Shown here: positions 1 to 64,000 of the stretch, in pieces
Layout: each line of letters starts with the position of its first letter
Position numbering within the stretch: the first letter of the stretch is position 1
DNA from: Candidatus Gastranaerophilales bacterium
GTDB lineage: Bacteria > Cyanobacteriota > Vampirovibrionia > Gastranaerophilales > Gastranaerophilaceae
Reading direction: 5' to 3'
Length of the DNA: 64,000 bases
Assembly: GCA_944323145.1 (NCBI GenBank)
Contig: CALURJ010000001.1
Span: 124,001-188,000 of the forward strand
Notes under the pieces: generated by a model
What the model was told of the DNA's origin: nothing
The model's input: only the letters and a program-made list of their open reading frames with translations
The model's database searches: none
Made by a program: the position numbers and the translations under genes

Positions 1-638
1 TCCGTCCCGCGGAAAGGTACTGGTGTAAGATAGGGCGCATCCGTTTCAAGAAGTATATGCTCAAGTGGAACAGCCTGCACAACTTCTTTCATTTTTACTG
101 CGTTTTTGAATGTTACGACACCGCCTATACCTAAATACCAGCCCTCTTTAATGCATTCTTTTGCAAACTCTACACTTCCTGAAAAACAGTGCATAACGAC
201 TTTTGAGCTGCTATTGTATTCTTTTAAAATATCAAAAGTGTCTTTGTGGGCTTCTCTGTCGTGTATGTCTATCGGAAGATTAAGTTCATTTGCAAGTTTA
301 ATTTGTTTTATAAAAACTTCTTTTTGCAGTTCGTTGTAACTTTTATCCCAGTAGTAATCAAGGCCTATTTCTCCTATTGCTACAATTTTTTTGTTTTCTG
401 CAAGTTTTTTTATATCTTCAATAAGCCTGTCATTCCAATCCTTAGCGTCTGACGGATGAACCCCGAGCATTCCGTATACATTATCATATTTATTGATAAG
501 TTCCATAATCCCTGTAAAATCAGCGGGATTTGCTGCCGGAACTATTATTTTTTCAATGCCTTGTTCTGCGGCATTTTGGACAGCTTCATCTGTTGTAATA
601 TTTTCAAGCATATTTATATGAGAATGTGTGTCTATCAT
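1..638 (-). CDS. tatD: TatD-family metal-dependent hydrolase (3' end outside window)
   Basis: Reading the minus strand from ATG at 638 gives an open frame that runs off the left edge. It starts M-I-D-T-H-S-H, the metal-binding H-x-H of TatD DNases, and later contains GEIGLDYYWD, IHDREA and, near the edge, LLETDAPYLTPVP. These are the successive metal and active-site blocks of the TatD amidohydrolase fold. Known relatives are Mg-dependent 3'-5' DNases or deoxyribonuclease-like repair enzymes in the cytoplasm. No Shine-Dalgarno precedes the ATG; an extended -10 box lies 9 nt upstream, so the mRNA is probably leaderless. It is divergent from gatD over a 49-nt spacer. Only about the last tenth to fifth of the protein is missing. 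Confidence 0.93.
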   Translation of the reverse strand, partial: MIDTHSHINMLENITTDEAVQNAAEQGIEKIIVPAANPADFTGIMELINKYDNVYGMLGVHPSDAKDWNDRLIEDIKKLAENKKIVAIGEIGLDYYWDKSYNELQKEVFIKQIKLANELNLPIDIHDREAHKDTFDILKEYNSSSKVVMHCFSGSVEFAKECIKEGWYLGIGGVVTFKNAVKMKEVVQAVPLEHILLETDAPYLTPVPFRGT

Positions 639-647
639 AGTACTTTG

Positions 648-678
648 ATTATACCACGATTAAATATTGTGATATAAT
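648..678. promoter_or_regulatory. Divergent extended -10 promoters for tatD and gatD
   Basis: Two TGnTATAAT boxes face outward. The minus-strand box has its hexamer at 648-653 and the tatD ATG 9 nt away. The plus-strand hexamer is at 673-678 and the gatD ATG 9 nt away. With the usual start site about 7 nt past the -10, both mRNAs would begin at or 1-3 nt before the start codon. Neither side has a Shine-Dalgarno. Confidence 0.65.
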
Positions 679-687
679 AAAGTCAGC

Positions 688-1422
688 ATGGAAGAGAGAA
701 ATCTTAAAATATCAATAGGGCATTTATATCCAAAACTGTTAAATTTATACGGTGATATGGGAAATATAATAACACTTACAAAACGCTGTGAATGGCGTGG
801 AATTAGTGTTGAATATGACCCGATAGGTGTAGGTGACAGAGTAAAAGAACATGATTTATATTTCATAGGCGGCGGTCAGGACAGACAGCAGCAGGAAGTT
901 GCAGGCGAGTTATATAAAAATAAAGATTTTTTAATTTCCGAACGGGACAAAAATTCTGTTTTTTTAGGTATTTGCGGCGGGTATCAATTATTCGGGCATT
1001 ATTATCAGCCGTTTGAAGGGGATAAACTTTTAGGTATCAGCCTTATGGATGCTTATACTGTTGCCGGGAAAAAAAGGTTTATCGGAAACGTTACAGTTGA
1101 AACGGATTTTTTAAACCCTTCAACTCTTGTAGGTTTTGAAAATCATAGCGGATTAACATATCTTCAAGGGGGTACAAAACCACTCGGAAAATTAAAAGTC
1201 GGAAACGGCAATAACGGGCAGGACGGTATGGAAGGCGGAAGATATAAAAATGTTTTCGGTACTTATCTCCATGGTTCACTGCTGCCTAAAAATCCGCATT
1301 TTGCAGATTATTTAATAGAACTTGCGCTTGAAAAGCGTTACGGTGAAAAGATTAAATTGTCAAAACTTGATGATGAACTTGAACTCAAAACTCACAATTC
1401 ACTGGTTGGAAAGGCTTATTAA
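688..1422 (+). CDS. gatD: Lipid II isoglutaminyl synthase, glutamine amidotransferase subunit GatD
   Basis: This 244-residue protein matches the CobB/CobQ-like class I glutamine amidotransferase type of GatD. The nucleophile is Cys96 in GICGGYQ and the catalytic His is His195 in GTYLHG; the early FIGGGQD block is also typical. In known systems GatD supplies ammonia to MurT, and the pair amidates the glutamate of the lipid II stem peptide. murT is normally the adjacent gene but is not in this window, so the partner must lie elsewhere. The stop codon overlaps the gtrA-like ATG by one base. There is no ribosome binding site; the ATG sits 9 nt after a -10 box. Confidence 0.9.
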   Translation: MEERNLKISIGHLYPKLLNLYGDMGNIITLTKRCEWRGISVEYDPIGVGDRVKEHDLYFIGGGQDRQQQEVAGELYKNKDFLISERDKNSVFLGICGGYQLFGHYYQPFEGDKLLGISLMDAYTVAGKKRFIGNVTVETDFLNPSTLVGFENHSGLTYLQGGTKPLGKLKVGNGNNGQDGMEGGRYKNVFGTYLHGSLLPKNPHFADYLIELALEKRYGEKIKLSKLDDELELKTHNSLVGKAY

Positions 1423-1847
1423 TGAGTAAGGAAGCTGTATTAAATTTGTATAATAAATGGTGTTTAATTCCCGACAAGATTAGATTTTTATTTATCGGCG
1501 GGGTAAACGCGGCTTTTTCTTACATAATTTTTGCAATTGCTGTTTACTTAATCGGACAGGAGCATTACCAGATTTGTGTCGCACTACAGTGGGCTATCTC
1601 TTCTGTTTTTTCATTTGTTAATCAAAAATTATTTGTTTTCTGTACAAAAGGCCATTGGCTGAGAGAATATATAAAATGCTGCACAACCTGGGTTGTAAGC
1701 TACGCTGTCAACGCAATTATTCTTGAAATTATTGTAAGATATGTGACAAAAAATGTTTATGTCGGGCAGTTCGTTTCTATTTTGCTTGCTGCTGTCGTTA
1801 CTTATGTTTTATTTAAATATTATGCTTTCAGGCATAATAAACATTAA
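1422..1847 (+). CDS. GtrA-like membrane protein
   Basis: This 141-residue protein has four hydrophobic segments (roughly residues 20-42, 48-68, 80-100, 110-135). It carries the GtrA hallmark R-F-x-x-x-G-G-x-N-A near the first helix and F-V-N-Q-K after the second. GtrA proteins are small inner-membrane proteins thought to flip or handle undecaprenyl-phosphate-linked sugars for glycosylation of cell-surface polymers. It is translationally coupled to gatD (TAATG overlap), which suggests an envelope-polymer role. The exact substrate cannot be read from the sequence. Confidence 0.85.
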   Translation: MSKEAVLNLYNKWCLIPDKIRFLFIGGVNAAFSYIIFAIAVYLIGQEHYQICVALQWAISSVFSFVNQKLFVFCTKGHWLREYIKCCTTWVVSYAVNAIILEIIVRYVTKNVYVGQFVSILLAAVVTYVLFKYYAFRHNKH

Positions 1848-1860
1848 GTTATAAATTAAA

Positions 1861-1894
1861 AAAGCGGTTAATTATTTAACCGCTTTAATTTTTT
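1861..1894. terminator. Bidirectional intrinsic terminator (gtrA / proS)
   Basis: A perfect 11-bp stem (1861-1871 with 1876-1886) has a 4-nt loop, a T-run on the plus side and an A-run on the other. It serves the two convergent genes. The proS stop codon (1872-1874) lies in the loop, so the terminator overlaps the end of proS. Confidence 0.85.
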
Positions 1895-3608
1895 CTATAA
1901 GTTTTTTTGTTGCTTCTTCAGGCGTATATTTTTCCTGTTCTCCCGTTTCACGGACTTTATATTCAACAAAGCCTTCATTAATTGTTTTCCCGACAGTTAC
2001 CCTGAACGGGAAGCCTATTAAATCTGCGTCTTTGAACTTGACACCCGCTCTTTCATCACGATCATCAAGAACAACTTCAATGCCTGCAGACTGTAAATCT
2101 TTGTACATTTTATCCGCAACTTTCATTTGAAGTTCGTCATTAATATTAACGGGAACAATTACAACATGATACGGAGCAATCGCAATTGGCCATTTAATTC
2201 CGTGTTCGTCATAGTGTGCTTCAACAGCTGCAGCAGCTGTTCTTGAAATTCCTATTCCGTAACATCCCATGACATAAGGATGAGTTTTTCCGTTGATATC
2301 TGTGTAAACTGCATTCATCGGCTTTGAGTATTTTGTCCCGAGTTTGAAAATATTTCCGACTTCTATCCCTTTAGTTACATAGAGCGGTTTGCCGCACTGA
2401 GGACATAATTCTCCTCTCTGTACAAGCCTGATATCAGCGTATTTGATATTTTCAATACCTAAATCAGAAAGATTTGCGCCTACAAGGTGCTTGTCTGTTT
2501 GATTAATTCCGACAACAAAGTTTTTCAAATCTCGAACTGTTTCATCAGCTATAATTTGAATACCGTCCATTCCCTTTGGCCCTATAAAGCCGGGTACGGC
2601 ATCAAATCCTTTTTCTGACATAAGTTCTGCAATTTCTGCAGAGGAAGCTATTCTTATATCAATCCCTTCTGCTGCGTTCATTAATTTTGTTTCTTCTATG
2701 GCTTTGTCAGCTCTTATAAGTGCAAGAACCGGTTTTTTGTCAATTATATAAACCAGAGTTTTTAAAATCAGTGTATCCGGAATATTTAAGAATTTACTTA
2801 ATTCCTCAATAGAGTGAGTGTTCGGAGTGTCAAGTATTTTGGTTTCTTTAAAATATTCCTTACCGTCAACAACGGCTTCCGGCAGATTTGATATTGCGTG
2901 GTTGGAATTCGCTGAATAATCGCAGGAATTACAGTAGAAAACATCATTTTCTCCTGCATCAGTGTCAGTGATTACCATAAATTCGTGCGAAACGCTTCCG
3001 CCTATAGCTCCTGAATCAGATTGAACCATTTTTGTTTCAAGCCCGCATCTTTCAAATATTTTTTTATAAGCTTGAGCCATATTTTCGTATTCTTTGTCCA
3101 GACCCGCTTCATCCAAATCAAAGCTGTATGCGTCTTTCATAATAAATTCTCTACCTCTTAAAAGTCCGTATCTCGGTCTTATTTCATCTCTGAATTTAGA
3201 TTGAATCTGGTATAAATTTACTGGTAATTGTTTGTAAGATTTCAATCCATCGCGGGCAACAGCTGTGATAATTTCCTCGTGCGTAGGCCCGAGGCACATA
3301 TCTCTGTCGTGGCGGTCTTTAAGGCGCATTAATTCTTTTCCGTATACTTCCCATCTGCCTGATTCTTCCCAGAGTTCTTTCGGCTGTACAAACGGCATTA
3401 AAAGTTCCTGAGCGCCTGCTCTGTCCATTTCTTCTCTTACAATAGTTTCAATCTTTTTCAAAACTCTCCACATCAAAGGCATATATGTATAAATCCCGGG
3501 TGAAAGTTTTTTTATAAACCCTGCTCTGCCAAGCATTTTGTGAGAAATAACTTCCGCATCGGAAGGGTATTCTCTCAGGGTTTGTACAAATAATTTTGAC
3601 ATTTTCAT
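1872..3608 (-). CDS. proS: Prolyl-tRNA synthetase (bacterial type with editing insertion)
   Basis: The 578-residue length is normal for the bacterial ProRS that carries a YbaK-like INS editing domain. Class II motifs are visible: motif 1 around residues 60-80 (TYMPL...EEMDRAGAQELLMP), motif 2 around GPTHEE and RPRYGLLRGREFIMKD, and motif 3 at CYGIGISRT. The insert of about 160 residues between motifs 2 and 3 is the editing domain that hydrolyses mischarged Ala-tRNA(Pro). The C-terminal part is the anticodon-binding domain. The start is set by a GAGGA site about 10 nt before the first ATG. It has its own transcript, and the 3' end lies in a shared terminator. Confidence 0.97.
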   Translation of the reverse strand: MKMSKLFVQTLREYPSDAEVISHKMLGRAGFIKKLSPGIYTYMPLMWRVLKKIETIVREEMDRAGAQELLMPFVQPKELWEESGRWEVYGKELMRLKDRHDRDMCLGPTHEEIITAVARDGLKSYKQLPVNLYQIQSKFRDEIRPRYGLLRGREFIMKDAYSFDLDEAGLDKEYENMAQAYKKIFERCGLETKMVQSDSGAIGGSVSHEFMVITDTDAGENDVFYCNSCDYSANSNHAISNLPEAVVDGKEYFKETKILDTPNTHSIEELSKFLNIPDTLILKTLVYIIDKKPVLALIRADKAIEETKLMNAAEGIDIRIASSAEIAELMSEKGFDAVPGFIGPKGMDGIQIIADETVRDLKNFVVGINQTDKHLVGANLSDLGIENIKYADIRLVQRGELCPQCGKPLYVTKGIEVGNIFKLGTKYSKPMNAVYTDINGKTHPYVMGCYGIGISRTAAAAVEAHYDEHGIKWPIAIAPYHVVIVPVNINDELQMKVADKMYKDLQSAGIEVVLDDRDERAGVKFKDADLIGFPFRVTVGKTINEGFVEYKVRETGEQEKYTPEEATKKLIEKIKAVK

Positions 3609-3652
3609 AATTCTAAATCCTCTTTTCTTATGATTATTTTACCATAAAAAGA

Positions 3653-4261
3653 TTATTTATAAAGCATAGCAAAAGCAAACAATGCAAACGGAATACAAGC
3701 TATACCACCTACAAGCATTACAGGAAAAGTAATCACAATTCCTAAGCATCTCAGAAAAGTTTTGCCGGGGTATAACAAATATTTTTCACCTTCACTTTCG
3801 ACTTGTATTGCTTCAATTTTATTTGTTGAAACACTATCAAATACAAAGTTACTCAGAGATTTTTTGTTAATATCAAAAATTGCATATTTATTATCTTTTT
3901 TTACTTTAATGTATCTATAATGTTTACTTATTGTTTCTATTTCATCAAATTCAGGTTCAAAGAGGATTTTCCCGTTTAAGTCTGCTAAACCATATTTATT
4001 ATCTTGCAGAATGCTTATTATTGTATTTTTATAGTTACGGTTGTTCACAAGTTGAATACTGTATTCTCTAATATAATCGTAATTTGCTTGAAGAATAACA
4101 GTTCCGTCTTTAGTTGTTACACCATATTTATCACCGCATTGTACAATATTGTATCCCAACACAAAATTATGACTTTTTATTATACAATTTTCTTCCGCTT
4201 GAGCTAAACTAACAGGATTAAATATCGCAAAAATTAAAAATGTTGCTAAAAATTTTTTCAT
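3653..4261 (-). CDS. Secreted WG-repeat protein with C-terminal membrane helix
   Basis: This 202-residue protein has an N-terminal signal peptide (hydrophobic to about residue 20, ending S-L-A-Q-A). Three WG-type beta-repeats follow, each beginning K-Y-G/A and continuing with a D-x-N/D-G turn, at about residues 44, 90 and 125. A strongly hydrophobic C-terminal segment covers about residues 168-198. WG repeats usually form secreted or cell-surface beta-sheet domains of unknown ligand. It lies 8 nt downstream of the TPR gene, so the two are probably one operon. No enzyme motif is visible. Confidence 0.75.
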   Translation of the reverse strand: MKKFLATFLIFAIFNPVSLAQAEENCIIKSHNFVLGYNIVQCGDKYGVTTKDGTVILQANYDYIREYSIQLVNNRNYKNTIISILQDNKYGLADLNGKILFEPEFDEIETISKHYRYIKVKKDNKYAIFDINKKSLSNFVFDSVSTNKIEAIQVESEGEKYLLYPGKTFLRCLGIVITFPVMLVGGIACIPFALFAFAMLYK

Positions 4262-4269
4262 GCATGCCT

Positions 4270-5193
4270 CTAAAAAAGCTTATCTAACTCTTTTTTTACA
4301 AGTTTTGGGGAGACTGAAAGGGTAGAATTTAATTTAAGAGCTTTATTCATAGCCTTAACATAATTTTCCCTCGAATTTTGAAGTTTATAAATTTGCGCAA
4401 GTATATAATACAAATCTCCGGTTTCTCCGCAGTTTTCAATAGCTTTTTCCATAATAGAGACAGAATTATCATATCGACCGAGTTTACTTAATATTTTTGC
4501 GTAAATTTTATATGCTTCAATATCTTTTGGATTTAATTCAATTGTTTTTTCAAGATTGTTTATTGCGGAGTCAAAATCATCTTCTTCATAATCAATTGAA
4601 GCAAGATTAAAATATGCCCAGCTATAATCGGGTGAGAGCTGGAGAACCTTGTTAAATTTTTCTTTTGCTCCCTCGTTATCACCCTGTTCTTTTAGAATAT
4701 TGCCCATATAAAAGTGAGCGTATATATCTTCATCATTCAAGTCAATCGTACGCTGAAAATAGTATTTTGCACCATCAAATTTCCCTTCTTTAAAGTAGCA
4801 AAGCCCTATTGAAAAATATGAATTAGAGTCATTATTGTCTTTTGACAGAACACTTTCAAAGCAATCAACGGCTTTTTCATACATTTTTTTATCTAAATAT
4901 ACAAGTCCGAGGTTGTAATAAGCATCAACTTCTTCAGGGGCAAGGTCTATTGCCTTTAAATATGCTTCCTGCGCTTTGTCAAGATTTTTCAGTTTTTCAT
5001 AGGTAATTCCGAGGTTGTAGTATAGTCCGCTGTCATCATTGAAGATTTTTGCCAGATATAAAAAGTGTTGTTTGGCTTCTTCAGGATATCCGCAGTCCAG
5101 AAGCAATACCGCAAGTTCGCGCCGTGCCTGAAAGTTTGTCTGATCTTCTTTTAAAATATTTTGTAATTCTTCAATTTTATCAATTTTGGACAT
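4270..5193 (-). CDS. TPR-repeat protein
   Basis: This 307-residue protein is almost entirely tetratricopeptide repeats, about eight 34-residue units with the W/Y-x-x-L-G-x-x-Y and A-x-x-x-Y/F spacing. It has no signal peptide or membrane segment, so it should be a cytoplasmic scaffold; the partner is unknown. It forms an operon with the downstream WG-repeat gene. There is no Shine-Dalgarno. A TATACT -10-like box lies 6 nt upstream of the ATG, fitting the leaderless pattern seen elsewhere in the window. Confidence 0.85.
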   Translation of the reverse strand: MSKIDKIEELQNILKEDQTNFQARRELAVLLLDCGYPEEAKQHFLYLAKIFNDDSGLYYNLGITYEKLKNLDKAQEAYLKAIDLAPEEVDAYYNLGLVYLDKKMYEKAVDCFESVLSKDNNDSNSYFSIGLCYFKEGKFDGAKYYFQRTIDLNDEDIYAHFYMGNILKEQGDNEGAKEKFNKVLQLSPDYSWAYFNLASIDYEEDDFDSAINNLEKTIELNPKDIEAYKIYAKILSKLGRYDNSVSIMEKAIENCGETGDLYYILAQIYKLQNSRENYVKAMNKALKLNSTLSVSPKLVKKELDKLF

Positions 5194-5199
5194 ACAGAT

Positions 5200-5205
5200 A
5201 GTATA
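5200..5205 (-). promoter_or_regulatory. -10 box 6 nt before TPR gene
   Basis: TATACT on the minus strand is followed by 6 nt and then the ATG at 5193, with no ribosome binding site between. This is weaker than the other leaderless candidates because the hexamer is not perfect. Confidence 0.4.
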
Positions 5206-5277
5206 AGACTTTTGTAAATATATTGCAAAATTGTTAATTGTTTTATAAAATGTATGAAAAAGAATAGGAGAGCTTTT

Positions 5278-5952
5278 ATGAGATTTTTAGTTTTAATGTT
5301 ATCAATGTTATTATTTATAAATACTGCTTTAGCAGCCCCTTTTAATGCAAATGCTAAGACTAAAAGGATTCCTGCTGGAACTAAATTTTCGCTTCAGTTG
5401 ATGAACCCGATATCTACTATTAACAATACAGAGGGTACAGAATTTACCGCAATATTAATGAGTGATGAAACAGCAGACAATGACGTGATTTTGCCTATGG
5501 GCTCATTAGTGCGCGGTACTATCAGAAAAGTTGAACCTTCAAAAAGAATGTCAAAAGGTGCGGTTTTGTATCTTGATTTTGACCATGTTGTAACTCCTAA
5601 CGGAAGACAGCTTCCTTTGACTTTTACAGTTACCGGACGTGCTGATATTACTTATGACGGTGGTATAACTGGCGGAAGAGGATACAAAGAAGCATTAATC
5701 AATAATTGGCACGTAACAAAGGATATTGTTTCTACTTCAACAGAATGGGGCGGGGATGTATTTGATGATGTAATTGTTGCAGATCAATTGATGACAGGTA
5801 TAGGTGCAATTGGAGGAGCTATAGGCGGCGGAGCTTATTATGTTTATGACTTTTTTGCAGATATGATACGAAAAGGCGATGATGTAAACCTTAGAAAAGG
5901 CGAAGTTTTAAACGTAATCCTTGTTGATCCTGTTGATGTGCCTGTAATATAG
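5278..5952 (+). CDS. Secreted protein of unknown function
   Basis: The start is chosen at 5278, 7 nt after AGGAG (5266-5270), rather than the upstream in-frame ATG at 5254. The 224-residue product has a signal peptide ending A-L-A-A. After it comes a stretch beginning IPAGTKFSLQL, with the pattern of a small beta-barrel domain (about residues 28-130): P-x-G-x-x-V/F repeated, and ILPMGSLVRGTI. This resembles domains in other envelope proteins that begin LPAGT and end IPxGSxVxGxV. A glycine-rich hydrophobic segment follows (about residues 180-195). I cannot name a family. The next gene begins 14 nt later, so they are probably co-transcribed. Confidence 0.7.
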   Translation: MRFLVLMLSMLLFINTALAAPFNANAKTKRIPAGTKFSLQLMNPISTINNTEGTEFTAILMSDETADNDVILPMGSLVRGTIRKVEPSKRMSKGAVLYLDFDHVVTPNGRQLPLTFTVTGRADITYDGGITGGRGYKEALINNWHVTKDIVSTSTEWGGDVFDDVIVADQLMTGIGAIGGAIGGGAYYVYDFFADMIRKGDDVNLRKGEVLNVILVDPVDVPVI

Positions 5953-5966
5953 GAGATTGTTTCTTT

Positions 5967-6857
5967 ATGTCGAAAACACTTGTTTTTATGCGTACACATA
6001 TTATTTCTAAGGGAGTAATTTCAGAGTTTTTAAAATTAAAAAACTCAACGGATTATGATTGCATTCTGTTTATTGACAATCATAAAAAGATTATTCCCGG
6101 AGATTTTAATGAGCCTGTGCAAAATTTAGATTTTTTTGACGGACTTGTGAAAGATATAAAGTGTTTTTTATTTGATGAAAATATTTTTTCTTCTTTTAAA
6201 CTTCCATATTATGCCAAGAAAAATAAAAAACAGTCTTTGTCTAAAATAATGTGGTGCTGTGGAGATTATACCTTTTATGCAATAAAGAAATATTTCCCTG
6301 AATATGATTTCTACTGGCATTTTGACAATGATGTATTTTGTAATGGAAAATCTTATTCTGACTTTTTTAAGCGATATGAAAATAATAACTCGGATTTGCT
6401 GGTAAATAATTTATCAAAAATAGATTATGATTCTACCTGGTGGATTCTAGGAAAATCGGAATGGATGTACGGTGTGGCTGAAAAATATTCTTCATTTTTC
6501 CCTATTGTTCGTTTAAGTGCACCGGCTATTGACTTTTTATATAAGAAAAGAATTGAACATAAAGAAATTTTTCAAAAATTTAAAAGAAGTAAAAAAAATC
6601 GCTGGATAAACTGTGAACTCTTTGTCCCAACTGAGCTGTTGAATAACGGATTTACAGGAGAAAATATAATGCAGCCTTTAAGATTTCTTCCTGAGTATGA
6701 TTTGAATGAGGATAGAATATTTGAAACTCCGGATAATCTTATTTATCATCCTGTAAAAGGTAATTTCCTCAAACGTCTTGATTCAATGAAGTTTAAGTTC
6801 TGTCTTTCTTTAAGATTATGTTCTTACGAAATCGGATTTTTTATAAGAAAAAAATAA
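5967..6857 (+). CDS. Putative glycosyltransferase-like protein (GT-A style DxD)
   Basis: This 296-residue protein has no signal peptide. It has alternating beta-strands at the N-terminus and, near residue 115, the sequence FYWHFDNDVF. The D-N-D core after hydrophobic residues, preceded by a helix following W-C-C-G-D, looks like the metal/nucleotide-sugar DxD site of a GT-A fold. The C-terminal third is basic and amphipathic, consistent with a peripheral membrane enzyme. The family is not recognised with certainty. The Shine-Dalgarno AGGAGA overlaps the stop of the preceding secreted-protein gene, indicating coupling. The role is probably surface-glycan related, by inference only. Confidence 0.5.
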   Translation: MSKTLVFMRTHIISKGVISEFLKLKNSTDYDCILFIDNHKKIIPGDFNEPVQNLDFFDGLVKDIKCFLFDENIFSSFKLPYYAKKNKKQSLSKIMWCCGDYTFYAIKKYFPEYDFYWHFDNDVFCNGKSYSDFFKRYENNNSDLLVNNLSKIDYDSTWWILGKSEWMYGVAEKYSSFFPIVRLSAPAIDFLYKKRIEHKEIFQKFKRSKKNRWINCELFVPTELLNNGFTGENIMQPLRFLPEYDLNEDRIFETPDNLIYHPVKGNFLKRLDSMKFKFCLSLRLCSYEIGFFIRKK

Positions 6858-6875
6858 AAATGTGTGTATTATCTA

Positions 6876-8642
6876 TTATCCGACCTGATTTCTTCCGTTA
6901 TTTTTGGCATTATACAGTCTTTTGTCTGCTGCTTCAATAATTTCAACAGCGCTTTCTCCGTCTGCGGGATATGTTGAAACTCCAAGGCTTATTGTTACAT
7001 TCGTTTCTTTCCCGTTTGAAAGTTTGAAATTTTTTTCGGCAACTCTTGAGCATATTTTCTGTGCGGTTGAGAAAGCTTCTCCTTTTGGAGTATTGGGTAG
7101 TATTATACTCATTTCTTCTCCGCCATACCGGCATACAATATCCGTTGCACGAACATTCCTTTTCAATGTTTGGGCGACTCCTCTTAATACAGCATCTCCT
7201 GATTGGTGCCCGAAGGTGTCATTAAACTTTTTAAAAAAATCAATATCTATAATTATCAAAGAAAAACTTGTGTTGTAACGTTTTGACTGTTCAACCTGCA
7301 TTCTGATTTGTTCCTGAAAATATCTGTGATTATATAGTTCTGTCAATCCGTCTGTTGTTGCAAGTTTATACTGCAGTTCAAAATCTCTTGATTTAATTAG
7401 ATATTTTATTATGTAAGCGCATGTAAACGCAAAAATAGAAAATATCAGCGGATAAATTACTTCCAACCATAAATTCCCGAATTTCATTGCATAGTATGAA
7501 ATTAAAATGTAGATAAAATATGTTGAAAGTGACATTAGTGAAGCTGTAAATGCTGAACTTACACGGCTTACGACAGAAGCAATCAACAGTGCAAGAAGTA
7601 TACTTAATGTAAGCGTGTAGCCCCTGTTTACTTTTCTTATAAAATTATTATCAATTAAATTATTTATAAATGTTGCCTGAATTTCTACTCCGGGATAAAT
7701 TTTCCCTGTGGGTACGGTTTTTATGTCAAATAAACTTGCAGCGGTTGTTCCGAAGTATATTATTTTATTGGAAAAATTATAATCGAGTTCTGTTTTTTCT
7801 CCGTTAACTGCTTTTATAAGTTGATACATAGGAATATATGTGTAAGTGCCTGCCGAACCGTACCAGTTAATTATGGCGCTTCCGTCTTTATCCAAAAATA
7901 TTTTCCTATCCCCTATTTTTAAATTTGAATTTTTATCAATTTCATAAATATTTTCATGTTCTCCGAGGTAATTCATCCCGACTTTAAGAGCAAGCTGAGG
8001 GTAGAATTTATCCTGATATTTTACTATCAAAGGCATTTTTCTCAAAACACCATCGTCAGAACGCGATACGTTTATTATTCCTATATTTGAAGTTGCATCT
8101 ATAATTCCATCAAGTATTTTTCTGCAATTTGAATATGTAAGGTCTGAAAAATCTATTTTTGAGTTGTTCTGAATATTAATCGTAAGTTTATCAGGCAATT
8201 GCGGCGGTGTTCTTAAGTCTGCTGACTGATTATCAAAATTCATTGAGGTAAACAAATTGTTATACTTTTTAAAAGTATTTATCAATGCTTGATCAGCCTG
8301 ATTTTCACTTTTCAGAGATTTTACAAACATCATATCAAATGCTATTGCGCGGGGACTGAATTGTTCAAGATAATTTATTATATTTGCATAAACATCTCTG
8401 GGCAAAGGCCATTCTCCGTAGCTGCCCAGAATATATTCGTATGTTGCATCGTCAACCGCAACAATTACAATATCGTTGTTTGCATGTTTCCCGCCTTCTT
8501 TAATTATAATACTTTGTCTTAAATCGAAAGTCCTGTTTTCAATGGAATCAATGAATGAATTCAGATTCGCGTTTTTTAGTATTAAAAATATAAATATTCC
8601 AAAGAATACCAGACCTATGGCATATAGTATTTTTTTGAACAT
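6876..8642 (-). CDS. CHASE2-GGDEF diguanylate cyclase
   Basis: This 588-residue membrane protein has one N-terminal TM helix (residues 5-24) and an extracytoplasmic CHASE2 sensor domain (about 30-340, with DIVIVAVDDATY and WPLPRD blocks). A cluster of three TM segments follows (about 345-420), then a cytoplasmic GGDEF domain (about 430-586). The catalytic signature is R-Y-GGEEM. The product-inhibition I-site RATD sits exactly five residues before it, so the cyclase is probably active and feedback-regulated by c-di-GMP. The F-to-M change at the last GGEEF position is mild. A 55-residue gene ends 19 nt upstream and probably shares the transcript. Confidence 0.92.
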   Translation of the reverse strand: MFKKILYAIGLVFFGIFIFLILKNANLNSFIDSIENRTFDLRQSIIIKEGGKHANNDIVIVAVDDATYEYILGSYGEWPLPRDVYANIINYLEQFSPRAIAFDMMFVKSLKSENQADQALINTFKKYNNLFTSMNFDNQSADLRTPPQLPDKLTINIQNNSKIDFSDLTYSNCRKILDGIIDATSNIGIINVSRSDDGVLRKMPLIVKYQDKFYPQLALKVGMNYLGEHENIYEIDKNSNLKIGDRKIFLDKDGSAIINWYGSAGTYTYIPMYQLIKAVNGEKTELDYNFSNKIIYFGTTAASLFDIKTVPTGKIYPGVEIQATFINNLIDNNFIRKVNRGYTLTLSILLALLIASVVSRVSSAFTASLMSLSTYFIYILISYYAMKFGNLWLEVIYPLIFSIFAFTCAYIIKYLIKSRDFELQYKLATTDGLTELYNHRYFQEQIRMQVEQSKRYNTSFSLIIIDIDFFKKFNDTFGHQSGDAVLRGVAQTLKRNVRATDIVCRYGGEEMSIILPNTPKGEAFSTAQKICSRVAEKNFKLSNGKETNVTISLGVSTYPADGESAVEIIEAADKRLYNAKNNGRNQVG

Positions 8643-8661
8643 AACCTTAAAATCTTCTTTA

Positions 8662-8829
8662 CTACTTTATTCTTTCAGTATAGTTGAATGCAGAAGATTT
8701 GGCAACAAAATTTTTTAATATAAACTGTTTTTCAAGAATAAAATTGTTAACTTTTAAAATTTCGGTTGAATATGACAATTCATCGGGGTTTTGTAAATAC
8801 CTGAGTAAACATTTTTCATGCAGATTCAT
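8662..8829 (-). CDS. Small 55-residue protein upstream of the cyclase
   Basis: ATG at 8829 is preceded by AAAGGTGA at 7-nt spacing. The product starts MNLHEKCLLRYLQ and ends NYTERIK, stopping at TAG. It is a charged, helical-looking protein without a signal peptide. No family is recognised. Its stop is 19 nt before the diguanylate cyclase ATG on the same strand, suggesting a two-gene operon and a possible regulatory partner. The strong ribosome site and tight spacing are the main evidence that it is real. Confidence 0.6.
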   Translation of the reverse strand: MNLHEKCLLRYLQNPDELSYSTEILKVNNFILEKQFILKNFVAKSSAFNYTERIK

Positions 8830-9022
8830 TTAAATAATCACCTTTAAAAATCTAATAACTGATAACTTTTTTATTATGCAGAAATTAATAAAAATTAACA
8901 TCAAGCATATGCATGAGATTTTCTTACCGCTTGCACTTTTTTATTTCCGTAGTATCATATAATTAGTCGAAATTTTTAAAGTAATCAAGTTTGGAATCTT
9001 GAGAAAAAGAAAGAGGTTAGAA

Positions 9023-9229
9023 ATGAAAAAAGGAATACACCCTGATTATAAAAAAACAGTTATCAAGTGTGTTTGCGGTAACGAAATTGAAACAGGTTCA
9101 ATTAATGATAATATTACGGTTGAAATTTGCAACCACTGTCATCCGTTCTACACAGGCCAGCAGAAAATTCTTGACTCAGAAGGTCGTGTTGAAAGATTTA
9201 ACAAACGTTACGGCAATAAAAAGGCTTAG
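9023..9229 (+). CDS. rpmE: 50S ribosomal protein L31
   Basis: This 68-residue protein starts at 9023, after an AGAGG site, and not at the upstream TTG. It begins [11 protein letters not shown] and has the L31 cysteine pairs (C-V-C-G and [10 protein letters not shown]), so it is the zinc-binding form of L31. It is monocistronic with its own terminator. A TATAAT box lies at 8958-8963, without a convincing -35. Confidence 0.97.
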
Positions 9230-9248
9230 TTTACTATTTTTATAATAA

Positions 9249-9277
9249 AAAGATATCCTAAAAAGGATATCTTTTTT
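9249..9277 (+). terminator. rpmE intrinsic terminator
   Basis: A 10-bp stem (9249-9258 with 9265-9274) has a 6-nt loop and runs into a run of T, 20 nt after the rpmE stop. Confidence 0.85.
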
Positions 9278-9355
9278 CTTGTTTTTTTGTTACTAATATG
9301 TTATACTTTTATATTATTTAAGAATATTTATTTTTAATTAATCAAGTGAGGTTGT

Positions 9356-10030
9356 ATGAAAAAAATTGCTTTTACATTGGCGGAAGTTTTGGTTACTTTA
9401 GGTATTCTTGGGGTAGTTTCCGCTGTTACAATGCCAACATTGATTCAAGGACATCAAAAAACTGTTTATGTTTCACAGTTGAAAAAAGTTTACTCAGATA
9501 TGAATCAGGTGTTTTTAAGATATAAAACAGATAGAAATGCTCTTAATTTACGAGAAGCTGGTAATTTAAATTCTAAAGACAAATTGTTGGATTTTTTCAA
9601 TAAATATATGAATGTTGTTTCTACCTGTACTTCAAATTGTTTTGATTATGATTTTAAAACAATTAATGGCCGTAAAAAGACTTTTACTTTTGACAGAAAT
9701 GTAGTTTTGTCATCAGGTGCTATTATTTGGTTTGACTATATGGGTAGTGATAATATTTTTGTTAGTCTATTAGTTGATGTTAATGGTGATAAGAATCCTA
9801 ATACTATGGGAAGAGATGTTTGGGCTTTATCAATAGATAATGATGGTAAAATGGATGATTTTATGTTTCAATTTTATAACACTTTAAAAGATGCTGGTGC
9901 AAATTTGGATGGTTATACAAATGTTTCTGATACTGAATTAAGAGAAAAAATTTTTGCAGGCAACTGTAGTGGTGATGGTACCGGATGTTTTAACAAAATA
10001 CTATTAGATAATTGGCAAATGAACTATTAA
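9356..10030 (+). CDS. Type IV pilin-like / pseudopilin protein
   Basis: This 224-residue protein has an N-terminal class III signal: MKKIA then FTLAEVLVTLGILGVVSA. The mature residue is Phe1 and the essential Glu is Glu5, the usual target for prepilin peptidase and N-methylation. The C-terminal half contains GRDVWALSID and ends with paired cysteines before a terminal D-N-W-Q-M-N-Y. The same ending (D/N-W-K-M-D/N-Y) and the G-R-D block occur in the two pseudopilins at 35196-36599, so they are paralogues. The role is presumably a type II secretion or type IV pilus filament component. It starts after GTGAGG and stands alone. Confidence 0.85.
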   Translation: MKKIAFTLAEVLVTLGILGVVSAVTMPTLIQGHQKTVYVSQLKKVYSDMNQVFLRYKTDRNALNLREAGNLNSKDKLLDFFNKYMNVVSTCTSNCFDYDFKTINGRKKTFTFDRNVVLSSGAIIWFDYMGSDNIFVSLLVDVNGDKNPNTMGRDVWALSIDNDGKMDDFMFQFYNTLKDAGANLDGYTNVSDTELREKIFAGNCSGDGTGCFNKILLDNWQMNY

Positions 10031-10117
10031 CTCTTACAAAAAATTTACATTATGCCACTCTTAATTTAAGGGTGGTATAATTATTTTATTGTAATTTTTT
10101 AAGAGGGGATTTTGTGT

Positions 10118-10831
10118 ATGGAAAATAATAACAAACCGGTTGTAAATTTGATTTCAAAACCTGATAATATGCTAAAGACTGTTTATACGGCCTGCAGAAC
10201 CTGTTACAGTGCGGATTATCCGATAAATATTTATAACTGCACTGATGATAAAGAAAAAATGCTCAAACTTATTGAAAGAGTTATTTCCTCAGGTCATTAT
10301 TCAACAATTGAGCATATTCAGGTTACTTTCGCAATATCAAATGTTTCGCGAGCCTGTACGCATCAACTTGTACGACACAGACACATGTCTTTTTCCCAAA
10401 AATCTCAGAGATATGTTAAGGAAAAGGGGCAGTTTGATTATATTATTCCGCCGACAATAGAAAAAAATCCTGAGTTAAAAGAAAAATTTGTTGAGTTTAT
10501 GGGAAAAATTTCAGAGCAGTATCAGGAATTTGTTGATGCCGGAGTTCCTGCTGAAGATGCAAGATTTGTCCTCCCAAATGCTGCTGCAAGTTCACTTGTC
10601 GCAAGTTTAAACCTCAGGGAAATGATTCACCTTGCAAACTTAAGACTTTGTACAAGAGCGCAGTACGAAATCAGAACGATGGTTAAAATGATGTGTGATG
10701 AGCTTGTTAAAGAGGAACCATGGTTAAAACCTTATCTTGTACCAAAATGTGAACGCCTGGGATTTTGTGATGAGGACAAATCCTGCGGAAGAAAACCGAA
10801 ATTTGAAGAATTAACAGCGGAAAAAGTTTAG
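10118..10831 (+). CDS. thyX: Flavin-dependent thymidylate synthase ThyX
   Basis: This 237-residue protein carries the ThyX signature RHRxxSxxxxSxR at Arg86-Arg98 (RHRHMSFSQKSQR). It makes dTMP from dUMP using CH2-THF and FAD/NADPH, replacing ThyA. The start is ATG at 10118, 9 nt after AGAGGGG; an in-frame TTG lies 6 nt earlier. It is followed after 3 nt by an antiporter gene, so they form an operon. An extended -10 TGGTATAAT lies upstream (about 10072-10083). Confidence 0.96.
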   Translation: MENNNKPVVNLISKPDNMLKTVYTACRTCYSADYPINIYNCTDDKEKMLKLIERVISSGHYSTIEHIQVTFAISNVSRACTHQLVRHRHMSFSQKSQRYVKEKGQFDYIIPPTIEKNPELKEKFVEFMGKISEQYQEFVDAGVPAEDARFVLPNAAASSLVASLNLREMIHLANLRLCTRAQYEIRTMVKMMCDELVKEEPWLKPYLVPKCERLGFCDEDKSCGRKPKFEELTAEKV

Positions 10832-10834
10832 GCT

Positions 10835-12136
10835 ATGGAATTATTATTTAACCCGATAATTATATCTGTAATATTGCTGTGTATTTTATGTTTATGCAGG
10901 ATAAATGTTCTACTTGCGCTTATTGTTTCTGCTGTTGTTGCCGGTAAAATCGCAGGAATGCATGCGGGACAGATTATGGATGTTTTTATAAACGGTATGG
11001 GACAAAACAGCGAAACTGCTTTGAGTTATATTTTGCTCGGAACATTTGCCGCAGCTATGGCGCATACGGGTTTGGCGGATGTTCTAGCAAAAAGAATTGC
11101 ATTATTGATAAAAAATAACAAATTTATTCTTCTTTTAATATTAACACTATTAGCATGTGCATCACAAAATTTAATACCTGTACATATTGCGTTTATTCCT
11201 GTAATAATTCCGCCTTTGATATCAGTTATGAATAAGCTCAAGCTCGATCGCCGTGCTGTTGCCTGTGCGCTTGCGTTCGGTCTGGTTACTCCCTATATCG
11301 TTTTTCCTGCAGGGTTCGGGTTAATCTTTCAAAGGCTTCTTGCGGATAATATGACCTCAAACGGCATGAAAGTTTCTGTTACGGATGTTTGGCAGTCTGT
11401 GTGGATTTTAGGATTAGGACTGTTATGCGGGCTTTTATGGGCAGTATTTATTTCGTACAGAAAACCGCGGAATTATGAAAATATTCCGTTCAGGGAAGAG
11501 CGGAGAAGGTCTTTGAGATTTACGGAAAGTCATTATATAACTCTGCTTGCTGCCTTTGCGACACTTGCGGTTCAATTGTGGACAAAATCTCTGCCATTAG
11601 GCGCTTTAATTGGTTTAACAATAATATTTGGAACGCGGGCTATTAACCCTGAAAAAATGGATACTCTTATTAATGAAGGTATAGGCTTAATGGGTTATGT
11701 AGCATTTGTTATGCTTGTTGCTGCAGGTTTTGCAGGAGTGCTGAAGTCAACCGGCGGAATTGACAGCCTTGTTAATGCTTTTATTCCGTTGATGATGGGT
11801 TCAAAACTTGTTGCCTCATTTTTAATGCTAATAATAGGCCTGTTCATAACAATAGGTATCGGAACATCTTTTGGTACAATTCCTATTCTGGCCGTTTTAT
11901 TTGTACCGATATTTGTTCATCTTGGATTTACTCCTTTTGAAGCAATAGTTGTGTTTGCCTCATCTGCTGCTTTAGGAGATGCAGGCTCTCCTGCTTCCGG
12001 AACCACACTTGGTCCAACAGCAGGATTGAATGTCGATGGTCAGCATGAACATATTAAAGACACATGTATCCCGACATTTTTACATTACAATATTCCGTTA
12101 ATACTATTTGCCCTTTTAGCTGTATTGATATTTTAG
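10835..12136 (+). CDS. Na+/H+ antiporter family protein (NhaC-like, COG2056 type)
   Basis: This 433-residue protein has about 11-12 hydrophobic segments. It contains SQNLIPVHIAFIPVIIPPLI and, near the C-terminus, IGIGTSFGTIPILA and ALGDAGSPASGTTLGPTAGL. The latter are re-entrant-loop style blocks typical of the Na+/H+ antiporter / ion-transporter superfamily of dicarboxylate-like carriers. The function is probably sodium-proton exchange at the inner membrane; the substrate is inferred from the family only. It lies 3 nt after thyX and no separate promoter is apparent. Confidence 0.75.
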   Translation: MELLFNPIIISVILLCILCLCRINVLLALIVSAVVAGKIAGMHAGQIMDVFINGMGQNSETALSYILLGTFAAAMAHTGLADVLAKRIALLIKNNKFILLLILTLLACASQNLIPVHIAFIPVIIPPLISVMNKLKLDRRAVACALAFGLVTPYIVFPAGFGLIFQRLLADNMTSNGMKVSVTDVWQSVWILGLGLLCGLLWAVFISYRKPRNYENIPFREERRRSLRFTESHYITLLAAFATLAVQLWTKSLPLGALIGLTIIFGTRAINPEKMDTLINEGIGLMGYVAFVMLVAAGFAGVLKSTGGIDSLVNAFIPLMMGSKLVASFLMLIIGLFITIGIGTSFGTIPILAVLFVPIFVHLGFTPFEAIVVFASSAALGDAGSPASGTTLGPTAGLNVDGQHEHIKDTCIPTFLHYNIPLILFALLAVLIF

Positions 12137-12168
12137 ATGCATTAATATTTAAAGAAAATGAAAAAGTA

Positions 12169-12245
12169 TGGTGGCCCCGGCGCGATTCGAACGCGCGATC
12201 TTCGGTTTAGGAAACCGCTGCTCTATCCTGCTGAGCTACGAAGCC
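12169..12245 (-). tRNA. tRNA-Arg (anticodon CCT)
   Basis: The minus strand folds as a full cloverleaf: acceptor GGCTTCG/CGGGGCC, a D-arm with GCTC/GAGC, an anticodon loop with CCT, and a T-arm GCGCG-TTCGAAT-CGCGC. It has an encoded CCA tail at 12169-12171. It reads AGG codons. The T-stem is intact; the closing base pair of the anticodon stem is a G-A mismatch. Confidence 0.95.
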
Positions 12246-12305
12246 TCATACTTTTCGATTTTTTCAAACCGGCTGTCAACCATATTCATTATAATATAAA
12301 AATTT

Positions 12306-12647
12306 TTATACGGGTGTATAATTTATCTCAGAGGTTTCATCTGTTGCCTCTATTTTGAATATAACAGGTCGTAAACCGTCATTACATGAACATATTGCAA
12401 CACCCGGTACTCTTATCCAATCGTTAAAATAGAATGTTTCTTTATCTGCCCCATGCGAAAGTGCAAAAACATATTGATAGATTGCTTTCCAGGCTTCATC
12501 ACAAAAACCTTCTGGCTTTGCATAATCAGCATAAAATATCTGTCCTTCTTTCAGCATCGGACATGGACCAAGGTTTGGTGCACCGTATTCTTTTGCAAGT
12601 CCTTCTTCAAATGTTTTCTTTAGCACCGTGATTTTACATTTTTTCAT
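12306..12647 (-). CDS. TIGR04076 family protein
   Basis: This 113-residue protein matches the small TIGR04076 family by its order of blocks: K-I-T-V-L-K-K-T-F at the N-terminus, GPCPMLKEGQ, EGFCDEAWKAIYQYVFALSHG, and GVAICSCNDGLRPVIFK. The conserved cysteines suggest metal or Fe-S binding, but the function is unknown. A strong AAGGGGG site precedes the ATG. It is divergent from hydE across a 48-nt spacer that holds back-to-back TGATATAAT boxes. Confidence 0.85.
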   Translation of the reverse strand: MKKCKITVLKKTFEEGLAKEYGAPNLGPCPMLKEGQIFYADYAKPEGFCDEAWKAIYQYVFALSHGADKETFYFNDWIRVPGVAICSCNDGLRPVIFKIEATDETSEINYTPV

Positions 12648-12680
12648 TTTTCCCCCTTCTTATAATTAGATTATATCATG

Positions 12681-12689
12681 TGATATAAT
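12681..12689 (+). promoter_or_regulatory. Extended -10 of hydE (leaderless)
   Basis: TGATATAAT is followed by exactly 6 nt (all T) and then the hydE ATG at 12696. No Shine-Dalgarno fits in the gap, so transcription probably starts at the A of the ATG. Confidence 0.6.
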
Positions 12690-12695
12690 TTTTTT

Positions 12696-13673
12696 ATGAA
12701 TTTAACAAAAAAAGAAATAATAGATATTTTAAACTCTGATGACAATTCAGTTTTGGATACTGCTGACAAAATTCGTCATCAATATGTCGGTGATGGTGTT
12801 CATCTGCGCGGGTTAATTGAGTTTTCTAATATTTGTAAACGTAACTGCCTGTATTGCGGTTTGCAATCTAAAAATAAATCAGTTAAAAGATATAGACTTT
12901 CAAAAGATGAAATAATTAATCTTGCAAAAAACGGTGCGGCTCAAGGATATAAAACAATTGTTTTGCAATCGGGAGAGGATGACTTTTATTCGACGGATTT
13001 GCTGTGTGAGATTATTTGGAAAATCAAGTCGTTAGATGTCGCCCTAACTTTGAGTATAGGTGAAAAAACATTTGAGGAATATAAGGCATACAAAGAAGCG
13101 GGTGCAGACAGGTTTTTGTTGAGAATAGAAACAACAGATGAAAAACTTTATAAAAAAATGCATCCTTATGCAGATTTTGAAAATCGTAAAAGATGTTTAT
13201 TCGATTTAAAAAAGCTTGGTTATGAAACAGGGACTGGATGTCTTGTCGGGCTGCCCGGGCAGACTGTTGAATCACTGGCCGATGATATTCTGTTTTTTAA
13301 AGAATTAGATGCTGATATGATTGGTATAGGCCCTTTTATCCCTCATCCGCAAACACCATTGAAAAATGAGCAATCGGGAAATCTTGATTTGGCTGTGAAG
13401 GTTATGGCTTTAACAAGAATTTTGCTTCCGGATATAAATATTCCCGCAACAACAGCTATGGAATCTTTAAGAGCGGATGGCAGACTTTTAGCCTTGCAAA
13501 GCGGAGCAAATGTAGTTATGCCGAATGTAACGGATGAGTTTCATAAAAAATTGTACGAAATTTATCCAAATAAAATCAGTGCAGAGCGTAAGGAACTTGA
13601 AGATAAATTATTAAAAATTAACAGATTTGTTGTAAGAGAAAACTCTGGTTTTAGACACCATAAAGCGGAGTAA
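12696..13673 (+). CDS. hydE: [FeFe]-hydrogenase maturase HydE (radical SAM)
   Basis: This 325-residue radical SAM enzyme has the CxxxCxxC cluster site at Cys47, Cys51 and Cys54. It also has HydE-type blocks: RGLIEFSN before the cluster, TIVLQSGED, GYETGTGCLVGLPGQT, and GPFIPHPQTPL. HydE helps build the dithiolate ligand of the H-cluster; in known pathways it works with HydF and HydG, which are not in this window. Related BioB/PylB-type enzymes are the main alternative. The ATG lies 6 nt past an extended -10 box. The stop codon is in the loop of a hairpin. Confidence 0.85.
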   Translation: MNLTKKEIIDILNSDDNSVLDTADKIRHQYVGDGVHLRGLIEFSNICKRNCLYCGLQSKNKSVKRYRLSKDEIINLAKNGAAQGYKTIVLQSGEDDFYSTDLLCEIIWKIKSLDVALTLSIGEKTFEEYKAYKEAGADRFLLRIETTDEKLYKKMHPYADFENRKRCLFDLKKLGYETGTGCLVGLPGQTVESLADDILFFKELDADMIGIGPFIPHPQTPLKNEQSGNLDLAVKVMALTRILLPDINIPATTAMESLRADGRLLALQSGANVVMPNVTDEFHKKLYEIYPNKISAERKELEDKLLKINRFVVRENSGFRHHKAE

Positions 13674-13688
13674 AGCTCCGCTTTATGG
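13658..13688 (+). terminator. Perfect hairpin at hydE stop
   Basis: A 13-bp perfect inverted repeat (13658-13670 with 13676-13688) has a 5-nt loop. The hydE TAA is in the loop, and the first ATG of the broken ArnT-like frame (13685) is in the right arm. The T-run that follows is weak (TTAGTTATTT), so it may be an imperfect terminator or a junction palindrome. Confidence 0.5.
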
Positions 13689-14836
13689 TTAGTTATTTAC
13701 CTGTTGATTTAAATATTTGTCTCCATATAAATAAAAAATATTTCTGGTGGCTAACATACATATTTACGGGGCTTGCGGTAATGGCCAAAGGTATTCCTGG
13801 CTTTGTAATACCTGCCGTAACTATCTTGGTTTCAACAATAATATTCAAAACGTACAGAGAAACTTTAAGATATTTATTGGTTGGGATTTTTCTTTTTCTT
13901 ATAATTGTGCTGCCATGGCATATTTTAATGCTAAAGACTTATCCTGACCTATTTTTTAAGGAATATATTTATAAACATCATATTTTGAGATTTTTAGGTT
14001 CAGAGGTTATTCACAGAAGCCAGCCATGGTATTTTTATCTTTTGACTTTACTATGGGGATTATTTCCACATTCTTTTCTCCTGTTTCCAACAATCTTGCG
14101 GGGAACAAAGTTTGCTAAACCGATTATAACCGATAATTATTCAAAATTGTTAGCACTTAATCTTATAACTGTTTTGGTAACTTTGTTATTTTTTAGTGTC
14201 TCTAAAACAAAATTAATAACATATATTTTGCCCGTGTACCCGTTTATAAGTATTTTGACTGCGGATATCTGGAATAAATTTATCAAGAATGGTGATAAAG
14301 TTATTAAAAAGTCTTTATTTGTCATGGAATTAACTTTTTTGTTAGTGGCAGCTGCATTGTGTTTCGCAGGACTTGTTCTGCCTCTTTTTATTTATGAAAA
14401 TTTTATTTCTGTTCAATTGATTTCTATTGTTTTAATAGTTCCATTTGTTGTTTTTAATATATGGTTTATTCAACAAAATAAACGGTTTGAAATTTTTATT
14501 TCAATAATACTATTTATTTCCCTTTTATCAGGATTTTTAACTCCTTTTATTTATAAGTTTGATTATTCCTTCGGACAGAGTGATTTAATGAAATTTGCAA
14601 AACTTGCAAAAGAAAATAATTATACAATATCGACATACAAAACCGGTAAAAAATACAGTCTTTTGTATTATTCAAATTTAAAGCATGTCGACTTCCAGAT
14701 AGATGATGATTTGATGTGGCTGGATAAAGAATTAGATAAACAAAATCATCTCGTTATTACGAGAAATAAAGATATTGGAAATCTGTCCGTAAAAATCAAA
14801 ATAAAAGGGACAAAATATTCTGTTATTGAAAAATAA
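13685..14836 (+). pseudogene. N-terminally truncated ArnT-like (GT83/PMT) glycosyltransferase
   Basis: This 383-residue frame has about eight TM segments and then a soluble tail. It has the family block YFWWLTYIFTGLAVMAKGIPG (K-G-I-P-G at the start of a TM helix) and LPWHILML. Family members are 480-550 residues and begin with two TM helices and an extracytoplasmic loop holding the catalytic D-E acidic pair. That first part, about 150 residues, is absent, and hydE lies directly before it. The first ATG is inside a hairpin with no ribosome site. It is therefore almost certainly a remnant of a lipid-linked sugar transferase. Its stop overlaps the end of the convergent kinase fragment by 14 nt. 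Confidence 0.65.
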
Positions 14837-15155
14837 TTGTAAAACTTGTTTCTTTACCTTGGATGCTTTCAACCTGGACGGTTCCGTTATGAAGTTCTAC
14901 GATATTTTTTACTATAGCAAGTCCGAGCCCCGTTCCTCCGTTTTGACGGCTTCTTGCTTTATCTATTCTGTAAAATCGTTCAAAAATATGCTCAAGATGC
15001 CTGGGTTCAATTCCAATTCCGTAATCTTTGACCTGAAGTATAATTTGTCCGTCCTTTTTGTCAAGTGTGACATCTATTTTATCCGAGCCGGAATATCTTA
15101 AAGCATTTGTTAAAAGATTTGATAAAGCCGTAGAGAGTAATTCTTCATTGCCCAG
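14823..15155 (-). pseudogene. C-terminal fragment of a sensor histidine kinase
   Basis: The minus strand reads an open ATPase domain: F-L-G-N-E-E-L-L then the N-box ALSNLLTNALRYS, the G1-box KDYGIGI, the F-box HIFERFYR, and the G2-box GTGLGLAIV, ending SFTIIFQ-stop at 14823. The sensor, HAMP and His-box parts (normally over 250 residues upstream) are missing. Upstream in the same direction, the reading frame changes abruptly into a metallophosphoesterase at about 15150-15157. A deletion, or possibly an assembly join, fused the two genes out of frame. The fragment cannot work alone. Confidence 0.75.
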
Positions 15156-15793
15156 AAATGTCCTGAAATTATAGCAATTACATTGTTATGTTTGCTTAAA
15201 ATTTTCAGGTATTCTTCTTTTTTGTAAAGACTATGACTCCTAATCGGCGTATCAAACAGCGGAAAATGCTGTAAAATCACAACTTTTTTATTTGAATATT
15301 TATTCAGCATTTTATCAAGCCAGAGTAGTTCATTTTCTTTATAATATCCGTTAGGGCCGGGAATGATTTCTTTAACACCGTTCATTGTAATAAATACAAT
15401 ATCATTTTTCTTAAATATGTAATTTGTTTTTGAACTGTGATATGCGCCCAATTTTTTTCTTACTAACTTCATATACTTATCATGAGTAAGGTATTGGTTT
15501 CTTGACAAATCGTGGTTCCCGACTATAACGTAAGACTTAAATTTTAAATTTTTTATTATGTCAAGAAAAAGAGATAGATCTTCTTCTCTTGGTTTATCAA
15601 TATTATCACCTGTGAAAACAACGAAATCAATGTCATCATACTGTTTGTTTATATCTTCGACAAAATCCTGCAAATATTCGTAATTATTCTGCCCGAGGTG
15701 CACATCTGTAACCTGTATAAATTTAATACTTTCAGCATTCACTTTTATAAATAGTTCAAGAATTGTAAATAATAAAAATAACAATTGTTTCAT
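15110..15793 (-). pseudogene. C-terminally truncated calcineurin-like metallophosphoesterase
   Basis: This 227-residue frame starts with a signal peptide. It has the metal ligands of the fold in order: TDVHLG, FTGDNID, VGNHDLS and LQHFPLF. It then reaches the last motif as SGHF-W instead of SGHF-H. From there (about 15155) the DNA is the histidine kinase gene read in the wrong frame, giving about 14 foreign residues before a stop. The final His ligand and the C-terminus are gone. It was probably a secreted CpdA-like phosphoesterase. A normal-looking upstream start with AGAGA remains. Confidence 0.7.
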
Positions 15794-15931
15794 TCTCTAA
15801 ATATAGAAAATATTTGTTAGTTTTATGTTAGATTTACTTATAAAATTTGCTCTATATGCCTATTATATGTTCATGATAAACAATTTTTGTTATATAATAT
15901 TTAAAACGTATGTATTATGGAGAAAATGTTT

Positions 15932-16828
15932 ATGAAAAAGAGTTTATTGTTAGTTTTTGTTATAATGTTGTCTTTTTGTTGTACCGGTTGTATTAAGTCT
16001 TCATATAATATAGAAATTGATGATAAGGATAATGTTTCTGTTTCAAAAACTATGGCTATGAATTTATCTTTTTTTGAAAGTTATGATCCTAATTTTGATG
16101 ATAAATTTAAGGATTCAATTTTGGAATCTGAAGATGAATTTGAAAAAGACGGTTATGAAGTGGAAGAGTATTCTGACGGGACATATAGAGGGGTTTCTTT
16201 AAGTAAAAAAGGTATTAGATTTGAAGATGCATCAGAAGTTTTTAAAAATGATTTTGTTGATGAAGATAAATTATTTTCGTTAGAAAAAAAGGGCTTAAGC
16301 AAAATTTATAAGATTCATTTGTTTTATGACCCTAAAAAGGCAATGGTGCAAATGTCCGAAGGGAAAACAGACGAGTTTTCAATGAATAATTCCGAAGATG
16401 ATTCTTTAATAATAAATGGTGAAGCAGATGAGGTTGTTTCTAAAACTAAAGAAACTGACCCGAATACAGGTGATGTTACCGAAACTACTCATTATGCAAG
16501 CGGTGCGGTTTCTACAACAAAATATAATCCTCAACAACAAGAGCAATTCGGGAATGCAATAGGAAATTATTTAAATTCTGTTCCGGGTTTAAAGCCTGTT
16601 TTCGAAATGACAATAAAAATTCCAGAAAAAGCTATTAAACATAATGCGACTAAAGTTATAAGCGATACAGAGTATTATTGGGATTTCTCTAATTCAAACG
16701 GTATTGCGGAAGTGGTTCTTGAGTACAAAAAATTTGATTTTTCGTCATTAGGCCCTATTTTTTCTGTTTTAATAATTGCAGTAATTATGGGGGCAGCCTT
16801 TGTAATGTTTAAAAATGACGGAAACTAA
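15932..16828 (+). CDS. Putative lipoprotein with C-terminal membrane helix
   Basis: The start at 15932 is 9 nt after GGAG. The 298-residue protein begins with a signal peptide ending in C-T-G-C, a plausible lipobox. A soluble region rich in Asp, Glu and Ser follows, then one TM helix (about residues 268-290) and a short charged tail. The first residues after the lipobox and the C-terminal beta-stranded part before the helix resemble LppM-type domains, but this is not certain. It would be anchored at both ends to the membrane. The function is unknown. Confidence 0.65.
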   Translation: MKKSLLLVFVIMLSFCCTGCIKSSYNIEIDDKDNVSVSKTMAMNLSFFESYDPNFDDKFKDSILESEDEFEKDGYEVEEYSDGTYRGVSLSKKGIRFEDASEVFKNDFVDEDKLFSLEKKGLSKIYKIHLFYDPKKAMVQMSEGKTDEFSMNNSEDDSLIINGEADEVVSKTKETDPNTGDVTETTHYASGAVSTTKYNPQQQEQFGNAIGNYLNSVPGLKPVFEMTIKIPEKAIKHNATKVISDTEYYWDFSNSNGIAEVVLEYKKFDFSSLGPIFSVLIIAVIMGAAFVMFKNDGN

Positions 16829-16904
16829 ATTATACAGATTCTTATAATAAAAAATTTAAAACTGCAAATCAATTCTGTATCTAATATCTAATACACAAAT
16901 AACA

Positions 16905-16934
16905 TTGACGGATTTTGGTATCAGGTGGTATAAT
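16905..16934 (+). promoter_or_regulatory. Promoter of the 16966 gene
   Basis: TTGACG (16905-16910), an 18-nt spacer and TATAAT (16929-16934) preceded by TGG form a sigma-70 promoter with an extended -10. The predicted start is about 16941, leaving a leader of about 25 nt with AAGGAA before the ATG at 16966. Confidence 0.75.
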
Positions 16935-16965
16935 AATCAGATACGTTATAAACAAGGAATCTTTA

Positions 16966-17490
16966 ATGAAAAATTGTATCATCGCATTAATGTGTTTATT
17001 ATTAGCGCAGCCTGTATTTGCATTTGGCAGTTATAAAAAGCTGGATTTCCTAAACGGCGAATCAGCTCCTCAGTCAAACAAAATACTTTATGAATATGTC
17101 TTGAAGGAACAAAATATGACACCTGAGGAGATTAAAGATTTTGCAAGAATTGAACCACAGTCAGTAAAAGCTTTTGAGGTTGACTTGAATGATGACGGGA
17201 CTAAAGAAATTTTGGGAGTTGTCTATTCAACACTTTATATGGGTACAGCCGGGTATTCCTTGTTTATCTTGCAGTTACAAAATGGTGAATATAAAAATAT
17301 AGCTTATGTGCTAAACCTTGAACCGCAAAAAGAATTAAAGATATTGAATGCCAAAACAAATGGCTATAGGGATATAAAGTTGAATGGTTCAGTAGCATAT
17401 AAATTTAAACCGTTTATTGCGAAGTACAGAAACGGGTACTACAAAACTGATTACCAAACGAAAAGTTTAGAAAGAGCACTTCAGCAGTAG
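16966..17490 (+). CDS. Secreted protein with an FG-GAP/EF-like calcium-loop motif
   Basis: The start at 16966 follows AAGGAA. The 174-residue product has a signal peptide ending V-F-A-F. Near residue 75 is E-V-D-L-N-D-D-G-T-K-E-I-L, an acidic D-x-N-D-D-G-x-x-E loop like those in FG-GAP and dockerin-like calcium sites. The rest is beta-rich. Known examples occur in secreted binding proteins; the specific role is unknown. It stands alone with its own promoter and a probable terminator downstream. Confidence 0.65.
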   Translation: MKNCIIALMCLLLAQPVFAFGSYKKLDFLNGESAPQSNKILYEYVLKEQNMTPEEIKDFARIEPQSVKAFEVDLNDDGTKEILGVVYSTLYMGTAGYSLFILQLQNGEYKNIAYVLNLEPQKELKILNAKTNGYRDIKLNGSVAYKFKPFIAKYRNGYYKTDYQTKSLERALQQ

Positions 17491-17519
17491 GCAAAGAAAT
17501 ATAGATAGCATAGCAGGAT

Positions 17520-17546
17520 AGGTATTACAAAGTAATACCTCTATTT
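17520..17546 (+). terminator. Probable terminator after 17490
   Basis: A 9-bp stem (17520-17528 with 17532-17540) with a 3-nt loop is followed by CTATTTT. The short U-run makes it weak. Confidence 0.45.
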
Positions 17547-17617
17547 TGAGATGAAAAAAGAAAGGCGCGGAATAATGTAAATTTTACACAAATTTGTTTT
17601 TAAGGTAGAATAGTCAA

Positions 17618-18142
17618 ATGAAAAACAAAATTTTAATCTCAGTTTTAATAATACTCATATTGTTTTTATGTTTCAGTTCTTATATTGTTTTGAAACAGAA
17701 TAAACAGCTTAAATCTTTAGAAAATCAGCTTTCTGAGCGGGAGAGGATTATTGCGGGCTTGAAAGAAGAAAAAAATAATATAATGCCTGAACCCGGAATT
17801 CATCCTATTGAAAAAGCTGTACAGAACTGTATGAAAAAAGAAGATTACACAACAGCCGGAATGTCTAAATGTGTTGAGGATTCTATAAATGATTGGAACA
17901 AAGAAATTGACAAATATCTCTCGCTTTTAAAAGACATACTGCCGGAAGACAAATACAAGTTGCTGAAAATTTCTCAAGAAAAATGGGAAGAATACAAGAA
18001 CGCTCAGTGGCAATTGTTAGAAGCGGGTTTAAGTGAAAAAGACGGAACAATGTATATAAATATCTTAAGCGGAGACAAAGCAGACGTTGTGGAAAAGCGT
18101 GCAAAAGATTTATCTGGATTTTATTTTGAACTGACTGATTAG
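17618..18142 (+). CDS. Membrane-anchored protein with LprI-like (DUF1311) domain
   Basis: This 174-residue protein has an N-terminal TM helix (residues 5-25) followed by a coiled-coil (about 28-50). The C-terminal domain (about 65-170) has the lysozyme-inhibitor LprI pattern: C, then T-x-x-M-x-x-C, then W and L-K-I-S-Q-E-K-W-E-x-Y. LprI domains bind and inhibit lysozyme in some bacteria, a possible defence against host enzymes here by inference. There is no strong Shine-Dalgarno (AAGGTAGAATAGTCAA). Confidence 0.75.
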   Translation: MKNKILISVLIILILFLCFSSYIVLKQNKQLKSLENQLSERERIIAGLKEEKNNIMPEPGIHPIEKAVQNCMKKEDYTTAGMSKCVEDSINDWNKEIDKYLSLLKDILPEDKYKLLKISQEKWEEYKNAQWQLLEAGLSEKDGTMYINILSGDKADVVEKRAKDLSGFYFELTD

Positions 18143-18273
18143 TTTTATTCTGTCTTATTTCGTTTAGTAGCAAAACTATAAGGAGAAAACTATGTATGAC
18201 AGTATTGAGTAAAAAAAACTACTTCACTACACAAATATTACACAAAACTACAAAAAGTACCTGAAATTTTACA

Positions 18274-18311
18274 ATAAAAAATCCGCCTGTATTTCAGGCG
18301 GGTTCTTTTTT
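18274..18311. terminator. Bidirectional terminator (17618 gene / tRNA-Arg)
   Basis: A 7-bp GC-rich stem (18283-18289 with 18295-18301) with loop TATTT has a T-run on the plus side and an A-run on the minus side. On the minus strand it lies directly after tRNA-Arg(CCG) and ends that transcript. Confidence 0.8.
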
Positions 18312-18384
18312 GTGCCTGATGCGATTCGAACGCACGACCTTTTCCTTCGGAGGGAAACGCTCTATCCAACTGAGCTACAGGCAC
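18311..18384 (-). tRNA. tRNA-Arg (anticodon CCG)
   Basis: The minus strand gives acceptor GTGCCTG/CAGGCAC, an anticodon loop with CCG (CGG codons) and a T-loop TTCGAAT. The CCA tail is not encoded; an A-run follows the discriminator base. It lies 12 nt after the LCP gene stop on the same strand and just before a terminator, so it is probably processed from the 3' end of the mgtE-LCP mRNA. Confidence 0.95.
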
Positions 18385-18396
18385 ATAGTCAGGAAA

Positions 18397-19728
18397 TTAA
18401 TTTCCTGACAATACTATTGTAAAATCCGTTTCTCCGCAATGATAATTAACCGGATCATATACAAATTGAAGTCCTCCGAATGCTTCATTCTTTTTCTTTA
18501 ACCAGTTGTAATAATCATTGGTTACATTAGCAGAATGTGCAATAAATTGAGAGTGAGCTCTTGTAGTTATACCTGTACATTTAACTTCTATATTAGCTGC
18601 TTTAAGGTTTGCTTCCATTTCTTCTGCTTTAGCTGTACTTGATGCCATTACTCCTGCAGTCATTGGCGCGGCTTCGTCAATAGCTACTTTGTCTCGATAA
18701 ATTACTCTGTTTACGACTTCCTGAGTTTTTTCCGGATCTAAAATCCAATAGCTTATATAACCTTTCTGATTTGGAGCTCCCGGAAGCATTGCCACTTCAA
18801 TTTTATCCATGTCTATGTGTTTAGCAAGTGCTGCATACTGCGACATTTCATAGAAAGACATATCTGTTTTTATATATTTTTTTGCGACTGATATAATATC
18901 AGGAATTTTAGTAATTGTTTCAGGCTGTTTCAATTTATTCAAAAGGCTTCTTAAGAGCCATTGCTGTCTTTGAGTTCTGCCTATATCCCCGAGCGCATCA
19001 TGCCTGAATCTTAAATATTCAACAGCCTGCTGACCGGTTAAGTGATGGTCGCCTTTTGTAAAGTTAATATGTAAATTACCGGAGTAGTCGTTATAATGCA
19101 TGGGTTTTTCAACATAGACATCCAATCCGTCCATAGCATCGACAATTTCCTTAACTGCACTGTCGTGCACCATTATGTATCTGTCAATGTGAACCCCTAA
19201 GGTATCTTCGATTGTTCGTTTTGTCATTTCAATACCGCCTATAGCGTGTGCGGCATTAATTTTATTCACACCGTTATCACCAGGGAGATAAACTTTACTG
19301 TCGCGCGGAATTGAAAGGGCATTAACAGATTTTGTCCGCGGATCAATATTTACGAGAATAATTGTATCTGTTCTTGTTCCTGACCATAAATCATTCGGAT
19401 TCCCGCTGGCGTCAACCCCGAGAAACAAAATATTCTGTCTTCTTAATCCAAAAGGAAGAGTAAAATCCGCATGTTCTTTGTTTGCATTACTTACGGTTAA
19501 TTTCTGGTAAATTTTTGTTATTATTGAGTCCTCTCCAAAATGTTCTACGACAAAGTTTTCATTTCCTGCAATAATAAATATACCTAATAAAGCGCCTATA
19601 AATACTATTATCATGCCAATTAAAACTTTGGCAAAAGAAGAACGTTCTTCTCTTGTTTCTTTTGCATGACGTACAAAATTTTCTGATTTATCATAGTTGT
19701 TTCTGTTTCTTTGTGTTTGATTTGTCAT
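18397..19728 (-). CDS. LytR-CpsA-Psr (LCP) ligase with LytR_C domain
   Basis: This 443-residue protein has a basic cytoplasmic N-terminus and a TM helix (about residues 33-57). The LCP domain (about 90-270) contains DTIILVNIDP, SIPRDSKV, INAAHAIGG and EYLRFRHDALGDIGRTQRQQ; the conserved Arg/Asp residues bind the polyprenyl-phosphate head group. A LytR_C domain follows at about 345-440. LCP enzymes attach glycans from lipid carriers to cell-wall or surface acceptors. mgtE ends 14 nt upstream, and tRNA-Arg(CCG) follows 12 nt downstream. Confidence 0.92.
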   Translation of the reverse strand: MTNQTQRNRNNYDKSENFVRHAKETREERSSFAKVLIGMIIVFIGALLGIFIIAGNENFVVEHFGEDSIITKIYQKLTVSNANKEHADFTLPFGLRRQNILFLGVDASGNPNDLWSGTRTDTIILVNIDPRTKSVNALSIPRDSKVYLPGDNGVNKINAAHAIGGIEMTKRTIEDTLGVHIDRYIMVHDSAVKEIVDAMDGLDVYVEKPMHYNDYSGNLHINFTKGDHHLTGQQAVEYLRFRHDALGDIGRTQRQQWLLRSLLNKLKQPETITKIPDIISVAKKYIKTDMSFYEMSQYAALAKHIDMDKIEVAMLPGAPNQKGYISYWILDPEKTQEVVNRVIYRDKVAIDEAAPMTAGVMASSTAKAEEMEANLKAANIEVKCTGITTRAHSQFIAHSANVTNDYYNWLKKKNEAFGGLQFVYDPVNYHCGETDFTIVLSGN

Positions 19729-19742
19729 ATTTTTTACCTTTT

Positions 19743-21110
19743 TTACATAACCTTAATTAAATAGGTTGACACGAGAGTAAAGTATATTGCCAATCCTAAA
19801 ACATCAATTGTTGTCGCAATAACAGGCCCTGATGCGACTGCAGGATCTACTTTCATTGCTTTAAGTGCAAAAGGTGTAAATGTACCGATAACTGTTGCCA
19901 TTGTCATATTTATAGCCATTGCAATCCCTACAATTGCTCCGAGTTCTATACTATGCTGCCAGCCCCAGGTAACTAATGTTACAAGAATTCCGAAAATTGA
20001 GCCTATTACAAATCCGATAAAAGTCTCTCTTAAAATATGATGAACCGCAGAATTTAAAGTAACCTGACCTGTGGAAAGGCCGCGAACCATAAGTGTAATA
20101 CTTTGTGTTCCGATGTTTCCGCCAAGACCTGCAAGGAGAGGCATAAAAATTGCAATTATTGGGAGTGCCTGTAATGTATGGTCAAAATGATGACCTACAT
20201 TTACGGCAATAAATTCTCCTATAAGTGTGATAAAAAGCCATGGTGTTCTTGCTCTTATTGCGTTTAAAACATTCCCTGACAGAATTTCGTCTTCATCAAC
20301 AATTTCTGTTGAAATACCTGAAGATTGGTAAATTTCTTCAGTTGTTTCTTCTTCGAACAAATCATGTACATCATCCCACGTAATCATCCCTTTTAGCCTG
20401 TTGTAAAGATCTACTACAGGAAGGGCATTGTACTGGTATTTCATAAATTCATCAATAATATAATCGCTGTAATCATCAACATGAAGCTTAACAATATCGG
20501 AAATCATTATGTCTTCTACTTTTTGATTTATAGGTGATGTTAGAAGTTTTCGCAATGATACAACGCCAAGAAGGTGATTTTGTTTATCAACCACATAAAC
20601 GTAATAAAGTTCCATATTGTCTTGTTCGGCTTTAATTCTTATGTGGTTTAAGACATCCTGAACGCTCATGTCCGAATTAACCGTTAAAACAACCGGGTTC
20701 ATAATACCGCCAGCAGTGTCTTCGTTATATGTTAAAAGTTCTCTGACTTCTTCTGAAAATTTGTGGGGAAGTTTGTCTAAATATGTTTCACTTTCATCTT
20801 CTTCCATATCCCCAAGAACGTCTGCAGCAGCGTCATGAGGTAATTGTGTCAAAATTTGTGATGCAAGATTCTCGTCAATATCGCTTAAGAGTTCAACCTG
20901 CATCTGGGCGGGTAAATATTCCATTAAATCGGCAGCTTTAGCTAAATCCAACAGTTTAAAACACTGAAGTCTTTCTTCGGGTTTTAACTCCTGAAAAATA
21001 TCGGCCAAATCAGCAACGTGATAGCTGTTCAGTTCATCTTTGAGCTGAATAACGGTTTCATCACTCATGATTTCGCGTATTCTGTCGATAATGTTTTGAA
21101 CGTTCATCAT
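19743..21110 (-). CDS. mgtE: Magnesium transporter MgtE
   Basis: This 455-residue protein has the full MgtE plan. The N-terminal superhelical domain (1-130) has LPAQMQ and LPHDAAADVLGDM. Tandem CBS domains (about 130-255) follow, with NEETAGG-type EDTAGGIMNP. Then come five TM helices with GLGGNIGTQSITLMVRGLSTGQV and the pore block. It is a gated Mg2+ channel/transporter whose N and CBS domains sense cytosolic Mg2+. Two ATGs start the frame; TATAAT lies 6 nt before the first, with no ribosome site. Confidence 0.96.
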   Translation of the reverse strand: MMNVQNIIDRIREIMSDETVIQLKDELNSYHVADLADIFQELKPEERLQCFKLLDLAKAADLMEYLPAQMQVELLSDIDENLASQILTQLPHDAAADVLGDMEEDESETYLDKLPHKFSEEVRELLTYNEDTAGGIMNPVVLTVNSDMSVQDVLNHIRIKAEQDNMELYYVYVVDKQNHLLGVVSLRKLLTSPINQKVEDIMISDIVKLHVDDYSDYIIDEFMKYQYNALPVVDLYNRLKGMITWDDVHDLFEEETTEEIYQSSGISTEIVDEDEILSGNVLNAIRARTPWLFITLIGEFIAVNVGHHFDHTLQALPIIAIFMPLLAGLGGNIGTQSITLMVRGLSTGQVTLNSAVHHILRETFIGFVIGSIFGILVTLVTWGWQHSIELGAIVGIAMAINMTMATVIGTFTPFALKAMKVDPAVASGPVIATTIDVLGLAIYFTLVSTYLIKVM

Positions 21111-21116
21111 AGTAAT

Positions 21117-21122
21117 ATTATA
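21117..21122 (-). promoter_or_regulatory. -10 box of mgtE (leaderless)
   Basis: TATAAT on the minus strand ends 6 nt before the ATG at 21110. No Shine-Dalgarno is in the gap. Confidence 0.55.
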
Positions 21123-21193
21123 TTACAAACATTAGATTTCATATAGTTTGTTTATAGTATAATTAATTCACATAGATTACAATGGAGAAAATT

Positions 21194-22909
21194 ATGATAA
21201 AAGATTATTTTATAAACGAGATAGAAAATGCTGTTGAAAAGGCTGTAAGTGATAACAAATTAGGTGCAATGTGCGAATATACAAGAGGAACACTTAAGGC
21301 AGAACGCCCGAAAAATTTGGATTTTGGCGATTATGCGGTTAATGTTTCACAGCTTGCAAGATTTGCTAAAATTGCACCGCCTCAAATCTCTAACGCAATT
21401 CTTGAATATATTGAAAAAGAAGATAATGAATACACTGTTATCGGCGGATTTATAAATTTTAAAGCAGGTAAAAAAATTCTCTCTAATCTTGTTGAAGAAA
21501 TTTTTACAACTAAAAAAGAATTCGGTAAGCCTGAAAATGTCGAAACAGAAAAAATAATTCTGGAATATGTTTCGGCTAATCCCACAGGGCCTTTTCACAT
21601 CGGACACGGCCGCTGGGCTGCTATGGGTTCCGTTCTCGCAAATTTATTGAAGTTTTACGGACATGATGTCTATCAAGAATTTTATATTAATGATGCCGGT
21701 TCTCAAATTCAAAAACTGGGTAACTCTCTTGCTATCAGAATTCGTCAGGAACTCGGTGAAGATGTTGACTTCCCGTCTGATGAAATTGAAAGAAAAAATT
21801 ATTATCCCGGAGATTATTTAATTCCTGTCGCTAAAGAATATTTAAAAAATCATAAAGGGCTGCCTGATGATATTCAGGAACTTTGTGATTTTGCAAAAGA
21901 ATATGAAGGAAAGGTTCAGCGTGACTTATTAGATAAATTTAAAGTTCATTTTGATAATTTTTATTCTGAATTATCTTTGCATAAATCGGGTAAAGTTGAA
22001 GAATGCGTTAATAAGTTGAAAGCAAGCGGTAAAATTTATAAAAAAGACGGCGCTGATTGGTTTAAATCATCTGACTACGGTGACGATCAAGACCGCGTAA
22101 TTAAAAAAGCAGACGGTTCAAATACTTATCTTACAGCGGATATTGCATACCATATTGATAAATTGGAACGCGGGTTTGACAGAATGATTAACATCTGGGG
22201 AGCAGACCATCATGGTTATGTCGCCCGTGTAAAAGCGTCTATTGAGGCTCTGGGCTATGACCCGGATAAACTTGAAATTCTTTTAGGCCAGCTCGTTAAT
22301 CTTGTTGTTGACGGTAATGAGGTTAGAATGGGCAAGCGTAAAAATATGGTTACTCTTGAAGATTTGATTGACGAAGTGGGTGTTGATGCAACGCGTTTCT
22401 GGATGTCAATGAGAAATATTGATACAACTCTTGATTTTGATATTGAACTTGCAAAGAAAAATACTGACGAAAACCCTGTTTTCTATGTTCAATATGCGCA
22501 TGCTAGAGCCTGTTCGATTTTGCGCAATGTTATTGCTGAAAAATTAGATACTGAAACCGGCGAAAAATCTTTGGCTCCGATGAGTGAAGCAGAATTAAAC
22601 GAACTCACAAACGGATTTAAAGCAGATATGGTTTTGCCGACAATTGACAGTGCAAGACATCTTATATTGAAGCTTGAAGAATATAAATCTGTTATTAAAA
22701 ATTCGGCAGAAACCCGTCAGGTCTATACAATTTGCAGATATGTTCAGGAACTTGCGTCTGAATTTCATTCATTCTACAACGCAAACCGTGTAATATCTGA
22801 TGATAAAGAAATGATGAAAGCCAGAATTGCACTTGTCTGGACTGTAAAAACTGTTCTTCATAACGCATTGGAAGATATACTTGGGGTTAGCGCTCCTGAG
22901 AGGATGTAA
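21194..22909 (+). CDS. argS: Arginyl-tRNA synthetase
   Basis: The start at 21194 follows GGAG by 6 nt; the ATG at 21182 contains that site itself. The 571-residue class I enzyme has an N-terminal tRNA-contact domain (1-110) and the HIGH motif in PTGPFHIGHGRW. It also has DVYQEFYINDAG and WGADHHGYV. The KMSKS region appears as MGKRKNMVTLEDL, the usual loose form in ArgRS. The C-terminal DALR anticodon domain ends SAPERM. It is followed by a small gene after 2 nt, so they form an operon. Confidence 0.97.
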   Translation: MIKDYFINEIENAVEKAVSDNKLGAMCEYTRGTLKAERPKNLDFGDYAVNVSQLARFAKIAPPQISNAILEYIEKEDNEYTVIGGFINFKAGKKILSNLVEEIFTTKKEFGKPENVETEKIILEYVSANPTGPFHIGHGRWAAMGSVLANLLKFYGHDVYQEFYINDAGSQIQKLGNSLAIRIRQELGEDVDFPSDEIERKNYYPGDYLIPVAKEYLKNHKGLPDDIQELCDFAKEYEGKVQRDLLDKFKVHFDNFYSELSLHKSGKVEECVNKLKASGKIYKKDGADWFKSSDYGDDQDRVIKKADGSNTYLTADIAYHIDKLERGFDRMINIWGADHHGYVARVKASIEALGYDPDKLEILLGQLVNLVVDGNEVRMGKRKNMVTLEDLIDEVGVDATRFWMSMRNIDTTLDFDIELAKKNTDENPVFYVQYAHARACSILRNVIAEKLDTETGEKSLAPMSEAELNELTNGFKADMVLPTIDSARHLILKLEEYKSVIKNSAETRQVYTICRYVQELASEFHSFYNANRVISDDKEMMKARIALVWTVKTVLHNALEDILGVSAPERM

Positions 22910-22911
22910 GC

Positions 22912-23313
22912 GTGCCGCATATTCTGATATTAGCTTTATTACTTCTTTTTATGCTGCCTGTTAGTGCAGAAACTTTTCATTTGGATGAATATAATTCAAA
23001 TGTCTTGCCGATGTGGCAAAGTTCAACAACTAAGGGTAATTATGTTGATTTTGGCCCATGGATGAGAGAATTTATGAGGCGGTGCAAGATGAATTGGGAG
23101 CCGCCTAAAGGTTGTGAATATCTGCCTGTAACAGTAAGTGTAAAGGTTGACAAAAGTGGTAAATTACTTGATTGCAAAATATATAAAACTTCAAGGGAAC
23201 CACGTGCTGATAAGGCTGCAATGAAAGCTGTTGAACTAACTGCTCCTTTTCGACCTTTACCTGATGAATATAAAGGTGAAAGTGTAGATATTCAAATAAC
23301 ATTTGGGTATTAA
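22912..23313 (+). CDS. Secreted TonB C-terminal-like protein
   Basis: This 133-residue protein starts at GTG 22912, 2 nt after argS. It has a signal peptide (to about residue 19) and a C-terminal domain (about 60-133) with the TonB/TolA fold: P-V-T-V-S-V-K-V-D-K-S-G-K-L, then RADKAAMKAVE and PFRPLP. Unlike TonB it has no N-terminal membrane anchor, so it is a free periplasmic relative. The exact role is unknown. Its last 4 nt overlap the convergent dusB stop. Confidence 0.7.
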   Translation: MPHILILALLLLFMLPVSAETFHLDEYNSNVLPMWQSSTTKGNYVDFGPWMREFMRRCKMNWEPPKGCEYLPVTVSVKVDKSGKLLDCKIYKTSREPRADKAAMKAVELTAPFRPLPDEYKGESVDIQITFGY

Positions 23314-24299
23314 TTAGAATAGCTGATTGCAGTAGTCAGAAGTTTTATAATTTTGTTGTAATCTTCTTCCAATACAAGCTTTGAACGGAGCACTTTTGCG
23401 TTCTCAAAACCCGATAAATAGTATGGATAAAATTTCCGCATGAATTTTATCGCGACATTTTCTCCGCGCAGTTTTATCTCTTCATCAAGATGCCATTTTA
23501 ACATTTCAATACGTTCATCTAGCGGCGGAATCGGATGCTTTTCGCCGGTGTGCAGGTAATGTTCTATTCTTCCGATAAGCGTCGGATCTCCAAGTGCTCC
23601 GCGCCCGATTGCAACTCCGTCAGCGCCTGAAAGTTCAAGGCATTCAATTGCATTTTCGATTGATGTAATATCACCATTTGCAAATACAGGAATATCAACA
23701 TTTTCTTTTAATTCCCGAATTTTAGCCCAGTCAGCTTTTCCTGAATACATTTGAGAACGCGTACGCCCGTGAATTGTTATAAATTCAGCTCCTGCCTCCT
23801 GCATTTTTTGTCCAAATTCAACGTAATTCATCTCATCTGCCGTGTAGCCGAGTCTGAATTTGACGCTTACAGGTTTATCGGTTCCGTCTTTTACCGCTTT
23901 AACTAGATCTGTTGCAAGTTCAGGATTTCTCATTAAGGCACAGCCGTCCTGCCCGCCTACTACTTTTTTTACGGGACATCCCATATTAATATCAATCATA
24001 TCCGCATAATTGTTTAGAAATTCCGCTGCCTGACGCATTAAATAGGGTTTGTGCCCGCTTATCTGATAAGATATCGGGGAATGATTTTCATCTCTTTTTA
24101 AGATTTCAGTTCCGCTCCTTCCGTTAAGAGTTTGGGCTAAGTATTCAGAACTAATCATTTCTGTTGTTAAAAGACAACTTTTTGAATATTTGCGAACCAA
24201 ACTTCTTAAAACATAATCAGTTATCCCTGCCATCGGAGCAAGCGATACTCGGCTTTGTATAAGGGGTAATGCTTTATTTGCCATTGTTTTCCAGTTCAC
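23310..24299 (-). CDS. dusB: tRNA-dihydrouridine synthase (DusB type)
   Basis: This 329-residue FMN enzyme reduces uridine in the tRNA D-loop. It has APMAGITDYVLR at the FMN site. The catalytic Cys is Cys108 in INMGCPV-K-K-V-V. FAIHGRTR-type and ANGDI blocks and a phosphate-binding GVAIGRGALGDP are also present. The listed start is GTG 24299; ATG at 24284 (M6) is an alternative with a better-placed ribosome site. The frame overlaps the upstream TPR gene by 26 nt, so the two are translationally linked. Confidence 0.95.
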   Translation of the reverse strand: MNWKTMANKALPLIQSRVSLAPMAGITDYVLRSLVRKYSKSCLLTTEMISSEYLAQTLNGRSGTEILKRDENHSPISYQISGHKPYLMRQAAEFLNNYADMIDINMGCPVKKVVGGQDGCALMRNPELATDLVKAVKDGTDKPVSVKFRLGYTADEMNYVEFGQKMQEAGAEFITIHGRTRSQMYSGKADWAKIRELKENVDIPVFANGDITSIENAIECLELSGADGVAIGRGALGDPTLIGRIEHYLHTGEKHPIPPLDERIEMLKWHLDEEIKLRGENVAIKFMRKFYPYYLSGFENAKVLRSKLVLEEDYNKIIKLLTTAISYSN

Positions 24300-26391
24300 C
24301 TGCCCTTGTTTGTGCGTATTTCAAATATTCATCCTGTTCTGTGTATTTGTCAGTGAAAGTTTTGTAATATGGCAGCGCATTTTTATACTGCCCTAACGTG
24401 TCATAGTCAACTGCAATAAGGTAATTTACTATGGTCAGCTCAGGACTTATATCTATTGCTTTTTTGTAATCCGCTATAGCTTCGTTGTATTTTTTCTGGG
24501 TGTCGTATATCATTCCTCTGTAATAGAGTGCGTAAGCGTCATTAGGCTCAATAGAAAGTATTTTATTTAGCAGCACAAGACTTTCGCTGTATTGTTCACT
24601 TTCAAATAGATTAATGGCTTTTTCCAAATCCTGAGATGCAAGCTGTGCATTTAAGCTTTCAAGTAATTCCTGTGCCTGTTTGTTGTCTTTATTTAGTACT
24701 AAGGCTTTATCAGTATATGTTTTAGCATTTGTATAATCCTCTTTATCTGCGTAAAGCGCGCCTATATAGTATGCAATATCAGAATTTTTCGGAGAGAGAT
24801 TGAGTGCTTTTTTATAATAAACAATTGCATTATCAATATCATTCATATTCTGATAAGCAGAAGCTGCTCCGAGCATTGAATCAGATGTAGGCGGCTGAAT
24901 TTTTAAGTATTCGCTAACTGCGTTTTGGTAATCTTTATTATTGTAATATTCAGCGGCTGACGCGAGTCTTTCGTCTGTAGATTGCGCCTGAATTGATTTT
25001 AGAGCATCTTTTACCTGTGAATTGTTAGGGAATTTTGTATTTGCCGAGTTCAACGTTGCAAGCGCACTGTCATAATTTTTATTCTGTCCTTGCGCAATTG
25101 CAAGGTTTACATATACTTCAGGGTTAGAGGGAGTAAGTTTTATTACCTCGTTATAAATAGCTATAGAATCAGCCAGTTTGTTTTGTTTGTGCAGGTCAAG
25201 CGCATAGTTATATAAAATATCAGAGGCATTTTGCGGATTGTTTTTCTTTATGTAGTCAACAAATTGTGCTGTTGTCATTGTTCCGCGAACCATATTTATC
25301 ATTTCGTTCTGGGCGGTTTTGTTGCCAGGGTCGAGTGTCAGAACTTTTTTATAAAGTTCCGTCGCTTTTTTATCATCCCCAATTGCTGCAAGAGATTGAG
25401 CTTTATAAAGGTTGGCAAGTACATTATCAGGATAAATTGTCAGAACAGAATCATAGGCAGTTATTGCTGTTTTAAAGTCGCCTTTTTGCTGGTATAAAGT
25501 CCCGACATTAATTCTTGTATTAACATTTGACGGATCTAGGTATTCAGCTTTTGAATAGTATCTTAAAGCTTCATCAAGATTGCCTTCTTTTTGCATAATT
25601 GCTCCAAGGTTAGCGGTAATTGATGCATCTTGCGGGGAGTCTTCCAATTTTCTTTTATAAATCCGCTCTAAAGAATAAAGTATGTCTTTGTTATCCTCTG
25701 TTTTTGAAAGTATATAGTTATATTCATTAACAGCTTCGTCTTCGAAACCTAATTTATCGAGTATTTTTGCGTATGAAAGCCTCAAATCAATATCAGAAGG
25801 CGCAACCGCAACTGCTTTTTTGTAATACTCGGCAGCTTTTTGATCATTACCAAGAAGTTTCATGATATCGCCTGTCTGTTCAAAACTGTCTTTAATGAGG
25901 CTTTTGTCGGAGAGTGATTGATTAAATTCATAAGCTGCAGCAGCAAAATTTCCTTCGGCTCTTAGTTGTTTTGCCGTATTAAATCTATTTTCCGCTGTTG
26001 TGTTGAAATTAATTTCGTTCAGGCATTTATTAAGATTAGATGTAACCTGTACGATTGCCTGTGAAGAATTTTTGACCTGATTGGCATTAGGGTAATAAAG
26101 CAGGTAGAAAAGCGCGGCGCGGTAGTCATCTGCTGCTTTTGCATAATCCTTGTCAGTATTTGCATAATACGTTCCGCGTGCAAGATAGGAATTTATAAGT
26201 CCAATTCTAGCCGAGTTGTCAAGATAGTTTATTCTCAGAGCACTTTTAAACTCTGTTATTGCGCCTGAATATTGGTAGTTAGACAAATATTGCTGCCCAA
26301 GATCAAAATGCTCTTTAAAATCTGCACAAGCAGGTAGTGCAATGCTTGCTGTTATAGTAATTAAGCATAATAATTTAAAAAATTTATTCAT
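24274..26391 (-). CDS. Large secreted TPR-repeat protein
   Basis: The start is set at M of MNKFFKLL (26391), 8 nt after GAGGG, and the signal peptide follows (hydrophobic to about residue 20, ending A-C-A). An upstream in-frame ATG at 26469 has no signal peptide and is less likely. The 705-residue mature part is about 17-18 TPR units, often Y-N/K-A-x-x-x-Y/F. It is a periplasmic or outer-surface scaffold. It overlaps dusB, which is unusual for a secreted scaffold and may only reflect gene packing. Confidence 0.85.
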   Translation of the reverse strand: MNKFFKLLCLITITASIALPACADFKEHFDLGQQYLSNYQYSGAITEFKSALRINYLDNSARIGLINSYLARGTYYANTDKDYAKAADDYRAALFYLLYYPNANQVKNSSQAIVQVTSNLNKCLNEINFNTTAENRFNTAKQLRAEGNFAAAAYEFNQSLSDKSLIKDSFEQTGDIMKLLGNDQKAAEYYKKAVAVAPSDIDLRLSYAKILDKLGFEDEAVNEYNYILSKTEDNKDILYSLERIYKRKLEDSPQDASITANLGAIMQKEGNLDEALRYYSKAEYLDPSNVNTRINVGTLYQQKGDFKTAITAYDSVLTIYPDNVLANLYKAQSLAAIGDDKKATELYKKVLTLDPGNKTAQNEMINMVRGTMTTAQFVDYIKKNNPQNASDILYNYALDLHKQNKLADSIAIYNEVIKLTPSNPEVYVNLAIAQGQNKNYDSALATLNSANTKFPNNSQVKDALKSIQAQSTDERLASAAEYYNNKDYQNAVSEYLKIQPPTSDSMLGAASAYQNMNDIDNAIVYYKKALNLSPKNSDIAYYIGALYADKEDYTNAKTYTDKALVLNKDNKQAQELLESLNAQLASQDLEKAINLFESEQYSESLVLLNKILSIEPNDAYALYYRGMIYDTQKKYNEAIADYKKAIDISPELTIVNYLIAVDYDTLGQYKNALPYYKTFTDKYTEQDEYLKYAQTRAGELENNGK

Positions 26392-26472
26392 ATACCAATC
26401 CCTCATCACAACAATTTTAATAAATTTATTATTGCATGAACATCGACATTTTACTATATTTCGTAACAAAAA

Positions 26473-26503
26473 AAGAAGACTTTATTCAAGTCTTCTTTTT
26501 TTA
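26473..26503 (-). terminator. Intrinsic terminator after the 48-residue gene
   Basis: A 10-bp stem (26473-26482 with 26488-26497) has loop TATTC and an A-run on the plus strand (U-run on the minus). It separates the small gene at 26526 from the TPR transcript. A T-run is also present on the plus strand. Confidence 0.75.
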
Positions 26504-26525
26504 CTAACATACAAAAAATTTTAAA

Positions 26526-26672
26526 TTACTCAAAATCTGTCTTTGATACAAAAGTCATAACATCATCAAATAAAATTTGAATAGGGAGTGTCATATCAAA
26601 TTGCAGATATTCTCCGTTGTTTAAGTCAATAAAAACTTCCGGCTCTTTTGTTTCGACCATTGGCTGTTCCAT
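26526..26672 (-). CDS. Small acidic 48-residue protein
   Basis: ATG at 26672 follows a strong AAGGAG site by 9 nt. The product begins MEQPMVETKEPEVF and contains IDLNNGEYLQFDMTLPIQILFDDVMTF spread over the middle. It is acidic and has no signal peptide. It has its own terminator 23-50 nt downstream. No family is recognised. Confidence 0.6.
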   Translation of the reverse strand: MEQPMVETKEPEVFIDLNNGEYLQFDMTLPIQILFDDVMTFVSKTDFE

Positions 26673-26913
26673 AAATTAGACTCCTTATATTTTTATTAAA
26701 ATTTTTCTTTGTAATATTAATATCGGTAAAATTTGCTAAAACTTTAATAGTTTTTTTACTTAAAATAGGCTAAAACATCCAATAGTTCATTATTAAAGCC
26801 TTAATTTTTTCTAACTTTACATTTTGTTACAAAAAAAAATCCTTAATATATATGGAAAAAATGCAATTTTGTGCTACCATGATACTTGTGAGTAAAATAT
26901 AGGAGATACAACA

Positions 26914-27450
26914 ATAGCACCAAACGACAATAGAAATAATAAAAATCAGGCAATTATGAATGAGCGGATTCGTTCAAAAGAAGTTAGATTAATAGATCAA
27001 GATGGACAAAATCATGGTGTAATGCCAACTTCTAAAGCTTTACAAATGGCTTATGACGCTGATTTGGATCTGGTTTTAATTAACCCTAATCAAGAACCGC
27101 CTGTGGCTAAAATATTAAATTACGGTAAATACAAATACGAACAGGAAAAACGCGCTAAAGAAGCGAAGAAAAAGCAACATACTGTAGAAATTAAAGAAAT
27201 TAAAATAAGATATAAAATAGATACTCATGACTATCAAGTTAGAATAAAAAGTATCGAAAAATTTATAGCTCAGGGTAATAAAGTGAAAATTGTTGTTATG
27301 TTAAGAGGTCGTGAAATGCAGCATTCAAATTTGGCATTTGACCTTGCAAACCGTTTTGTTGCTGACATGCAAAATTTGCCTGTTGTCGTTGAGAAAAAAC
27401 CTCAGCTTGAAGGTAGAAATGTTACTTTATATCTTGCTCCTCAAACATAA
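26914..27450 (+). CDS. infC: Translation initiation factor IF-3, probable AUA start
   Basis: The conserved protein runs MNERIRSKEVRLI..., with KEIKIRYKIDTHDYQ and VMLRGREMQHSN, and ends ATLYL-type VTLYLAPQT; it is standard IF3. The usual N-terminal residues before I-N-E-R-I-R are encoded upstream of the first ATG (26956). In frame, 14 codons earlier, is ATA (26914) with AGGAG (26901-26905) at 8-nt spacing. The next upstream in-frame stop is at 26893, and no ATG, GTG or TTG lies between. An AUA/AUU start on infC is a known autoregulatory device. The first ATG is poorly positioned for a ribosome site. No rpmI-rplT follows. Confidence 0.92.
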   Translation: MAPNDNRNNKNQAIMNERIRSKEVRLIDQDGQNHGVMPTSKALQMAYDADLDLVLINPNQEPPVAKILNYGKYKYEQEKRAKEAKKKQHTVEIKEIKIRYKIDTHDYQVRIKSIEKFIAQGNKVKIVVMLRGREMQHSNLAFDLANRFVADMQNLPVVVEKKPQLEGRNVTLYLAPQT

Positions 27451-27461
27451 TAAAAAAGTCC

Positions 27462-27489
27462 TTGACTGAAAATTTTTAGCCTGTATAAT
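27462..27489 (+). promoter_or_regulatory. Promoter upstream of tRNA-Phe
   Basis: TTGACT (27462-27467), a 16-nt spacer and TATAAT (27484-27489) form a near-consensus sigma-70 promoter. It would start about 95 nt before the tRNA. Confidence 0.8.
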
Positions 27490-27590
27490 TAGAAACGTGG
27501 CAATTAAATATTTAGAACCATTTATCCCAATAGAATATTTTTTTGCCTCAACCTTTTTAAGGATAATATTTGATAATTGCATATAAAAAT

Positions 27591-27663
27591 GCCGCGTTAG
27601 CTCAGTTGGTAGAGCAAGGGACTGAAAATCCCTGTGTCCTTGGTTCGATTCCGAGACGCGGCA
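27591..27663 (+). tRNA. tRNA-Phe (anticodon GAA)
   Basis: The cloverleaf is complete: acceptor GCCGCGT/ACGCGGC, anticodon arm AGGGA-CTGAAAA-TCCCT with GAA, and T-arm CTTGG-TTCGATT-CCGAG. The 3' CCA is not encoded; a T-run follows at once. Confidence 0.97.
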
Positions 27664-27742
27664 TTTTTGTTTGTAAATTTTTATTAACTAACGGCAAAAT
27701 TTTTTATTTTTAGTGTTTCAATAGAAATCAGGAGAAGTATTA

Positions 27743-30727
27743 ATGATTCAGAAAATTACTGCAGGTTTTGATAAAGCTACATGTTTCAGGTATAATTTTA
27801 ATAATAATATTTCTGTATCCGAAAATAAAAATTCATTTGAGGATAAGTCTTACACATCTGTTCCACTAGACTTAAATAAAATTTATTTCATTCCGTTTTT
27901 AGGAAAGAAAACAGATAATGCCTCCGGCGGATCAAAGATGTCAAAGCTTGAAAATATTATGTATTACTCTGATACCCCAACTAAAAAAATGATTTCTTCT
28001 TTGAAGGAGGATGCTAAAAAATCCGGCTTTGATAAGATAACTACTTTGCATGTTATCAAAAATTCTCTTTTGCAGCTAAACAATTATATTGATAAGTTGG
28101 ATAGAGGTGAAGAGGAATTTACTTCTGTAGATGAACATCCTTATATTGCGGATATTATATCAAAACAAGCTTCATCAGAGCTGTTTACAAATATTGGTTT
28201 GAGAAAAAATTTAAAACAACTTGCTTTAAATTATATTACTATTATTGATAGCACCCTTAATAAAAATAGACCTGAAAAGCCTGATTTATCCGGTAATATA
28301 ACTTTATCTGACGACCTTACAGACGCAATTTGGGGTACAAGAAAAGAAGATGATCCAATTGATGTTGATATGTTTCTTGAAGGGGCATTAAATAGCCCAG
28401 ATGAAATAACCTCAAATTTGGTTAATGCTTTATTTTCAAAGTTATATTATTTGTCAATGATTGACAGTAAGCCGGATGACTTGCGAACCCCTTTTAGTGT
28501 GTATAATAAGAAAGCAGAAAATGTTTTAAAAAATCTTGCACTTGGTACAAATATTTACGTAACTTATGATCATACAAAAGAGATTCCTCAGCCATTTATA
28601 GACACTATTAGGAAAATTATAGATGATAGCGGCAAAAATATTTCGATTACAGAGTTTAGTGAGCATGCAAAACCTGATTATTTTTGTCAGGTTGTAAATA
28701 GGCTTAGTAGAAATAAGTCAAAAGAGCATATTGTGATAGCAAATCCTGTTCAGATGATGTTATCTTGCAGTGAACAGAAAAATGGAGTTGCAACTATTAA
28801 GCTCCCTGAAAATCTTTTGCATGTCGTTACAAACCCGCCGGCAAATATAAAATATTTGTTTTATTCTTCGAAAGATAACTATTATGCATTCTCCTCAAGT
28901 ATGAATTTGTTCTCTGATTTTCAAGAAGCAGCAATGCCTACTTTATCAACGCAACAAATGGTAAAATCATTTAAAGAAAATCCTGTTTTAATGAATAGTA
29001 TCACGAAGCAGTTTTCAAAAAATGCTTTAGAAAAAGTTGTTGAGGCTTCTGCACAGCTTGACGGAGCTTTCCCTCTCAAGACCGTAAATCTTATGAAAAA
29101 GATTGTAAGCTATTACATAGATAAAAAAGATATTAACGAAGCTGATGTAACAGATTATTTGAAAGAGGCAACAAATTTATTTAAAAAGTCCTCGGATGAC
29201 GGGTCTGTAGAAATAACTTTTGATACCGGTAAAAAACTTAAAGATTTGGTAGGTAAAGCCTCTACTAAAAAAGAGGCTGCATCTCTCGTAAAACAGATTA
29301 AATCAAATAAAATGGGCACCAAAGGGATAATTATATATTCTCAGGATGGTTTCCCGGGAAGCGGCAGAAGATATACGGCAAAAGCAATCGCCGGAGAAGC
29401 AAGAGTTCCTTATATTGAAATTAATACAATGGACTTTGGTACTAAAGAGGTTGATCTTTTTGGTGGCGGGGCGCTTTCACCGGAAGCTTCAATGAAAAAA
29501 TTATTTTCTATTGTTGATACTCAAGCGGAAGCTAATTCAAATAAATCGGCAGTACTTTTTATTGAGAATTTTGAGTATTTTTCAGTGGGCGAAATGGTTT
29601 CATTATACCATCAAAAGGCAATGGCGCAGTTGCTGAGAGAGATGGAAAAAGCGGATAAAGCAGGCTTAAATATTTTAGTTGTGGGTTCTGTTTCTAATCC
29701 AAAATTAATTGGAGAAGCTGCAATGAAATCATTTAAATTTGTTGATAGTGTAGAAATTTCCTCTCCTGCTTATAACAAAATTGAACGAGCTGAAATCCTC
29801 AGACAAGCTTTAAAAGATGCGAAAGTAAAACTGGCAGGTAATTCAGAGGAACAAAATAGTACGATTGAATCTGCTGCAAATATTGCTCAGGGATTCCCAT
29901 TTATATATTTAAAAAATCTGGTTAAAAAGGCTCAGTCTGTGGCATTAGAACGTGGGCATAAAGCTTTGACCAAGGCCGATTTTATTGAGGCCTACCTGCA
30001 GATTACTACAGGAAGACCTGCTGTTTCACATATAGAAGAGCATGAAAAACATGTTGTTTCTTCCCATGAATGCGGGCATGCTACTAACCTTGAAGTCATG
30101 AATAATATAGCAAAAACAATTGGAAAACCATGGCATATTCCTGACAAAGTTAATTTTATAACACTTGATCCGAGAGGTGTATATGGCGGTGCTGTTTACC
30201 ATGGTAGAGACAAAAACAAAGAAATGTCATTTGAAAATATTTTTGCATCGCTTGTTTGCTCATTTGGCGGCAACTCAGCAGAGAATTTATTTTTCGGAAT
30301 GGACGGGTCGTTAGGAATAAGCGGTGATATGGAATCAGTAAGGTATTACGCTGATTTGATGGTTAAGGCTTTCGGTATGGGGGCAAATACAGGGAAAATG
30401 GTAATTGACCAGAATGAAGAATTATCCGAAAATTTAAAGTCTTCGGTTGAAAAAGACGAGAAAGTAATTATAAATAATGCCAAAATAGCTTCTGATTTAA
30501 TAACAGAAGTTTATGCTGATTTCAATAAGCAATTTACGGCAAAATATGCGCCTCTTGTCGGAACTGGTGAGTGTATTTTGGATGGTGATGAATTCAGAAC
30601 GGCTTTGAGTAAATGGAAATCTGAACAAACGTCTGAAAAACAAAAAGAGTTAAAACTATGTGATGAGGCTATCGTAAAGATTATTAATGCAACTAAAAAA
30701 GGGATTGCGGTAAGAAAAGAAAATTAG
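27743..30727 (+). CDS. FtsH-like M41 zinc protease with degenerate AAA+ module and long N-terminal extension
   Basis: The 994-residue protein is unlike normal FtsH (about 600-700 residues with two N-terminal TM helices): there is no hydrophobic anchor. The C-terminal zinc domain is convincing. It has HECGH at 775-779, the third ligand Asp862 in GISGDMES, and A-F-G-M-G after M-V-K. The AAA part is related to FtsH by layout but its key residues are gone. The P-loop reads GFPGSGRR at 536 (Lys to Arg), the Walker B position reads LFIEN at 605-609 (Asp-Glu to Glu-Asn), and the second region of homology lacks the two Arg fingers. Residues 1-530 are unrecognised and may contain another AAA-like fold around 200-450. 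The start follows AGGAG. Confidence 0.75.
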   Translation: MIQKITAGFDKATCFRYNFNNNISVSENKNSFEDKSYTSVPLDLNKIYFIPFLGKKTDNASGGSKMSKLENIMYYSDTPTKKMISSLKEDAKKSGFDKITTLHVIKNSLLQLNNYIDKLDRGEEEFTSVDEHPYIADIISKQASSELFTNIGLRKNLKQLALNYITIIDSTLNKNRPEKPDLSGNITLSDDLTDAIWGTRKEDDPIDVDMFLEGALNSPDEITSNLVNALFSKLYYLSMIDSKPDDLRTPFSVYNKKAENVLKNLALGTNIYVTYDHTKEIPQPFIDTIRKIIDDSGKNISITEFSEHAKPDYFCQVVNRLSRNKSKEHIVIANPVQMMLSCSEQKNGVATIKLPENLLHVVTNPPANIKYLFYSSKDNYYAFSSSMNLFSDFQEAAMPTLSTQQMVKSFKENPVLMNSITKQFSKNALEKVVEASAQLDGAFPLKTVNLMKKIVSYYIDKKDINEADVTDYLKEATNLFKKSSDDGSVEITFDTGKKLKDLVGKASTKKEAASLVKQIKSNKMGTKGIIIYSQDGFPGSGRRYTAKAIAGEARVPYIEINTMDFGTKEVDLFGGGALSPEASMKKLFSIVDTQAEANSNKSAVLFIENFEYFSVGEMVSLYHQKAMAQLLREMEKADKAGLNILVVGSVSNPKLIGEAAMKSFKFVDSVEISSPAYNKIERAEILRQALKDAKVKLAGNSEEQNSTIESAANIAQGFPFIYLKNLVKKAQSVALERGHKALTKADFIEAYLQITTGRPAVSHIEEHEKHVVSSHECGHATNLEVMNNIAKTIGKPWHIPDKVNFITLDPRGVYGGAVYHGRDKNKEMSFENIFASLVCSFGGNSAENLFFGMDGSLGISGDMESVRYYADLMVKAFGMGANTGKMVIDQNEELSENLKSSVEKDEKVIINNAKIASDLITEVYADFNKQFTAKYAPLVGTGECILDGDEFRTALSKWKSEQTSEKQKELKLCDEAIVKIINATKKGIAVRKEN

Positions 30728-30733
30728 CAGCAG

Positions 30734-31048
30734 CTATTTAGTGCAATTTTCAATCCAATCAAGATAATTCTTTTCTCCGTTTGTAATATCAAAAGATATT
30801 ATTTCCGGCACTTCATAAGTATGAAGTTCTACAATTTTGTTTTTTACATTTTCAAATAATTCTTTTTTTGTTTTTATAACCATTAGATATTCATCATCTT
30901 CAGTTATCTCATTATTCCAGAAATAAATTGATTTAATCTGCGGGATTATATTAACACATGCTGCAAGTTTGTCTTTGACGAGCGTGTTTGCAATAAGTTT
31001 TGCATTTTCGATGCTGTTTGTATTACTTAATATTAGAGAGCAAGTCAT
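30734..31048 (-). CDS. cutA: CutA1 family protein
   Basis: This 104-residue protein has the CutA1 order: L-A-N-T-L-V-K-D-K-L-A-A-C-V-N-I (Cys in the trimer core), I-K-S-I-Y-F-W, then H-T-Y-E-V-P-E-I at the C-terminus. CutA1 forms a ferredoxin-like trimer linked to divalent-metal tolerance; the precise role is still debated. The ATG overlaps the 3' end of the upstream GT/RgpF gene by 26 nt, so it is a downstream cistron of the glycan operon. Confidence 0.92.
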   Translation of the reverse strand: MTCSLILSNTNSIENAKLIANTLVKDKLAACVNIIPQIKSIYFWNNEITEDDEYLMVIKTKKELFENVKNKIVELHTYEVPEIISFDITNGEKNYLDWIENCTK

Positions 31049-32897
31049 TATTTTTTCCCTTTATTAAAAAATTTAGTCCAAATAAAGTTATCTTTTTTGA
31101 TTTTATACCATTATTATTATAATTCTTTAAAGCAAAAATAAATTGAAGTACAGTTTGTATAAATTGTTTTAATGTATATCTTTTGCTGTTTATTGTGTGG
31201 ATTTTAAAATTTTGCATTTCAACTATTCTGCTTAATAGTCGTTCCATTGTATGTGCAGTTGATTTTCTGCTGCTTGTCTGTTGTTCTTTTGAAAAATCTT
31301 CTGCTGTAAGTTTCATCCCTTTAATAAGTTGATAGCATTCTGCTCTTGCTAGAAACATTGTGCCTGCAATAAAGTTGCCTTTGCTTACCGGCAGGTTATA
31401 TTTTTGGCAAAGTTTTTCAAAAAGAATTGTATCATCGTCTTCTTTTATACCCATTGTTGCAAGTGTTACTTTAGAACCTATCAGGCCTATTTCAGGATTT
31501 TCAAGCATTGTTATAAGATTATTCTTAAAAGTTTTTTTATTTTTAAGAAGTGCATTAATTAAATAATTTCGCCAGCTGTATCCTTTGCCGTAAAAATCTT
31601 TTTTCTTTCTGTATTTTTTTGTGTGGAATTTTAAAATGAAGTCGTAATCATTCAGGTTAACGCTGTTTAAAACCTGAATAAAAGGCCATACATCATATCC
31701 TCTGTTTTCAACAATAAGAATTTTTGCATCGGGCTTAATGTTTTTTATTTTATTGATTATATTTGTATCATTTTTTGTCATGGTAACATATAAATCCCAA
31801 TTGCAGCTGTTTATGTTTTTTAATTTTTTAAGCATATATTTAAGCTGCTCGGTATAATAAAGATGAAGATGAACAAGAACATTAGGTTTTTTATTTTTTA
31901 TAATTTGTTTTCTGATAATAATGCTGTTATTTAAAACAGTGAGTGTCTTATATTTTATTAACGCAGATTTGGTATTTTTAAGCGAGAATAATTTTTCAAA
32001 TCTTCCAGAATATATAACTTTACCGCTTGTAAGTCTATCAATAAGAAAATTAATTTTTGAATAATTAATTTCTGTGGCATACTGCTTTCCTGTTTCAATA
32101 ATTAGTGGTTTTTGTTCTTCATTTGATAATTTATATGCGAGTATAAAGTATTTTTTAAAAAGATTTTTTATTGTATTAAGGTGGCTGTCAAGTATATTTT
32201 TTTGTTTAAGCCTTTTATATAAGAAATGCCACACATATAAATGTTGAATTGATTTATCGGCACATGTTTTCATCGCGGATGAACTGTGCTGTCTGTAAAA
32301 GTAATATTTTTTGTTCACATAACAGACATTTTTTATGCTCAGCATATATTCCCAAACAAATGGAAAGTCTTCAAAAATCAAGCCATTTGGAAATCTTATA
32401 TTGTTATCTTTTATGATTGAAGTTTTAAAAAGTTTGTTCCATAGATATATATTGGTATTTTGAATTATTTTATCCGTTATTTTATGTACACCTTTTTTAT
32501 TGTTTATTATCATTTTTTGAAGCGGATTTTTAGAGTCGAACGGAAAAACCTGTGCTTCAAAACAGATTAGTTCCTGTGGAAGATATTTTATAAGATTTTC
32601 ATACATTGTTTCATCTGCAAAATCATCGCTGTCGACAAATGAAATGTACTCTCCTGCTGCATGTTCAATGCCGGTATTTCGTGCTGATGAAATCCCCTGA
32701 TTTCTCTGGGTTATAATTTTAATTTTATCATATTTTTCTGCATAATGATTTAAAATTTCTGCTGATGAATCCGTAGAGCCGTCATTAACGCATATTATTT
32801 CAATATCATTGAAAGTTTGGTTTATTAGACTGTCGAGACATTTAGGCAAATATTTTTCAGAGTTATAAACAGGAACAATTACAGATATTTTTGGCAT
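31023..32897 (-). CDS. GT2 glycosyltransferase fused to a RgpF-like domain
   Basis: This 624-residue protein starts with a GT-A family 2 domain (1-100: ISVIVPVYNSEKYL, NDGSTDSS, ISSARNTG, FVDSDDF). After about residue 330 it has a second module with VLVHLHLYY, ENRGYDVWPFIQVL and LKFHTKKYRKK, as in rhamnan-synthesis protein RgpF. Known RgpF enzymes add rhamnose in surface polysaccharides. The gene lies directly after another GT2 (stop and start adjacent), in a glf-linked operon. Confidence 0.88.
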   Translation of the reverse strand: MPKISVIVPVYNSEKYLPKCLDSLINQTFNDIEIICVNDGSTDSSAEILNHYAEKYDKIKIITQRNQGISSARNTGIEHAAGEYISFVDSDDFADETMYENLIKYLPQELICFEAQVFPFDSKNPLQKMIINNKKGVHKITDKIIQNTNIYLWNKLFKTSIIKDNNIRFPNGLIFEDFPFVWEYMLSIKNVCYVNKKYYFYRQHSSSAMKTCADKSIQHLYVWHFLYKRLKQKNILDSHLNTIKNLFKKYFILAYKLSNEEQKPLIIETGKQYATEINYSKINFLIDRLTSGKVIYSGRFEKLFSLKNTKSALIKYKTLTVLNNSIIIRKQIIKNKKPNVLVHLHLYYTEQLKYMLKKLKNINSCNWDLYVTMTKNDTNIINKIKNIKPDAKILIVENRGYDVWPFIQVLNSVNLNDYDFILKFHTKKYRKKKDFYGKGYSWRNYLINALLKNKKTFKNNLITMLENPEIGLIGSKVTLATMGIKEDDDTILFEKLCQKYNLPVSKGNFIAGTMFLARAECYQLIKGMKLTAEDFSKEQQTSSRKSTAHTMERLLSRIVEMQNFKIHTINSKRYTLKQFIQTVLQFIFALKNYNNNGIKSKKITLFGLNFLIKGKNNDLLSNIK

Positions 32898-33965
32898 TTA
32901 TATGACCTCTTTGCCAAATATTGTAAGATTAAGTCTACCGTTTCTGAAATGAATTGAGAGTATATTTTTTCTAATTTGATTGAATTTTCTTCTTCTTTCA
33001 ATATTTTTGAGCACCTTAAGATATTTATCTGGAGAGTTAATAAGAACCATAAAATCTTTTTTCTTAACTTTTTTAAAAAACTCATCTCCTAAAAGTCCTG
33101 TATTGTATTCTTTTCTGAAGTGATCAGAAAACACTTTTACAAATTCGGGTTTAACTGAATCGTCAATTCTTAAAACAGAGCTGACATAACCGTTGTAGCG
33201 ATTAATTTCTTCCTGAACTTTATATTCAAATTTTAACTGCGGATATTCATCTAAAAATCTGTCTATTTCGTCATATTCATCGCAGACGCAGTAAACTTTT
33301 GTTTTACTTTTTACGGAAGAATTCATATTGTCCTGTCTGTAATAAAGGTATGCTTTGTCTGTTAATATTACACGTTGTGCCAGCGCAAATATTTTGAAGG
33401 AGAAGGCTAAATCCTGATAGCTTGCTCCTGGAGTTTCAAGAAATCTGATGTTGTATTTATTTAGAAAATCTCTTTTATAAATAGCACTCCAAACGGATGG
33501 ATTAATGCGTAAAAGACTTTTATCCTGCATAGAATTTGTTAATTTAAAAGCTTTAGCCTGAGAAATCCTATTGTTTTTTCTTGAAAATTTATTTTTGCTC
33601 CAGTAGTTGTACCAGTCGCCTTTTACTATGTCTGCATCATTTTCTTTTGCGATTTTATATAAATCTTCAAACATGTTTTTATCTGCAAAGTCATCTGATT
33701 CTATAATCCCAATGTATTCGCCTCTTGAGGCGTTTATACCTATGTTCATTGTGTTTCCGTAGCCTGAGTTTGCTTTGTTTATAACAATAATACGTTTATC
33801 TTTCTGTGCATAATTATTCAGAATTTCAAGCGAGGAATCGGTGGAACCGTCGTTTACACAGATAATTTCAATATCTTCAAGAGTCTGATTAATTATACTA
33901 TCTAAACATTCTGTTAAATATTTTTCAACATTATAAACGGGTACAACAACACTGACTTTAGCCAT
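32898..33965 (-). CDS. GT2 glycosyltransferase
   Basis: This 355-residue enzyme has the GT-A opening KVSVVVPVYNVEKYL, C-V-N-D-G-S-T-D-S-S and the D-D motif in IESDDFADK. It presumably transfers a sugar to a lipid-linked or cell-surface acceptor. It overlaps glf by 8 nt upstream and abuts the next GT downstream, so the three genes act in one pathway. No TM helices are visible. Confidence 0.9.
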   Translation of the reverse strand: MAKVSVVVPVYNVEKYLTECLDSIINQTLEDIEIICVNDGSTDSSLEILNNYAQKDKRIIVINKANSGYGNTMNIGINASRGEYIGIIESDDFADKNMFEDLYKIAKENDADIVKGDWYNYWSKNKFSRKNNRISQAKAFKLTNSMQDKSLLRINPSVWSAIYKRDFLNKYNIRFLETPGASYQDLAFSFKIFALAQRVILTDKAYLYYRQDNMNSSVKSKTKVYCVCDEYDEIDRFLDEYPQLKFEYKVQEEINRYNGYVSSVLRIDDSVKPEFVKVFSDHFRKEYNTGLLGDEFFKKVKKKDFMVLINSPDKYLKVLKNIERRRKFNQIRKNILSIHFRNGRLNLTIFGKEVI

Positions 33966-35082
33966 TATTTATCTCCTCAAACAAATTCATTGCTCTTTCT
34001 GCTGCTTTATCCATATCATAATACCTGTAATCGCCGAGACGTCCCAGAAAATAGACGTTTTTAGGCCTTTCTTTCAGGTATTTTTCATAAAGTTTGATAT
34101 TTTCATCATTACAAATCGGGTAATACCTTTCATTTTTCCCATTTTCGAAATATTGGGAATATTCTTTGGCTATAACAGTTTTTTCGGATTTGTCATTCAG
34201 GTAATATTTGTATTCGTGAATTCTTGTAAAATCGTAATTGCATGGGTAATTTACAACAGCGTTTTTCTGATAAAATTCTCTGTTATGTGTTTCAAATTTA
34301 AAATAAACACTTCTATAGGGTAATTCTCCATATTTGTAGTCAAAGAATTCGTCAATTGAGCCTGTGTAAAATATTCTGAATTTATCTATTGAATCTAGAT
34401 TTTTAGAGGCAAATTCTTTAAAATCTGTGTTTAATTTGATTTCTATATTCTGGTGATTTAGAATATTTTCAACCATTTTGGTATAACCGTTTAGCGGTAT
34501 TCCCTGATATTTGTCCTGAAAATATCTGTTATCTTTGCTGATATATACAGGCACTCTTGCGGTTACTGACGAGTCAATTTCATTTGGATTTTTACCCCAC
34601 TGTTTTGCCGTATAGTGAAGAAATACTTTTTCATAGATGTAATCTGCAAGAAATTTTAAATCCTTGTCATCCTGTTTTTGAAATTCAAGGATGGGAACTT
34701 TGGTGTTGTATTGAAAGTTATTAAGCAGGTTTTCTTCAAGTCTTTTGGCAAGAGATTGCGGGAAAACATCATATAGAGTGTTTATATTGAACGGTATTGT
34801 AGTTTCAATTCCGTCAATCAATGCAACAACTCTATGCATATAGGTGTTGAATGATGTAAAACGGTTTAAAAATTGCCATACTTTTTCATTGTTAGTGTGG
34901 AAAATATGAGAACCGTATTTATGGATGCATATTCCGTTATCGTCGTTGTAGTCGTATATATTTCCTGCAATGTGATTTTTTCTGTCAATTACAAGAACTT
35001 TTTTCCCGCTATCAGCAAGCAGCCGTGCAATAATGGCACCTGACAGCCCGCATCCGGCTATTAAATTTATATTATAATCCAT
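33958..35082 (-). CDS. glf: UDP-galactopyranose mutase
   Basis: The start is M of MDYNINLIAG (35082), after GAGAG. A longer in-frame start at 35139 would add a stretch with no homology. The 374-residue flavoenzyme has the Rossmann motif GCGLSGAIIAR, then HKYGSHIFHTN and YTAKQWG, plus the Arg-containing blocks RVPVYIS and R-Y-Y-D. It converts UDP-Galp to UDP-Galf. It begins the minus-strand operon glf-GT2-GT2/RgpF-cutA, implying a galactofuranose-containing surface glycan. Confidence 0.95.
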   Translation of the reverse strand: MDYNINLIAGCGLSGAIIARLLADSGKKVLVIDRKNHIAGNIYDYNDDNGICIHKYGSHIFHTNNEKVWQFLNRFTSFNTYMHRVVALIDGIETTIPFNINTLYDVFPQSLAKRLEENLLNNFQYNTKVPILEFQKQDDKDLKFLADYIYEKVFLHYTAKQWGKNPNEIDSSVTARVPVYISKDNRYFQDKYQGIPLNGYTKMVENILNHQNIEIKLNTDFKEFASKNLDSIDKFRIFYTGSIDEFFDYKYGELPYRSVYFKFETHNREFYQKNAVVNYPCNYDFTRIHEYKYYLNDKSEKTVIAKEYSQYFENGKNERYYPICNDENIKLYEKYLKERPKNVYFLGRLGDYRYYDMDKAAERAMNLFEEINNG

Positions 35083-35140
35083 CATATACTCTCTTGTGTA
35101 TGATAATAGTATAAAAACAATAATTTGTCTATTACGCATA

Positions 35141-35178
35141 AAAAAGAGAACCGTTAAAATTTAACGATTCTCTTTTTT
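35141..35178 (-). terminator. Terminator after the pseudopilin pair
   Basis: A near-perfect stem (about 35143-35157 with 35161-35175, one bulge) is followed on the minus strand by TTTTTT. It ends the transcript of the gene at 35196. Confidence 0.75.
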
Positions 35179-35195
35179 ATATTTATAAAATTTAT

Positions 35196-35861
35196 TTAAT
35201 AGTCCATTTTCCAGTTATTTTCTTCTAAATTTTTATAACAATATTCTCCAAGAGGCGAATTTTTACATTCTGGGCATATGTTAGTTACTGTACCATCAGG
35301 GTTTAGATGAAGGTCGCAAGCAACTGGTTGAGCATTTGGGTTGTCTCCTGTAATTTCTCCATCTTTTTCTATGTAAAATGTAAACATATCACGTCCGCCT
35401 ATGTTTGGTTTTTCTGCTCCGTTTGTATCCATAACAACAGTTAGATATGGATTACCATTATTTTTAACTGCTGTTACACAAATTGAGGCTGAATTTGCTA
35501 ACGTGTGTGAATTTCCAGCGCAGTTCATTGCGCTGTTTTTTGTATTGTCAATTGATCTGTAATTCGTCGCAAAACATGAGGTATCGTTTGCACCACAATC
35601 CTTAATTGTTTTAAAATTTGATGTAATAAAACCGTCAACGTCATCAAATATTCCAGTTGCAGCAAGAGAAGCTTTCCCTTCATTTGTTATATACATATCA
35701 ATAGCATTGGCAAATTCCTGAGATGCTTTTCTTATTTGTACAGTTTGAGCTTCTTTTTGATATTTGCTCATCAGCGTCGGAACAGTCATTGCTGATATAA
35801 CACCGACTATACTCAGTGTTATTAAGACTTCAGTTAAAGTAAATGCAAATTTCTTATTCAT
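35196..35861 (-). CDS. Type IV pilin-like / pseudopilin protein
   Basis: This 221-residue protein starts MNKKFA then FTLTEVLITLSIVGVISA; the mature Phe1 and Glu5 are the prepilin peptidase and methylation site. The C-terminal half contains KPNIGGRDMFTFYIEKDGE and several Cys pairs. It ends NNWKMDY, like its neighbour and the 9356 gene. The Shine-Dalgarno is AAGGGGA. It is the second gene of a pair, 18 nt after the upstream one. Confidence 0.88.
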   Translation of the reverse strand: MNKKFAFTLTEVLITLSIVGVISAMTVPTLMSKYQKEAQTVQIRKASQEFANAIDMYITNEGKASLAATGIFDDVDGFITSNFKTIKDCGANDTSCFATNYRSIDNTKNSAMNCAGNSHTLANSASICVTAVKNNGNPYLTVVMDTNGAEKPNIGGRDMFTFYIEKDGEITGDNPNAQPVACDLHLNPDGTVTNICPECKNSPLGEYCYKNLEENNWKMDY

Positions 35862-35879
35862 GATTATCCCCTTTTATTC

Positions 35880-36599
35880 TTAATAATTCATTTTCCAATC
35901 GTCACTAAATATTTTGGCGAAACAGCCTTCTCCAAGAACGGAATTAGCACAGTTTGTTCCACGTTGGTTTCTTAATGTTGATTTATTTGAATCGTCTCCA
36001 ATTTCATCAACGGCTTCGCCCAAATCATCTATCGTGTGATAATCGTAAATATAGAATGAAAACATATCTCTGCCGCCGATATTAGGTTTTTCCTGCCCGT
36101 TTACATCCAAGTAAACATGCGCTGGTACCGCATCTTCAGCTGTAACTCCTGCGTCTGCATCTGCCTCAATAGCTGCCTGTGCAGGAATTATACACATTGC
36201 ACCTCCGCCTTTTAACAGAACGCTGTAACCTTCATCGCAGTTGAAAGCTGATCTTGCTGCAGAATTAATTGATCGATATGAATCCGCAAAACAAGGCTGA
36301 GCGCCATCTTTGCATAAATTTATATTTGATACAGTGTAATAAGTGTTAAAAAAGTTTTTTATATTGTTGGTATTTTTAGCTAATGTTGAATTATAAAAAT
36401 TTATTTTAAAATTATCTGCATATACCAGTAATAAATTTTCCTGAAGCTCGACATAATTTTTTTTCAGCAAAGCCAACATTGACTGCTGTTGATATCTCGC
36501 AATTACAGCAGGTACAGTCATTGCAGCTATTACTCCGACTATTGTCATTGCTATCATTATTTCTGAAACGGTAAATCCTAAATAAGCCTCACTTTTCAT
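35880..36599 (-). CDS. Type IV pilin-like / pseudopilin protein
   Basis: This 239-residue protein begins MKSEAYLG then FTVSEIMIAMTIVGVIAA, with Glu5 of the mature form present. Its basic residues before the cleavage site are few, which is odd for this signal. The C-terminal half has EKPNIGGRDMFSFYIYD and ends DDWKMNY. It is probably a partner subunit of the 35196 gene, 18 nt downstream. A TATAAT box lies upstream at about 36635-36640 on the minus strand. Confidence 0.85.
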   Translation of the reverse strand: MKSEAYLGFTVSEIMIAMTIVGVIAAMTVPAVIARYQQQSMLALLKKNYVELQENLLLVYADNFKINFYNSTLAKNTNNIKNFFNTYYTVSNINLCKDGAQPCFADSYRSINSAARSAFNCDEGYSVLLKGGGAMCIIPAQAAIEADADAGVTAEDAVPAHVYLDVNGQEKPNIGGRDMFSFYIYDYHTIDDLGEAVDEIGDDSNKSTLRNQRGTNCANSVLGEGCFAKIFSDDWKMNY

Positions 36600-36671
36600 A
36601 AATAAAAACTTTCCAAATAATAACTATTCCTATTATAACCTTTTCTTGCACAAATGTCAATTGTTTCGGGG

Positions 36672-36899
36672 CTAAACTTCTATAAACAGACGCTGTCCGA
36701 CTATATTTTGTTTTCCGTTGTAGTAGCCGGCAAAATACCCGCCTCTTACAGGAGAATTTTTAGCATAATTATTCAGGCTGTTGCCGTTATAATTTACAAA
36801 GGGATTATTGCTGTAAGGGTTGTTGCTTCTTACCGGAGCAGTAACCTGTGTTGACTGTGGAATAAACATTTGTGACAATAAATTCGCAATACCTGCCAT
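36672..36899 (-). CDS. Small Asn/Tyr/Gly-rich protein
   Basis: This 75-residue frame has ATG at 36899, with GAGG about 10 nt upstream. It starts MAGIANLLSQMFIPQS and becomes rich in Asn, Tyr, Ser and Pro. It has no signal peptide in the usual sense. Low-complexity composition suggests a disordered or adhesive short protein. It is one of several small genes whose likely ribosome sites are good but whose function is unknown. Confidence 0.5.
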   Translation of the reverse strand: MAGIANLLSQMFIPQSTQVTAPVRSNNPYSNNPFVNYNGNSLNNYAKNSPVRGGYFAGYYNGKQNIVGQRLFIEV

Positions 36900-37068
36900 T
36901 TCTACGTAACCTCACTTCCTAAGGTAAATTTAATTATTATTTTAATTTTGTCATTATTATAACATAATTAAAATAAAATCTTAATTTTTCTTAATAAAAT
37001 CATTTATTAAGATGATAAATGTTTATTATCCTTTTTGAAACTATCTTTATTTATTACCCGTTTTGTTG

Positions 37069-37074
37069 TATAAT
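37069..37074 (+). promoter_or_regulatory. -10 box of the PurD-like gene (leaderless)
   Basis: TATAAT is followed by 6 nt and the ATG at 37081; no ribosome binding site is in between. Confidence 0.5.
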
Positions 37075-37080
37075 AAATTT

Positions 37081-38328
37081 ATGGCTGATAATGTAAAAAA
37101 GGTTTTAATTGTAGGAGCGTCCGCAAAGGAATATGCTCTTGTTAAAAAGTTCAAAAATTATGGCTGCGAAATTTTTGTCGCTCCAGGAAATTCTACGATT
37201 GCTGAAATTGCTGATTGTGTTGATATCAGAGAAGAAAATGTTGACGACCTTCTGGCTTTTGCAGTAAAAAATTCGATAAATCTTACAATTGCATCTTCGG
37301 AAACAGCAATAAAAAAGAATATCGGGGAACTATTTCAGGCAAATGAACAGCTTATTTTTGCTCCATCAGCAAAAAGTGCTGAATTTGCTTTGAGCAGATC
37401 AGCGGCTAAAAAATTTTTGTATAAATTAAGAATTCCTACCCCGCGTTTTGCTGTTTTTGATAAGCCGCAGCTAGCAATTGATTATTTAAAAAATGCTCCT
37501 ATGCCTCAGGTTATAAGAACTGATGAAAATACCCGCGGTAATGACAGACTTGTTTGTACAACGTTTATATCTTCTAAAACTTTTGTGGAAGATTTATTTG
37601 CAAGAAATGAGAAAAAAGTTGTATTGGAAGATTATGTATTCGGTCATGAATTTACAATGTATGTTGTAACTGACGGTTATCATGCACTTCCCCTTGCAGT
37701 TGTTGCAAATTATAAATTTATGGAAAACGGCGACGGTGGAATATTAACCGATGGTATAGGCGCTTTTACACCGGATTATAAAGTGTCTAAGGAAATTGAA
37801 GATTCTTTAATGAAAAATGTTGTTAATAACGTGCTCGTATCGCTTCAAAATAAAGAAACACCTTATCTCGGCATTCTTGGTATTAACTGTGTGCTAAAAG
37901 ATGATGGAAAGTATGTTGTATTAGATTTTGTCCCGTTTTTATCAGATCATGATTCAGACGCAGTTTTAAATCTTGTTGATGAAAATTTGTTGACATTATT
38001 TGAGGCTTGTGCTGTAGGATCTTTTGCTGACGATTATCAAAATATCAGTGTGTCTGATAATGCTTCTGTTTCTTGTGTATTGTCTTCACGCTGTGCCGGT
38101 AATGTAATAACCGGTCTGGAGCTTGTTGAATCAGATATAACACATTTTCCTGTCAGAAAAAATGAATATCTTGAGTATGAAACAATTAAAGGTAAAACGC
38201 TTGTTCTTACTAAAACTGCAAAAACCCTTTCAAGAGCAAGAAAATATTTGTATGAAGATATTGAGCTTATAAACTTTGATACAAAAAAATACCGTAATGA
38301 TATTTGCAAGCAGGTTGAAAATTTTTAA
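37081..38328 (+). CDS. PurD-like ATP-grasp protein with altered active site
   Basis: The start is M of MADNVKKVL (37081); the upstream TTG at 37063 would overlap the -10 box. The 415-residue protein follows PurD (GAR synthetase) from end to end: IVGASAKEYALVKK, VAPGNSTIAE, FAPSAKSAEFALSRSAAKKF, VVTDGYHALPLAV, ILTDGIGAFTP and YLGILGINCVL. Key sites differ. The usual E-F-N-x-R-F-G-D-P-E metal block reads V-L-D-F-V-P-F-L-S-D-H-D, and the G-K-G-V ATP loop reads N-D-R-L-V. It may be a divergent GAR ligase or an inactive paralogue. It leads a plus-strand gene run (dnaJ, queE, def, fmt, aroH). Confidence 0.7.
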   Translation: MADNVKKVLIVGASAKEYALVKKFKNYGCEIFVAPGNSTIAEIADCVDIREENVDDLLAFAVKNSINLTIASSETAIKKNIGELFQANEQLIFAPSAKSAEFALSRSAAKKFLYKLRIPTPRFAVFDKPQLAIDYLKNAPMPQVIRTDENTRGNDRLVCTTFISSKTFVEDLFARNEKKVVLEDYVFGHEFTMYVVTDGYHALPLAVVANYKFMENGDGGILTDGIGAFTPDYKVSKEIEDSLMKNVVNNVLVSLQNKETPYLGILGINCVLKDDGKYVVLDFVPFLSDHDSDAVLNLVDENLLTLFEACAVGSFADDYQNISVSDNASVSCVLSSRCAGNVITGLELVESDITHFPVRKNEYLEYETIKGKTLVLTKTAKTLSRARKYLYEDIELINFDTKKYRNDICKQVENF

Positions 38329-38349
38329 ATCTTCATTATATATAAAAAT

Positions 38350-39354
38350 ATGAAGAATTATTATTCTATTCTTGGAGTTACACCTGACAGTTCTGATGCG
38401 GAAATTAAAGCTGCATACAGACATCTGGCACGCAAATATCATCCTGATGTCAATCCTTCAGGAGCTCAAATGTTTAAGGATATTTCAGAAGCTTACGAAA
38501 CTCTTTCTGACCCTAAAAAAAGAATGCAGTATGATACAGTGAACGGATTTTTTAAATCTCGCAGCGAGGAAGAAAATGTCCATACTTCATCCAAGCAGGC
38601 GCAGGAAGAATACAAAAAAAATGCATCTTCTGAAGTTAAACAAAAAGCAGAGTTTTCAAAGAAAATTAATGATATATTTGAAGAATTTACAAAGCCAAGA
38701 TCTAAAAAGGAGAAATCTGTTCCTAAAAAAGGAACCGATATTCTTGAAGAAATTTCTATTCCGTTGAAAGATGCCGTAAGAGGCTCTGAACGTGTTGTCA
38801 ATGTTATGCATACGACACAATGCCCAAGATGCAAGGGAAGAAAATTTATTAACGGAGCAGCATGTCCTTTTTGCAAAGGTACAGGAGAGAAAAGCGAGCA
38901 CAGAAAAATCACCGTTAAAATTCCTAAAAATATAAAAAACGGAACAAAACTGCGTATTCCATCAGAAGGAAATCCTGGTGAAAACGGAGGGAAGAACGGA
39001 GATTTATATATAAAAATTAAAATTGAACCTAATTCCAGAATGCAGTTTGACGGCACCAATGTAATATATAATGTCCCTGTTACGCCGTTTGAAGCTGTGT
39101 TGGGCGGGAATGTCTCAGTTCCTGCTTTTGAAGGAAATCTTTCTCTTAAAATTCCGCCAAGAACTCATTCCGGGCAGAAATTCCGCCTTGCAGGACAGGG
39201 GTTAAAGCAAAACGGAAAAAACGGAGATATGATTGTCGTAGTGCATATTGAAATTCCCTCTTCTTTGTCGGATGATGAAATCAGGCTTTATGAAAAGCTT
39301 AAAAAATTGTCCTCGGAAAATATAAGAGAGAATTTGTTAAATGAACAAGGTTAA
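38350..39354 (+). CDS. DnaJ-type co-chaperone with one zinc site
   Basis: This 334-residue protein has the J domain (1-70: YYSILGVTP, HPDVN, Y-E-T-L-S-D) and a charged linker. It has only two CxxCxG-type units (CPRCKG and CPFCKG, about residues 159-180), where DnaJ has four. The C-terminal substrate domains (about 190-320) then contain the GDLYIKIKIEP and GGNVSVPAFEG blocks. It stimulates DnaK. Half the zinc region means one zinc centre, so it is between DnaJ and CbpA types. queE starts 14 nt before its stop. Confidence 0.9.
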   Translation: MKNYYSILGVTPDSSDAEIKAAYRHLARKYHPDVNPSGAQMFKDISEAYETLSDPKKRMQYDTVNGFFKSRSEEENVHTSSKQAQEEYKKNASSEVKQKAEFSKKINDIFEEFTKPRSKKEKSVPKKGTDILEEISIPLKDAVRGSERVVNVMHTTQCPRCKGRKFINGAACPFCKGTGEKSEHRKITVKIPKNIKNGTKLRIPSEGNPGENGGKNGDLYIKIKIEPNSRMQFDGTNVIYNVPVTPFEAVLGGNVSVPAFEGNLSLKIPPRTHSGQKFRLAGQGLKQNGKNGDMIVVVHIEIPSSLSDDEIRLYEKLKKLSSENIRENLLNEQG

Positions 39355-40009
39355 GATTAAAGAAATTTTTGAATCTATTCAGGGCGAAGGACCTTATGTT
39401 GGCTATAAGCAGCTGTTTATAAGATTTTGTAATTGTAATTTAAAATGTAATTACTGTGATACGGAATTTTCTTCAAATTCGGATTATATTGAGTACGACC
39501 CTTGTACTCTTGCAGAGATTGTGAACGGTTACAAACATTTCCACTCTGTTTCTTTAACAGGTGGTGAGCCCCTTTTATCAATGGAATTCTTAAAAGAATT
39601 TTTACCGCTTGTTAATAAAAAAATTTATTTGGAAACTAATGCAACTCTTGCTGACAGGTTTCTTGAAATTAAACCGTTTATTGATATAGTTTCTGCGGAT
39701 ATAAAGCTTGAAAGTGCAACAGGGATTAAAAATTCATATAAATTCCATGACAAATTTTTTGAGGCTTGTAAAGGAACAGAGACCTTTGCCAAAATTGTTT
39801 TTAATGACGGGATTACTGATTTAGAAATAGACAAATGCTGCGAAATTGGGAAAAATTTCGGGATTGAACTTATTCTGCAGCCTGAAATGTCAGGCGATGT
39901 AATGTCTGTTACTTCGGACTTTGCATCAACAGTACTTGATAAATTCCTTGAAAAATACGATAAATGCAGATTAATTCCGCAGGTTCATAAGTTTTTAGAT
40001 GTCAGATAA
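39341..40009 (+). CDS. queE: 7-carboxy-7-deazaguanine synthase QueE
   Basis: This 222-residue radical SAM enzyme has IKEIFESIQGEGPYVG, then the cluster cysteines at 32, 36 and 39 (NCNLKCNYCD). SLTGGEPLL and LETNATL follow. It forms the CDG ring for queuosine. Other que genes are not in the window. The gene overlaps dnaJ by 14 nt. Confidence 0.95.
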   Translation: MNKVKIKEIFESIQGEGPYVGYKQLFIRFCNCNLKCNYCDTEFSSNSDYIEYDPCTLAEIVNGYKHFHSVSLTGGEPLLSMEFLKEFLPLVNKKIYLETNATLADRFLEIKPFIDIVSADIKLESATGIKNSYKFHDKFFEACKGTETFAKIVFNDGITDLEIDKCCEIGKNFGIELILQPEMSGDVMSVTSDFASTVLDKFLEKYDKCRLIPQVHKFLDVR

Positions 40010-40061
40010 CTTTTTTTTGTGTATAATACTGTAAGAAGTCTTATGTAAAAGGATATTAAAG

Positions 40062-40631
40062 ATGGCTGTAAAAAAAGTTCTACAATACGGAGAAAAAAGT
40101 TTGAGAGAGCCTTCAAAAGAGGTTCATAAAGTTTCTAAGAAAATTCAGGATCTGGTTCAGGATTTGTTGGATACCATGTACGCTAAAAACGGCGTTGGAA
40201 TGGCTGCTCCTCAAATAGGGGTTAATTACAGGGTATTTGTTGTTGATGTTTCTAAAAATGACGAACCTTTAAATCCTCTGGTATTTATAAATCCGAAAAT
40301 TATAAAAAAATCTGGTGCAATAGTTGCTCAGGAAGGTTGTATCAGTTTCCCTGAAGCCTATACCGATGTAAAACGTTATAAAAATATTATGGTAAAAGCT
40401 CTTGATATCCATGGGCGCTCTTTTGTTATGGAAGCTAAAGACGGTTGTCTTCTTGCCCGTGCAATTCAGCATGAAAATGATCATCTTGACGGCATTCTTT
40501 TTATAGACCACTGCGTCAACAGATTTGAGACCGATGAAATACTTGCCAAACACCATCTGCCGCCTGTTGAACCTGATAAGATTATAAATGAACCGGATAT
40601 TGATGAGGAATTGAAAAAAGAGCATGATTAA
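40062..40631 (+). CDS. def: Peptide deformylase
   Basis: This 189-residue enzyme has the three metal/active-site blocks GVGMAAPQ (44-51), EGCISFPE and QHENDHLDG, an HExxH-type zinc/iron site (here H-E-N-D-H). It removes formyl groups from nascent proteins. The stop overlaps fmt's start by 8 nt, the usual def-fmt pair. A TATAAT box lies upstream, with a leader and AAAAGGA before the ATG. Confidence 0.97.
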   Translation: MAVKKVLQYGEKSLREPSKEVHKVSKKIQDLVQDLLDTMYAKNGVGMAAPQIGVNYRVFVVDVSKNDEPLNPLVFINPKIIKKSGAIVAQEGCISFPEAYTDVKRYKNIMVKALDIHGRSFVMEAKDGCLLARAIQHENDHLDGILFIDHCVNRFETDEILAKHHLPPVEPDKIINEPDIDEELKKEHD

Positions 40632-41535
40632 TATTGTATTTTTTGGAACTCCGAAAATTGCGTTGAAATCTCTAGAATATTTGTATAACTCTAAAGAAGT
40701 TAATGTTCTTGCTGTTGTGACACAGCCTGATAAACCGGCAGGCAGAGGGCATAAACTTTCGATGTCTCCTATAAAAGAGTTTGCACTTGAGAAGGGATTA
40801 CCAGTTTTTCAGCCGAGGTCTATAAGAAAAGAGCCGGAAGTTCAAAATGCGTTAAAAAATTTAAATCCTGATTTTTTTGTAACTTTTGCATTCGGGCAAA
40901 TTTTATCGCAAGATGTTTTGGATATTCCAAAATATGAAACGATTAACCTTCATGCTTCGCTTTTGCCAAAATACAGGGGAGCAAATCCTATTCAGCGTGC
41001 TATTATTAATGGTGATAAGCAGACAGGTATTTGTACTATGATAACGGAACTCGGACTCGACTGCGGGGATGTCTGCTTAAAAGAGATTATTGATATACCT
41101 GAAGATATGACTTGTGTCGATTTGTTCGAGATCATTAGTGAAAAATCTCCGATTCTTATTGAAAAAACACTTACTGGACTTGTTAATAACACTATACGTC
41201 CTCAAAAACAATGTGTTGATGGTGTATGTATGGCAAATAAGCTGTCAAAAGAAGAAACACAGATTGACTGGTCTAAGTCAGCTGAAGATATTCATAATCT
41301 TGTGCGTGGTATTTATAAATTTCCTTCTGCATTCTTTATGTATAACGGAAAAATTATAAAAGTTTTGAAAACGCGCGTTCTTAGCGGCTGTGGAAAATGC
41401 GGAGAATTTATAAAATTTTCAAAAGACGGTGTAGAAGTCGGATGCGGTAAGGGTTCAATTCTTCTTGTAAAAGTTAAACCTGAAGGCAAGGGGGAAATGT
41501 TTGCGCGGGATTGGGCAAACGGCTTGCATAAATAA
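40624..41535 (+). CDS. fmt: Methionyl-tRNA formyltransferase
   Basis: This 303-residue enzyme has N-terminal formyltransferase blocks (FFGTPKIA, SLLPKYRGANPIQ with the catalytic Asn/His/Asp set) and a C-terminal OB-like domain (about 205-300). It formylates Met-tRNA(fMet), which def then reverses on the protein. It overlaps def by 8 nt. Confidence 0.96.
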   Translation: MINIVFFGTPKIALKSLEYLYNSKEVNVLAVVTQPDKPAGRGHKLSMSPIKEFALEKGLPVFQPRSIRKEPEVQNALKNLNPDFFVTFAFGQILSQDVLDIPKYETINLHASLLPKYRGANPIQRAIINGDKQTGICTMITELGLDCGDVCLKEIIDIPEDMTCVDLFEIISEKSPILIEKTLTGLVNNTIRPQKQCVDGVCMANKLSKEETQIDWSKSAEDIHNLVRGIYKFPSAFFMYNGKIIKVLKTRVLSGCGKCGEFIKFSKDGVEVGCGKGSILLVKVKPEGKGEMFARDWANGLHK

Positions 41536-41548
41536 TAAGGAGTAAAAA

Positions 41549-41896
41549 ATGATTACAAAGGGAATTAGAGGGGCAATAACCGTATCTTCCAATACGGATT
41601 ATGATATTAAAAATGCAACCATTGAATTGCTTACAAAGATGGTTATGGAAAATAATATAGAGCAAAATATGATATCCCATGTTATTTTCACGCTTACTGA
41701 TGATTTGAATGCTGCTTTCCCTGCAAAATTTGCACGTATCGATTTTGGCTGGACAAATGTTGCTATGATGTGTTTTCATGAACTTGATGTTCCTGCATCG
41801 CTTCCTATGTGTCTTAGAATTCTTATAGTCTTAAACTGTCGGGAGGATTTTATTCCCAAATTCGTTTATTTAAAAGGCGCAGAAAAATTAAGATAA
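41549..41896 (+). CDS. aroH: Chorismate mutase, AroH type
   Basis: This 115-residue trimeric-type chorismate mutase starts RGAITVSSN and has the active-site Arg in PAKFARIDFGW. It then has AMMCFHELDVPASLPMCLRIL and ends VYLKGAEKLR. It converts chorismate to prephenate for Phe/Tyr. It starts after AAGGAG, 13 nt past fmt. Its end overlaps the convergent HerA-like gene by 9 nt. Confidence 0.95.
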   Translation: MITKGIRGAITVSSNTDYDIKNATIELLTKMVMENNIEQNMISHVIFTLTDDLNAAFPAKFARIDFGWTNVAMMCFHELDVPASLPMCLRILIVLNCREDFIPKFVYLKGAEKLR

Positions 41897-44038
41897 TTTT
41901 GTAATTTCGCTCATTGCAGGATCAAGGAGTCTTCTTCCAATGTTCGGGAATTCAATTGAGCAGAGCATTTTATTCCCGTATTTTATCATTTTTTCAACAA
42001 CGCCTTCCCCGTACTTAGGAGTTGAGACTCTGTCTCCTGGTTCAAGTTTTTGATTTTCTTCCGCTTCTATGTCTTCTCCAGGATAAATTGGCAGAACTGG
42101 CGGATTTTCTTCCGAAAAGTCAGTTATTTCTAATGTGTTATCTTCTTCATTACCTAAGTTAATATCATCTATTAAGTTTAAATCATCTTCTGTTAATTCG
42201 TCTGTTTCAATATTGTCGAAGGAGATATCATCTTCCGTTTCAATTTTTTCATATAATGCTTTATCTACATCTTTGGCAACCTGTTGAACAATATCATCTT
42301 CAGTTTGCGGTTCTTCATCTGCTGTATCTGATTGCAATGTTTCAATTGGTATTTCGTCTGGTTCTGTTAATTCCTCAATTGAAGCATCGTCGTATAAAGG
42401 TTCAACTTTAATATCGTCAATTTTAGTGTATTGACTGTCAGGAGTTACGGTTTCTTCAATTATAGTATCTTCTCCCGGTATGTTTTCTGGGATATCTTCA
42501 AGTATATTAGGAATATCAGGTTCTGTTTGCTCTGATGTGTTCTCTTCCGAAATTTCCGGCTCTTGTGAATTTTCTACAATCTCAACGGGTTCCTCAATCG
42601 TAATATCAGGATAAGCTATATCTTGTGGATAATCATTCAGCACTGTATCTTCCTGTGTGACATCTTCAATAATTGAAGGTTGCTCAATTTCTTCTTCTTC
42701 TTCTAAATCAATATCATTTACTTTTTCTTCTGCTTCTTCAGTAATTGTGTCTGAAATAATTTCGGAGGATTGATTGGTTTCTTCAACAGTTTCAGGTTTG
42801 GGCTCTTCTGTATTTTGTATTTTATTTTCATCATTATCTTCGCCGGTTTCAGAACTGTCTTCTAACATAACAATTAAAGGAATATTTTGTGTATGTGCAC
42901 CGTAGATTATAAATTCATCAGCATTAAGTTTATTTAAAAATGTATTGTAACTTGCAAAATCGTGCTGAAGTGTAAGCGGTGTGAATAAAATTAAATTTTG
43001 CGCATTTTCCTTAAGAATATTAATATATTTATATTCGTGAGGGCATATAATAGTAGTTGATATTTCTTGTTGTTGAAGTAAAGTTTTTAGCAGTTTTTTG
43101 TCTGAGTTTGAATTTTCTATTTTTATGAAAGAATAAATACGGCCTTTTATACCGGACATAACGTTGTATGCGTAAGTTATGATTTCTTTCTGTAAGTTTT
43201 CAGGCACTTCAGAAATATCAACAGTTAAAATTTCAGATTGTTCAATTGCAATGCTAAAATTCAAAATATCCTTAAGTTCTTGTGCAAAAACATTTAATTC
43301 TTTGTATTTTAATAATTTATTTTTAAGAAGTACAAGCTGGGGAATTTGAGTTTCTTTGTACTGCTGGTCTACTACATTTAAAAATGTATTAAACGGCAGA
43401 TATCCTTCAGGCAGTGTTTTTGTATACTGCTGAACCTCAAGGAATATATCTTGAATTACTGCCCTGCTGGTTGCATCAACATCTTCAAGATCATTTTCAT
43501 ATATGAAATTTATAGTTTCATAATTCAGAGGTAATTTAAAATCTTTGCCGAATTTAATTTTGCTTGTCAGTTCAAGAGTTCCGTCTATATCAAAAATAAC
43601 AACTTTTTCATCTATTTGGGAAACAAGATTATTAATTAAACGTTTAGTATTTTCAGTGTTGTTTGAACAAACCAGCAAATTGTTATCAAGAATTGATTTA
43701 TCTACTTGAAGAAGAGTTTCCTGTTCCGCAAGAGTTCCTATTTTTAGCGGTTTATCAATAGGGATGATATCAAGAAGTTCATTTGCAGGGAGTTTTGTAA
43801 CGGTTGATTTTAGTGAAGGAATTGTACCGTTGTAATTTTTTAATATGCCTTCTTCATTAAATGTAAAAAGTAGTTTTACAATTGCATAATTAGCAGTGAC
43901 ATCTGCTTTAAGATTCATTACCTGAGCAACATAGGGGGTATTAACATCCTGAATAATAACAAAGCCTGAAAGCGCGAGATTATCTTGTGTCTCGTAGGCA
44001 ATCTTCACTAAATTATTCTTAATTTCCAATACTTTCAT
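41888..44038 (-). CDS. HerA-like degenerate ATPase with acidic linker and Tudor-like tail
   Basis: This 716-residue protein has three parts. Residues 1-110 look like a HAS-barrel and lead into HerA/DUF87-style strands: KPLKIGTLAEQETLLQVDKS, then LLVCSNNTENTKRLINNL and VVIFDIDGTLEL. The P-loop is degenerate (S-N-N-T-E-N-T-K) and the following D-I-D-G replaces the D-P-H-G-E-type block. A very acidic segment covers about 400-650. The C-terminus (about 665-714: GDRVSTPKYGEGVVEKM... IEFPNIGRRLLDP) is the small Tudor/SH3-like domain at the C-terminus of UvrD/PcrA helicases. This mixture suggests a DNA- or transcription-linked partner protein; the activity is unknown. It is downstream of yqeK. Confidence 0.7.
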   Translation of the reverse strand: MKVLEIKNNLVKIAYETQDNLALSGFVIIQDVNTPYVAQVMNLKADVTANYAIVKLLFTFNEEGILKNYNGTIPSLKSTVTKLPANELLDIIPIDKPLKIGTLAEQETLLQVDKSILDNNLLVCSNNTENTKRLINNLVSQIDEKVVIFDIDGTLELTSKIKFGKDFKLPLNYETINFIYENDLEDVDATSRAVIQDIFLEVQQYTKTLPEGYLPFNTFLNVVDQQYKETQIPQLVLLKNKLLKYKELNVFAQELKDILNFSIAIEQSEILTVDISEVPENLQKEIITYAYNVMSGIKGRIYSFIKIENSNSDKKLLKTLLQQQEISTTIICPHEYKYINILKENAQNLILFTPLTLQHDFASYNTFLNKLNADEFIIYGAHTQNIPLIVMLEDSSETGEDNDENKIQNTEEPKPETVEETNQSSEIISDTITEEAEEKVNDIDLEEEEEIEQPSIIEDVTQEDTVLNDYPQDIAYPDITIEEPVEIVENSQEPEISEENTSEQTEPDIPNILEDIPENIPGEDTIIEETVTPDSQYTKIDDIKVEPLYDDASIEELTEPDEIPIETLQSDTADEEPQTEDDIVQQVAKDVDKALYEKIETEDDISFDNIETDELTEDDLNLIDDINLGNEEDNTLEITDFSEENPPVLPIYPGEDIEAEENQKLEPGDRVSTPKYGEGVVEKMIKYGNKMLCSIEFPNIGRRLLDPAMSEITKLS

Positions 44039-44079
44039 CTGAACTCCCTCACTTTGTTTTATATTTTATCACAAACATG

Positions 44080-44655
44080 CTAATTTTGTACTAAATCTTG
44101 AAGTTTGTTGTAGATTTCAACAGTAAGGAGGCATATTTTTAGGTCACGTTTTACAAGGCTTTTGAGAGTTTCTTTATAGCAGACTAAGAGTGCTTTATTC
44201 AGTCCGTTTTCTTCTTCAAGTATTTTAATAATTTTTTCTGAATACTCTTTATCTCTTGTATTTGGTTCTATTTTATCTGCAAGAAATACAATTTTTTCAA
44301 AATCGGTCATATCAAGTCTGCCTAAAGTATGCCAGCGAATTGCAGACAGAATTTCTTTATCTGTTACTTTGAATTCTGTTTGTGCTATATATGCACTGAC
44401 GGGCGCATGAAGAGTTTTATAATTAAGCATTTCACTTTCTTCAACAACTAGATGTTTGTGTATAATATCAAGCAGTTTATCTTTTGAAAAACATTTTGCA
44501 CAGTCGTGCAATAACCCTGCTAAATATGCCTTTTCTTCATCTATGTTATATTTTTTTGCAAGTTGTTTTGCACATTCGGCAGTACCGAGAGTATGTAAAT
44601 ACCTTTCTTCATTAAGGTTTTCTTTAAGCCATTGTTTTATTTTTGTATAGTCCAT
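44080..44655 (-). CDS. yqeK: YqeK-type HD hydrolase (diadenosine tetraphosphatase)
   Basis: This 191-residue HD-superfamily protein has H-T-L-G-T-A-E-C-A at the first His, G-L-L-H-D-C-A-K as the HD pair, and a later L-H-A and D-K-I-E-P-N-T-R-D. Known YqeK members split Ap4A symmetrically. The gene follows nadD with a 32-nt overlap, the common nadD-yqeK pair. The usual next gene, rsfS, is not here. Confidence 0.92.
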   Translation of the reverse strand: MDYTKIKQWLKENLNEERYLHTLGTAECAKQLAKKYNIDEEKAYLAGLLHDCAKCFSKDKLLDIIHKHLVVEESEMLNYKTLHAPVSAYIAQTEFKVTDKEILSAIRWHTLGRLDMTDFEKIVFLADKIEPNTRDKEYSEKIIKILEEENGLNKALLVCYKETLKSLVKRDLKICLLTVEIYNKLQDLVQN

Positions 44656-45220
44656 TTTCTTTTATATAATCCTCAACTTTTTTTGTAACTAAACCTTTAA
44701 TAGATTTTCCATCTGCTATTCTATTTCTGATTTCTGTTGATGAAATATCTATAAACTCCATCGGAGCGAATCTAAAATTATATCCTTTGTTTTTTAAATA
44801 TTCCAGCTCAACTTTTTCATTTTCACGTATAAAAACAATAAAATCAACAATATTTTTTAATAATTCTGTTTTATACCATGTTTCAATCTGTTTAAAGGCA
44901 TCTGTTCCGATAATGAGGTTAATTTTACCGTCTATATTATTTTGTTTGTAAAGTTCAATAATCGTGTCATAAGTGTAGGATTTATTCTCACGTTTAAATT
45001 CAATATCTGATATTTCAAAATGCGGATTTGTTCCGGTTGCAAGTTTAACCATATTATAGCGATGGAGGCACATTTCAGGACTATAATCCTTATGGGGCGG
45101 TTTAAATGCCGGAATGAACAATATTTTATCAAATCCGAAATTTTTCAGAACATATTCGGCCATTTTTAAATGTGCCGTATGAATGGGATTAAATGTGCCT
45201 GAAAATATGCAAAGTTTCAT
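44624..45220 (-). CDS. nadD: Nicotinate-nucleotide adenylyltransferase
   Basis: The start is M of MKLCIF (45220), since TATAAT ends 6 nt upstream; the frame opens at 45238 with a start that would fall in that box. The 198-residue enzyme has SGTFNPIHTAHL (HxxH-type ATP site, residues 7-18) and ISSTEIRNRI near the C-terminus. It makes deamido-NAD from NaMN. It is coupled to yqeK. Confidence 0.95.
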   Translation of the reverse strand: MKLCIFSGTFNPIHTAHLKMAEYVLKNFGFDKILFIPAFKPPHKDYSPEMCLHRYNMVKLATGTNPHFEISDIEFKRENKSYTYDTIIELYKQNNIDGKINLIIGTDAFKQIETWYKTELLKNIVDFIVFIRENEKVELEYLKNKGYNFRFAPMEFIDISSTEIRNRIADGKSIKGLVTKKVEDYIKENGLYKNKTMA

Positions 45221-45226
45221 ATCCGA

Positions 45227-45232
45227 ATTATA
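45227..45232 (-). promoter_or_regulatory. -10 box of nadD (leaderless)
   Basis: On the minus strand TGCTATAAT is an extended -10. It ends 6 nt before the ATG at 45220. Confidence 0.55.
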
Positions 45233-45239
45233 GCACATA

Positions 45240-45268
45240 AAGAAAACCTGATTTCGGATGAAATCAGG
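45240..45268 (-). terminator. Terminator after the 54-residue gene
   Basis: A 9-bp stem (45247-45255 with 45260-45268) with loop GGAT has an A-run on the plus strand, which gives a U-run on the minus. It lies between the small gene and the nadD promoter. Confidence 0.75.
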
Positions 45269-45308
45269 TGAAAAATTTGTAGGGGAAAAATTAATTGGAG
45301 TTAAATTG

Positions 45309-45473
45309 TTAAATTAAATGTAAAGCTTGTTTGTTTGCCATTGCGATGAAGTTCATCTGTGCAAATAATAATTCGGAACGATCTTCAAACGGCTGATTAT
45401 TGTTGACTGTAACTTCATTTTCATAAATGCTTTTTAATTTGTCATCAATTTTTTTTAAATTTGCTACTGCCAT
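45309..45473 (-). CDS. Small 54-residue protein
   Basis: ATG at 45473 follows GAGAGG at 7-nt spacing. The product begins MAVANLKKIDDKLKSIYENE and ends with AMANKQALHLI. It is a helical, charged, cytoplasmic-type protein. No family is recognised. It has its own terminator. Confidence 0.6.
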   Translation of the reverse strand: MAVANLKKIDDKLKSIYENEVTVNNNQPFEDRSELLFAQMNFIAMANKQALHLI

Positions 45474-45642
45474 TTTATGCCTCTCATTCTTCTTATTTAC
45501 TTCAGATGTATATATAAAGTATATAAAAAGTATTGAATTTCACAAAAGGCTAAAGTTGTTACATTTCTTTACATATATTTTTTAAAAGCAATTAATGAGC
45601 AGGTTTTGTTTTTATATTTATATAGGGGAAAATGGAAAAATT

Positions 45643-47832
45643 ATGCTCGAAAACAATGTAAATAAACAACAGCAAATCCCGCAGTTTCAGGCGATGAATC
45701 CTCAAACTGTACAATCACAGCAGGTACCTATGCAGGCTGTAAATCCTGAGCTGTTAAAGCAAAATGTTCAGGACAGTTACGTAAGCAACAGAGTATCTGA
45801 AACTACTGATGACCCTAAAGGAATGTTTTATACCGGTCTGCTTGCTATTCCTTCATGGTTTGCTATTGCAAAGGGCATGGATAAGTTTGCAGAAAAAACA
45901 AGAGGAGATTATGATAAAACTATTTACCATAAAATAGGGCAATTTGGCGATGATGTTACAAGCCATGTTAAAAATAGTGCATTTGGCAAGTCCAGTTTTG
46001 GTCAATCATTAAATAACGGATTCAAAAGTTTTAAATCATTTGTAAGAAAAAATGTTATAGATAAATTTAAAATTACGCGTGCAATGGCATACACACCGTC
46101 ACGACCTGAAAATCCTATGGTATTAACTCAAGCAGACGGTATGCTTGGTTTTTTCGGCGGTGATTTCCCGCAGGTGGCTGATAACTTTTTAAAAGAGTCC
46201 TGTTCTCTTGATGATTTAGTTCGTTATGGAGCTGACTCAAATGATATAAATAGTTTTAAGAAAGCATTTAATAGTGCGACAACAAAAGAAGCACGTGAAC
46301 TGATTTTGCAAAAAGCCGAGTTTGAATGTTTGCAAAAATATTCCCGCGGGACACCGTTAACAGGTTCCGCGCTGAATACTGCTGTTAGCGATTTCGCTAA
46401 GTTAAGCGCAAAAGATAGAGTTGCAAAATTGAAGGATATGAAATCCTTTGAATTAGGTGCTAAGGATTTTAAAGAACTTGAATATATAAAAACAAATATT
46501 CATAGTAATCCAGCAAAAATCATTGAATTGTCTTCTCAGTCCAATCCAAGGATGTTTTCACGTGCATATCTTGAAAAGAAAGGTGTGTTCAATTGGCTTC
46601 AGCGCAAATTTTTAAACCGTGACGTTTACGGATCAGAATTTGCAAATAAGATGGCAGCTTCAATAGGGAATATGGATTTAGATGCTCATCCGGAATATAA
46701 GCAGGCATTGCAAAAAGCAGGTTTACTTGATAAAATTCCTAAATCGGCTTTGGGCAGATTTTTGAACAAATATACAAATGTTATTCTTGAAGGTGCAACA
46801 AACAGAGTTGCAGGCGGTAAACTTGTTGCATTAATGCAGGCGGCATATTTTGCTGATGTTTTGTACAAGAGTATGAAAGCGGACGGAATGAGCGAAAAAA
46901 TGAAGAGTTTTGCTGAACGTTTCACAGAAATGGTAGCATTCTTCGTTGCAATGCCTATGGCTATAAAATTGATGCATAGTATAGGCGGACTTCAGTATGC
47001 AGGTATGACAAAACAGCAGGTTGAGGCTTATCGTGCACATTTAAATGCTCATAATATGAAGGCAATGTCAGGTAAATTTGCTAATAAGGCAGAATGGAAA
47101 GCAAGTAAAAAGGCATTACAAAAAGAATTAAATGCCGGTGTAAAAAATCCGATTATTAAATTGTTTAAGAAAGTTGGGCGTATTGTTACAGTGGGTCTTG
47201 AACAAATCAGACCTTATGACAAAACTGATATCGGCGTAGTAAAAGACGGTGTAAAAACTTATAGAAAAGGTATAATGGCTAAAATTAAAGATTTATTCCG
47301 TCATCCAAAATTCGGTATTAAGCAGATGGCAGGTTATCCGATGAGAATTGTTCTGGGTATGATGATAATTTTGCCTTTCTTAAGCAAGATTGCCGTAAAA
47401 GGTTCGCATTTAATATTTGGGAAACCTAAAAATTCTGTACTGGATGAAGGTAAAGAGCAGCCGCAGCAGGCTCAAGAGCAGACACAAGTTCCGCCTCAGC
47501 TTCAGCAAAATCCTGTTCAGCCACCGGTCCAGCAGACTAATACAACACAAACTATAACTACGACAAATACACAACAGGGACAGAGTCCTACAAATTTGCT
47601 TAACAAGTATAGAAATCCTTCAACAACAACCACGACAACAACAACTACAACTCAGCAGAGCTTAAATATGACGAATAATAATACTCCGCCGGAACCTGTC
47701 AGAACTTATATTCCATCTCCTATAGGAGTGCAGCTTGTTAATCAGCAGGAAGATACTTCGGCAGCTGATCAGGCCATGATGCGTGCTGATAATGCTGCAA
47801 AAATTGCAATGCAAACTTTAAAAATGAATTAA
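45643..47832 (+). CDS. Unknown protein with poly-Thr/Gln tail
   Basis: The start at 45643 follows GGA with 6-nt spacing; the upstream ATG at 45595 gives no better site. The 729-residue product has a Gln/Pro-rich N-terminus and a mostly alpha-helical, Lys-rich middle. It has two hydrophobic segments (about residues 435-455 and 565-590). The C-terminal tail (about 605-690) is of Gln, Pro and Thr, with a run of ten Thr at about 668-677. No domain is recognised. A membrane-associated lineage-specific protein is the most that can be said. Confidence 0.6.
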   Translation: MLENNVNKQQQIPQFQAMNPQTVQSQQVPMQAVNPELLKQNVQDSYVSNRVSETTDDPKGMFYTGLLAIPSWFAIAKGMDKFAEKTRGDYDKTIYHKIGQFGDDVTSHVKNSAFGKSSFGQSLNNGFKSFKSFVRKNVIDKFKITRAMAYTPSRPENPMVLTQADGMLGFFGGDFPQVADNFLKESCSLDDLVRYGADSNDINSFKKAFNSATTKEARELILQKAEFECLQKYSRGTPLTGSALNTAVSDFAKLSAKDRVAKLKDMKSFELGAKDFKELEYIKTNIHSNPAKIIELSSQSNPRMFSRAYLEKKGVFNWLQRKFLNRDVYGSEFANKMAASIGNMDLDAHPEYKQALQKAGLLDKIPKSALGRFLNKYTNVILEGATNRVAGGKLVALMQAAYFADVLYKSMKADGMSEKMKSFAERFTEMVAFFVAMPMAIKLMHSIGGLQYAGMTKQQVEAYRAHLNAHNMKAMSGKFANKAEWKASKKALQKELNAGVKNPIIKLFKKVGRIVTVGLEQIRPYDKTDIGVVKDGVKTYRKGIMAKIKDLFRHPKFGIKQMAGYPMRIVLGMMIILPFLSKIAVKGSHLIFGKPKNSVLDEGKEQPQQAQEQTQVPPQLQQNPVQPPVQQTNTTQTITTTNTQQGQSPTNLLNKYRNPSTTTTTTTTTTQQSLNMTNNNTPPEPVRTYIPSPIGVQLVNQQEDTSAADQAMMRADNAAKIAMQTLKMN

Positions 47833-47891
47833 TGCTATAAAAACTTGCCCGAATCTAAATGGCATGCTATAATTTTTCAAGGAGGGTTTTT

Positions 47892-48584
47892 ATGGTAGCA
47901 ACATTTGACTATAAAGGTTTTGCAAAAGATTTAACTAAGCAGGCGGAGCATGTTATTCCTGAAGACATTGCTTTGAAGCATAAAAAAGAATTTTTAGATA
48001 AGATATACAATTTTACTTATATTGCCGGTGAAGCCTTTTCAAAAGATGAAACCATAGAAAATTCAGATACTGCCAAAATGCTTACACAGATAATTTCTGA
48101 GTGGACTTTCCATAAATATGTGGATTTGCTGCGCTCGGGGATCCCTGAAAATTATCATGAAACAATATTACAGAAACTTGCTTTTGTAACATTTGAGATG
48201 ACTAGAGAGGCTGCTTTAAGCAATCTTTCTGAAGACAGGATGTTAAAACTTGTAGAAGTGCAGCTTAACAAAGCTTATGAAAGATCATGCAAGCATCTGC
48301 TTGAAAATGGACAAATTACTCAAACAATTTATGATAAAGCAATGAGTCTTTCAAATGTTGATTCTATGCGAGATGTAACTATATCTCATAATGTAAAGGT
48401 CGTAAAAATGAAAAAAAGTACATTAAAATATACTGCTGTTGCTTTGGTTTTTGCAGTATTTACAGCTTTATTGAATGTGTTCTATCCTGACAATTTGAAT
48501 TTAATTGTATTTAATCCGATTGCAGTTATTTTTTTATCTGTTTATATTGGGTTTTATTTCGGCGCAAATAAGTATTCAAAATAG
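47892..48584 (+). CDS. Unknown protein with two C-terminal TM helices
   Basis: The start at 47892 follows AAGGAGGG, and TGCTATAAT (extended -10) lies upstream at about 47870-47878. The 230-residue product has a soluble helical part (1-175) and two TM helices (about 178-197 and 203-223). The family is not recognised. It may act with the preceding gene. Confidence 0.65.
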   Translation: MVATFDYKGFAKDLTKQAEHVIPEDIALKHKKEFLDKIYNFTYIAGEAFSKDETIENSDTAKMLTQIISEWTFHKYVDLLRSGIPENYHETILQKLAFVTFEMTREAALSNLSEDRMLKLVEVQLNKAYERSCKHLLENGQITQTIYDKAMSLSNVDSMRDVTISHNVKVVKMKKSTLKYTAVALVFAVFTALLNVFYPDNLNLIVFNPIAVIFLSVYIGFYFGANKYSK

Positions 48585-48619
48585 GCAGACTGTTTAATAT
48601 TGAATATAAATAAAAGTTG

Positions 48620-48628
48620 TGTTATAAT
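48620..48628 (+). promoter_or_regulatory. Extended -10 of 6S RNA
   Basis: TGTTATAAT ends about 6-7 nt before the likely 5' end of the 6S RNA (48635). Confidence 0.6.
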
Positions 48629-48634
48629 GTATTA

Positions 48635-48815
48635 GCTCTGTACGGATGCTCATTTTGTTCCTACATTTATTTTAAAAGGGAGAATTGACTCTGACAGGAT
48701 GTGAAGTATACCCGCCGATATTTGTATCGCCAGCGGGAAACGGATAATCCGAGGCGTTCACCCACCTGCGAGACCACGCAGGCAACAAAATCACATCTGT
48801 ACGGGGCTTCTTTTA
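48635..48815 (+). ncRNA. ssrS: 6S RNA
   Basis: The ends pair: GCTCTGTACGGATG (48635-48648) is complementary, with G-U pairs, to CATCTGTACGGGGC (48794-48807). Inside are a central unpaired region, inner hairpins (CCCGC...GCGGG enclosing CGATA...TATCG) and a small stem CCTGCG...CGCAGG after GGCGTTCACCCA. That architecture, the length of about 180 nt and the final T-rich tail match the RNA polymerase-binding 6S RNA. Known 6S RNA mimics an open promoter and damps sigma-70 transcription in slow growth. The alternative (SRP RNA) lacks the expected GGAA/AGCAG loop. Confidence 0.75.
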
Positions 48816-48896
48816 TTTAAAAATTCTCTCTTGTATTTGATTTTTGTTCCTGATAAAATTTTCTTAAGTAAGAAATATAAATAGAGGACGAAGACT

Positions 48897-50423
48897 ATGA
48901 CACAGAGAGTATTATTATGTATTATGGACGGCTGGGGTATAAGCAAAAATCACCCAGAATATGATGCAACTAAACTTGCTCATCCGGTTCATGTTGACAA
49001 ATTGGAAAAAGAATATCCGACAATTTCAATTCACGCAGACGGGCAATATGTTGGTCTGCCTGAAGGGCAAATGGGAAACAGTGAAGTCGGACACTTAAAT
49101 CTTGGTGCAGGACGTGTTGTGCATCAGGATTTGTCCAGAATTAACAGAGCTATTAAAGACGGTTCTTTCTTTAAAAATGAACGTTTCCTGATGGCTATGA
49201 GCCACGCAAAAGAAAATAATTCTGCTTTACACATTTTTGGGCTTGTTTCAACAGGCGGTGTTCATTCATCTTTAGATCACCTTTTAGCTTTGATAAAGAT
49301 GGCTGCAGATAACGGTTTGCACAAAGTTTATGTTCACGCATTTTTGGATGGCCGCGATACTCCGCCTCAAAGTGCCTGCACATTTTTAGAACCTGTTGAG
49401 GCTGAACTGAAAAAATACGGGCTTCCGCCTGTTGCAACCATTATAGGCCGTTATTATATAATGGATCGAGACAATCGTTGGGATAGAGTTGAAAAAGGTT
49501 ATAATGCTTTGTTATTTGGTGAAGGTGAACACAGTTCATCTGCCTGCGAGGGTGTAAAAGCATCTTATGCAAGAGGTGATAATGATGAATTTGTTCTTCC
49601 GACTGTTATCGGCGGTGAAGAATCAAGAATTCATGATAATGATTCAATCATTTTCATTAATTTCAGACCGGACAGAGCAAGAGAAATTTCTAAAGCTTTG
49701 AATTTTGCAGATTTTGACGGTTTTGAAAGAAAGAAAGTTCTTAAAAATCTTTGTTATATAACAATGACAAGCTATAATGAAGATTTTACTTTCCCTGTTG
49801 CTTTCCCGAAAGAGCACCTTGTAAATATTCTCGGCGATGTTTTGGAAGCTAACGGAGTTAAACAGTTCAGAACTGCCGAAACCGAAAAATATGCGCACGT
49901 TACCTTCTTCTTTAACGGCGGTATTGATGAACCACAGCCTCATGAAACAAGAGTTCTTGTTCCTTCTCCAAAGGTGGCTACTTATGACTTACAGCCTGAA
50001 ATGAGCGCACCGGAAGTTTGCGAAAATGTTCTCAAAGCAATAGATAATCCTGAATACGGTTTTATTCTGGTGAACTTTGCAAATCCTGATATGGTGGGGC
50101 ATACCGGAGTTATTGAGGCAGCAACAAAGGCTTGCCATGTTGTTGACGAATGCGTCGGAAAGATTGCTGAGGCCTGCAAAAAGAATAACATTATTATGCT
50201 TTTGACAGCTGACCATGGAAATTCGGAAGTTATGGTAAACCCTGATACAGGAAAACCGCAGACTGCCCATACTATAAACAAAGTTCCGTTTGTTCTTATA
50301 AATGCTCCCAAAACTATGCAGTTAAAAGACGACGGCGCTTTATGCAACATTGCACCGACTGTCTTGCAGTTAATGGGTATTCCAAAACCTGCAGAGATGG
50401 ATTGCGATTCTTTGATTAAATAG
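48897..50423 (+). CDS. gpmI: 2,3-bisphosphoglycerate-independent phosphoglycerate mutase
   Basis: This 508-residue alkaline-phosphatase-fold enzyme has MDGWG near the N-terminus with a metal Asp. The catalytic Ser62 is in QMGNSEVGHLNLG. HAFLDGRDTPP and ADHGNSE near the C-terminus supply the other Mn ligands. It converts 3-PGA to 2-PGA in glycolysis. The start follows AGAGGACG. A hairpin follows the stop. Confidence 0.98.
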   Translation: MTQRVLLCIMDGWGISKNHPEYDATKLAHPVHVDKLEKEYPTISIHADGQYVGLPEGQMGNSEVGHLNLGAGRVVHQDLSRINRAIKDGSFFKNERFLMAMSHAKENNSALHIFGLVSTGGVHSSLDHLLALIKMAADNGLHKVYVHAFLDGRDTPPQSACTFLEPVEAELKKYGLPPVATIIGRYYIMDRDNRWDRVEKGYNALLFGEGEHSSSACEGVKASYARGDNDEFVLPTVIGGEESRIHDNDSIIFINFRPDRAREISKALNFADFDGFERKKVLKNLCYITMTSYNEDFTFPVAFPKEHLVNILGDVLEANGVKQFRTAETEKYAHVTFFFNGGIDEPQPHETRVLVPSPKVATYDLQPEMSAPEVCENVLKAIDNPEYGFILVNFANPDMVGHTGVIEAATKACHVVDECVGKIAEACKKNNIIMLLTADHGNSEVMVNPDTGKPQTAHTINKVPFVLINAPKTMQLKDDGALCNIAPTVLQLMGIPKPAEMDCDSLIK

Positions 50424-50433
50424 AAGTTATTCT

Positions 50434-50462
50434 GGCAGATGCTGTTTTGGCATCTGCCTATT
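50434..50462 (+). terminator. Hairpin after gpmI
   Basis: A 9-bp stem (50434-50442 with 50450-50458) with a 7-nt loop is followed by TATTAA. The T-run is short. Confidence 0.5.
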
Positions 50463-50488
50463 AATTAAGTAAATTGGATTGAAAATAT

Positions 50489-53461
50489 ATGGCTGATATA
50501 AAAAACTTGGATATAGATTTTTCATTTAAAAAGAATAATGTTGATGAATTGTTTTTCAACCTGTCAGAAAATCCTGACGGATTTAAAAACAAGGATTTCC
50601 GTTATACTTTAAGTTTAATATATCAGACTGTGGAAGATGAGTTTGCGGGTGTTTTCTTAAGCCCTAATGCACCTGCGAGAAATACAAATTTTTATCTGAT
50701 AAATAATAACGATAAACTTTCATTTTTTGTCACGCCTACAAATAATTTTCAATATTATTTAAAGTCTAAGGGCTCATTATTCCGTTTTAAGTCAGAAGTT
50801 ATGGATGATAAAGTCGGTTATTCCATGAGTCTGGATCTTGTTATGGATTATTTCGGCGGTTTTGGCAATGTAGTTGATTTAGAAGCTCTAACTCCGACAT
50901 TTATTTATCTCAATAAGCTTACATATTTTGTGATGAAGCTGATTGAAAAACTCTATTTTATCCCGACAATAAAAAAACACGGTACAATGTTCAGAATTGT
51001 GTATGAGCCTATTATTAATTCTCAGCAGCTTGCACGCATTATTAACCAGTTTGAAGAAAATATACCTGATGATTTATTTATAAAAGGAGAAAAACCTAAA
51101 AACTTTATCAACGATTTTATTTATAATTATTTAAACTATGTGATTTATAAATTTTTGGGGATAAAAGCTTATAAATTTAAGGACGTAAAGTCCGGTACTT
51201 ATATGATAAAAGACCTTGAGCAGCGTGCCGTAATGAAGGGACATGATATTGCAGAAAGCTTTGCTCAGTGGTTTGACGAACTTTATCTCGGTAAATATGA
51301 TGTGATTCCTTTCTTCAAGATTGATAAACTTGAAGATCAGGAGCTTTTCAGGCTAAAAGTGCATATTAAAAACAGAAAAACCGGTGAAGATATCCTTGTT
51401 GACAGATTATACACTGATGAAGAAGTTTTTGGCGCAAATTCATCAGATATCGCACGTATTGTAGAAAAACAGCTTAATTATGCAATAAGATATATGCCCG
51501 AGTTGGAAGATTTGTTTGAAGATGAAGATAAACTTTATCTTGACCTCGATTTAAATCAGGTGTATCAGATTATAACTAAGACTGCTTATTATCTTCAAAA
51601 GGCTCAAATTGAGGTTATTCTGCCCAAAGAACTGACAAATATTGTTGTTCCGCGTGCATCTATTAATGCAAAAGTAAAGACTTCGCGTTCAAAAGAACTG
51701 GCTGACATATTTAACAATAATTCAACTTCGAAGATATCTCTAGATGATATTTTGGACTTTTCGTATGAAATAGCAATCGGGAATGAAAAATTATCGGTTG
51801 AGGAATTTAATAAACTTGTTGAAGCTGAAAATGGACTTATTAAGTATAAAAATAAGTATGTTTTAATTGATAAAGATGATACAAAAAAGATTTTCGAACA
51901 AATTGCAAAATCCAATTTAAAATCAATGACAAGGATGGAGCTTATTCAGGCTTCAATGTCCGGTCAGTTTGCCCAGTATGACTTTGATTATGATGAAGCA
52001 TTTGCAAAAGTTATTAAAGATTTTAACAAGCCTGTAGAAGTAACCCCGCCGGAAGCTTTAAAAGGAGAACTAAGACCTTATCAGCTTACTGGTTTAAAAT
52101 GGTTATGGACAAATGTTTCAAAAGGTTTTGGAGCTTGTATGGCCGATGATATGGGTCTCGGTAAAACAATTCAGGTAATAAGTCTTATCTTGAAACTAAA
52201 AGAAGAAAACAAGCTTGATAAACCGGTGCTGGTAATTTGCCCGACTACCTTAATGGGAAACTGGATGAAAGAGCTGCAGATGTTTGCCCCTTCTCTTGAT
52301 GCTGTTATATACCACGGTGCAGAAAGAAAGCTGGACTTAAAACACGATGTAATTCTTACGACTTATGCAATTATGAGAATTGATGTTGAAGAATTGAAAA
52401 AAGATGCTTGGGGAATGATTGTTGTTGATGAGGCACAGAACATTAAAAATCCAGATACTGCTCAAACTCTTGCGGTTAAAATGTTAAAGTCAGATATAAA
52501 GATTGCAATGACAGGTACGCCTGTTGAAAACAGACTCACTGAACTTTGGTCTATATTTGACTTTATTAATCAAGGGTATCTTGGAACATTGAGAGAATTC
52601 CAGAAGAGTTATGCTATACCTATTGAACGGTTTAAAGAAAATTCGCGTGCCGCAAAATTAAAAATGTCCGTGTCTCCGTTTGTTTTGAGACGTTTGAAAA
52701 CCGATAAACACGTTATCACGGATCTGCCTGAAAAAATGGTTATTAATGATTACTGCTATCTCTCAAAACCGCAGGCTGTGCTTTATGAAAAAACTCTTAA
52801 TGAAATGATGGAAAAAATTTCTGGATTTACAGGTATTAACAGACGCGGAAACATATTCAAACTTATTACTGCTTTGAAGCAGATTTGTAATCATCCTTAC
52901 CAGTTCTTAAAAGGCGGAGAAATGAGTAAAGAACTGTCAGGTAAAATGGATAAATGTATATCTACTGTGCAGAGTATACTTGATAATAATGAAAAAACTC
53001 TTATCTTTACTCAATATAAAGAGATGGGTGATATTTTGTGCAAGGTTATTCCTGATGAATGTAATACAGACCCATTATTTTTCCATGGGTCATTGACTGT
53101 TCCGCAGAGAGAAGATTTGATACACCGTTTCCAAAACGATGATGACGCAAAGATTATGGTGCTTTCATTAAAAGCCGGCGGAACCGGGTTGAACCTTACA
53201 AGTGCAACAAATGTAATTCACTATGATTTGTGGTGGAATCCTGCGGTTGAAGATCAAGCAACAGACAGAACTTACCGTATAGGTCAGGATAAAAACGTAA
53301 TGGTTCACAGAATGATTACACTCGGCACCTTTGAGGAAAAGATTGACGAGATGCTGAAATCAAAGAAAGAACTTGCCGACCTTGCTGTTTATGAAGGTGA
53401 AAAGATTATCACTGAGCTTTCAGACGAGGAAATTTATCAGATATTTACTCTGTCGGCTTAA
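50489..53461 (+). CDS. SNF2-family DNA helicase/translocase (RapA/HepA-like)
   Basis: This 990-residue protein has the SNF2 ATPase in its last 480 residues. It has LRPYQLTGLKWLW, DDMGLGKTIQ (P-loop), VVDEAQNIKN (DEAQ box), TGTPVENRLTELWSIFDF, then the second lobe with LIFTQYKEM, LSLKAGGTGLNLTSA and Q-A-T-D-R-T-Y-R-I-G-Q-D. Residues 1-510 are not recognised; part may match the helicase_C2_N type region. It probably remodels transcription or recombination complexes. The ribosome site is weak. Confidence 0.93.
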   Translation: MADIKNLDIDFSFKKNNVDELFFNLSENPDGFKNKDFRYTLSLIYQTVEDEFAGVFLSPNAPARNTNFYLINNNDKLSFFVTPTNNFQYYLKSKGSLFRFKSEVMDDKVGYSMSLDLVMDYFGGFGNVVDLEALTPTFIYLNKLTYFVMKLIEKLYFIPTIKKHGTMFRIVYEPIINSQQLARIINQFEENIPDDLFIKGEKPKNFINDFIYNYLNYVIYKFLGIKAYKFKDVKSGTYMIKDLEQRAVMKGHDIAESFAQWFDELYLGKYDVIPFFKIDKLEDQELFRLKVHIKNRKTGEDILVDRLYTDEEVFGANSSDIARIVEKQLNYAIRYMPELEDLFEDEDKLYLDLDLNQVYQIITKTAYYLQKAQIEVILPKELTNIVVPRASINAKVKTSRSKELADIFNNNSTSKISLDDILDFSYEIAIGNEKLSVEEFNKLVEAENGLIKYKNKYVLIDKDDTKKIFEQIAKSNLKSMTRMELIQASMSGQFAQYDFDYDEAFAKVIKDFNKPVEVTPPEALKGELRPYQLTGLKWLWTNVSKGFGACMADDMGLGKTIQVISLILKLKEENKLDKPVLVICPTTLMGNWMKELQMFAPSLDAVIYHGAERKLDLKHDVILTTYAIMRIDVEELKKDAWGMIVVDEAQNIKNPDTAQTLAVKMLKSDIKIAMTGTPVENRLTELWSIFDFINQGYLGTLREFQKSYAIPIERFKENSRAAKLKMSVSPFVLRRLKTDKHVITDLPEKMVINDYCYLSKPQAVLYEKTLNEMMEKISGFTGINRRGNIFKLITALKQICNHPYQFLKGGEMSKELSGKMDKCISTVQSILDNNEKTLIFTQYKEMGDILCKVIPDECNTDPLFFHGSLTVPQREDLIHRFQNDDDAKIMVLSLKAGGTGLNLTSATNVIHYDLWWNPAVEDQATDRTYRIGQDKNVMVHRMITLGTFEEKIDEMLKSKKELADLAVYEGEKIITELSDEEIYQIFTLSA

Positions 53462-53466
53462 TACAC

Positions 53467-53494
53467 TTGAAAAATTTTTTATTTAAGCTATAAT
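53467..53494 (+). promoter_or_regulatory. Promoter of rpsU
   Basis: TTGAAA (53467-53472), a 16-nt spacer and TATAAT (53489-53494) lie upstream of rpsU. Confidence 0.7.
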
Positions 53495-53549
53495 TTAATT
53501 ATTAAATCAGAATGTAAAAAATAAGACCATAAAGGTGGTGAAAATATAA

Positions 53550-53723
53550 ATGGCAGAAGTTAAAGTTGGCGAAAACGAATCAATTGAAAGCGCTTTAAGA
53601 CGTTTCAAGAAAAAAATTCAAAAAGCCGGTATCCTTTCAGAAGTAAAAAAACGTGAAAGATACGAAAAACCGAGCGTAAAAAGAAAACGCAAATCTGAAG
53701 CAGCTAGAAAAAGAAAAGTTTAA
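53550..53723 (+). CDS. rpsU: 30S ribosomal protein S21
   Basis: The 57-residue product starts [20 protein letters not shown] and ends AARKRKV. It is basic and matches S21 throughout. AAAGGTGG is the ribosome site. It has its own promoter and terminator. Confidence 0.97.
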
Positions 53724-53741
53724 TCAGGTTTTATATAAAAA

Positions 53742-53773
53742 AAAGAGGTTAGAGAAACTAACCTCTTTTTTTG
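53742..53773. terminator. Bidirectional terminator rpsU / 53775 gene
   Basis: An 11-bp stem (53742-53752 with 53758-53768) with loop AGAAA has a T-run on one side and an A-run on the other. It serves the convergent rpsU and repeat-lipoprotein genes. Confidence 0.88.
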
Positions 53774-53774
53774 T

Positions 53775-54704
53775 TTATAATACACACGCAAGTATCATCA
53801 ATAATAATGTGCCTATCTGCATAGCTGTTGCCATATTTTGTGAAAATTTGTTTGAATCGTACTTGCTTGCGGTTTTTAGAGCTTTGTATGCACTTGAGAT
53901 TCGTCTTAATCTGTCGCTTTGAGTGTCATTATCAAATGTTGTTCCAAACATTGTACTTTCTAATCTGGCAAGTCTGTTGTCCATTGAATCCTGATTAAAG
54001 CTCTGTTTAAATATTGTTTTTTCAACAGAAGCGAGATTTATTCTTACAGGTTTTTGATGACTTGCATTATATGCGTCATAATCAAATTCCGGCGGCTGAT
54101 ATTCCGACAAGTTATAGTTTTTATCAAGAGGAATTGACTCGCCGTCATAGTATTCATTTGAATCCTGAGCTATACTGTTATTCATAAGTGAATCCGGTTT
54201 TATTTTAGCCTGCAGCCTTTCAACACGAGAGGCAAAAGCGTCTTTGTCATAAGTTTGTCCGAGTGCTTCTTTTTCCAGTTTTGCAAGTCTGCTGTTTAAA
54301 TCCTTATTTTTAAACTCTTGTTTAAAAAGTTTTTTCTCTAGTTCGTTTACAGAAGGATAATCAACATTGGCTCCGGCAGGAGGCATTTTTTCTTCTGCAA
54401 TGGTTTCTCTGTAGTCGTCTTCTTCCGCGAAGGTGTCTTCTTTAGGTGTTATTTCTTGTCCTAAAAGTTCGGCCGACATATCTTTATTCAGCTTTGCAAC
54501 CCTTTCGGATACAGCCTGATTTGTTTTTGACTGTCCGTAGACGCTCTGCTCTATTCTGTCGAGGCGTGATGCGTCATCGGATGTTGTATATGTAAAACCG
54601 TATAAAGAATTTTCTATTTTATCAAGAATTTGTGAGTACTGGCCGGCTGCTGCGCAGCCGTTTATACTTAATATAATGCATAAGGAAATAACAAATTTTT
54701 TCAT
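53775..54704 (-). CDS. Putative lipoprotein with six RLxxLE half-repeats
   Basis: The start at 54704 follows AAGGAG by 9 nt (the frame opens further upstream). The 309-residue product has a lipobox (I-N-G-C at residue 17). It then has three tandem units, each made of two about 24-residue halves of the pattern [L/I/M]-[Y/F]-[G/K]-x2-[F/Y]-x-D-x4-R-L-x-R-L-E, for example around SRLDRIEQSVYG, SRLAKLEKEALG and NRLARLESTMFG. A C-terminal TM helix (about 290-308) ends the protein. I cannot match the repeat to a named family. It is probably an envelope scaffold. Confidence 0.7.
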   Translation of the reverse strand: MKKFVISLCIILSINGCAAAGQYSQILDKIENSLYGFTYTTSDDASRLDRIEQSVYGQSKTNQAVSERVAKLNKDMSAELLGQEITPKEDTFAEEDDYRETIAEEKMPPAGANVDYPSVNELEKKLFKQEFKNKDLNSRLAKLEKEALGQTYDKDAFASRVERLQAKIKPDSLMNNSIAQDSNEYYDGESIPLDKNYNLSEYQPPEFDYDAYNASHQKPVRINLASVEKTIFKQSFNQDSMDNRLARLESTMFGTTFDNDTQSDRLRRISSAYKALKTASKYDSNKFSQNMATAMQIGTLLLMILACVL

Positions 54705-54843
54705 AACAAAAAACTCCTTATGCATAGGATAAAGTTGAATGTCATAGAAAACCATTCAACAGAGTTGTGATTTGAAAAAAGTTATATTTACGTAAAAAAT
54801 CGTAGAACTTTAGCAGTAAAAAAATATTTACATTGTCTTTTTC

Positions 54844-54865
54844 TCCCTCCCTGATAAGGGAGGGA
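54844..54865. repeat. REP-like perfect hairpin
   Basis: A 9-bp perfect inverted repeat with a 4-nt GATA loop (54844-54852, 54857-54865) is followed by GGTGGG. Only one copy is seen here; similar short GC-rich hairpins are common as dispersed repeats. The rest of the 318-nt gap (54705-55022) is AT-rich and holds the promoter at 54897. Confidence 0.45.
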
Positions 54866-54896
54866 AATGGTGGGTAAAATATAATATTAAAAAATC

Positions 54897-54925
54897 TTTA
54901 CAAATGCCTGAAACTCTGTCATAAT
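54897..54925 (+). promoter_or_regulatory. Promoter of the 55023 gene
   Basis: TTTACA (54897-54902), a 17-nt spacer and CATAAT (54920-54925) would start a leader of about 90 nt. Confidence 0.6.
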
Positions 54926-55022
54926 GCCTCATAGCATAGCATGCAGGCATACGTGTAAATAATTTAAACCTTTTCGGTTTTATATATATGTAAGGGAAAA
55001 TTGAAAAAAGGAAAGGTTAGAT

Positions 55023-56177
55023 ATGCCTTATTATTACAACAGCGGTTTTAGTTATGTCCCGTTTACATCCGGCTATATGCCTCTTCAAAATCAGGTTGCT
55101 GCTAAGCCTCAACAAGCAGCAGCTGCGGAAACTCCTAAAAAAGAAAATAGTTTTGCAAATAAAGATTTGTTGTGGGCCGGAATTATCGGACTTGCAGTTT
55201 TAGGTACTTATTTAATTACTCGTGGTCATTATAAAGCAAAAATACCGGCACAGACGGTATCTCAAGCAGCATCTCAAACAGTATCCGCAGGACAGGCTGC
55301 CGGACAGATGGCTCAAGAGGTCGCAGAACAAGTCGCAAAACCAATTCCGGAATCTGTAAATACATTTTTAGCGTCATATAAACCTTTTAGCGGTGTTGAA
55401 AATGTTGCAGAAGGTGTTATGCCAAACATTACACAGGTCGGTTCCAGAACCCGTGCAGAATTTTTAACAACTGTTGATGGGCAACCGGTTAGAGATATAG
55501 TTATTTTTAACGATAAAGGCACTGCTGTATCAAGATTTTTGGAAACAACAAAACCATGGGGCGACAATGGTATTAAGAAAGTACGTCAGGCATTTAGGTT
55601 AAATGAAAAAGGCGAACAGACACTCGTTCAAACAAGTGATAGATGTAGAGGTGTCCCTGTTCTTTCCGACTGTGGTGGGCGTGTAAAAATGAACAACACG
55701 CGCGATTGGATAACTATTAACAATCATGAAGTAAATAAATGTCCTGAAAATCTGCCAAACGGTGAAATTGACCCAAATTCAAATGTATGGGGGGTTACAA
55801 TTAGACGTGAATATGATAAAACTTCAGGACGTCTTGTTTATGCTAACAATAATAGAACTTATATGAATAATGCTGGAGATCCAATTGTTGATTGTTTTGA
55901 AAACGAAAGATATTTTGCTTATGATAAAGCAGGAAATCTTGCCGGGATTTTTGAGAAAAATCCTAAAAAAGAATTTACGGTGCGAAAGGATTATGTATAT
56001 CATACCGTAGAAAACGGCCAAATTGTAAGTTCCCGTAAGGCAAATGAAGGCGATCGCTTAATACTCCGCTCCTATAATGACTGTGACAGGAACCAGATAG
56101 AACATACTTTGTCTGACGATGAGATTGCAAATTTCGCTGATTATTTTAGCTCAGGAATAAGAACAAAGTTAGATTAG
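55023..56177 (+). CDS. Unknown single-TM protein
   Basis: This 384-residue product begins MPYYYNSGFSYVPFTSGY, then has an Ala/Gln-rich stretch and a TM helix (about residues 49-66). A linker rich in Gln, Ala and Ser follows, then a C-terminal domain (about 120-384) of beta-strands with repeated Y-D-K-x-G-x-L-type turns, as in RHS/YD-like beta-repeats. No family match can be made. AGGTTAGAT precedes the ATG. Confidence 0.6.
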   Translation: MPYYYNSGFSYVPFTSGYMPLQNQVAAKPQQAAAAETPKKENSFANKDLLWAGIIGLAVLGTYLITRGHYKAKIPAQTVSQAASQTVSAGQAAGQMAQEVAEQVAKPIPESVNTFLASYKPFSGVENVAEGVMPNITQVGSRTRAEFLTTVDGQPVRDIVIFNDKGTAVSRFLETTKPWGDNGIKKVRQAFRLNEKGEQTLVQTSDRCRGVPVLSDCGGRVKMNNTRDWITINNHEVNKCPENLPNGEIDPNSNVWGVTIRREYDKTSGRLVYANNNRTYMNNAGDPIVDCFENERYFAYDKAGNLAGIFEKNPKKEFTVRKDYVYHTVENGQIVSSRKANEGDRLILRSYNDCDRNQIEHTLSDDEIANFADYFSSGIRTKLD

Positions 56178-56205
56178 GTATAAAAGTTTGAACTTTAACT
56201 CGGTT

Positions 56206-56233
56206 ATCGCGCACAGGGTGCGCGATTTCTTTT
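56206..56233 (+). terminator. Terminator after the 55023 gene
   Basis: A GC-rich stem (56206-56213 with 56219-56226) with loop CAGGG runs into TTCTTTTTC. Confidence 0.8.
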
Positions 56234-56264
56234 TCTTCCCTCTTGAGGAAAAAATAAAATCGTT

Positions 56265-57458
56265 CTAATGTCTCAATCTTTTCAATGCCTCGAGTTCATC
56301 CTGAAATGGCGATAAATTAGTTAATTTTTCAATTATTCCGGGCATTTTTTCGCATACATAATCAATTTCAGCTTCTGTTGTGAATTTGCTCAAAGAAAAT
56401 CTTATGCTGCCGTGAATTGCCGTGAACGGAACATTCATCGCTCTTAACACGTGAGACGGCTCAAGTGAACCTGATGTACAGGCGCTTCCCGAACTTGCGC
56501 AAATTCCCAAGTCGCTCAAATGAAGAAGAATAAGCTCCCCTTCAATGTATTCAAAACCGATGTTTGTTGTGTTGGGAACTCTGTTTGCTACTCCCGTGTT
56601 CAATCTTGCGTTAAATATGTTTTTAACAATATTTTGTTCAAGTTTGTCACGAAGTCTTTTAACTTCTGTTGCCTCATATTTCAAATGGTCTGTTGCAAGT
56701 TCAGCCGCTTTTGCCATCCCGACAATGTAAGGAACGTTTTCTGTTCCTGCACGTTTCCCGCGTTCCTGATGACCGCCGATAATTAAAGGTGTTATTAATG
56801 TTTTTGAATTTACATAAAGTGCACCGATACCTTTTGGAGCGTGGAATTTATGTCCTGAAATTCCGACCAAATCAGCACCCATCGCCTGAACATCAATCGG
56901 AATTTTACCTGATACCTGAACTGCATCCACAAAGAATTTAGTTTCTTTATTTTTTGATTTGATGATTTCCGATATTTTTTCAATCGGGAAAATTACACCG
57001 GTTTCGTTGTTGGCGTACATTATTGAAACAAGCGCCGTATCATCTGTAATAGCTTCTTCTAACTGCGCTAAATCAAGCTCTCCGTTAGAATTTACCCCTA
57101 TATAGTCTACTCTGTAACCTTCTTTTTCCAGTGTTTGGTACAAATTCAAAACGCACGGGTGTTCAACTTTTGTTGTTATAATGTGGCGTTTGTTTTTATT
57201 CATGTTTAGCACACCGCGAATTGCTGTGTTTGCACTTTCAGAACCGCAGGAGGTGAAGATTATTTCTTTTTCGTCTTTTGCGTTAAAGAAATCTTTCATA
57301 ACGCCTCTTGCATCTCTTACTGCATGGTTTGCACGTTTTGCAAAATCATAAACGCTTGAAGGGTTAGCATATTCGTCTTTTAAGTATGGAAGCATTGCCT
57401 CTAAAACTTGCGGGTCAACCTTTGTTGTTGCGTTATTGTCTAAATATATTAAATTCAT
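56265..57458 (-). CDS. nifS: Cysteine desulfurase NifS
   Basis: This 397-residue PLP enzyme starts YLDNNATT. It has the PLP Lys in SGHKFHAPKG and the sulfur-accepting Cys in SSGSACTSGSLEPSHVL. It takes sulfur from Cys for Fe-S assembly. nifU is directly upstream, with one base of overlap, so this is a NIF-type system used for general Fe-S clusters. Confidence 0.95.
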   Translation of the reverse strand: MNLIYLDNNATTKVDPQVLEAMLPYLKDEYANPSSVYDFAKRANHAVRDARGVMKDFFNAKDEKEIIFTSCGSESANTAIRGVLNMNKNKRHIITTKVEHPCVLNLYQTLEKEGYRVDYIGVNSNGELDLAQLEEAITDDTALVSIMYANNETGVIFPIEKISEIIKSKNKETKFFVDAVQVSGKIPIDVQAMGADLVGISGHKFHAPKGIGALYVNSKTLITPLIIGGHQERGKRAGTENVPYIVGMAKAAELATDHLKYEATEVKRLRDKLEQNIVKNIFNARLNTGVANRVPNTTNIGFEYIEGELILLHLSDLGICASSGSACTSGSLEPSHVLRAMNVPFTAIHGSIRFSLSKFTTEAEIDYVCEKMPGIIEKLTNLSPFQDELEALKRLRH

Positions 57459-58312
57459 TATTCAACCTCCACAACTTCGATATTTGAATCAACTGTATCC
57501 TTCAGTGTTTTTTCAACAAACGCTTTGAGTGTCAGGTGGGAATTTTTACAGCCCGAGCACTTCCCGCGAAGTTTTACCATAACCTTATTTCCGTCTATAT
57601 CAACCAGTGTGATATCGCCGCCGTCTTTTCTCAGTTCCGGCGAAATTTGGTTTTCAATAACATTGTTAATCTTCAAAATCTTTTGAGCGGGGCTTAGAGT
57701 TGAAGCTGTTTTTTCTTCCTGCTCTTCTTTTTTATAGTAGGTGTTGATAATATCTTGAATTAAACCTTTGCATTTCCCGCAGGCACCGCCGGCTTTTGTA
57801 TAATTTGTAATTTCTTCAACGGTTTTCAATCCGTTCATTTTTATTGCATCCCAGATTACATTTTCAGTAATTCCAAAGCAGTTGCATACAATTTTTTCAC
57901 GCTTCTTGTTTGCTTCTTCTTCATTTCTGATGTCATCAAGGTCAGTATAATCGTCATAATTTTTTAATGCATCTTCCAATGCTTCATAGCCCATAACAGA
58001 GCAATGCATTTTTTCCGGAGGAAGTCCGCCTAATTGGTCTGCAATATCTTTGTTTGTAATTTTTTTTACTTCTTCAATCGTTTTCCCGATAATCATTTCA
58101 GTTAAAATGCTCGAACTTGCAACGGCAGAACCGCAGCCGAAAGTCTGAAATTTAGCATCAGTTACAATTCCGTCTTTAATTTTTAAATATATTTTCAGTG
58201 AATCGCCGCAGGCTAATGAACCTGCTTCGCCGATAGCATCTGCATTATCAATTTTCCCGACATTTCTCGGGTTTCTGTAATGATCTATAACTTTATCTGA
58301 GTAATCCCACAT
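57458..58312 (-). CDS. nifU: NifU Fe-S scaffold (three-domain)
   Basis: This 284-residue protein has three parts. An IscU-like N-terminus has G-S-L-A-C-G-D, F-G-C-G-S-A-V-A-S and M-H-C-S-V-M. A BFD-like [2Fe-2S] region follows at about 140-190, with C-N-C-F-G and G-G-A-C-G-K-C. A C-terminal NifU domain has C-S-G-C-K-N-S. It holds clusters made with NifS. AAGGATAAAG precedes the ATG. Confidence 0.96.
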   Translation of the reverse strand: MWDYSDKVIDHYRNPRNVGKIDNADAIGEAGSLACGDSLKIYLKIKDGIVTDAKFQTFGCGSAVASSSILTEMIIGKTIEEVKKITNKDIADQLGGLPPEKMHCSVMGYEALEDALKNYDDYTDLDDIRNEEEANKKREKIVCNCFGITENVIWDAIKMNGLKTVEEITNYTKAGGACGKCKGLIQDIINTYYKKEEQEEKTASTLSPAQKILKINNVIENQISPELRKDGGDITLVDIDGNKVMVKLRGKCSGCKNSHLTLKAFVEKTLKDTVDSNIEVVEVE

Positions 58313-58420
58313 AGTCTTTATCCTTATTTATCTCACACATAATTATATTTTATCTCAAAAACTTTAGAGGGAATACATATTTAATATAAAATTAATTATT
58401 TTATATTTAGCTATGTTTTT

Positions 58421-58479
58421 GTCATGCTGAATTTATTTCAGCATCTCTGAAAGATTTTGAAACGAGTTCAGAATGATGT
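58421..58479. repeat. Dispersed palindromic repeat element
   Basis: GTCATGCTGAATTTATTTCA on one side and AAACGAGTTCAGAATGATG on the other form an imperfect palindrome with a short core. It is of the kind found as dispersed GTCATTCTGAAC-type repeats in many AT-rich genomes. Its right arm supplies the last codons and stop of ldcA. Confidence 0.65.
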
Positions 58480-59271
58480 AAAGCCGTATGGTATAGTTGC
58501 TTTTTTCGCAGAATGTGATGCAGGAAAATTCTTTATCAACGGTAATCCTAAATCTTCAAAGATATAATAAATGTCGTCAACGCCCAAAAAGTCACCGATT
58601 GCTATTGCTTTAGTATTTTTGCGGATTTTTTCTATATTGAAGAGCTGCGTAACCATTTTATCTATTTTGTAAGGCGGTTCGTTCAAATCTTCCAAAAATA
58701 GGGTAAATTCAAAATCCGGAATAAAATCCTGACCGCAAAGAGAAACAAGTGTTGACAAATTCCCGCCCCAGAATGTACCTTCATAATCAAATTTGCCGGT
58801 CGTTACTGCTTCAAAAAATTTATTGATTGTGTATCCGCATAAATTTTCCTCTCCAAAGTCGCTTAAAATCATTGGACCAGAGAAAGTCGCAAGTCCTGCA
58901 TATTTTAGAAACATTGCATTAAGTGCTGTAATATCAGAGTAGCCGCAGAAAATTTTAGGATTTTTGCGGATTAAATCATAGTCTATTTTGTTAATAAGTC
59001 TGATTGCTCCGTAACCGCCTCTCAGGCAGATTATCGCATTTACGGATTTGTCTGAAAACATTTTATGAAGCGCGTCAAGTCTTTCACTGTCGCTACCTGC
59101 AAGATATCTGTTTTTTGAATAAACATTATCGGATAATTTAACCTTGTAGCCTTTGTTTTCAAAGAATGTAACGGCACGTTTCAGGTTTGTATCATCTTCC
59201 ATAGCTCCGGAAGTTGCGAGAATTCCGATTGTGTCACCATCCTTTAGCAATGCAGGTTTAATTATCTTCAT
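58468..59271 (-). CDS. ldcA: LD-carboxypeptidase LdcA (S66), C-terminus shortened
   Basis: This 267-residue protein has the S66 fold. DTIGILATSG at the N-terminus and the nucleophile Ser in FCGYSDITAL are present, then the Glu in LFLEDLNEPPYKID and a His in FPASHSAKKATIPYG. It trims D-Ala from the murein stem in relatives of about 300 residues. The normal ending after I-P-Y-G is replaced by F-T-S-F-stop, encoded by the repeat. The triad is intact. AAAGGAAA precedes the ATG. Confidence 0.88.
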   Translation of the reverse strand: MKIIKPALLKDGDTIGILATSGAMEDDTNLKRAVTFFENKGYKVKLSDNVYSKNRYLAGSDSERLDALHKMFSDKSVNAIICLRGGYGAIRLINKIDYDLIRKNPKIFCGYSDITALNAMFLKYAGLATFSGPMILSDFGEENLCGYTINKFFEAVTTGKFDYEGTFWGGNLSTLVSLCGQDFIPDFEFTLFLEDLNEPPYKIDKMVTQLFNIEKIRKNTKAIAIGDFLGVDDIYYIFEDLGLPLIKNFPASHSAKKATIPYGFTSF

Positions 59272-59296
59272 AATGTTTTCCTTTTCGCTGTTATCT

Positions 59297-59305
59297 TGTT
59301 ATAAT
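59297..59305 (+). promoter_or_regulatory. Extended -10 of dnaX (leaderless)
   Basis: TGTTATAAT ends 6 nt before the dnaX ATG at 59312, and no ribosome site fits in TTTACC. Confidence 0.6.
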
Positions 59306-59311
59306 TTTACC

Positions 59312-61192
59312 ATGAATGAAAAATACATACCTTTATACAGAAAATACCGCCCGCAAAGGTTAGAAGAAGTTGTCGGGCAGGAACATATTAAAAAAGCTTT
59401 AAAAAATGCGATTGAACTTAATAAAATTTCTCATGCATATCTTTTTACGGGGCCAAGGGGTACCGGAAAAACTTCTACCGCCCGTATTTTTGCTAAATCT
59501 CTGAATTGTAAAGAGGGGCCGACAATCAATCCTTGCGGAGTTTGCGAAAATTGTATTGATATCACAAATTCAACTCCAATGGATGTTATAGAAATTGATG
59601 CTGCAAGTAACAGAAAAGTCGAAGATGCGCAAAATATTCTTGAAAAGGTTATGTATGCTCCTGTTAACAGCAGGTATAAGATTTATATTATAGACGAAGT
59701 TCACATGCTTTCTACGACAGCGTTTAACGCACTTTTGAAAACTCTTGAAGAACCGCCGAAAAATGTTATTTTCATACTTGCTACGACAGAAGTTCATAAA
59801 GTCCTTGATACGATAAAAAGCCGCTGCCAGAGGTTTGATTTTAAGCGTATTACAACTGACGATATTGTTAAACATTTGAGATATATTGCTGATAACGAGA
59901 AAATTAACATAACTGATGATGCTTTATATACAATTGCAAAAAATTCTGCGGGCGGGATGCGTGATAGTATTGCTCTGCTCGATCAGTTGAGTGTGTTAGA
60001 CGGTGATGAGGCTATTTCAACTGATGATATAAACAATCTTCTCGGGCGTCTTTCATTTGATACGTTAAATTCTCTTGCGGACAAAATTGTTAATTCAAAA
60101 CCGCAGGAGGCTATTGAAGAGTTGGAAAAGATTTACAACTCGGGTAATGAGCCTGTACAAATTCTCACTAATTTGATGGATTATCTGAAAAATCTGCTAA
60201 TTGTTAAAAATTGCAGAAAAGAAATAGTGTTTGAATTAACTCAGGCTAACGATGCACAGGTTAAAGCTATGACAGCGCAGTCTGAAAATATTGAAACTCA
60301 TCAGATTGTTTTTCTTATTGATAAATGCTCTGAATATATTAAAGAGTTAAAACTTACTAATAATCCGCGTTTGTGGCTTGAAGTTGCAATAATTGACCTT
60401 GCAAATCTAACTGAAAATACATCTCTGCTGGAACTTCAAAATAGAATTGCAAGATTAGAAAGCGGAAATGTTCAACCTGTTAAAGTTTCTGCTTATAAAA
60501 CAGCTCCAGCCCCTGTTATGAAGTCTGAAATGCAAAGGACAGAACATGCAAAACCGGATATAGTCTTGCATAAAGAAGAAGAAAAGGTTCAAGCGACGGA
60601 GAAGCCTCAAGAAAAAGAGCCTGTTTCTTCTGAACCAAAGGCTGAAAGTGCTCACAATACAGATGATTTTTCACCGATGCCGATGTCAAAACACTCTGAC
60701 GGAGCTGATATTGCTGTTTTGTGGGGAAGACTGCTTGATAATGTGCACAGTGCTCCAACACGTGCATTACTGAAACAATGGGCTAATCCTGTTAAAATTG
60801 AGCCTGATGAAACAGTTTTGACAATGAAAAATGAGATTTTCTTAAATCAGGTTCAAAGCGGTTCTAAAAAACAGGCAGTTGTTGATGCTGTTAATTCTTT
60901 GTTCTCACAGGAAAATTCAAATGTGGTTATAAGGCTTCCTCATGCCGATGATATTCAGATAAAACCGGTTCAGCCTGCCACGAAGAATATAGAAGCACCT
61001 AAACCAAAGCCTTCACCGGTTATGAAATCTGTTCAAATGGAGCCAGAGGTTTCTTCAGATGAAGTAGAAGAATTGAAAGAAGATGTTCAGACCAACGTAG
61101 AGTCCGAAAGTGCATCAAAAATTACCAATTCTTTACATTCTGATAATGTAAATATGGTAATTGATGTATTTGAAGGTAAAGTTATTGATTAA
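59312..61192 (+). CDS. dnaX: DNA polymerase III gamma/tau subunit
   Basis: The start is M of MNEKYIPLYRKYRP (59312), after an extended -10; earlier in-frame codons lie on the other side of that box. The 626-residue AAA+ clamp-loader subunit has the P-loop GPRGTGKTSTA. The zinc cluster is C-(x8)-C-G-V-C-E-N-C, and IIDEVHML and the sensor block TTEVHKV follow. A long Lys/Pro/Glu linker (about 400-500) precedes the C-terminal domain. No clear slippery heptamer was found. Confidence 0.96.
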   Translation: MNEKYIPLYRKYRPQRLEEVVGQEHIKKALKNAIELNKISHAYLFTGPRGTGKTSTARIFAKSLNCKEGPTINPCGVCENCIDITNSTPMDVIEIDAASNRKVEDAQNILEKVMYAPVNSRYKIYIIDEVHMLSTTAFNALLKTLEEPPKNVIFILATTEVHKVLDTIKSRCQRFDFKRITTDDIVKHLRYIADNEKINITDDALYTIAKNSAGGMRDSIALLDQLSVLDGDEAISTDDINNLLGRLSFDTLNSLADKIVNSKPQEAIEELEKIYNSGNEPVQILTNLMDYLKNLLIVKNCRKEIVFELTQANDAQVKAMTAQSENIETHQIVFLIDKCSEYIKELKLTNNPRLWLEVAIIDLANLTENTSLLELQNRIARLESGNVQPVKVSAYKTAPAPVMKSEMQRTEHAKPDIVLHKEEEKVQATEKPQEKEPVSSEPKAESAHNTDDFSPMPMSKHSDGADIAVLWGRLLDNVHSAPTRALLKQWANPVKIEPDETVLTMKNEIFLNQVQSGSKKQAVVDAVNSLFSQENSNVVIRLPHADDIQIKPVQPATKNIEAPKPKPSPVMKSVQMEPEVSSDEVEELKEDVQTNVESESASKITNSLHSDNVNMVIDVFEGKVID

Positions 61193-61202
61193 GGAGTTAA
61201 AT

Positions 61203-61553
61203 GTGAAAATTCAAAACATAAATTCTGTTAATTTTGGCAAATATAATATAACGTCTAAAGTAGAGTCAGGCGAAGAAGATTTTAGATACTTATCTGAAAA
61301 TAACAAATTACTTGTTATTTATGATATGCTACAGGAGCAAAAAGAGACTTTGCATAGTTTATCAAACAAGCAGTATGACAGCCAGGAAGAGTTAAAAAAT
61401 GATTTAAAGAAATTATCTTTAAATCAGCAAAAAATGCATAAATCAGCAATGCAGGCAGCAATTTGGATGTCATCACAAGCAAAATTTAATGACACTGCAG
61501 ATGCAATAAGCGATCAATTATATTATGGCAAAAAAATTGATATTGTAGGCTAA
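61203..61553 (+). CDS. Small protein with N-terminal VNFG motif
   Basis: Start GTG at 61203 follows AAGGAG by 6 nt. The 116-residue product begins MKIQNINSVNFGKYNI and is otherwise helical, charged and Gln/Lys-rich. The N-x-N-x-V-N-F-G start may be a lineage tag of these organisms, but I see it clearly in only this gene here. It lies 10 nt after dnaX. Confidence 0.55.
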   Translation: MKIQNINSVNFGKYNITSKVESGEEDFRYLSENNKLLVIYDMLQEQKETLHSLSNKQYDSQEELKNDLKKLSLNQQKMHKSAMQAAIWMSSQAKFNDTADAISDQLYYGKKIDIVG

Positions 61554-61570
61554 GTTATTTATAAGTTTTT

Positions 61571-62233
61571 CTATGATGACCAATTTATATTTCTCTGAAT
61601 TATTTTTGCCGGATTTCCTGCAATCGAAACATTGGTTTCTTCAAACTGTTTGGCAACTACCGCACTTGTACCGATAATTGAATCTTTTTTGACATGTGCT
61701 CGTTTTAGTATTGTTGCGTTTAATCCAACCCAAACATGATCTTCTATAACAACATTGCCGGATAAGGATTTGTAGGTGTTTGTGCTGAGATCTATAATCT
61801 TATGAGCAGTTCCGTCGCCGCATCTTATAGTTATTCCATCTGAAAACATGCAGTCATTACCTATAATGAGACTTGACCTATAATCAACAAAAGCATTTGT
61901 ACTACCGCAATAAAAATTTTTACCGATTATCAATTTTGAATGATTGATTAGTTCTGCAGTAAAATTATTAATGTTGCTGTTTTGACCAATTTCGACAACA
62001 CAGTTACTCCTAATTAAAATTTTGCAATTGTTAAAATTGTTTATTGGTGAATGTAGAATTATTTTAGAGTTTTTCCCTTCAAATTTTACATCCAGCCCTT
62101 TGATTTTTTTGACCTTTCTCCTTAACCCGTTTTCGTCAATCAGGATAATTTTATTGTTATTTATGGCAAAACTCAACTTAATAAACAAAATATTAATAAT
62201 TAATCTATTCTTAATTCTTTTAATTTTTATCAT
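61571..62233 (-). CDS. Left-handed beta-helix acyltransferase
   Basis: This 220-residue protein has hexapeptide repeats over about 80-215 (LIIGKNFYCGS, LIIGNDCMFSDGI, NVVIEDHVWVGLNATI). An early conserved DGxxxR-like start precedes them and AGNPAKII ends the domain. It is an O-acetyltransferase-like enzyme for sugars or lipids. TATAAT lies 6 nt before the ATG with no ribosome site. Confidence 0.85.
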   Translation of the reverse strand: MIKIKRIKNRLIINILFIKLSFAINNNKIILIDENGLRRKVKKIKGLDVKFEGKNSKIILHSPINNFNNCKILIRSNCVVEIGQNSNINNFTAELINHSKLIIGKNFYCGSTNAFVDYRSSLIIGNDCMFSDGITIRCGDGTAHKIIDLSTNTYKSLSGNVVIEDHVWVGLNATILKRAHVKKDSIIGTSAVVAKQFEETNVSIAGNPAKIIQRNINWSS

Positions 62234-62239
62234 TTAATT

Positions 62240-62245
62240 ATTATA
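62240..62245 (-). promoter_or_regulatory. -10 box of the LbH gene (leaderless)
   Basis: TATAAT on the minus strand ends 6 nt before the ATG at 62233. Confidence 0.5.
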
Positions 62246-62298
62246 ATTTAAAATTTTATTTTAGGGAAGTTTATTAGAGACAAATATTTCTTAAACAT

Positions 62299-63621
62299 TT
62301 ATATTTTTGTAGTTGTAAATTTAAAAGCCTCAAAGCTATCGGAAAAATGTCCTTTAGGAAGACCGGCTTTTATTTTTAATTGATTAAGAAACTCTTCTTT
62401 TTGCGGCAGCTGTTCCCAAACATCAGGTAAAAAAACTGCCTGATAGTTGCCGTCACGGATAATAAGTCCGTCAGTTGTCGGTGATAATTCATTAAGTAGT
62501 TCTTCTTCCGTTTCAAATTCAATTCTTTGAGGTTTTGAAAGAAGTGATACTCCTAGTGTTATTCTATTGTATTCATTTAGAGTAAGAGCAGGAAATCTGG
62601 GATCTGAAAATGCTGCAGCATGTGCATTATGAATTAAATCTTTAATTAAAGGTTTATGTGCAATAATTGAACCAATACATCCGCGTAGAATCCCGTCCAG
62701 TTCAAGAGTTACAAAACTTGCTCCATACTCCTCGAATACGCAATCATAATTATCTATTGCAGCCTGACCGAGCTGTAAACCGGATAAGATACTGTCTTTA
62801 CAAATTTTTTTGACAAAATCAGTGTAATATTTTTTTATATAATTATTTTTTTTTCCATCATATAAAAACCAGCATCCGTAACCGACAACACGCGACGAAT
62901 CTCCGGTTGCCGATGCTGAATTTGTAAGCCCTGTCCTTATAAGAGAAAAATTTTTCTTTTTTGCAAATTCAATAAGCCCGCAAATCCCGACTGCACCGCA
63001 TGCCTGTTCCTGTTCAAAATTTGAGAGATTGTTTTCTTCAATCATTTTTGCGGTGTAATAGTCTATTTTAGAAGCTTCTTTTTCCGGATAAAAATGGCTT
63101 AAATCGCTTGATATTATGAAAACATTTTCTTCATCGGTCCAAAAATGTTCTATAGTTTCACACAAATTTTTAAAATTTTCGCATCCGTATAGAACAGGTA
63201 CAATTTGTGCATCTGGTAAAAAATATTTAATTAGAGGCAGTTGAACTTCTATTGAGTGCTCTTTTTCAAATGCGAAGTCAGCAGTATTACAGTCGCAAAA
63301 TGCTGCAATTTTCTGTGTTAGGTCTTTGTTGACTTTTATATTTCCTAACGGTGTTTCAAATTCATCGTAATCGCAGACTGCACAGCCAAAAATTCGTTCA
63401 TAGTGTGCCGGTGCAAATATGAAAACATTTTTTGCCTCTTTTTTTATACGCTGTATCCCGTTTGCAGAAAGCCTGCCCGAGTATGCATATCCTGCATGCG
63501 GCACAATTACCGCTCTTGAATAATATTTGGGTTCTTTAATTTCGTAACTTTTTATAAGGTTTTCTAATTCAGTTTTCCCAGCAGGATAAAATGTTCCCGC
63601 TGATGATGATCTTTTCTTCAT
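62299..63621 (-). CDS. AmmeMemo fusion: Memo-like plus AMMECR1 domain protein
   Basis: This 440-residue protein has an N-terminal Memo/DUF52 domain (about 1-265: VIVPHAGYAYSG, FIFAPAHYE, H-S-I-E-V-Q-L-P, ISSDLSHFY). A C-terminal AMMECR1 domain (about 275-438) has FVTLELDGILRGCIGSI and SPTTDGLIIRD. The pair usually comes with a radical SAM enzyme, which is not in view. The function is unknown. TATAAT lies 7 nt before the ATG. Confidence 0.92.
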   Translation of the reverse strand: MKKRSSSAGTFYPAGKTELENLIKSYEIKEPKYYSRAVIVPHAGYAYSGRLSANGIQRIKKEAKNVFIFAPAHYERIFGCAVCDYDEFETPLGNIKVNKDLTQKIAAFCDCNTADFAFEKEHSIEVQLPLIKYFLPDAQIVPVLYGCENFKNLCETIEHFWTDEENVFIISSDLSHFYPEKEASKIDYYTAKMIEENNLSNFEQEQACGAVGICGLIEFAKKKNFSLIRTGLTNSASATGDSSRVVGYGCWFLYDGKKNNYIKKYYTDFVKKICKDSILSGLQLGQAAIDNYDCVFEEYGASFVTLELDGILRGCIGSIIAHKPLIKDLIHNAHAAAFSDPRFPALTLNEYNRITLGVSLLSKPQRIEFETEEELLNELSPTTDGLIIRDGNYQAVFLPDVWEQLPQKEEFLNQLKIKAGLPKGHFSDSFEAFKFTTTKI

Positions 63622-63628
63622 AAAATTT

Positions 63629-63634
63629 ATTATA
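63629..63634 (-). promoter_or_regulatory. -10 box of the AMMECR1 gene (leaderless)
   Basis: TATAAT on the minus strand ends 7 nt before the ATG at 63621. Confidence 0.5.
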
Positions 63635-63645
63635 CAACTTTTTTC

Positions 63646-64000
63646 TTATTTTGAAATAGGATAGTAAGTTAATAAAATATCAGGTTCAAAGATATCAATT
63701 TGTGTAATTTTAAAATTAAAGCTGTCATTTATATTGTCTATTTTTCTAAAATCAAAGCATGATAAGGAGCTGTTATCGCCAGTGATTTTGGGAGCAATAA
63801 AATGATAAATTTTGTCTGTATATTTTAAAATTTCTCCGTTCAGATGACCGCCGGCTTCAACTAATATACTTTTTATCCCTAAATCAAATGCCTTTTTCAA
63901 TATAAATTCTAAATCTAACTTTTCATTTCTAAGCGGAGTTTTTATAAAATTTATTCCGCCTTCAAACATATCAAGCGTTGCATTAAACAGATAAATTTCA
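63646..64000 (-). CDS. ribD: Riboflavin-specific reductase, RibD C-terminal domain (5' end outside window)
   Basis: The frame is open to the right edge, past the ATG at 63969. It has the RibD_C block GIKSILVEAGGHLNGEIL and YHFIAPKITGDNSS, the NADPH-binding part of the pyrimidine reductase. It reduces the sugar of the deaminated pyrimidine in riboflavin synthesis. The deaminase half, if fused, would be outside. Confidence 0.88.
   Translation of the reverse strand, partial: EIYLFNATLDMFEGGINFIKTPLRNEKLDLEFILKKAFDLGIKSILVEAGGHLNGEILKYTDKIYHFIAPKITGDNSSLSCFDFRKIDNINDSFNFKITQIDIFEPDILLTYYPISK

Follow-up and report, generated by a model that had tools for sequence, protein, structure and literature searches.

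A probable remnant of a horizontally circulating two-component and ArnT-like gene module, with a retained predicted operator, in a Gastranaerophilales genome

We describe a locus holding three truncated genes in the genome of a Candidatus Gastranaerophilales bacterium, a metagenome bin of 35 contigs with an estimated completeness of 99.95%. The window, that is, the whole stretch of DNA that was analysed, comprises 64,000 nucleotides (G000:C1:124001-188000). It was compared with a set of 33 genomes of the same genus, one of which is the source genome (G000); the DNA search for the deletion joint was run against the other 32. Between hydE and an LppM-like lipoprotein gene, an ArnT-like open reading frame lies on the plus strand and remnants of a histidine kinase and a metallophosphoesterase lie on the minus strand, in the following setting:

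12696-13673, plus strand: hydE (radical SAM, HydE-like), complete, left neighbor of the scar (Radical_SAM E 5.4e-23; tail compared with four relatives and G032)
13657-13689, plus strand: hairpin at the left joint, its 5' arm an inverted copy of its 3' arm
13672-13718, plus strand: probable fragment of ArnT-like codons ~62-77 (33 of 47 columns in the alignment to G008; convincing only for the first ~15 bases)
13685-14836, plus strand: truncated ArnT-like GT-C glycosyltransferase (homologous to residues ~159-535 of 535, starting at ~13725-13730)
~14827-15156, minus strand: histidine kinase remnant, HATPase_c domain only (E 2.6e-31; residues ~353-467 of 467)
15110-15793, minus strand: truncated metallophosphoesterase with a short out-of-frame tail (residues 1-214 of 263)
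15155-15159, strand not given: out-of-frame deletion joint of kinase and phosphoesterase; kinase end, entire response regulator and phosphoesterase end missing
15816-15831, minus strand: predicted response-regulator operator CTAACATAAAACTAAC, a direct repeat with an 11-bp period, 22 bases before the phosphoesterase ATG
15832-15912, strand not given: right edge of the scar, without assigned homology
15917-16828, plus strand: LppM-like lipoprotein gene, right neighbor, also divergent from G032 (PF21946 E 7e-4, under the PF21946 cut-off)
16880-18201, plus strand: recently transferred block with a 191-aa ORF and an LprI-like ORF (95% identical to G017:C3, 93% to G020:C50)
18310-18385, minus strand: tRNA-Arg (ccg), right border of the patchwork

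A preliminary description of this DNA had depicted an ArnT-like transferase lacking its first ~150 residues, a histidine kinase reduced to its ATPase end, and a metallophosphoesterase cut before its last metal histidine, and comparison with whole homologs bears this out. The 383-aa ArnT-like ORF aligns with residues 159/160-535 of the whole 535-aa homolog in G008, without the N-terminal region in which DETR and EKPP align to 5ezm, and the kinase remnant lacks its sensor and HisKA domain. The phosphoesterase remnant, which retains the DxH, GDN, GNHD and HFP stretch, reads GHFW where G008 and G032 read GHYH, with the last 49 residues and the GHxH histidine missing.

The kinase and the phosphoesterase had also been read as joined in different frames at a deletion junction. 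Their matches meet at 15157-15159 in G000, and the same two stretches lie 1907 (G008), 1907 (G032), 1915 (G003) and 1912 bases (G031) apart in four relatives; the response-regulator gene found between them in these four genomes is wholly absent from the scar. The proposed search of relatives for intact genes located whole homologs in the same order in G008, G032 and G003, which, together with a site without the insert in G032, supports the deletion reading. Except for an overhang of 19 bases in G016, which has a full-length phosphoesterase, no DNA match runs through the joint among the other 32 genomes of the genus, and intact alleles with the same joints, raised beforehand as a point against a deletion, were not found in that set. 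Three bases (AAT) are compatible with either side of the joint (read by eye, without statistics), and up to 8 of 9 bases of microhomology occur at one joint in G106 (likewise without statistics); no deletion mechanism is claimed from either.

At the left joint, the ArnT-like ORF begins inside a hairpin at the end of hydE, as previously noted, and this hairpin is real: the stretch 13640-13710 has a folding energy of -28.1 kcal/mol (z -7.05), and none of 200 shuffles was equally stable. The last five codons of hydE (HHKAE) and its stop codon lie inside the hairpin; because hydE tails vary among the relatives compared, the gene is not broken, and hydE of G032 is open to its end. Bases 13672-13686 of the hairpin are identical to ArnT codons 62-66 of G008 at 14 of 15 positions, and a 30-base query (13671-13700) scored 14 in G008, G032 and G003 versus a highest score of 11 among 408 control pieces taken from the window. 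Because of this match, the ArnT-like gene has probably suffered a further internal deletion, which would have removed codons ~78-158. The hairpin sequence is unique in the genome at 0 mismatches. A dispersed repeat was rejected as the cause of the left joint, as no other copy occurs in the genome at 0-2 mismatches; at 3 mismatches there are three other places, and a backward control pattern gave one on each strand. A scan called the hairpin terminator-like, but its T tail is interrupted, and a functional terminator is not relied on here. The ArnT remnant had no relative in one scan of viral contigs.

In the close relative G032, hydE, the LppM-like gene and tRNA-Arg stand in direct succession without the insert; 112 bases separate hydE from the LppM-like gene, and the flanks are 93-94% identical to those of G000. 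Thus, the flanks of the scar are true neighbors, and the insert is extra in G000 or, as is possible, a copy was lost at this site in G032 instead of gained in G000. Over the first fourteen 60-base bins of hydE (12696-13535), identity to G032 ranges from 0.82 to 0.97; it then falls to 0.80, 0.65 and 0.45, and is back at 0.97 past tRNA-Arg (at 18350). The dS to G032 is 1.17 for the LppM-like gene and 0.46 for the whole of hydE, and ranges from 0.03 to 0.36 for thyX, nhaC, the 12306 ORF, the 5' part of hydE, LCP and mgtE. The block at 16880-18201 is a recent transfer into the hydE/tRNA-Arg interval, the hydE match in G017 being only 72% despite the 95% identity of the block. Given the drop in identity, the dS of the LppM-like gene and the G017-like block, the interval is a patchwork of exchanged or inserted DNA. 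Against the whole module of G032, dS of the remnants reaches 1.0 (phosphoesterase), 1.5 (ArnT) and 3.1 (kinase piece), far above the flanks, and the remnants are therefore not vertical copies of the same G032 locus. The site of the module in G032 was also considered as the source of the scar and rejected; contig C10 of G000, which matches L036:1-2515, terminates in a repeat before the module is reached and is uninformative on a second copy.

Other stretches of the two genomes differ in their divergence as well. A 2.5-kb stretch with a MATE transporter and its neighbors (G000:C10:195-2709 versus G032 L036:1-2515) is 99.7% identical, compared with 93-94% for the scar flanks, pointing to either recent exchange or shared contamination. 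In the window, the mgtE-like gene at 19743-21110 has a dS of 0.03 to G032 versus 0.28 for the adjoining LCP gene, another sign of recent recombination, and a prepilin-like ORF (9356-10030) separates stretches that adjoin each other in G032 (L039 3544/3547), which is another recent gain or loss.

None of the three remnants carries a stop or frameshift, and they are open over 383 (ArnT), ~110 (kinase) and 227 codons (phosphoesterase). The dN/dS of remnant versus whole gene was 0.119-0.171 for ArnT (whole versus whole, 0.168-0.178), 0.047-0.093 for the kinase (0.107-0.247), and 0.072-0.094 for the phosphoesterase against G008, G032 and G003, dS to G031 and G033 being infinite (0.098-0.144 for whole pairs with finite dS). 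These values are as low as those of whole genes, the breakage being too young, or dS too saturated, for relaxed constraint to show. With dS close to saturation or past it, dN/dS dates events poorly here; within that limit, the open frames and the dN/dS resembling that of whole genes suggest that the divergence was mostly built up under constraint and that the breakage came late.

The module exists in other genomes in whole and broken form. Whole modules with the same gene order are present in G008, G032 and G003, and in G031 too except for ArnT, of which residues 1-87 and 459-535 and a short middle island are left (read by eye). In-frame fusions of regulator and kinase ends occur in G033 (L038:5376-5840, minus strand) and G021 (L058:3589-4038, plus strand), and these would be remnants or, conceivably, small new proteins. 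ArnT 1-188, regulator 83-142 and phosphoesterase 1-76 adjoin one another in G106, and ArnT 427-535, with a gap, lies ~59 kb from a complete phosphoesterase in G128; each set of remnants differs between genomes. In the genus, at least seven of the 33 genomes are holders by regulator, kinase or ArnT evidence (G000, G003, G008, G010, G021, G031 and G032), with regulators taken among the matches listed, so that weak fragments may be missed; G016 and G019, which have only a phosphoesterase of the module type (58-61%), were not counted. The module is broken in three of these seven (G000, G021 and G031), compared with none of the 33 paralogous phosphoesterases (42-47%), stop-free in every genome of the genus (one-sided probability 0.0035); without G000, the finding itself, the figures are 2/6 versus 0/32 (probability 0.021), in a comparison that is small and post hoc. 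The ArnT-like paralog (43-48%) is full length in 29 of the 33 genomes, is split between two contigs in G016, and was not found in three; the full-length paralog of G008 is marked with one TAA.

The predicted operator of the scar is the only match in the window at up to 2 mismatches (0.09 expected) and is identical to the commonest form of the box; it is retained although the adjacent regulator gene is lost. Across 64 loci (793,909 bases in total, with short loci and two duplicates left out), CTAAC-N6-CTAAC has 18 matches and each other spacing from N2 to N12 gives 0-1, while the reversed motif, used as a control, gives 1-4 per spacing and 2 at N6. Because the loci were chosen for holding module genes, the spacing control is the real test of the operator. 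The 18 boxes precede phosphoesterase genes (8), ArnT-like genes (7) and GT2/GT9 genes (3). In the last group, the boxes L080:3115, L081:10670 and L084:7200 stand before two GT2 genes and one GT9 gene, which are candidates for further regulon members. Among 13 aligned upstream regions of module-type or related phosphoesterases, the repeat is exact in 8, has one mismatch in 2 (G033 and G010), and is absent from 3 (G019, G016 and G127), as it is upstream of the phosphoesterase paralog; the G106 scar retains both outer boxes. In the whole module of G008, the regulator combines Response_reg and Trans_reg_C domains and the kinase HisKA and HATPase_c, and CTAAC-N6-CTAAC is probably the operator of this regulator. 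Direct repeats at an 11-bp centre-to-centre distance are also described for the box of ArcA, an OmpR/PhoB-family regulator, (PMC3798270); the module box shares this architecture of two repeats and differs in its sequence, the predicted CTAAC-N6-CTAAC.

The whole ArnT-like protein shows homology to 5ezm (E 1.8e-26); its score of 151.3 bits, like the 95.5 bits of the remnant, lies under the ArnT cut-off of 567 bits (PRK13279 equivalog). In the whole or near-whole loci L080, L083 and L076, the regulator and kinase genes lie beside ArnT-like, GT2 and YdjC-family deacetylase genes; the ArnT-like ORF of L076 is short (459 aa), with residues ~351-417 missing in frame. The GT2 proteins of these loci are PgfS/ArnC-like, under both family cut-offs, and GT2 proteins align along the length of the ArnC model with 129-141 bits versus a cut-off of 529. 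Such gene content suggests that the whole module places sugar attachment to the envelope under two-component control. It resembles the Arn/Pmr operon (ArnT 5ezm, ArnC) in the homology of its ArnT-like protein to 5ezm and the match of its GT2 proteins to ArnC, and differs from it in that its proteins fall well under both cut-offs. Francisella FlmF/NaxD/FlmK is a parallel to the module. The Lgm proteins of Bordetella are presumably ArnT-, GT2- and YdjC-like. An Lgm-like gene set (ArnT-like, GT2, YdjC-like and two-component system) is recognized here by gene content only and is absent from the G000 scar. The lgmA-C genes are described as a Bvg-controlled route to glucosamine on lipid A (PMC4993483), a two-component-controlled sugar modification with similar gene content; unlike it, the module has an OmpR/PhoB-type regulator with its own predicted box, an added phosphoesterase, and scores under the ArnT and ArnC cut-offs. 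Among the papers listed on Gastranaerophilales pseudogenes, Melainabacteria arnT and Gastranaerophilales two-component systems, titles and abstract openings contained nothing on this module.

Taken together, sequence comparison makes it highly probable that the locus is the decayed remnant of a horizontally circulating module, left as a late deletion scar. The preliminary description had allowed for an assembly error, in which the 2.2-kb stretch would be a chimera from the assembler or from binning. The source is a metagenome bin in 35 contigs, and for the split hydG and hydA of a termite melainabacterium one study was unable to separate pseudogenes from artefacts (PMC5877343); however, the outer flanks belong together according to G032, an artefact would need three or four joints within 2.2 kb between two genes that belong together, and other genomes carry further internal deletions of the same module, which leaves such an error most improbable. 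A more substantial alternative is that the scar was not made in G000, and that an already broken copy was imported with a recombined block reaching from the 3' end of hydE to tRNA-Arg. The 3' end of hydE and the LppM-like gene are indeed also divergent from G032, and the right part of the interval is a recent transfer, but neither a donor with the same joints nor a close donor for the scar was found among the 33 genus genomes. Since the closest relatives of the right block are not those of the LppM-like gene, the interval is not one single import, and we regard the arrival of a ready-broken copy as a real possibility that falls short of being probable.

Finally, the fragments might be kept for use, as an ArnT-tail membrane protein, a truncated phosphoesterase, a spare ATPase domain or a decoy operator. 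Long open frames, low dN/dS, an operator identical to the commonest form, and the in-frame regulator::kinase fusions in G033 and G021 would fit such a role, yet each piece lacks residues required for activity (the DETR/EKPP region of ArnT; the GHxH histidine and last 49 residues of the phosphoesterase; the sensor and HisKA of the kinase), and the remnant sets vary by genome, unlike a selected product. We therefore consider retention for use very unlikely, and the truncated genes have probably lost their function. Decay after transfer has precedents: pseudogenes are enriched in putative transfers (PMC522871) and young pseudogenes are quickly removed (PMC2916853). Like such pseudogenes of failed horizontal transfer, the module would be transferred, accessory, disabled and removed piecemeal; unlike them, the same module is caught at different stages in several genomes, and a regulatory box outlives the adjacent regulator gene.

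If the locus is a decayed remnant, the ancestral module would have had the order phosphoesterase - OmpR/PhoB-family response regulator - histidine kinase - (EamA) - ArnT-like transferase. Where the module is whole, its regulator would probably bind CTAAC-N6-CTAAC before the phosphoesterase and ArnT-like genes, and, once bound, would activate a pathway for attaching a sugar to the cell envelope. A module copy would have arrived between hydE and tRNA-Arg in G000 by transfer or recombination, and at least two, probably three, deletions would have followed, taking the start of ArnT, probably its codons ~78-158, and the middle of kinase, regulator and phosphoesterase. The outcome would be the islands now seen in their original order, with one operator and no regulator.

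The scar is ordinary, recent gene decay of an accessory module; it is new that the regulator is missing, that the hairpin probably marks an extra ArnT deletion, that the setting is a patchwork, that the breakage recurs, and that an operator can be predicted. More speculatively, and doubtful as it stands, Gastranaerophilales might share a horizontally circulating two-component regulon with the specific operator CTAACA-N4-AACTAAC. It would control decoration of the envelope with sugar in an Arn/Lgm-like way, and repeated gain followed by internal breakage would leave scars (left operators, regulator::kinase fusions) that record recent reversals of selection in the gut. With one module present in several states, from whole to islands, its loss becomes countable, and the comparison of broken with whole copies makes testable predictions of the operator and regulon that belong to an uncharacterised two-component system of these non-photosynthetic gut relatives of cyanobacteria.

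Follow-up and report, generated by a model that had tools for sequence, protein, structure and literature searches.

A Gastranaerophilales family of putatively soluble Hsp100-FtsH chimeric zinc proteases with degenerate ATPase domains

Introduction

FtsH is an ATP-driven, membrane-bound protease. The locus studied here raises the question of what such an enzyme becomes when its ATPase residues and its anchor are both missing. The window analysed is a stretch of 64,000 nucleotides from a Candidatus Gastranaerophilales genome (contig CALURJ010000001.1, positions 124,001 to 188,000), and a gene on its forward strand (27743..30727) encodes a zinc protease of 994 amino acids. An initial annotation, made from the sequence alone, described it as FtsH-like, with inactivated ATPase motifs, no membrane anchor and a novel, unrecognised N-terminus of about 500 residues. 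We re-examined each of these features in the protein, in its relatives and in their genomes.

Gene structure and domain content

The open reading frame starts with ATG and is preceded, 8 nt upstream, by the ribosome binding site AGGAG (27730..27734, + strand). In order, the protein comprises an N-terminal tail, a Clp-type N-domain, a dead D1, a dead FtsH-type D2 and an M41 protease domain, all encoded on the + strand. The tail (residues 1-64, 27743..27934), delimited by pLDDT values below 50 and by alignments, is disordered, rich in N, S, T and K, and ends in PFLG; F52 within this motif is an invariant or near-invariant column of the family alignments. Residues 490-757 (29210..30013) form the FtsH-type AAA domain D2, as indicated by Pfam, fold and motifs, and residues 765-990 (30035..30712) form the M41 domain, as indicated by Pfam and fold match. 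Pfam AAA matches residues 536-664 (E 1.6e-10) and Peptidase_M41 matches residues 764-914 (E 2.2e-15). No named family model fits, and the NCBIfam equivalog for FtsH, TIGR01241, spans residues 498-908 at 111.6 bits, far below its cut-off of 600. In the full-length structural model, D2 and M41 together match FtsH (Z 28.2 to 3kds_F, apo-FtsH).

The prediction of a protease is supported. The HECGH motif (residues 775-779, 30065..30079) and the third zinc ligand, Asp862 (30326..30328), align with the zinc ligands of solved FtsH proteins, and HE[CAG]GH and the Asp ligand are retained in all 44 aligned family members. The absence of a membrane anchor is likewise supported by the structural model and by hydropathy: the KD19 maximum is 1.05 in this protein and 1.46 across the family, compared with 2.71 in the FtsH of the same genome, and no transmembrane stretch with such values was found in the protein or its family.

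Loss of the ATPase motifs across the family

The state of the D2 motor was tabulated for the 44 aligned members. In the window protein the Walker A remnant reads GFPGSGRR (residues 536-543, 29348..29371), with Arg542 in place of the P-loop Lys. This replacement by Arg is found in 44/44 members, and a search for GxxxxGK[ST] in 42 family sequences returned none; the D1 of the window protein lacks the motif as well. The glycine loop of Walker A is kept in the core clade. The Walker B remnant is VLFIENFE (residues 604-611, 29552..29575), where Asn609 replaces the catalytic Glu. This second acid is replaced in every member, by Asn in nearly all and by His in L067. The first acid was also thought to be lost, which does not hold for the core clade: its Walker B is hhFIENFE, with Glu (Asp in L009 and L021) at the first position. 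Since this residue is kept, nucleotide might still bind and have a switching role. Members of the remote clade have E, N or S at the first position and N or H at the second; three of its proteins (L070, L071, L075) have lost the first acid too and have a reshaped P-loop. Standard Arg fingers are absent from 44/44 members, the stretch corresponding to RPGRFD being KSFKF in most of the core clade (residues 662-666 of the window protein, 29726..29740). The sensor-1 Asn is mostly replaced by Ser, and the pore-loop Phe is retained in 37 of the 44.

The inactivated state of the AAA module, defined by the missing Walker A Lys, catalytic Walker B acid and Arg fingers, is thus a shared property of these relatives. 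Sequencing or assembly error as its source is ruled out by its recurrence at 35 loci and in 93 genomes.

The N-terminal half resembles an Hsp100 protein

At the level of Pfam the N-terminus is indeed unrecognised: no model, Clp_N included, matched residues 1-490 above cut-off in 33 members. At the level of fold it is not novel. The full-length model has a mean pLDDT of 79.8, with residues 1-64 disordered, and a pTM of 0.45, at which the arrangement of domains is not reliably predicted. Modelled alone, residues 60-497 gave a pLDDT of 88.6 and a pTM of 0.82. The closest folds to residues 66-482 are Hsp100 proteins; residues 237-482 match Hsp104 (5vy8_A) with a Z of 18.7 (229 residues, 2.7 A), and a second structure comparison lists ClpA, ClpB, ClpC or Hsp104 in each of its 50 rows. 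The N-terminal model also superposes in domain order with ClpA, ClpC and Hsp104.

Profile comparison points the same way. With hhalign, residues 72-111 pair with the beginning of the Clp N-domain (score 42 versus at most 18 for shuffled columns) and, further along in the same order, residues 368-457, approximately, with the D1 sensor and lid. Altogether, the N-domain and D1 profile alignments score 42-43, whereas 30 column shuffles reach no more than 21. The family N-terminus aligns with that of the related proteins L058-L060 (probability 98.2%, E 5.6e-14), which in turn aligns with Clp D1 (93.1%, E 3.1e-7). One of these relatives, L058, clears the cut-off of Pfam AAA_lid_9 (28.4 versus 22.8 bits), the lid of Clp D1.

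By model and profile, residues 237-482 (28451..29188) are therefore assigned as an Hsp100 D1 (NBD1) without Walker motifs. The assignment of residues 66-236 (27938..28450) as a Clp-type N-domain, based on hhalign and model superposition, has moderate support and is the weaker of the two. A new N-terminal domain was ruled out by these fold and profile comparisons.

Selection on the dead motor

Mean pairwise identity among 33 members is highest in D2 (67%), followed by M41 (56%), D1 (43%), the N-domain (28%) and the tail (24%). In close pairs dN/dS is 0.01-0.07 for D2 and below 0.2 for M41, and the zinc ligands and catalytic Glu are invariant in 44 members down to about 40% identity. The family is under strong purifying selection, and the dead D2 is its best-conserved domain and no decaying relic. 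This degree of conservation implies that the dead motor has a selected role.

Relatives with live motors

Soluble M41 proteins with an intact D2 motor do occur, all of them outside the degenerate clade. Two (L058 and L060) carry the intact D2 behind a dead D1, and five (L061-L065) are of a short soluble type with 725-756 aa. Relatives with intact motifs had been named as grounds for rejecting the inactivation claim; being paralogues outside the clade, they instead show the direction of change and leave the claim in place. A second, partly degenerate paralogue is L059:2714-5413, from the same genome as the intact L058; it keeps GSGKT with the P-loop Lys and has lost the Arg fingers and pore loop.

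The 44 degenerate proteins form a single clade in the maximum-likelihood tree (SH-aLRT/UFBoot 97.4/98), with the partly degenerate L059 as their sister (100/100). Their deeper grouping with L058 and L060 has weak support (37/80). On the simplest reading of these sequences, and with the long branches as a caveat, the D2 motor would have been lost once, after loss of the D1 motor; most likely this happened within a soluble FtsH-like protease lineage that already carried a dead D1.

Distribution and genomic context

With a match threshold of at least 500 bits, 93 of the 382 genomes sampled from the class Vampirovibrionia carry the family. All 93 belong to the Gastranaerophilales, 91 of them to the family of the source genome (Gastranaerophilaceae) and two to a second family of the order; no other family of the class had a match in this sample. 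No member was found outside the order among 194 genomes sampled across the phylum. When one genome per species was scanned, 35 loci were recovered, for the most part under the labels Gastranaerophilales or uncultured bacterium. Two records are assigned instead to Clostridiaceae (L022) and Acinetobacter (L027), which we infer to be binning or naming errors.

Within the source genus the gene is patchy (9 of 26 sampled genomes), and fragments of it are left in two genomes (G249 and G275). It lies mostly downstream of a tRNA-Phe gene (27590..27664, + strand, in the window), and in eight genomes of the genus this site lacks the gene and has other contents. The site, which lies downstream of infC, is variable across the loci L145-L152 of the genus; its other contents include a phage-type integrase (L149), a SocA-like protein (L150) and a methylase with endonuclease VII (L151). 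Such varied contents indicate that the site is a hotspot and that the protease gene behaves as an accessory gene. A scan of viral contigs with two peptide patterns revealed no relative that would point to a phage origin. No conserved operon partner was found across 47 loci, and no neighbour is kept across genera. In one lineage the protease gene overlaps, at its 3' end, a gene in the same orientation for a tail-bearing DEAD-box/DSHCT (Ski2-like) helicase (L032:7810-10464, L035:7825-10518).

The source genome also encodes a separate canonical membrane FtsH of 632 aa (G000:C19), which the initial annotation had suggested looking for, as well as ClpC and two ClpB-like proteins. The presence of two ClpB-like disaggregases (L109 and L110) besides ClpC in one small genome was noted, together with a stand-alone Clp_N repeat array without an ATPase (L111:760-2055, G000:C14), a counterpart of which is found in relatives.

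Most family members begin with a tail rich in N, Q, S and T that follows the pattern M-[KINQR]-I... and has [VIP][STN]F[KTGN][GA] at its end. It also heads unrelated proteins of the order, for instance mTERF-like, HNH, acyltransferase-like, amidohydrolase and unknown proteins (L014:4598-5713, L015:1679-2329, L133:17464-18129, L137:7817-8743, L148:2262-2693, L151:1523-2188). The protein at L137:7817-8743 is an mTERF-domain protein (Pfam E 1.3e-9) in a bacterial genome. With the protease family included, the tail motif occurs at a frequency of 9.7% at residues 1-65, compared with 1.5-3.3% later in the sequence; without the family, enrichment in the source genome is weak (5.1% versus about 3%). 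The tail is possibly a sorting tag.

Mode of action and alternatives

Both motors have lost essential residues but the proteolytic site is retained, and on these sequence grounds the protein probably degrades proteins without ATP. We consider it reasonably likely that it is a soluble, ATP-independent caged protease of the FtsH (M41) lineage fused to an Hsp100 front end. Its subunits would form a ring as those of FtsH do, with the dead AAA layers acting as a passive gate and substrate-docking scaffold, and the Clp-type N-domain may recognise substrates or adaptors. Chains that are unfolded, disordered or have been unfolded beforehand would diffuse or be handed to the zinc protease ring and be cut there without ATP hydrolysis. 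ATP-dependent work could be left to the canonical FtsH that the genome has available.

It had been suggested that a protease of this kind would need another driving partner or act only on unfolded peptides. The latter agrees with the reading above; for the former, no partner is evident. If the protein sat in a mixed ring to regulate it or to confer specificity, the power stroke would come from a live AAA+ partner such as canonical FtsH, ClpC/ClpB or a live soluble FtsH paralogue. Organelles and cyanobacteria commonly have FtsH rings of mixed composition, plant FtsHi act in mixed complexes (PMC9020784, PMC8197885), and the dead-motor family is present in 10 of the 11 genomes that encode the short live paralogue. 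However, 83 of the 93 family-bearing genomes have no soluble FtsH paralogue with a live motor, which rules out an obligate partner of that type; canonical FtsH sits in the membrane and has a much wider distribution than the family, and no partner gene is linked to the protease gene at the 47 loci. We regard a mixed ring as unlikely, and give a slightly lower probability to a nucleotide-locked switch, in which D2 would bind ATP or ADP without hydrolysis, its catalytic Glu being Asn, and binding would set the protease gate. The first Walker B acid and glycine loop of the core clade and the extreme conservation of D2 are consistent with such a switch, and LonC still binds nucleotide (PMC3391209), but the loss of the P-loop Lys is invariant and the three remote-clade proteins described above have dropped the first acid and reshaped the loop.

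It is very improbable that the shared tail delivers the protease and other tail-bearers to another compartment or cell where ATP-independence would help. Delivery would fit the recurrence of the tail on unrelated Gastranaerophilales proteins, some of them encoded in accessory loci, and the accessory and patchy nature of the protease gene; yet tails of the same kind are found on live AAA+ FtsH paralogues and on the DEAD-box helicase, which need ATP, and the enrichment outside the family is weak. AAA+ paralogues that lose catalytic residues can take structural roles, and the protein might accordingly be a relic, or have a structural role only, and not act as a protease. The invariant zinc ligands and catalytic Glu and the low dN/dS of M41 speak against this, and we give it hardly any credence.

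Setting the ATP-independent protease reading in a wider frame, we propose tentatively, at somewhat less than even chances, that the Hsp100-FtsH fusion had both its motors switched off in turn, that the dead rings were selected as a fuel-free gate and recognition scaffold, and that the family represents a new class of AAA+ protease and the first ATP-independent branch of FtsH.

Relation to known systems

The family shares with FtsH/M41 proteins an FtsH-type AAA domain followed by M41 with HExxH and an Asp ligand, but differs in having no transmembrane anchor, in its lost ATPase residues and in the Hsp100 module in front. With Hsp100/Clp proteins (ClpA, ClpB, ClpC, Hsp104) it shares the folds of the N-domain and D1 and their order, whereas its D1 has no Walker motifs and its FtsH-type D2 carries its own fused protease, with no ClpP pairing. 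The nearest parallel in design is LonC (MtaLonC), a hexameric AAA+ protease with a dead ATPase that degrades only unfolded proteins, without ATP (PMC3391209). LonC proves that a dead-motor design is workable in another AAA+ protease family (PMC3391209), and by analogy it may be so here. Both combine a degenerate ATPase module with a retained protease. However, LonC has a serine-lysine Lon protease, for which the window protein has no Pfam match, and a different AAA module; its ATP-independence is biochemically shown, that of our protein only predicted. Plant FtsHi present the opposite case (PMC8197885): these chloroplast FtsH paralogues have also lost one of two activities, but it is HExxH that is lost and the ATPase that is kept. 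The family is thus best read, by analogy, as the FtsH counterpart of LonC and the mirror image of plant FtsHi.

Open-access literature on pseudo-ATPase FtsH, Clp-FtsH fusions and Gastranaerophilales proteases yielded nothing on point, and no curated model, solved structure or paper describing the family was found. An AAA+ protease with a dead motor is a known kind, as in LonC; as far as this search reaches, the Hsp100-FtsH architecture and the FtsH case are new.

A strongly selected protein family of gut bacteria related to cyanobacteria, which has kept its protease and lost its anchor and two ATPase rings, offers a natural experiment on the roles of AAA rings beyond hydrolysis, such as gating, assembly and recognition, with the live-motor relatives in neighbouring lineages as matched controls. 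LonC for Lon and the present family for FtsH suggest a repeated evolutionary route.
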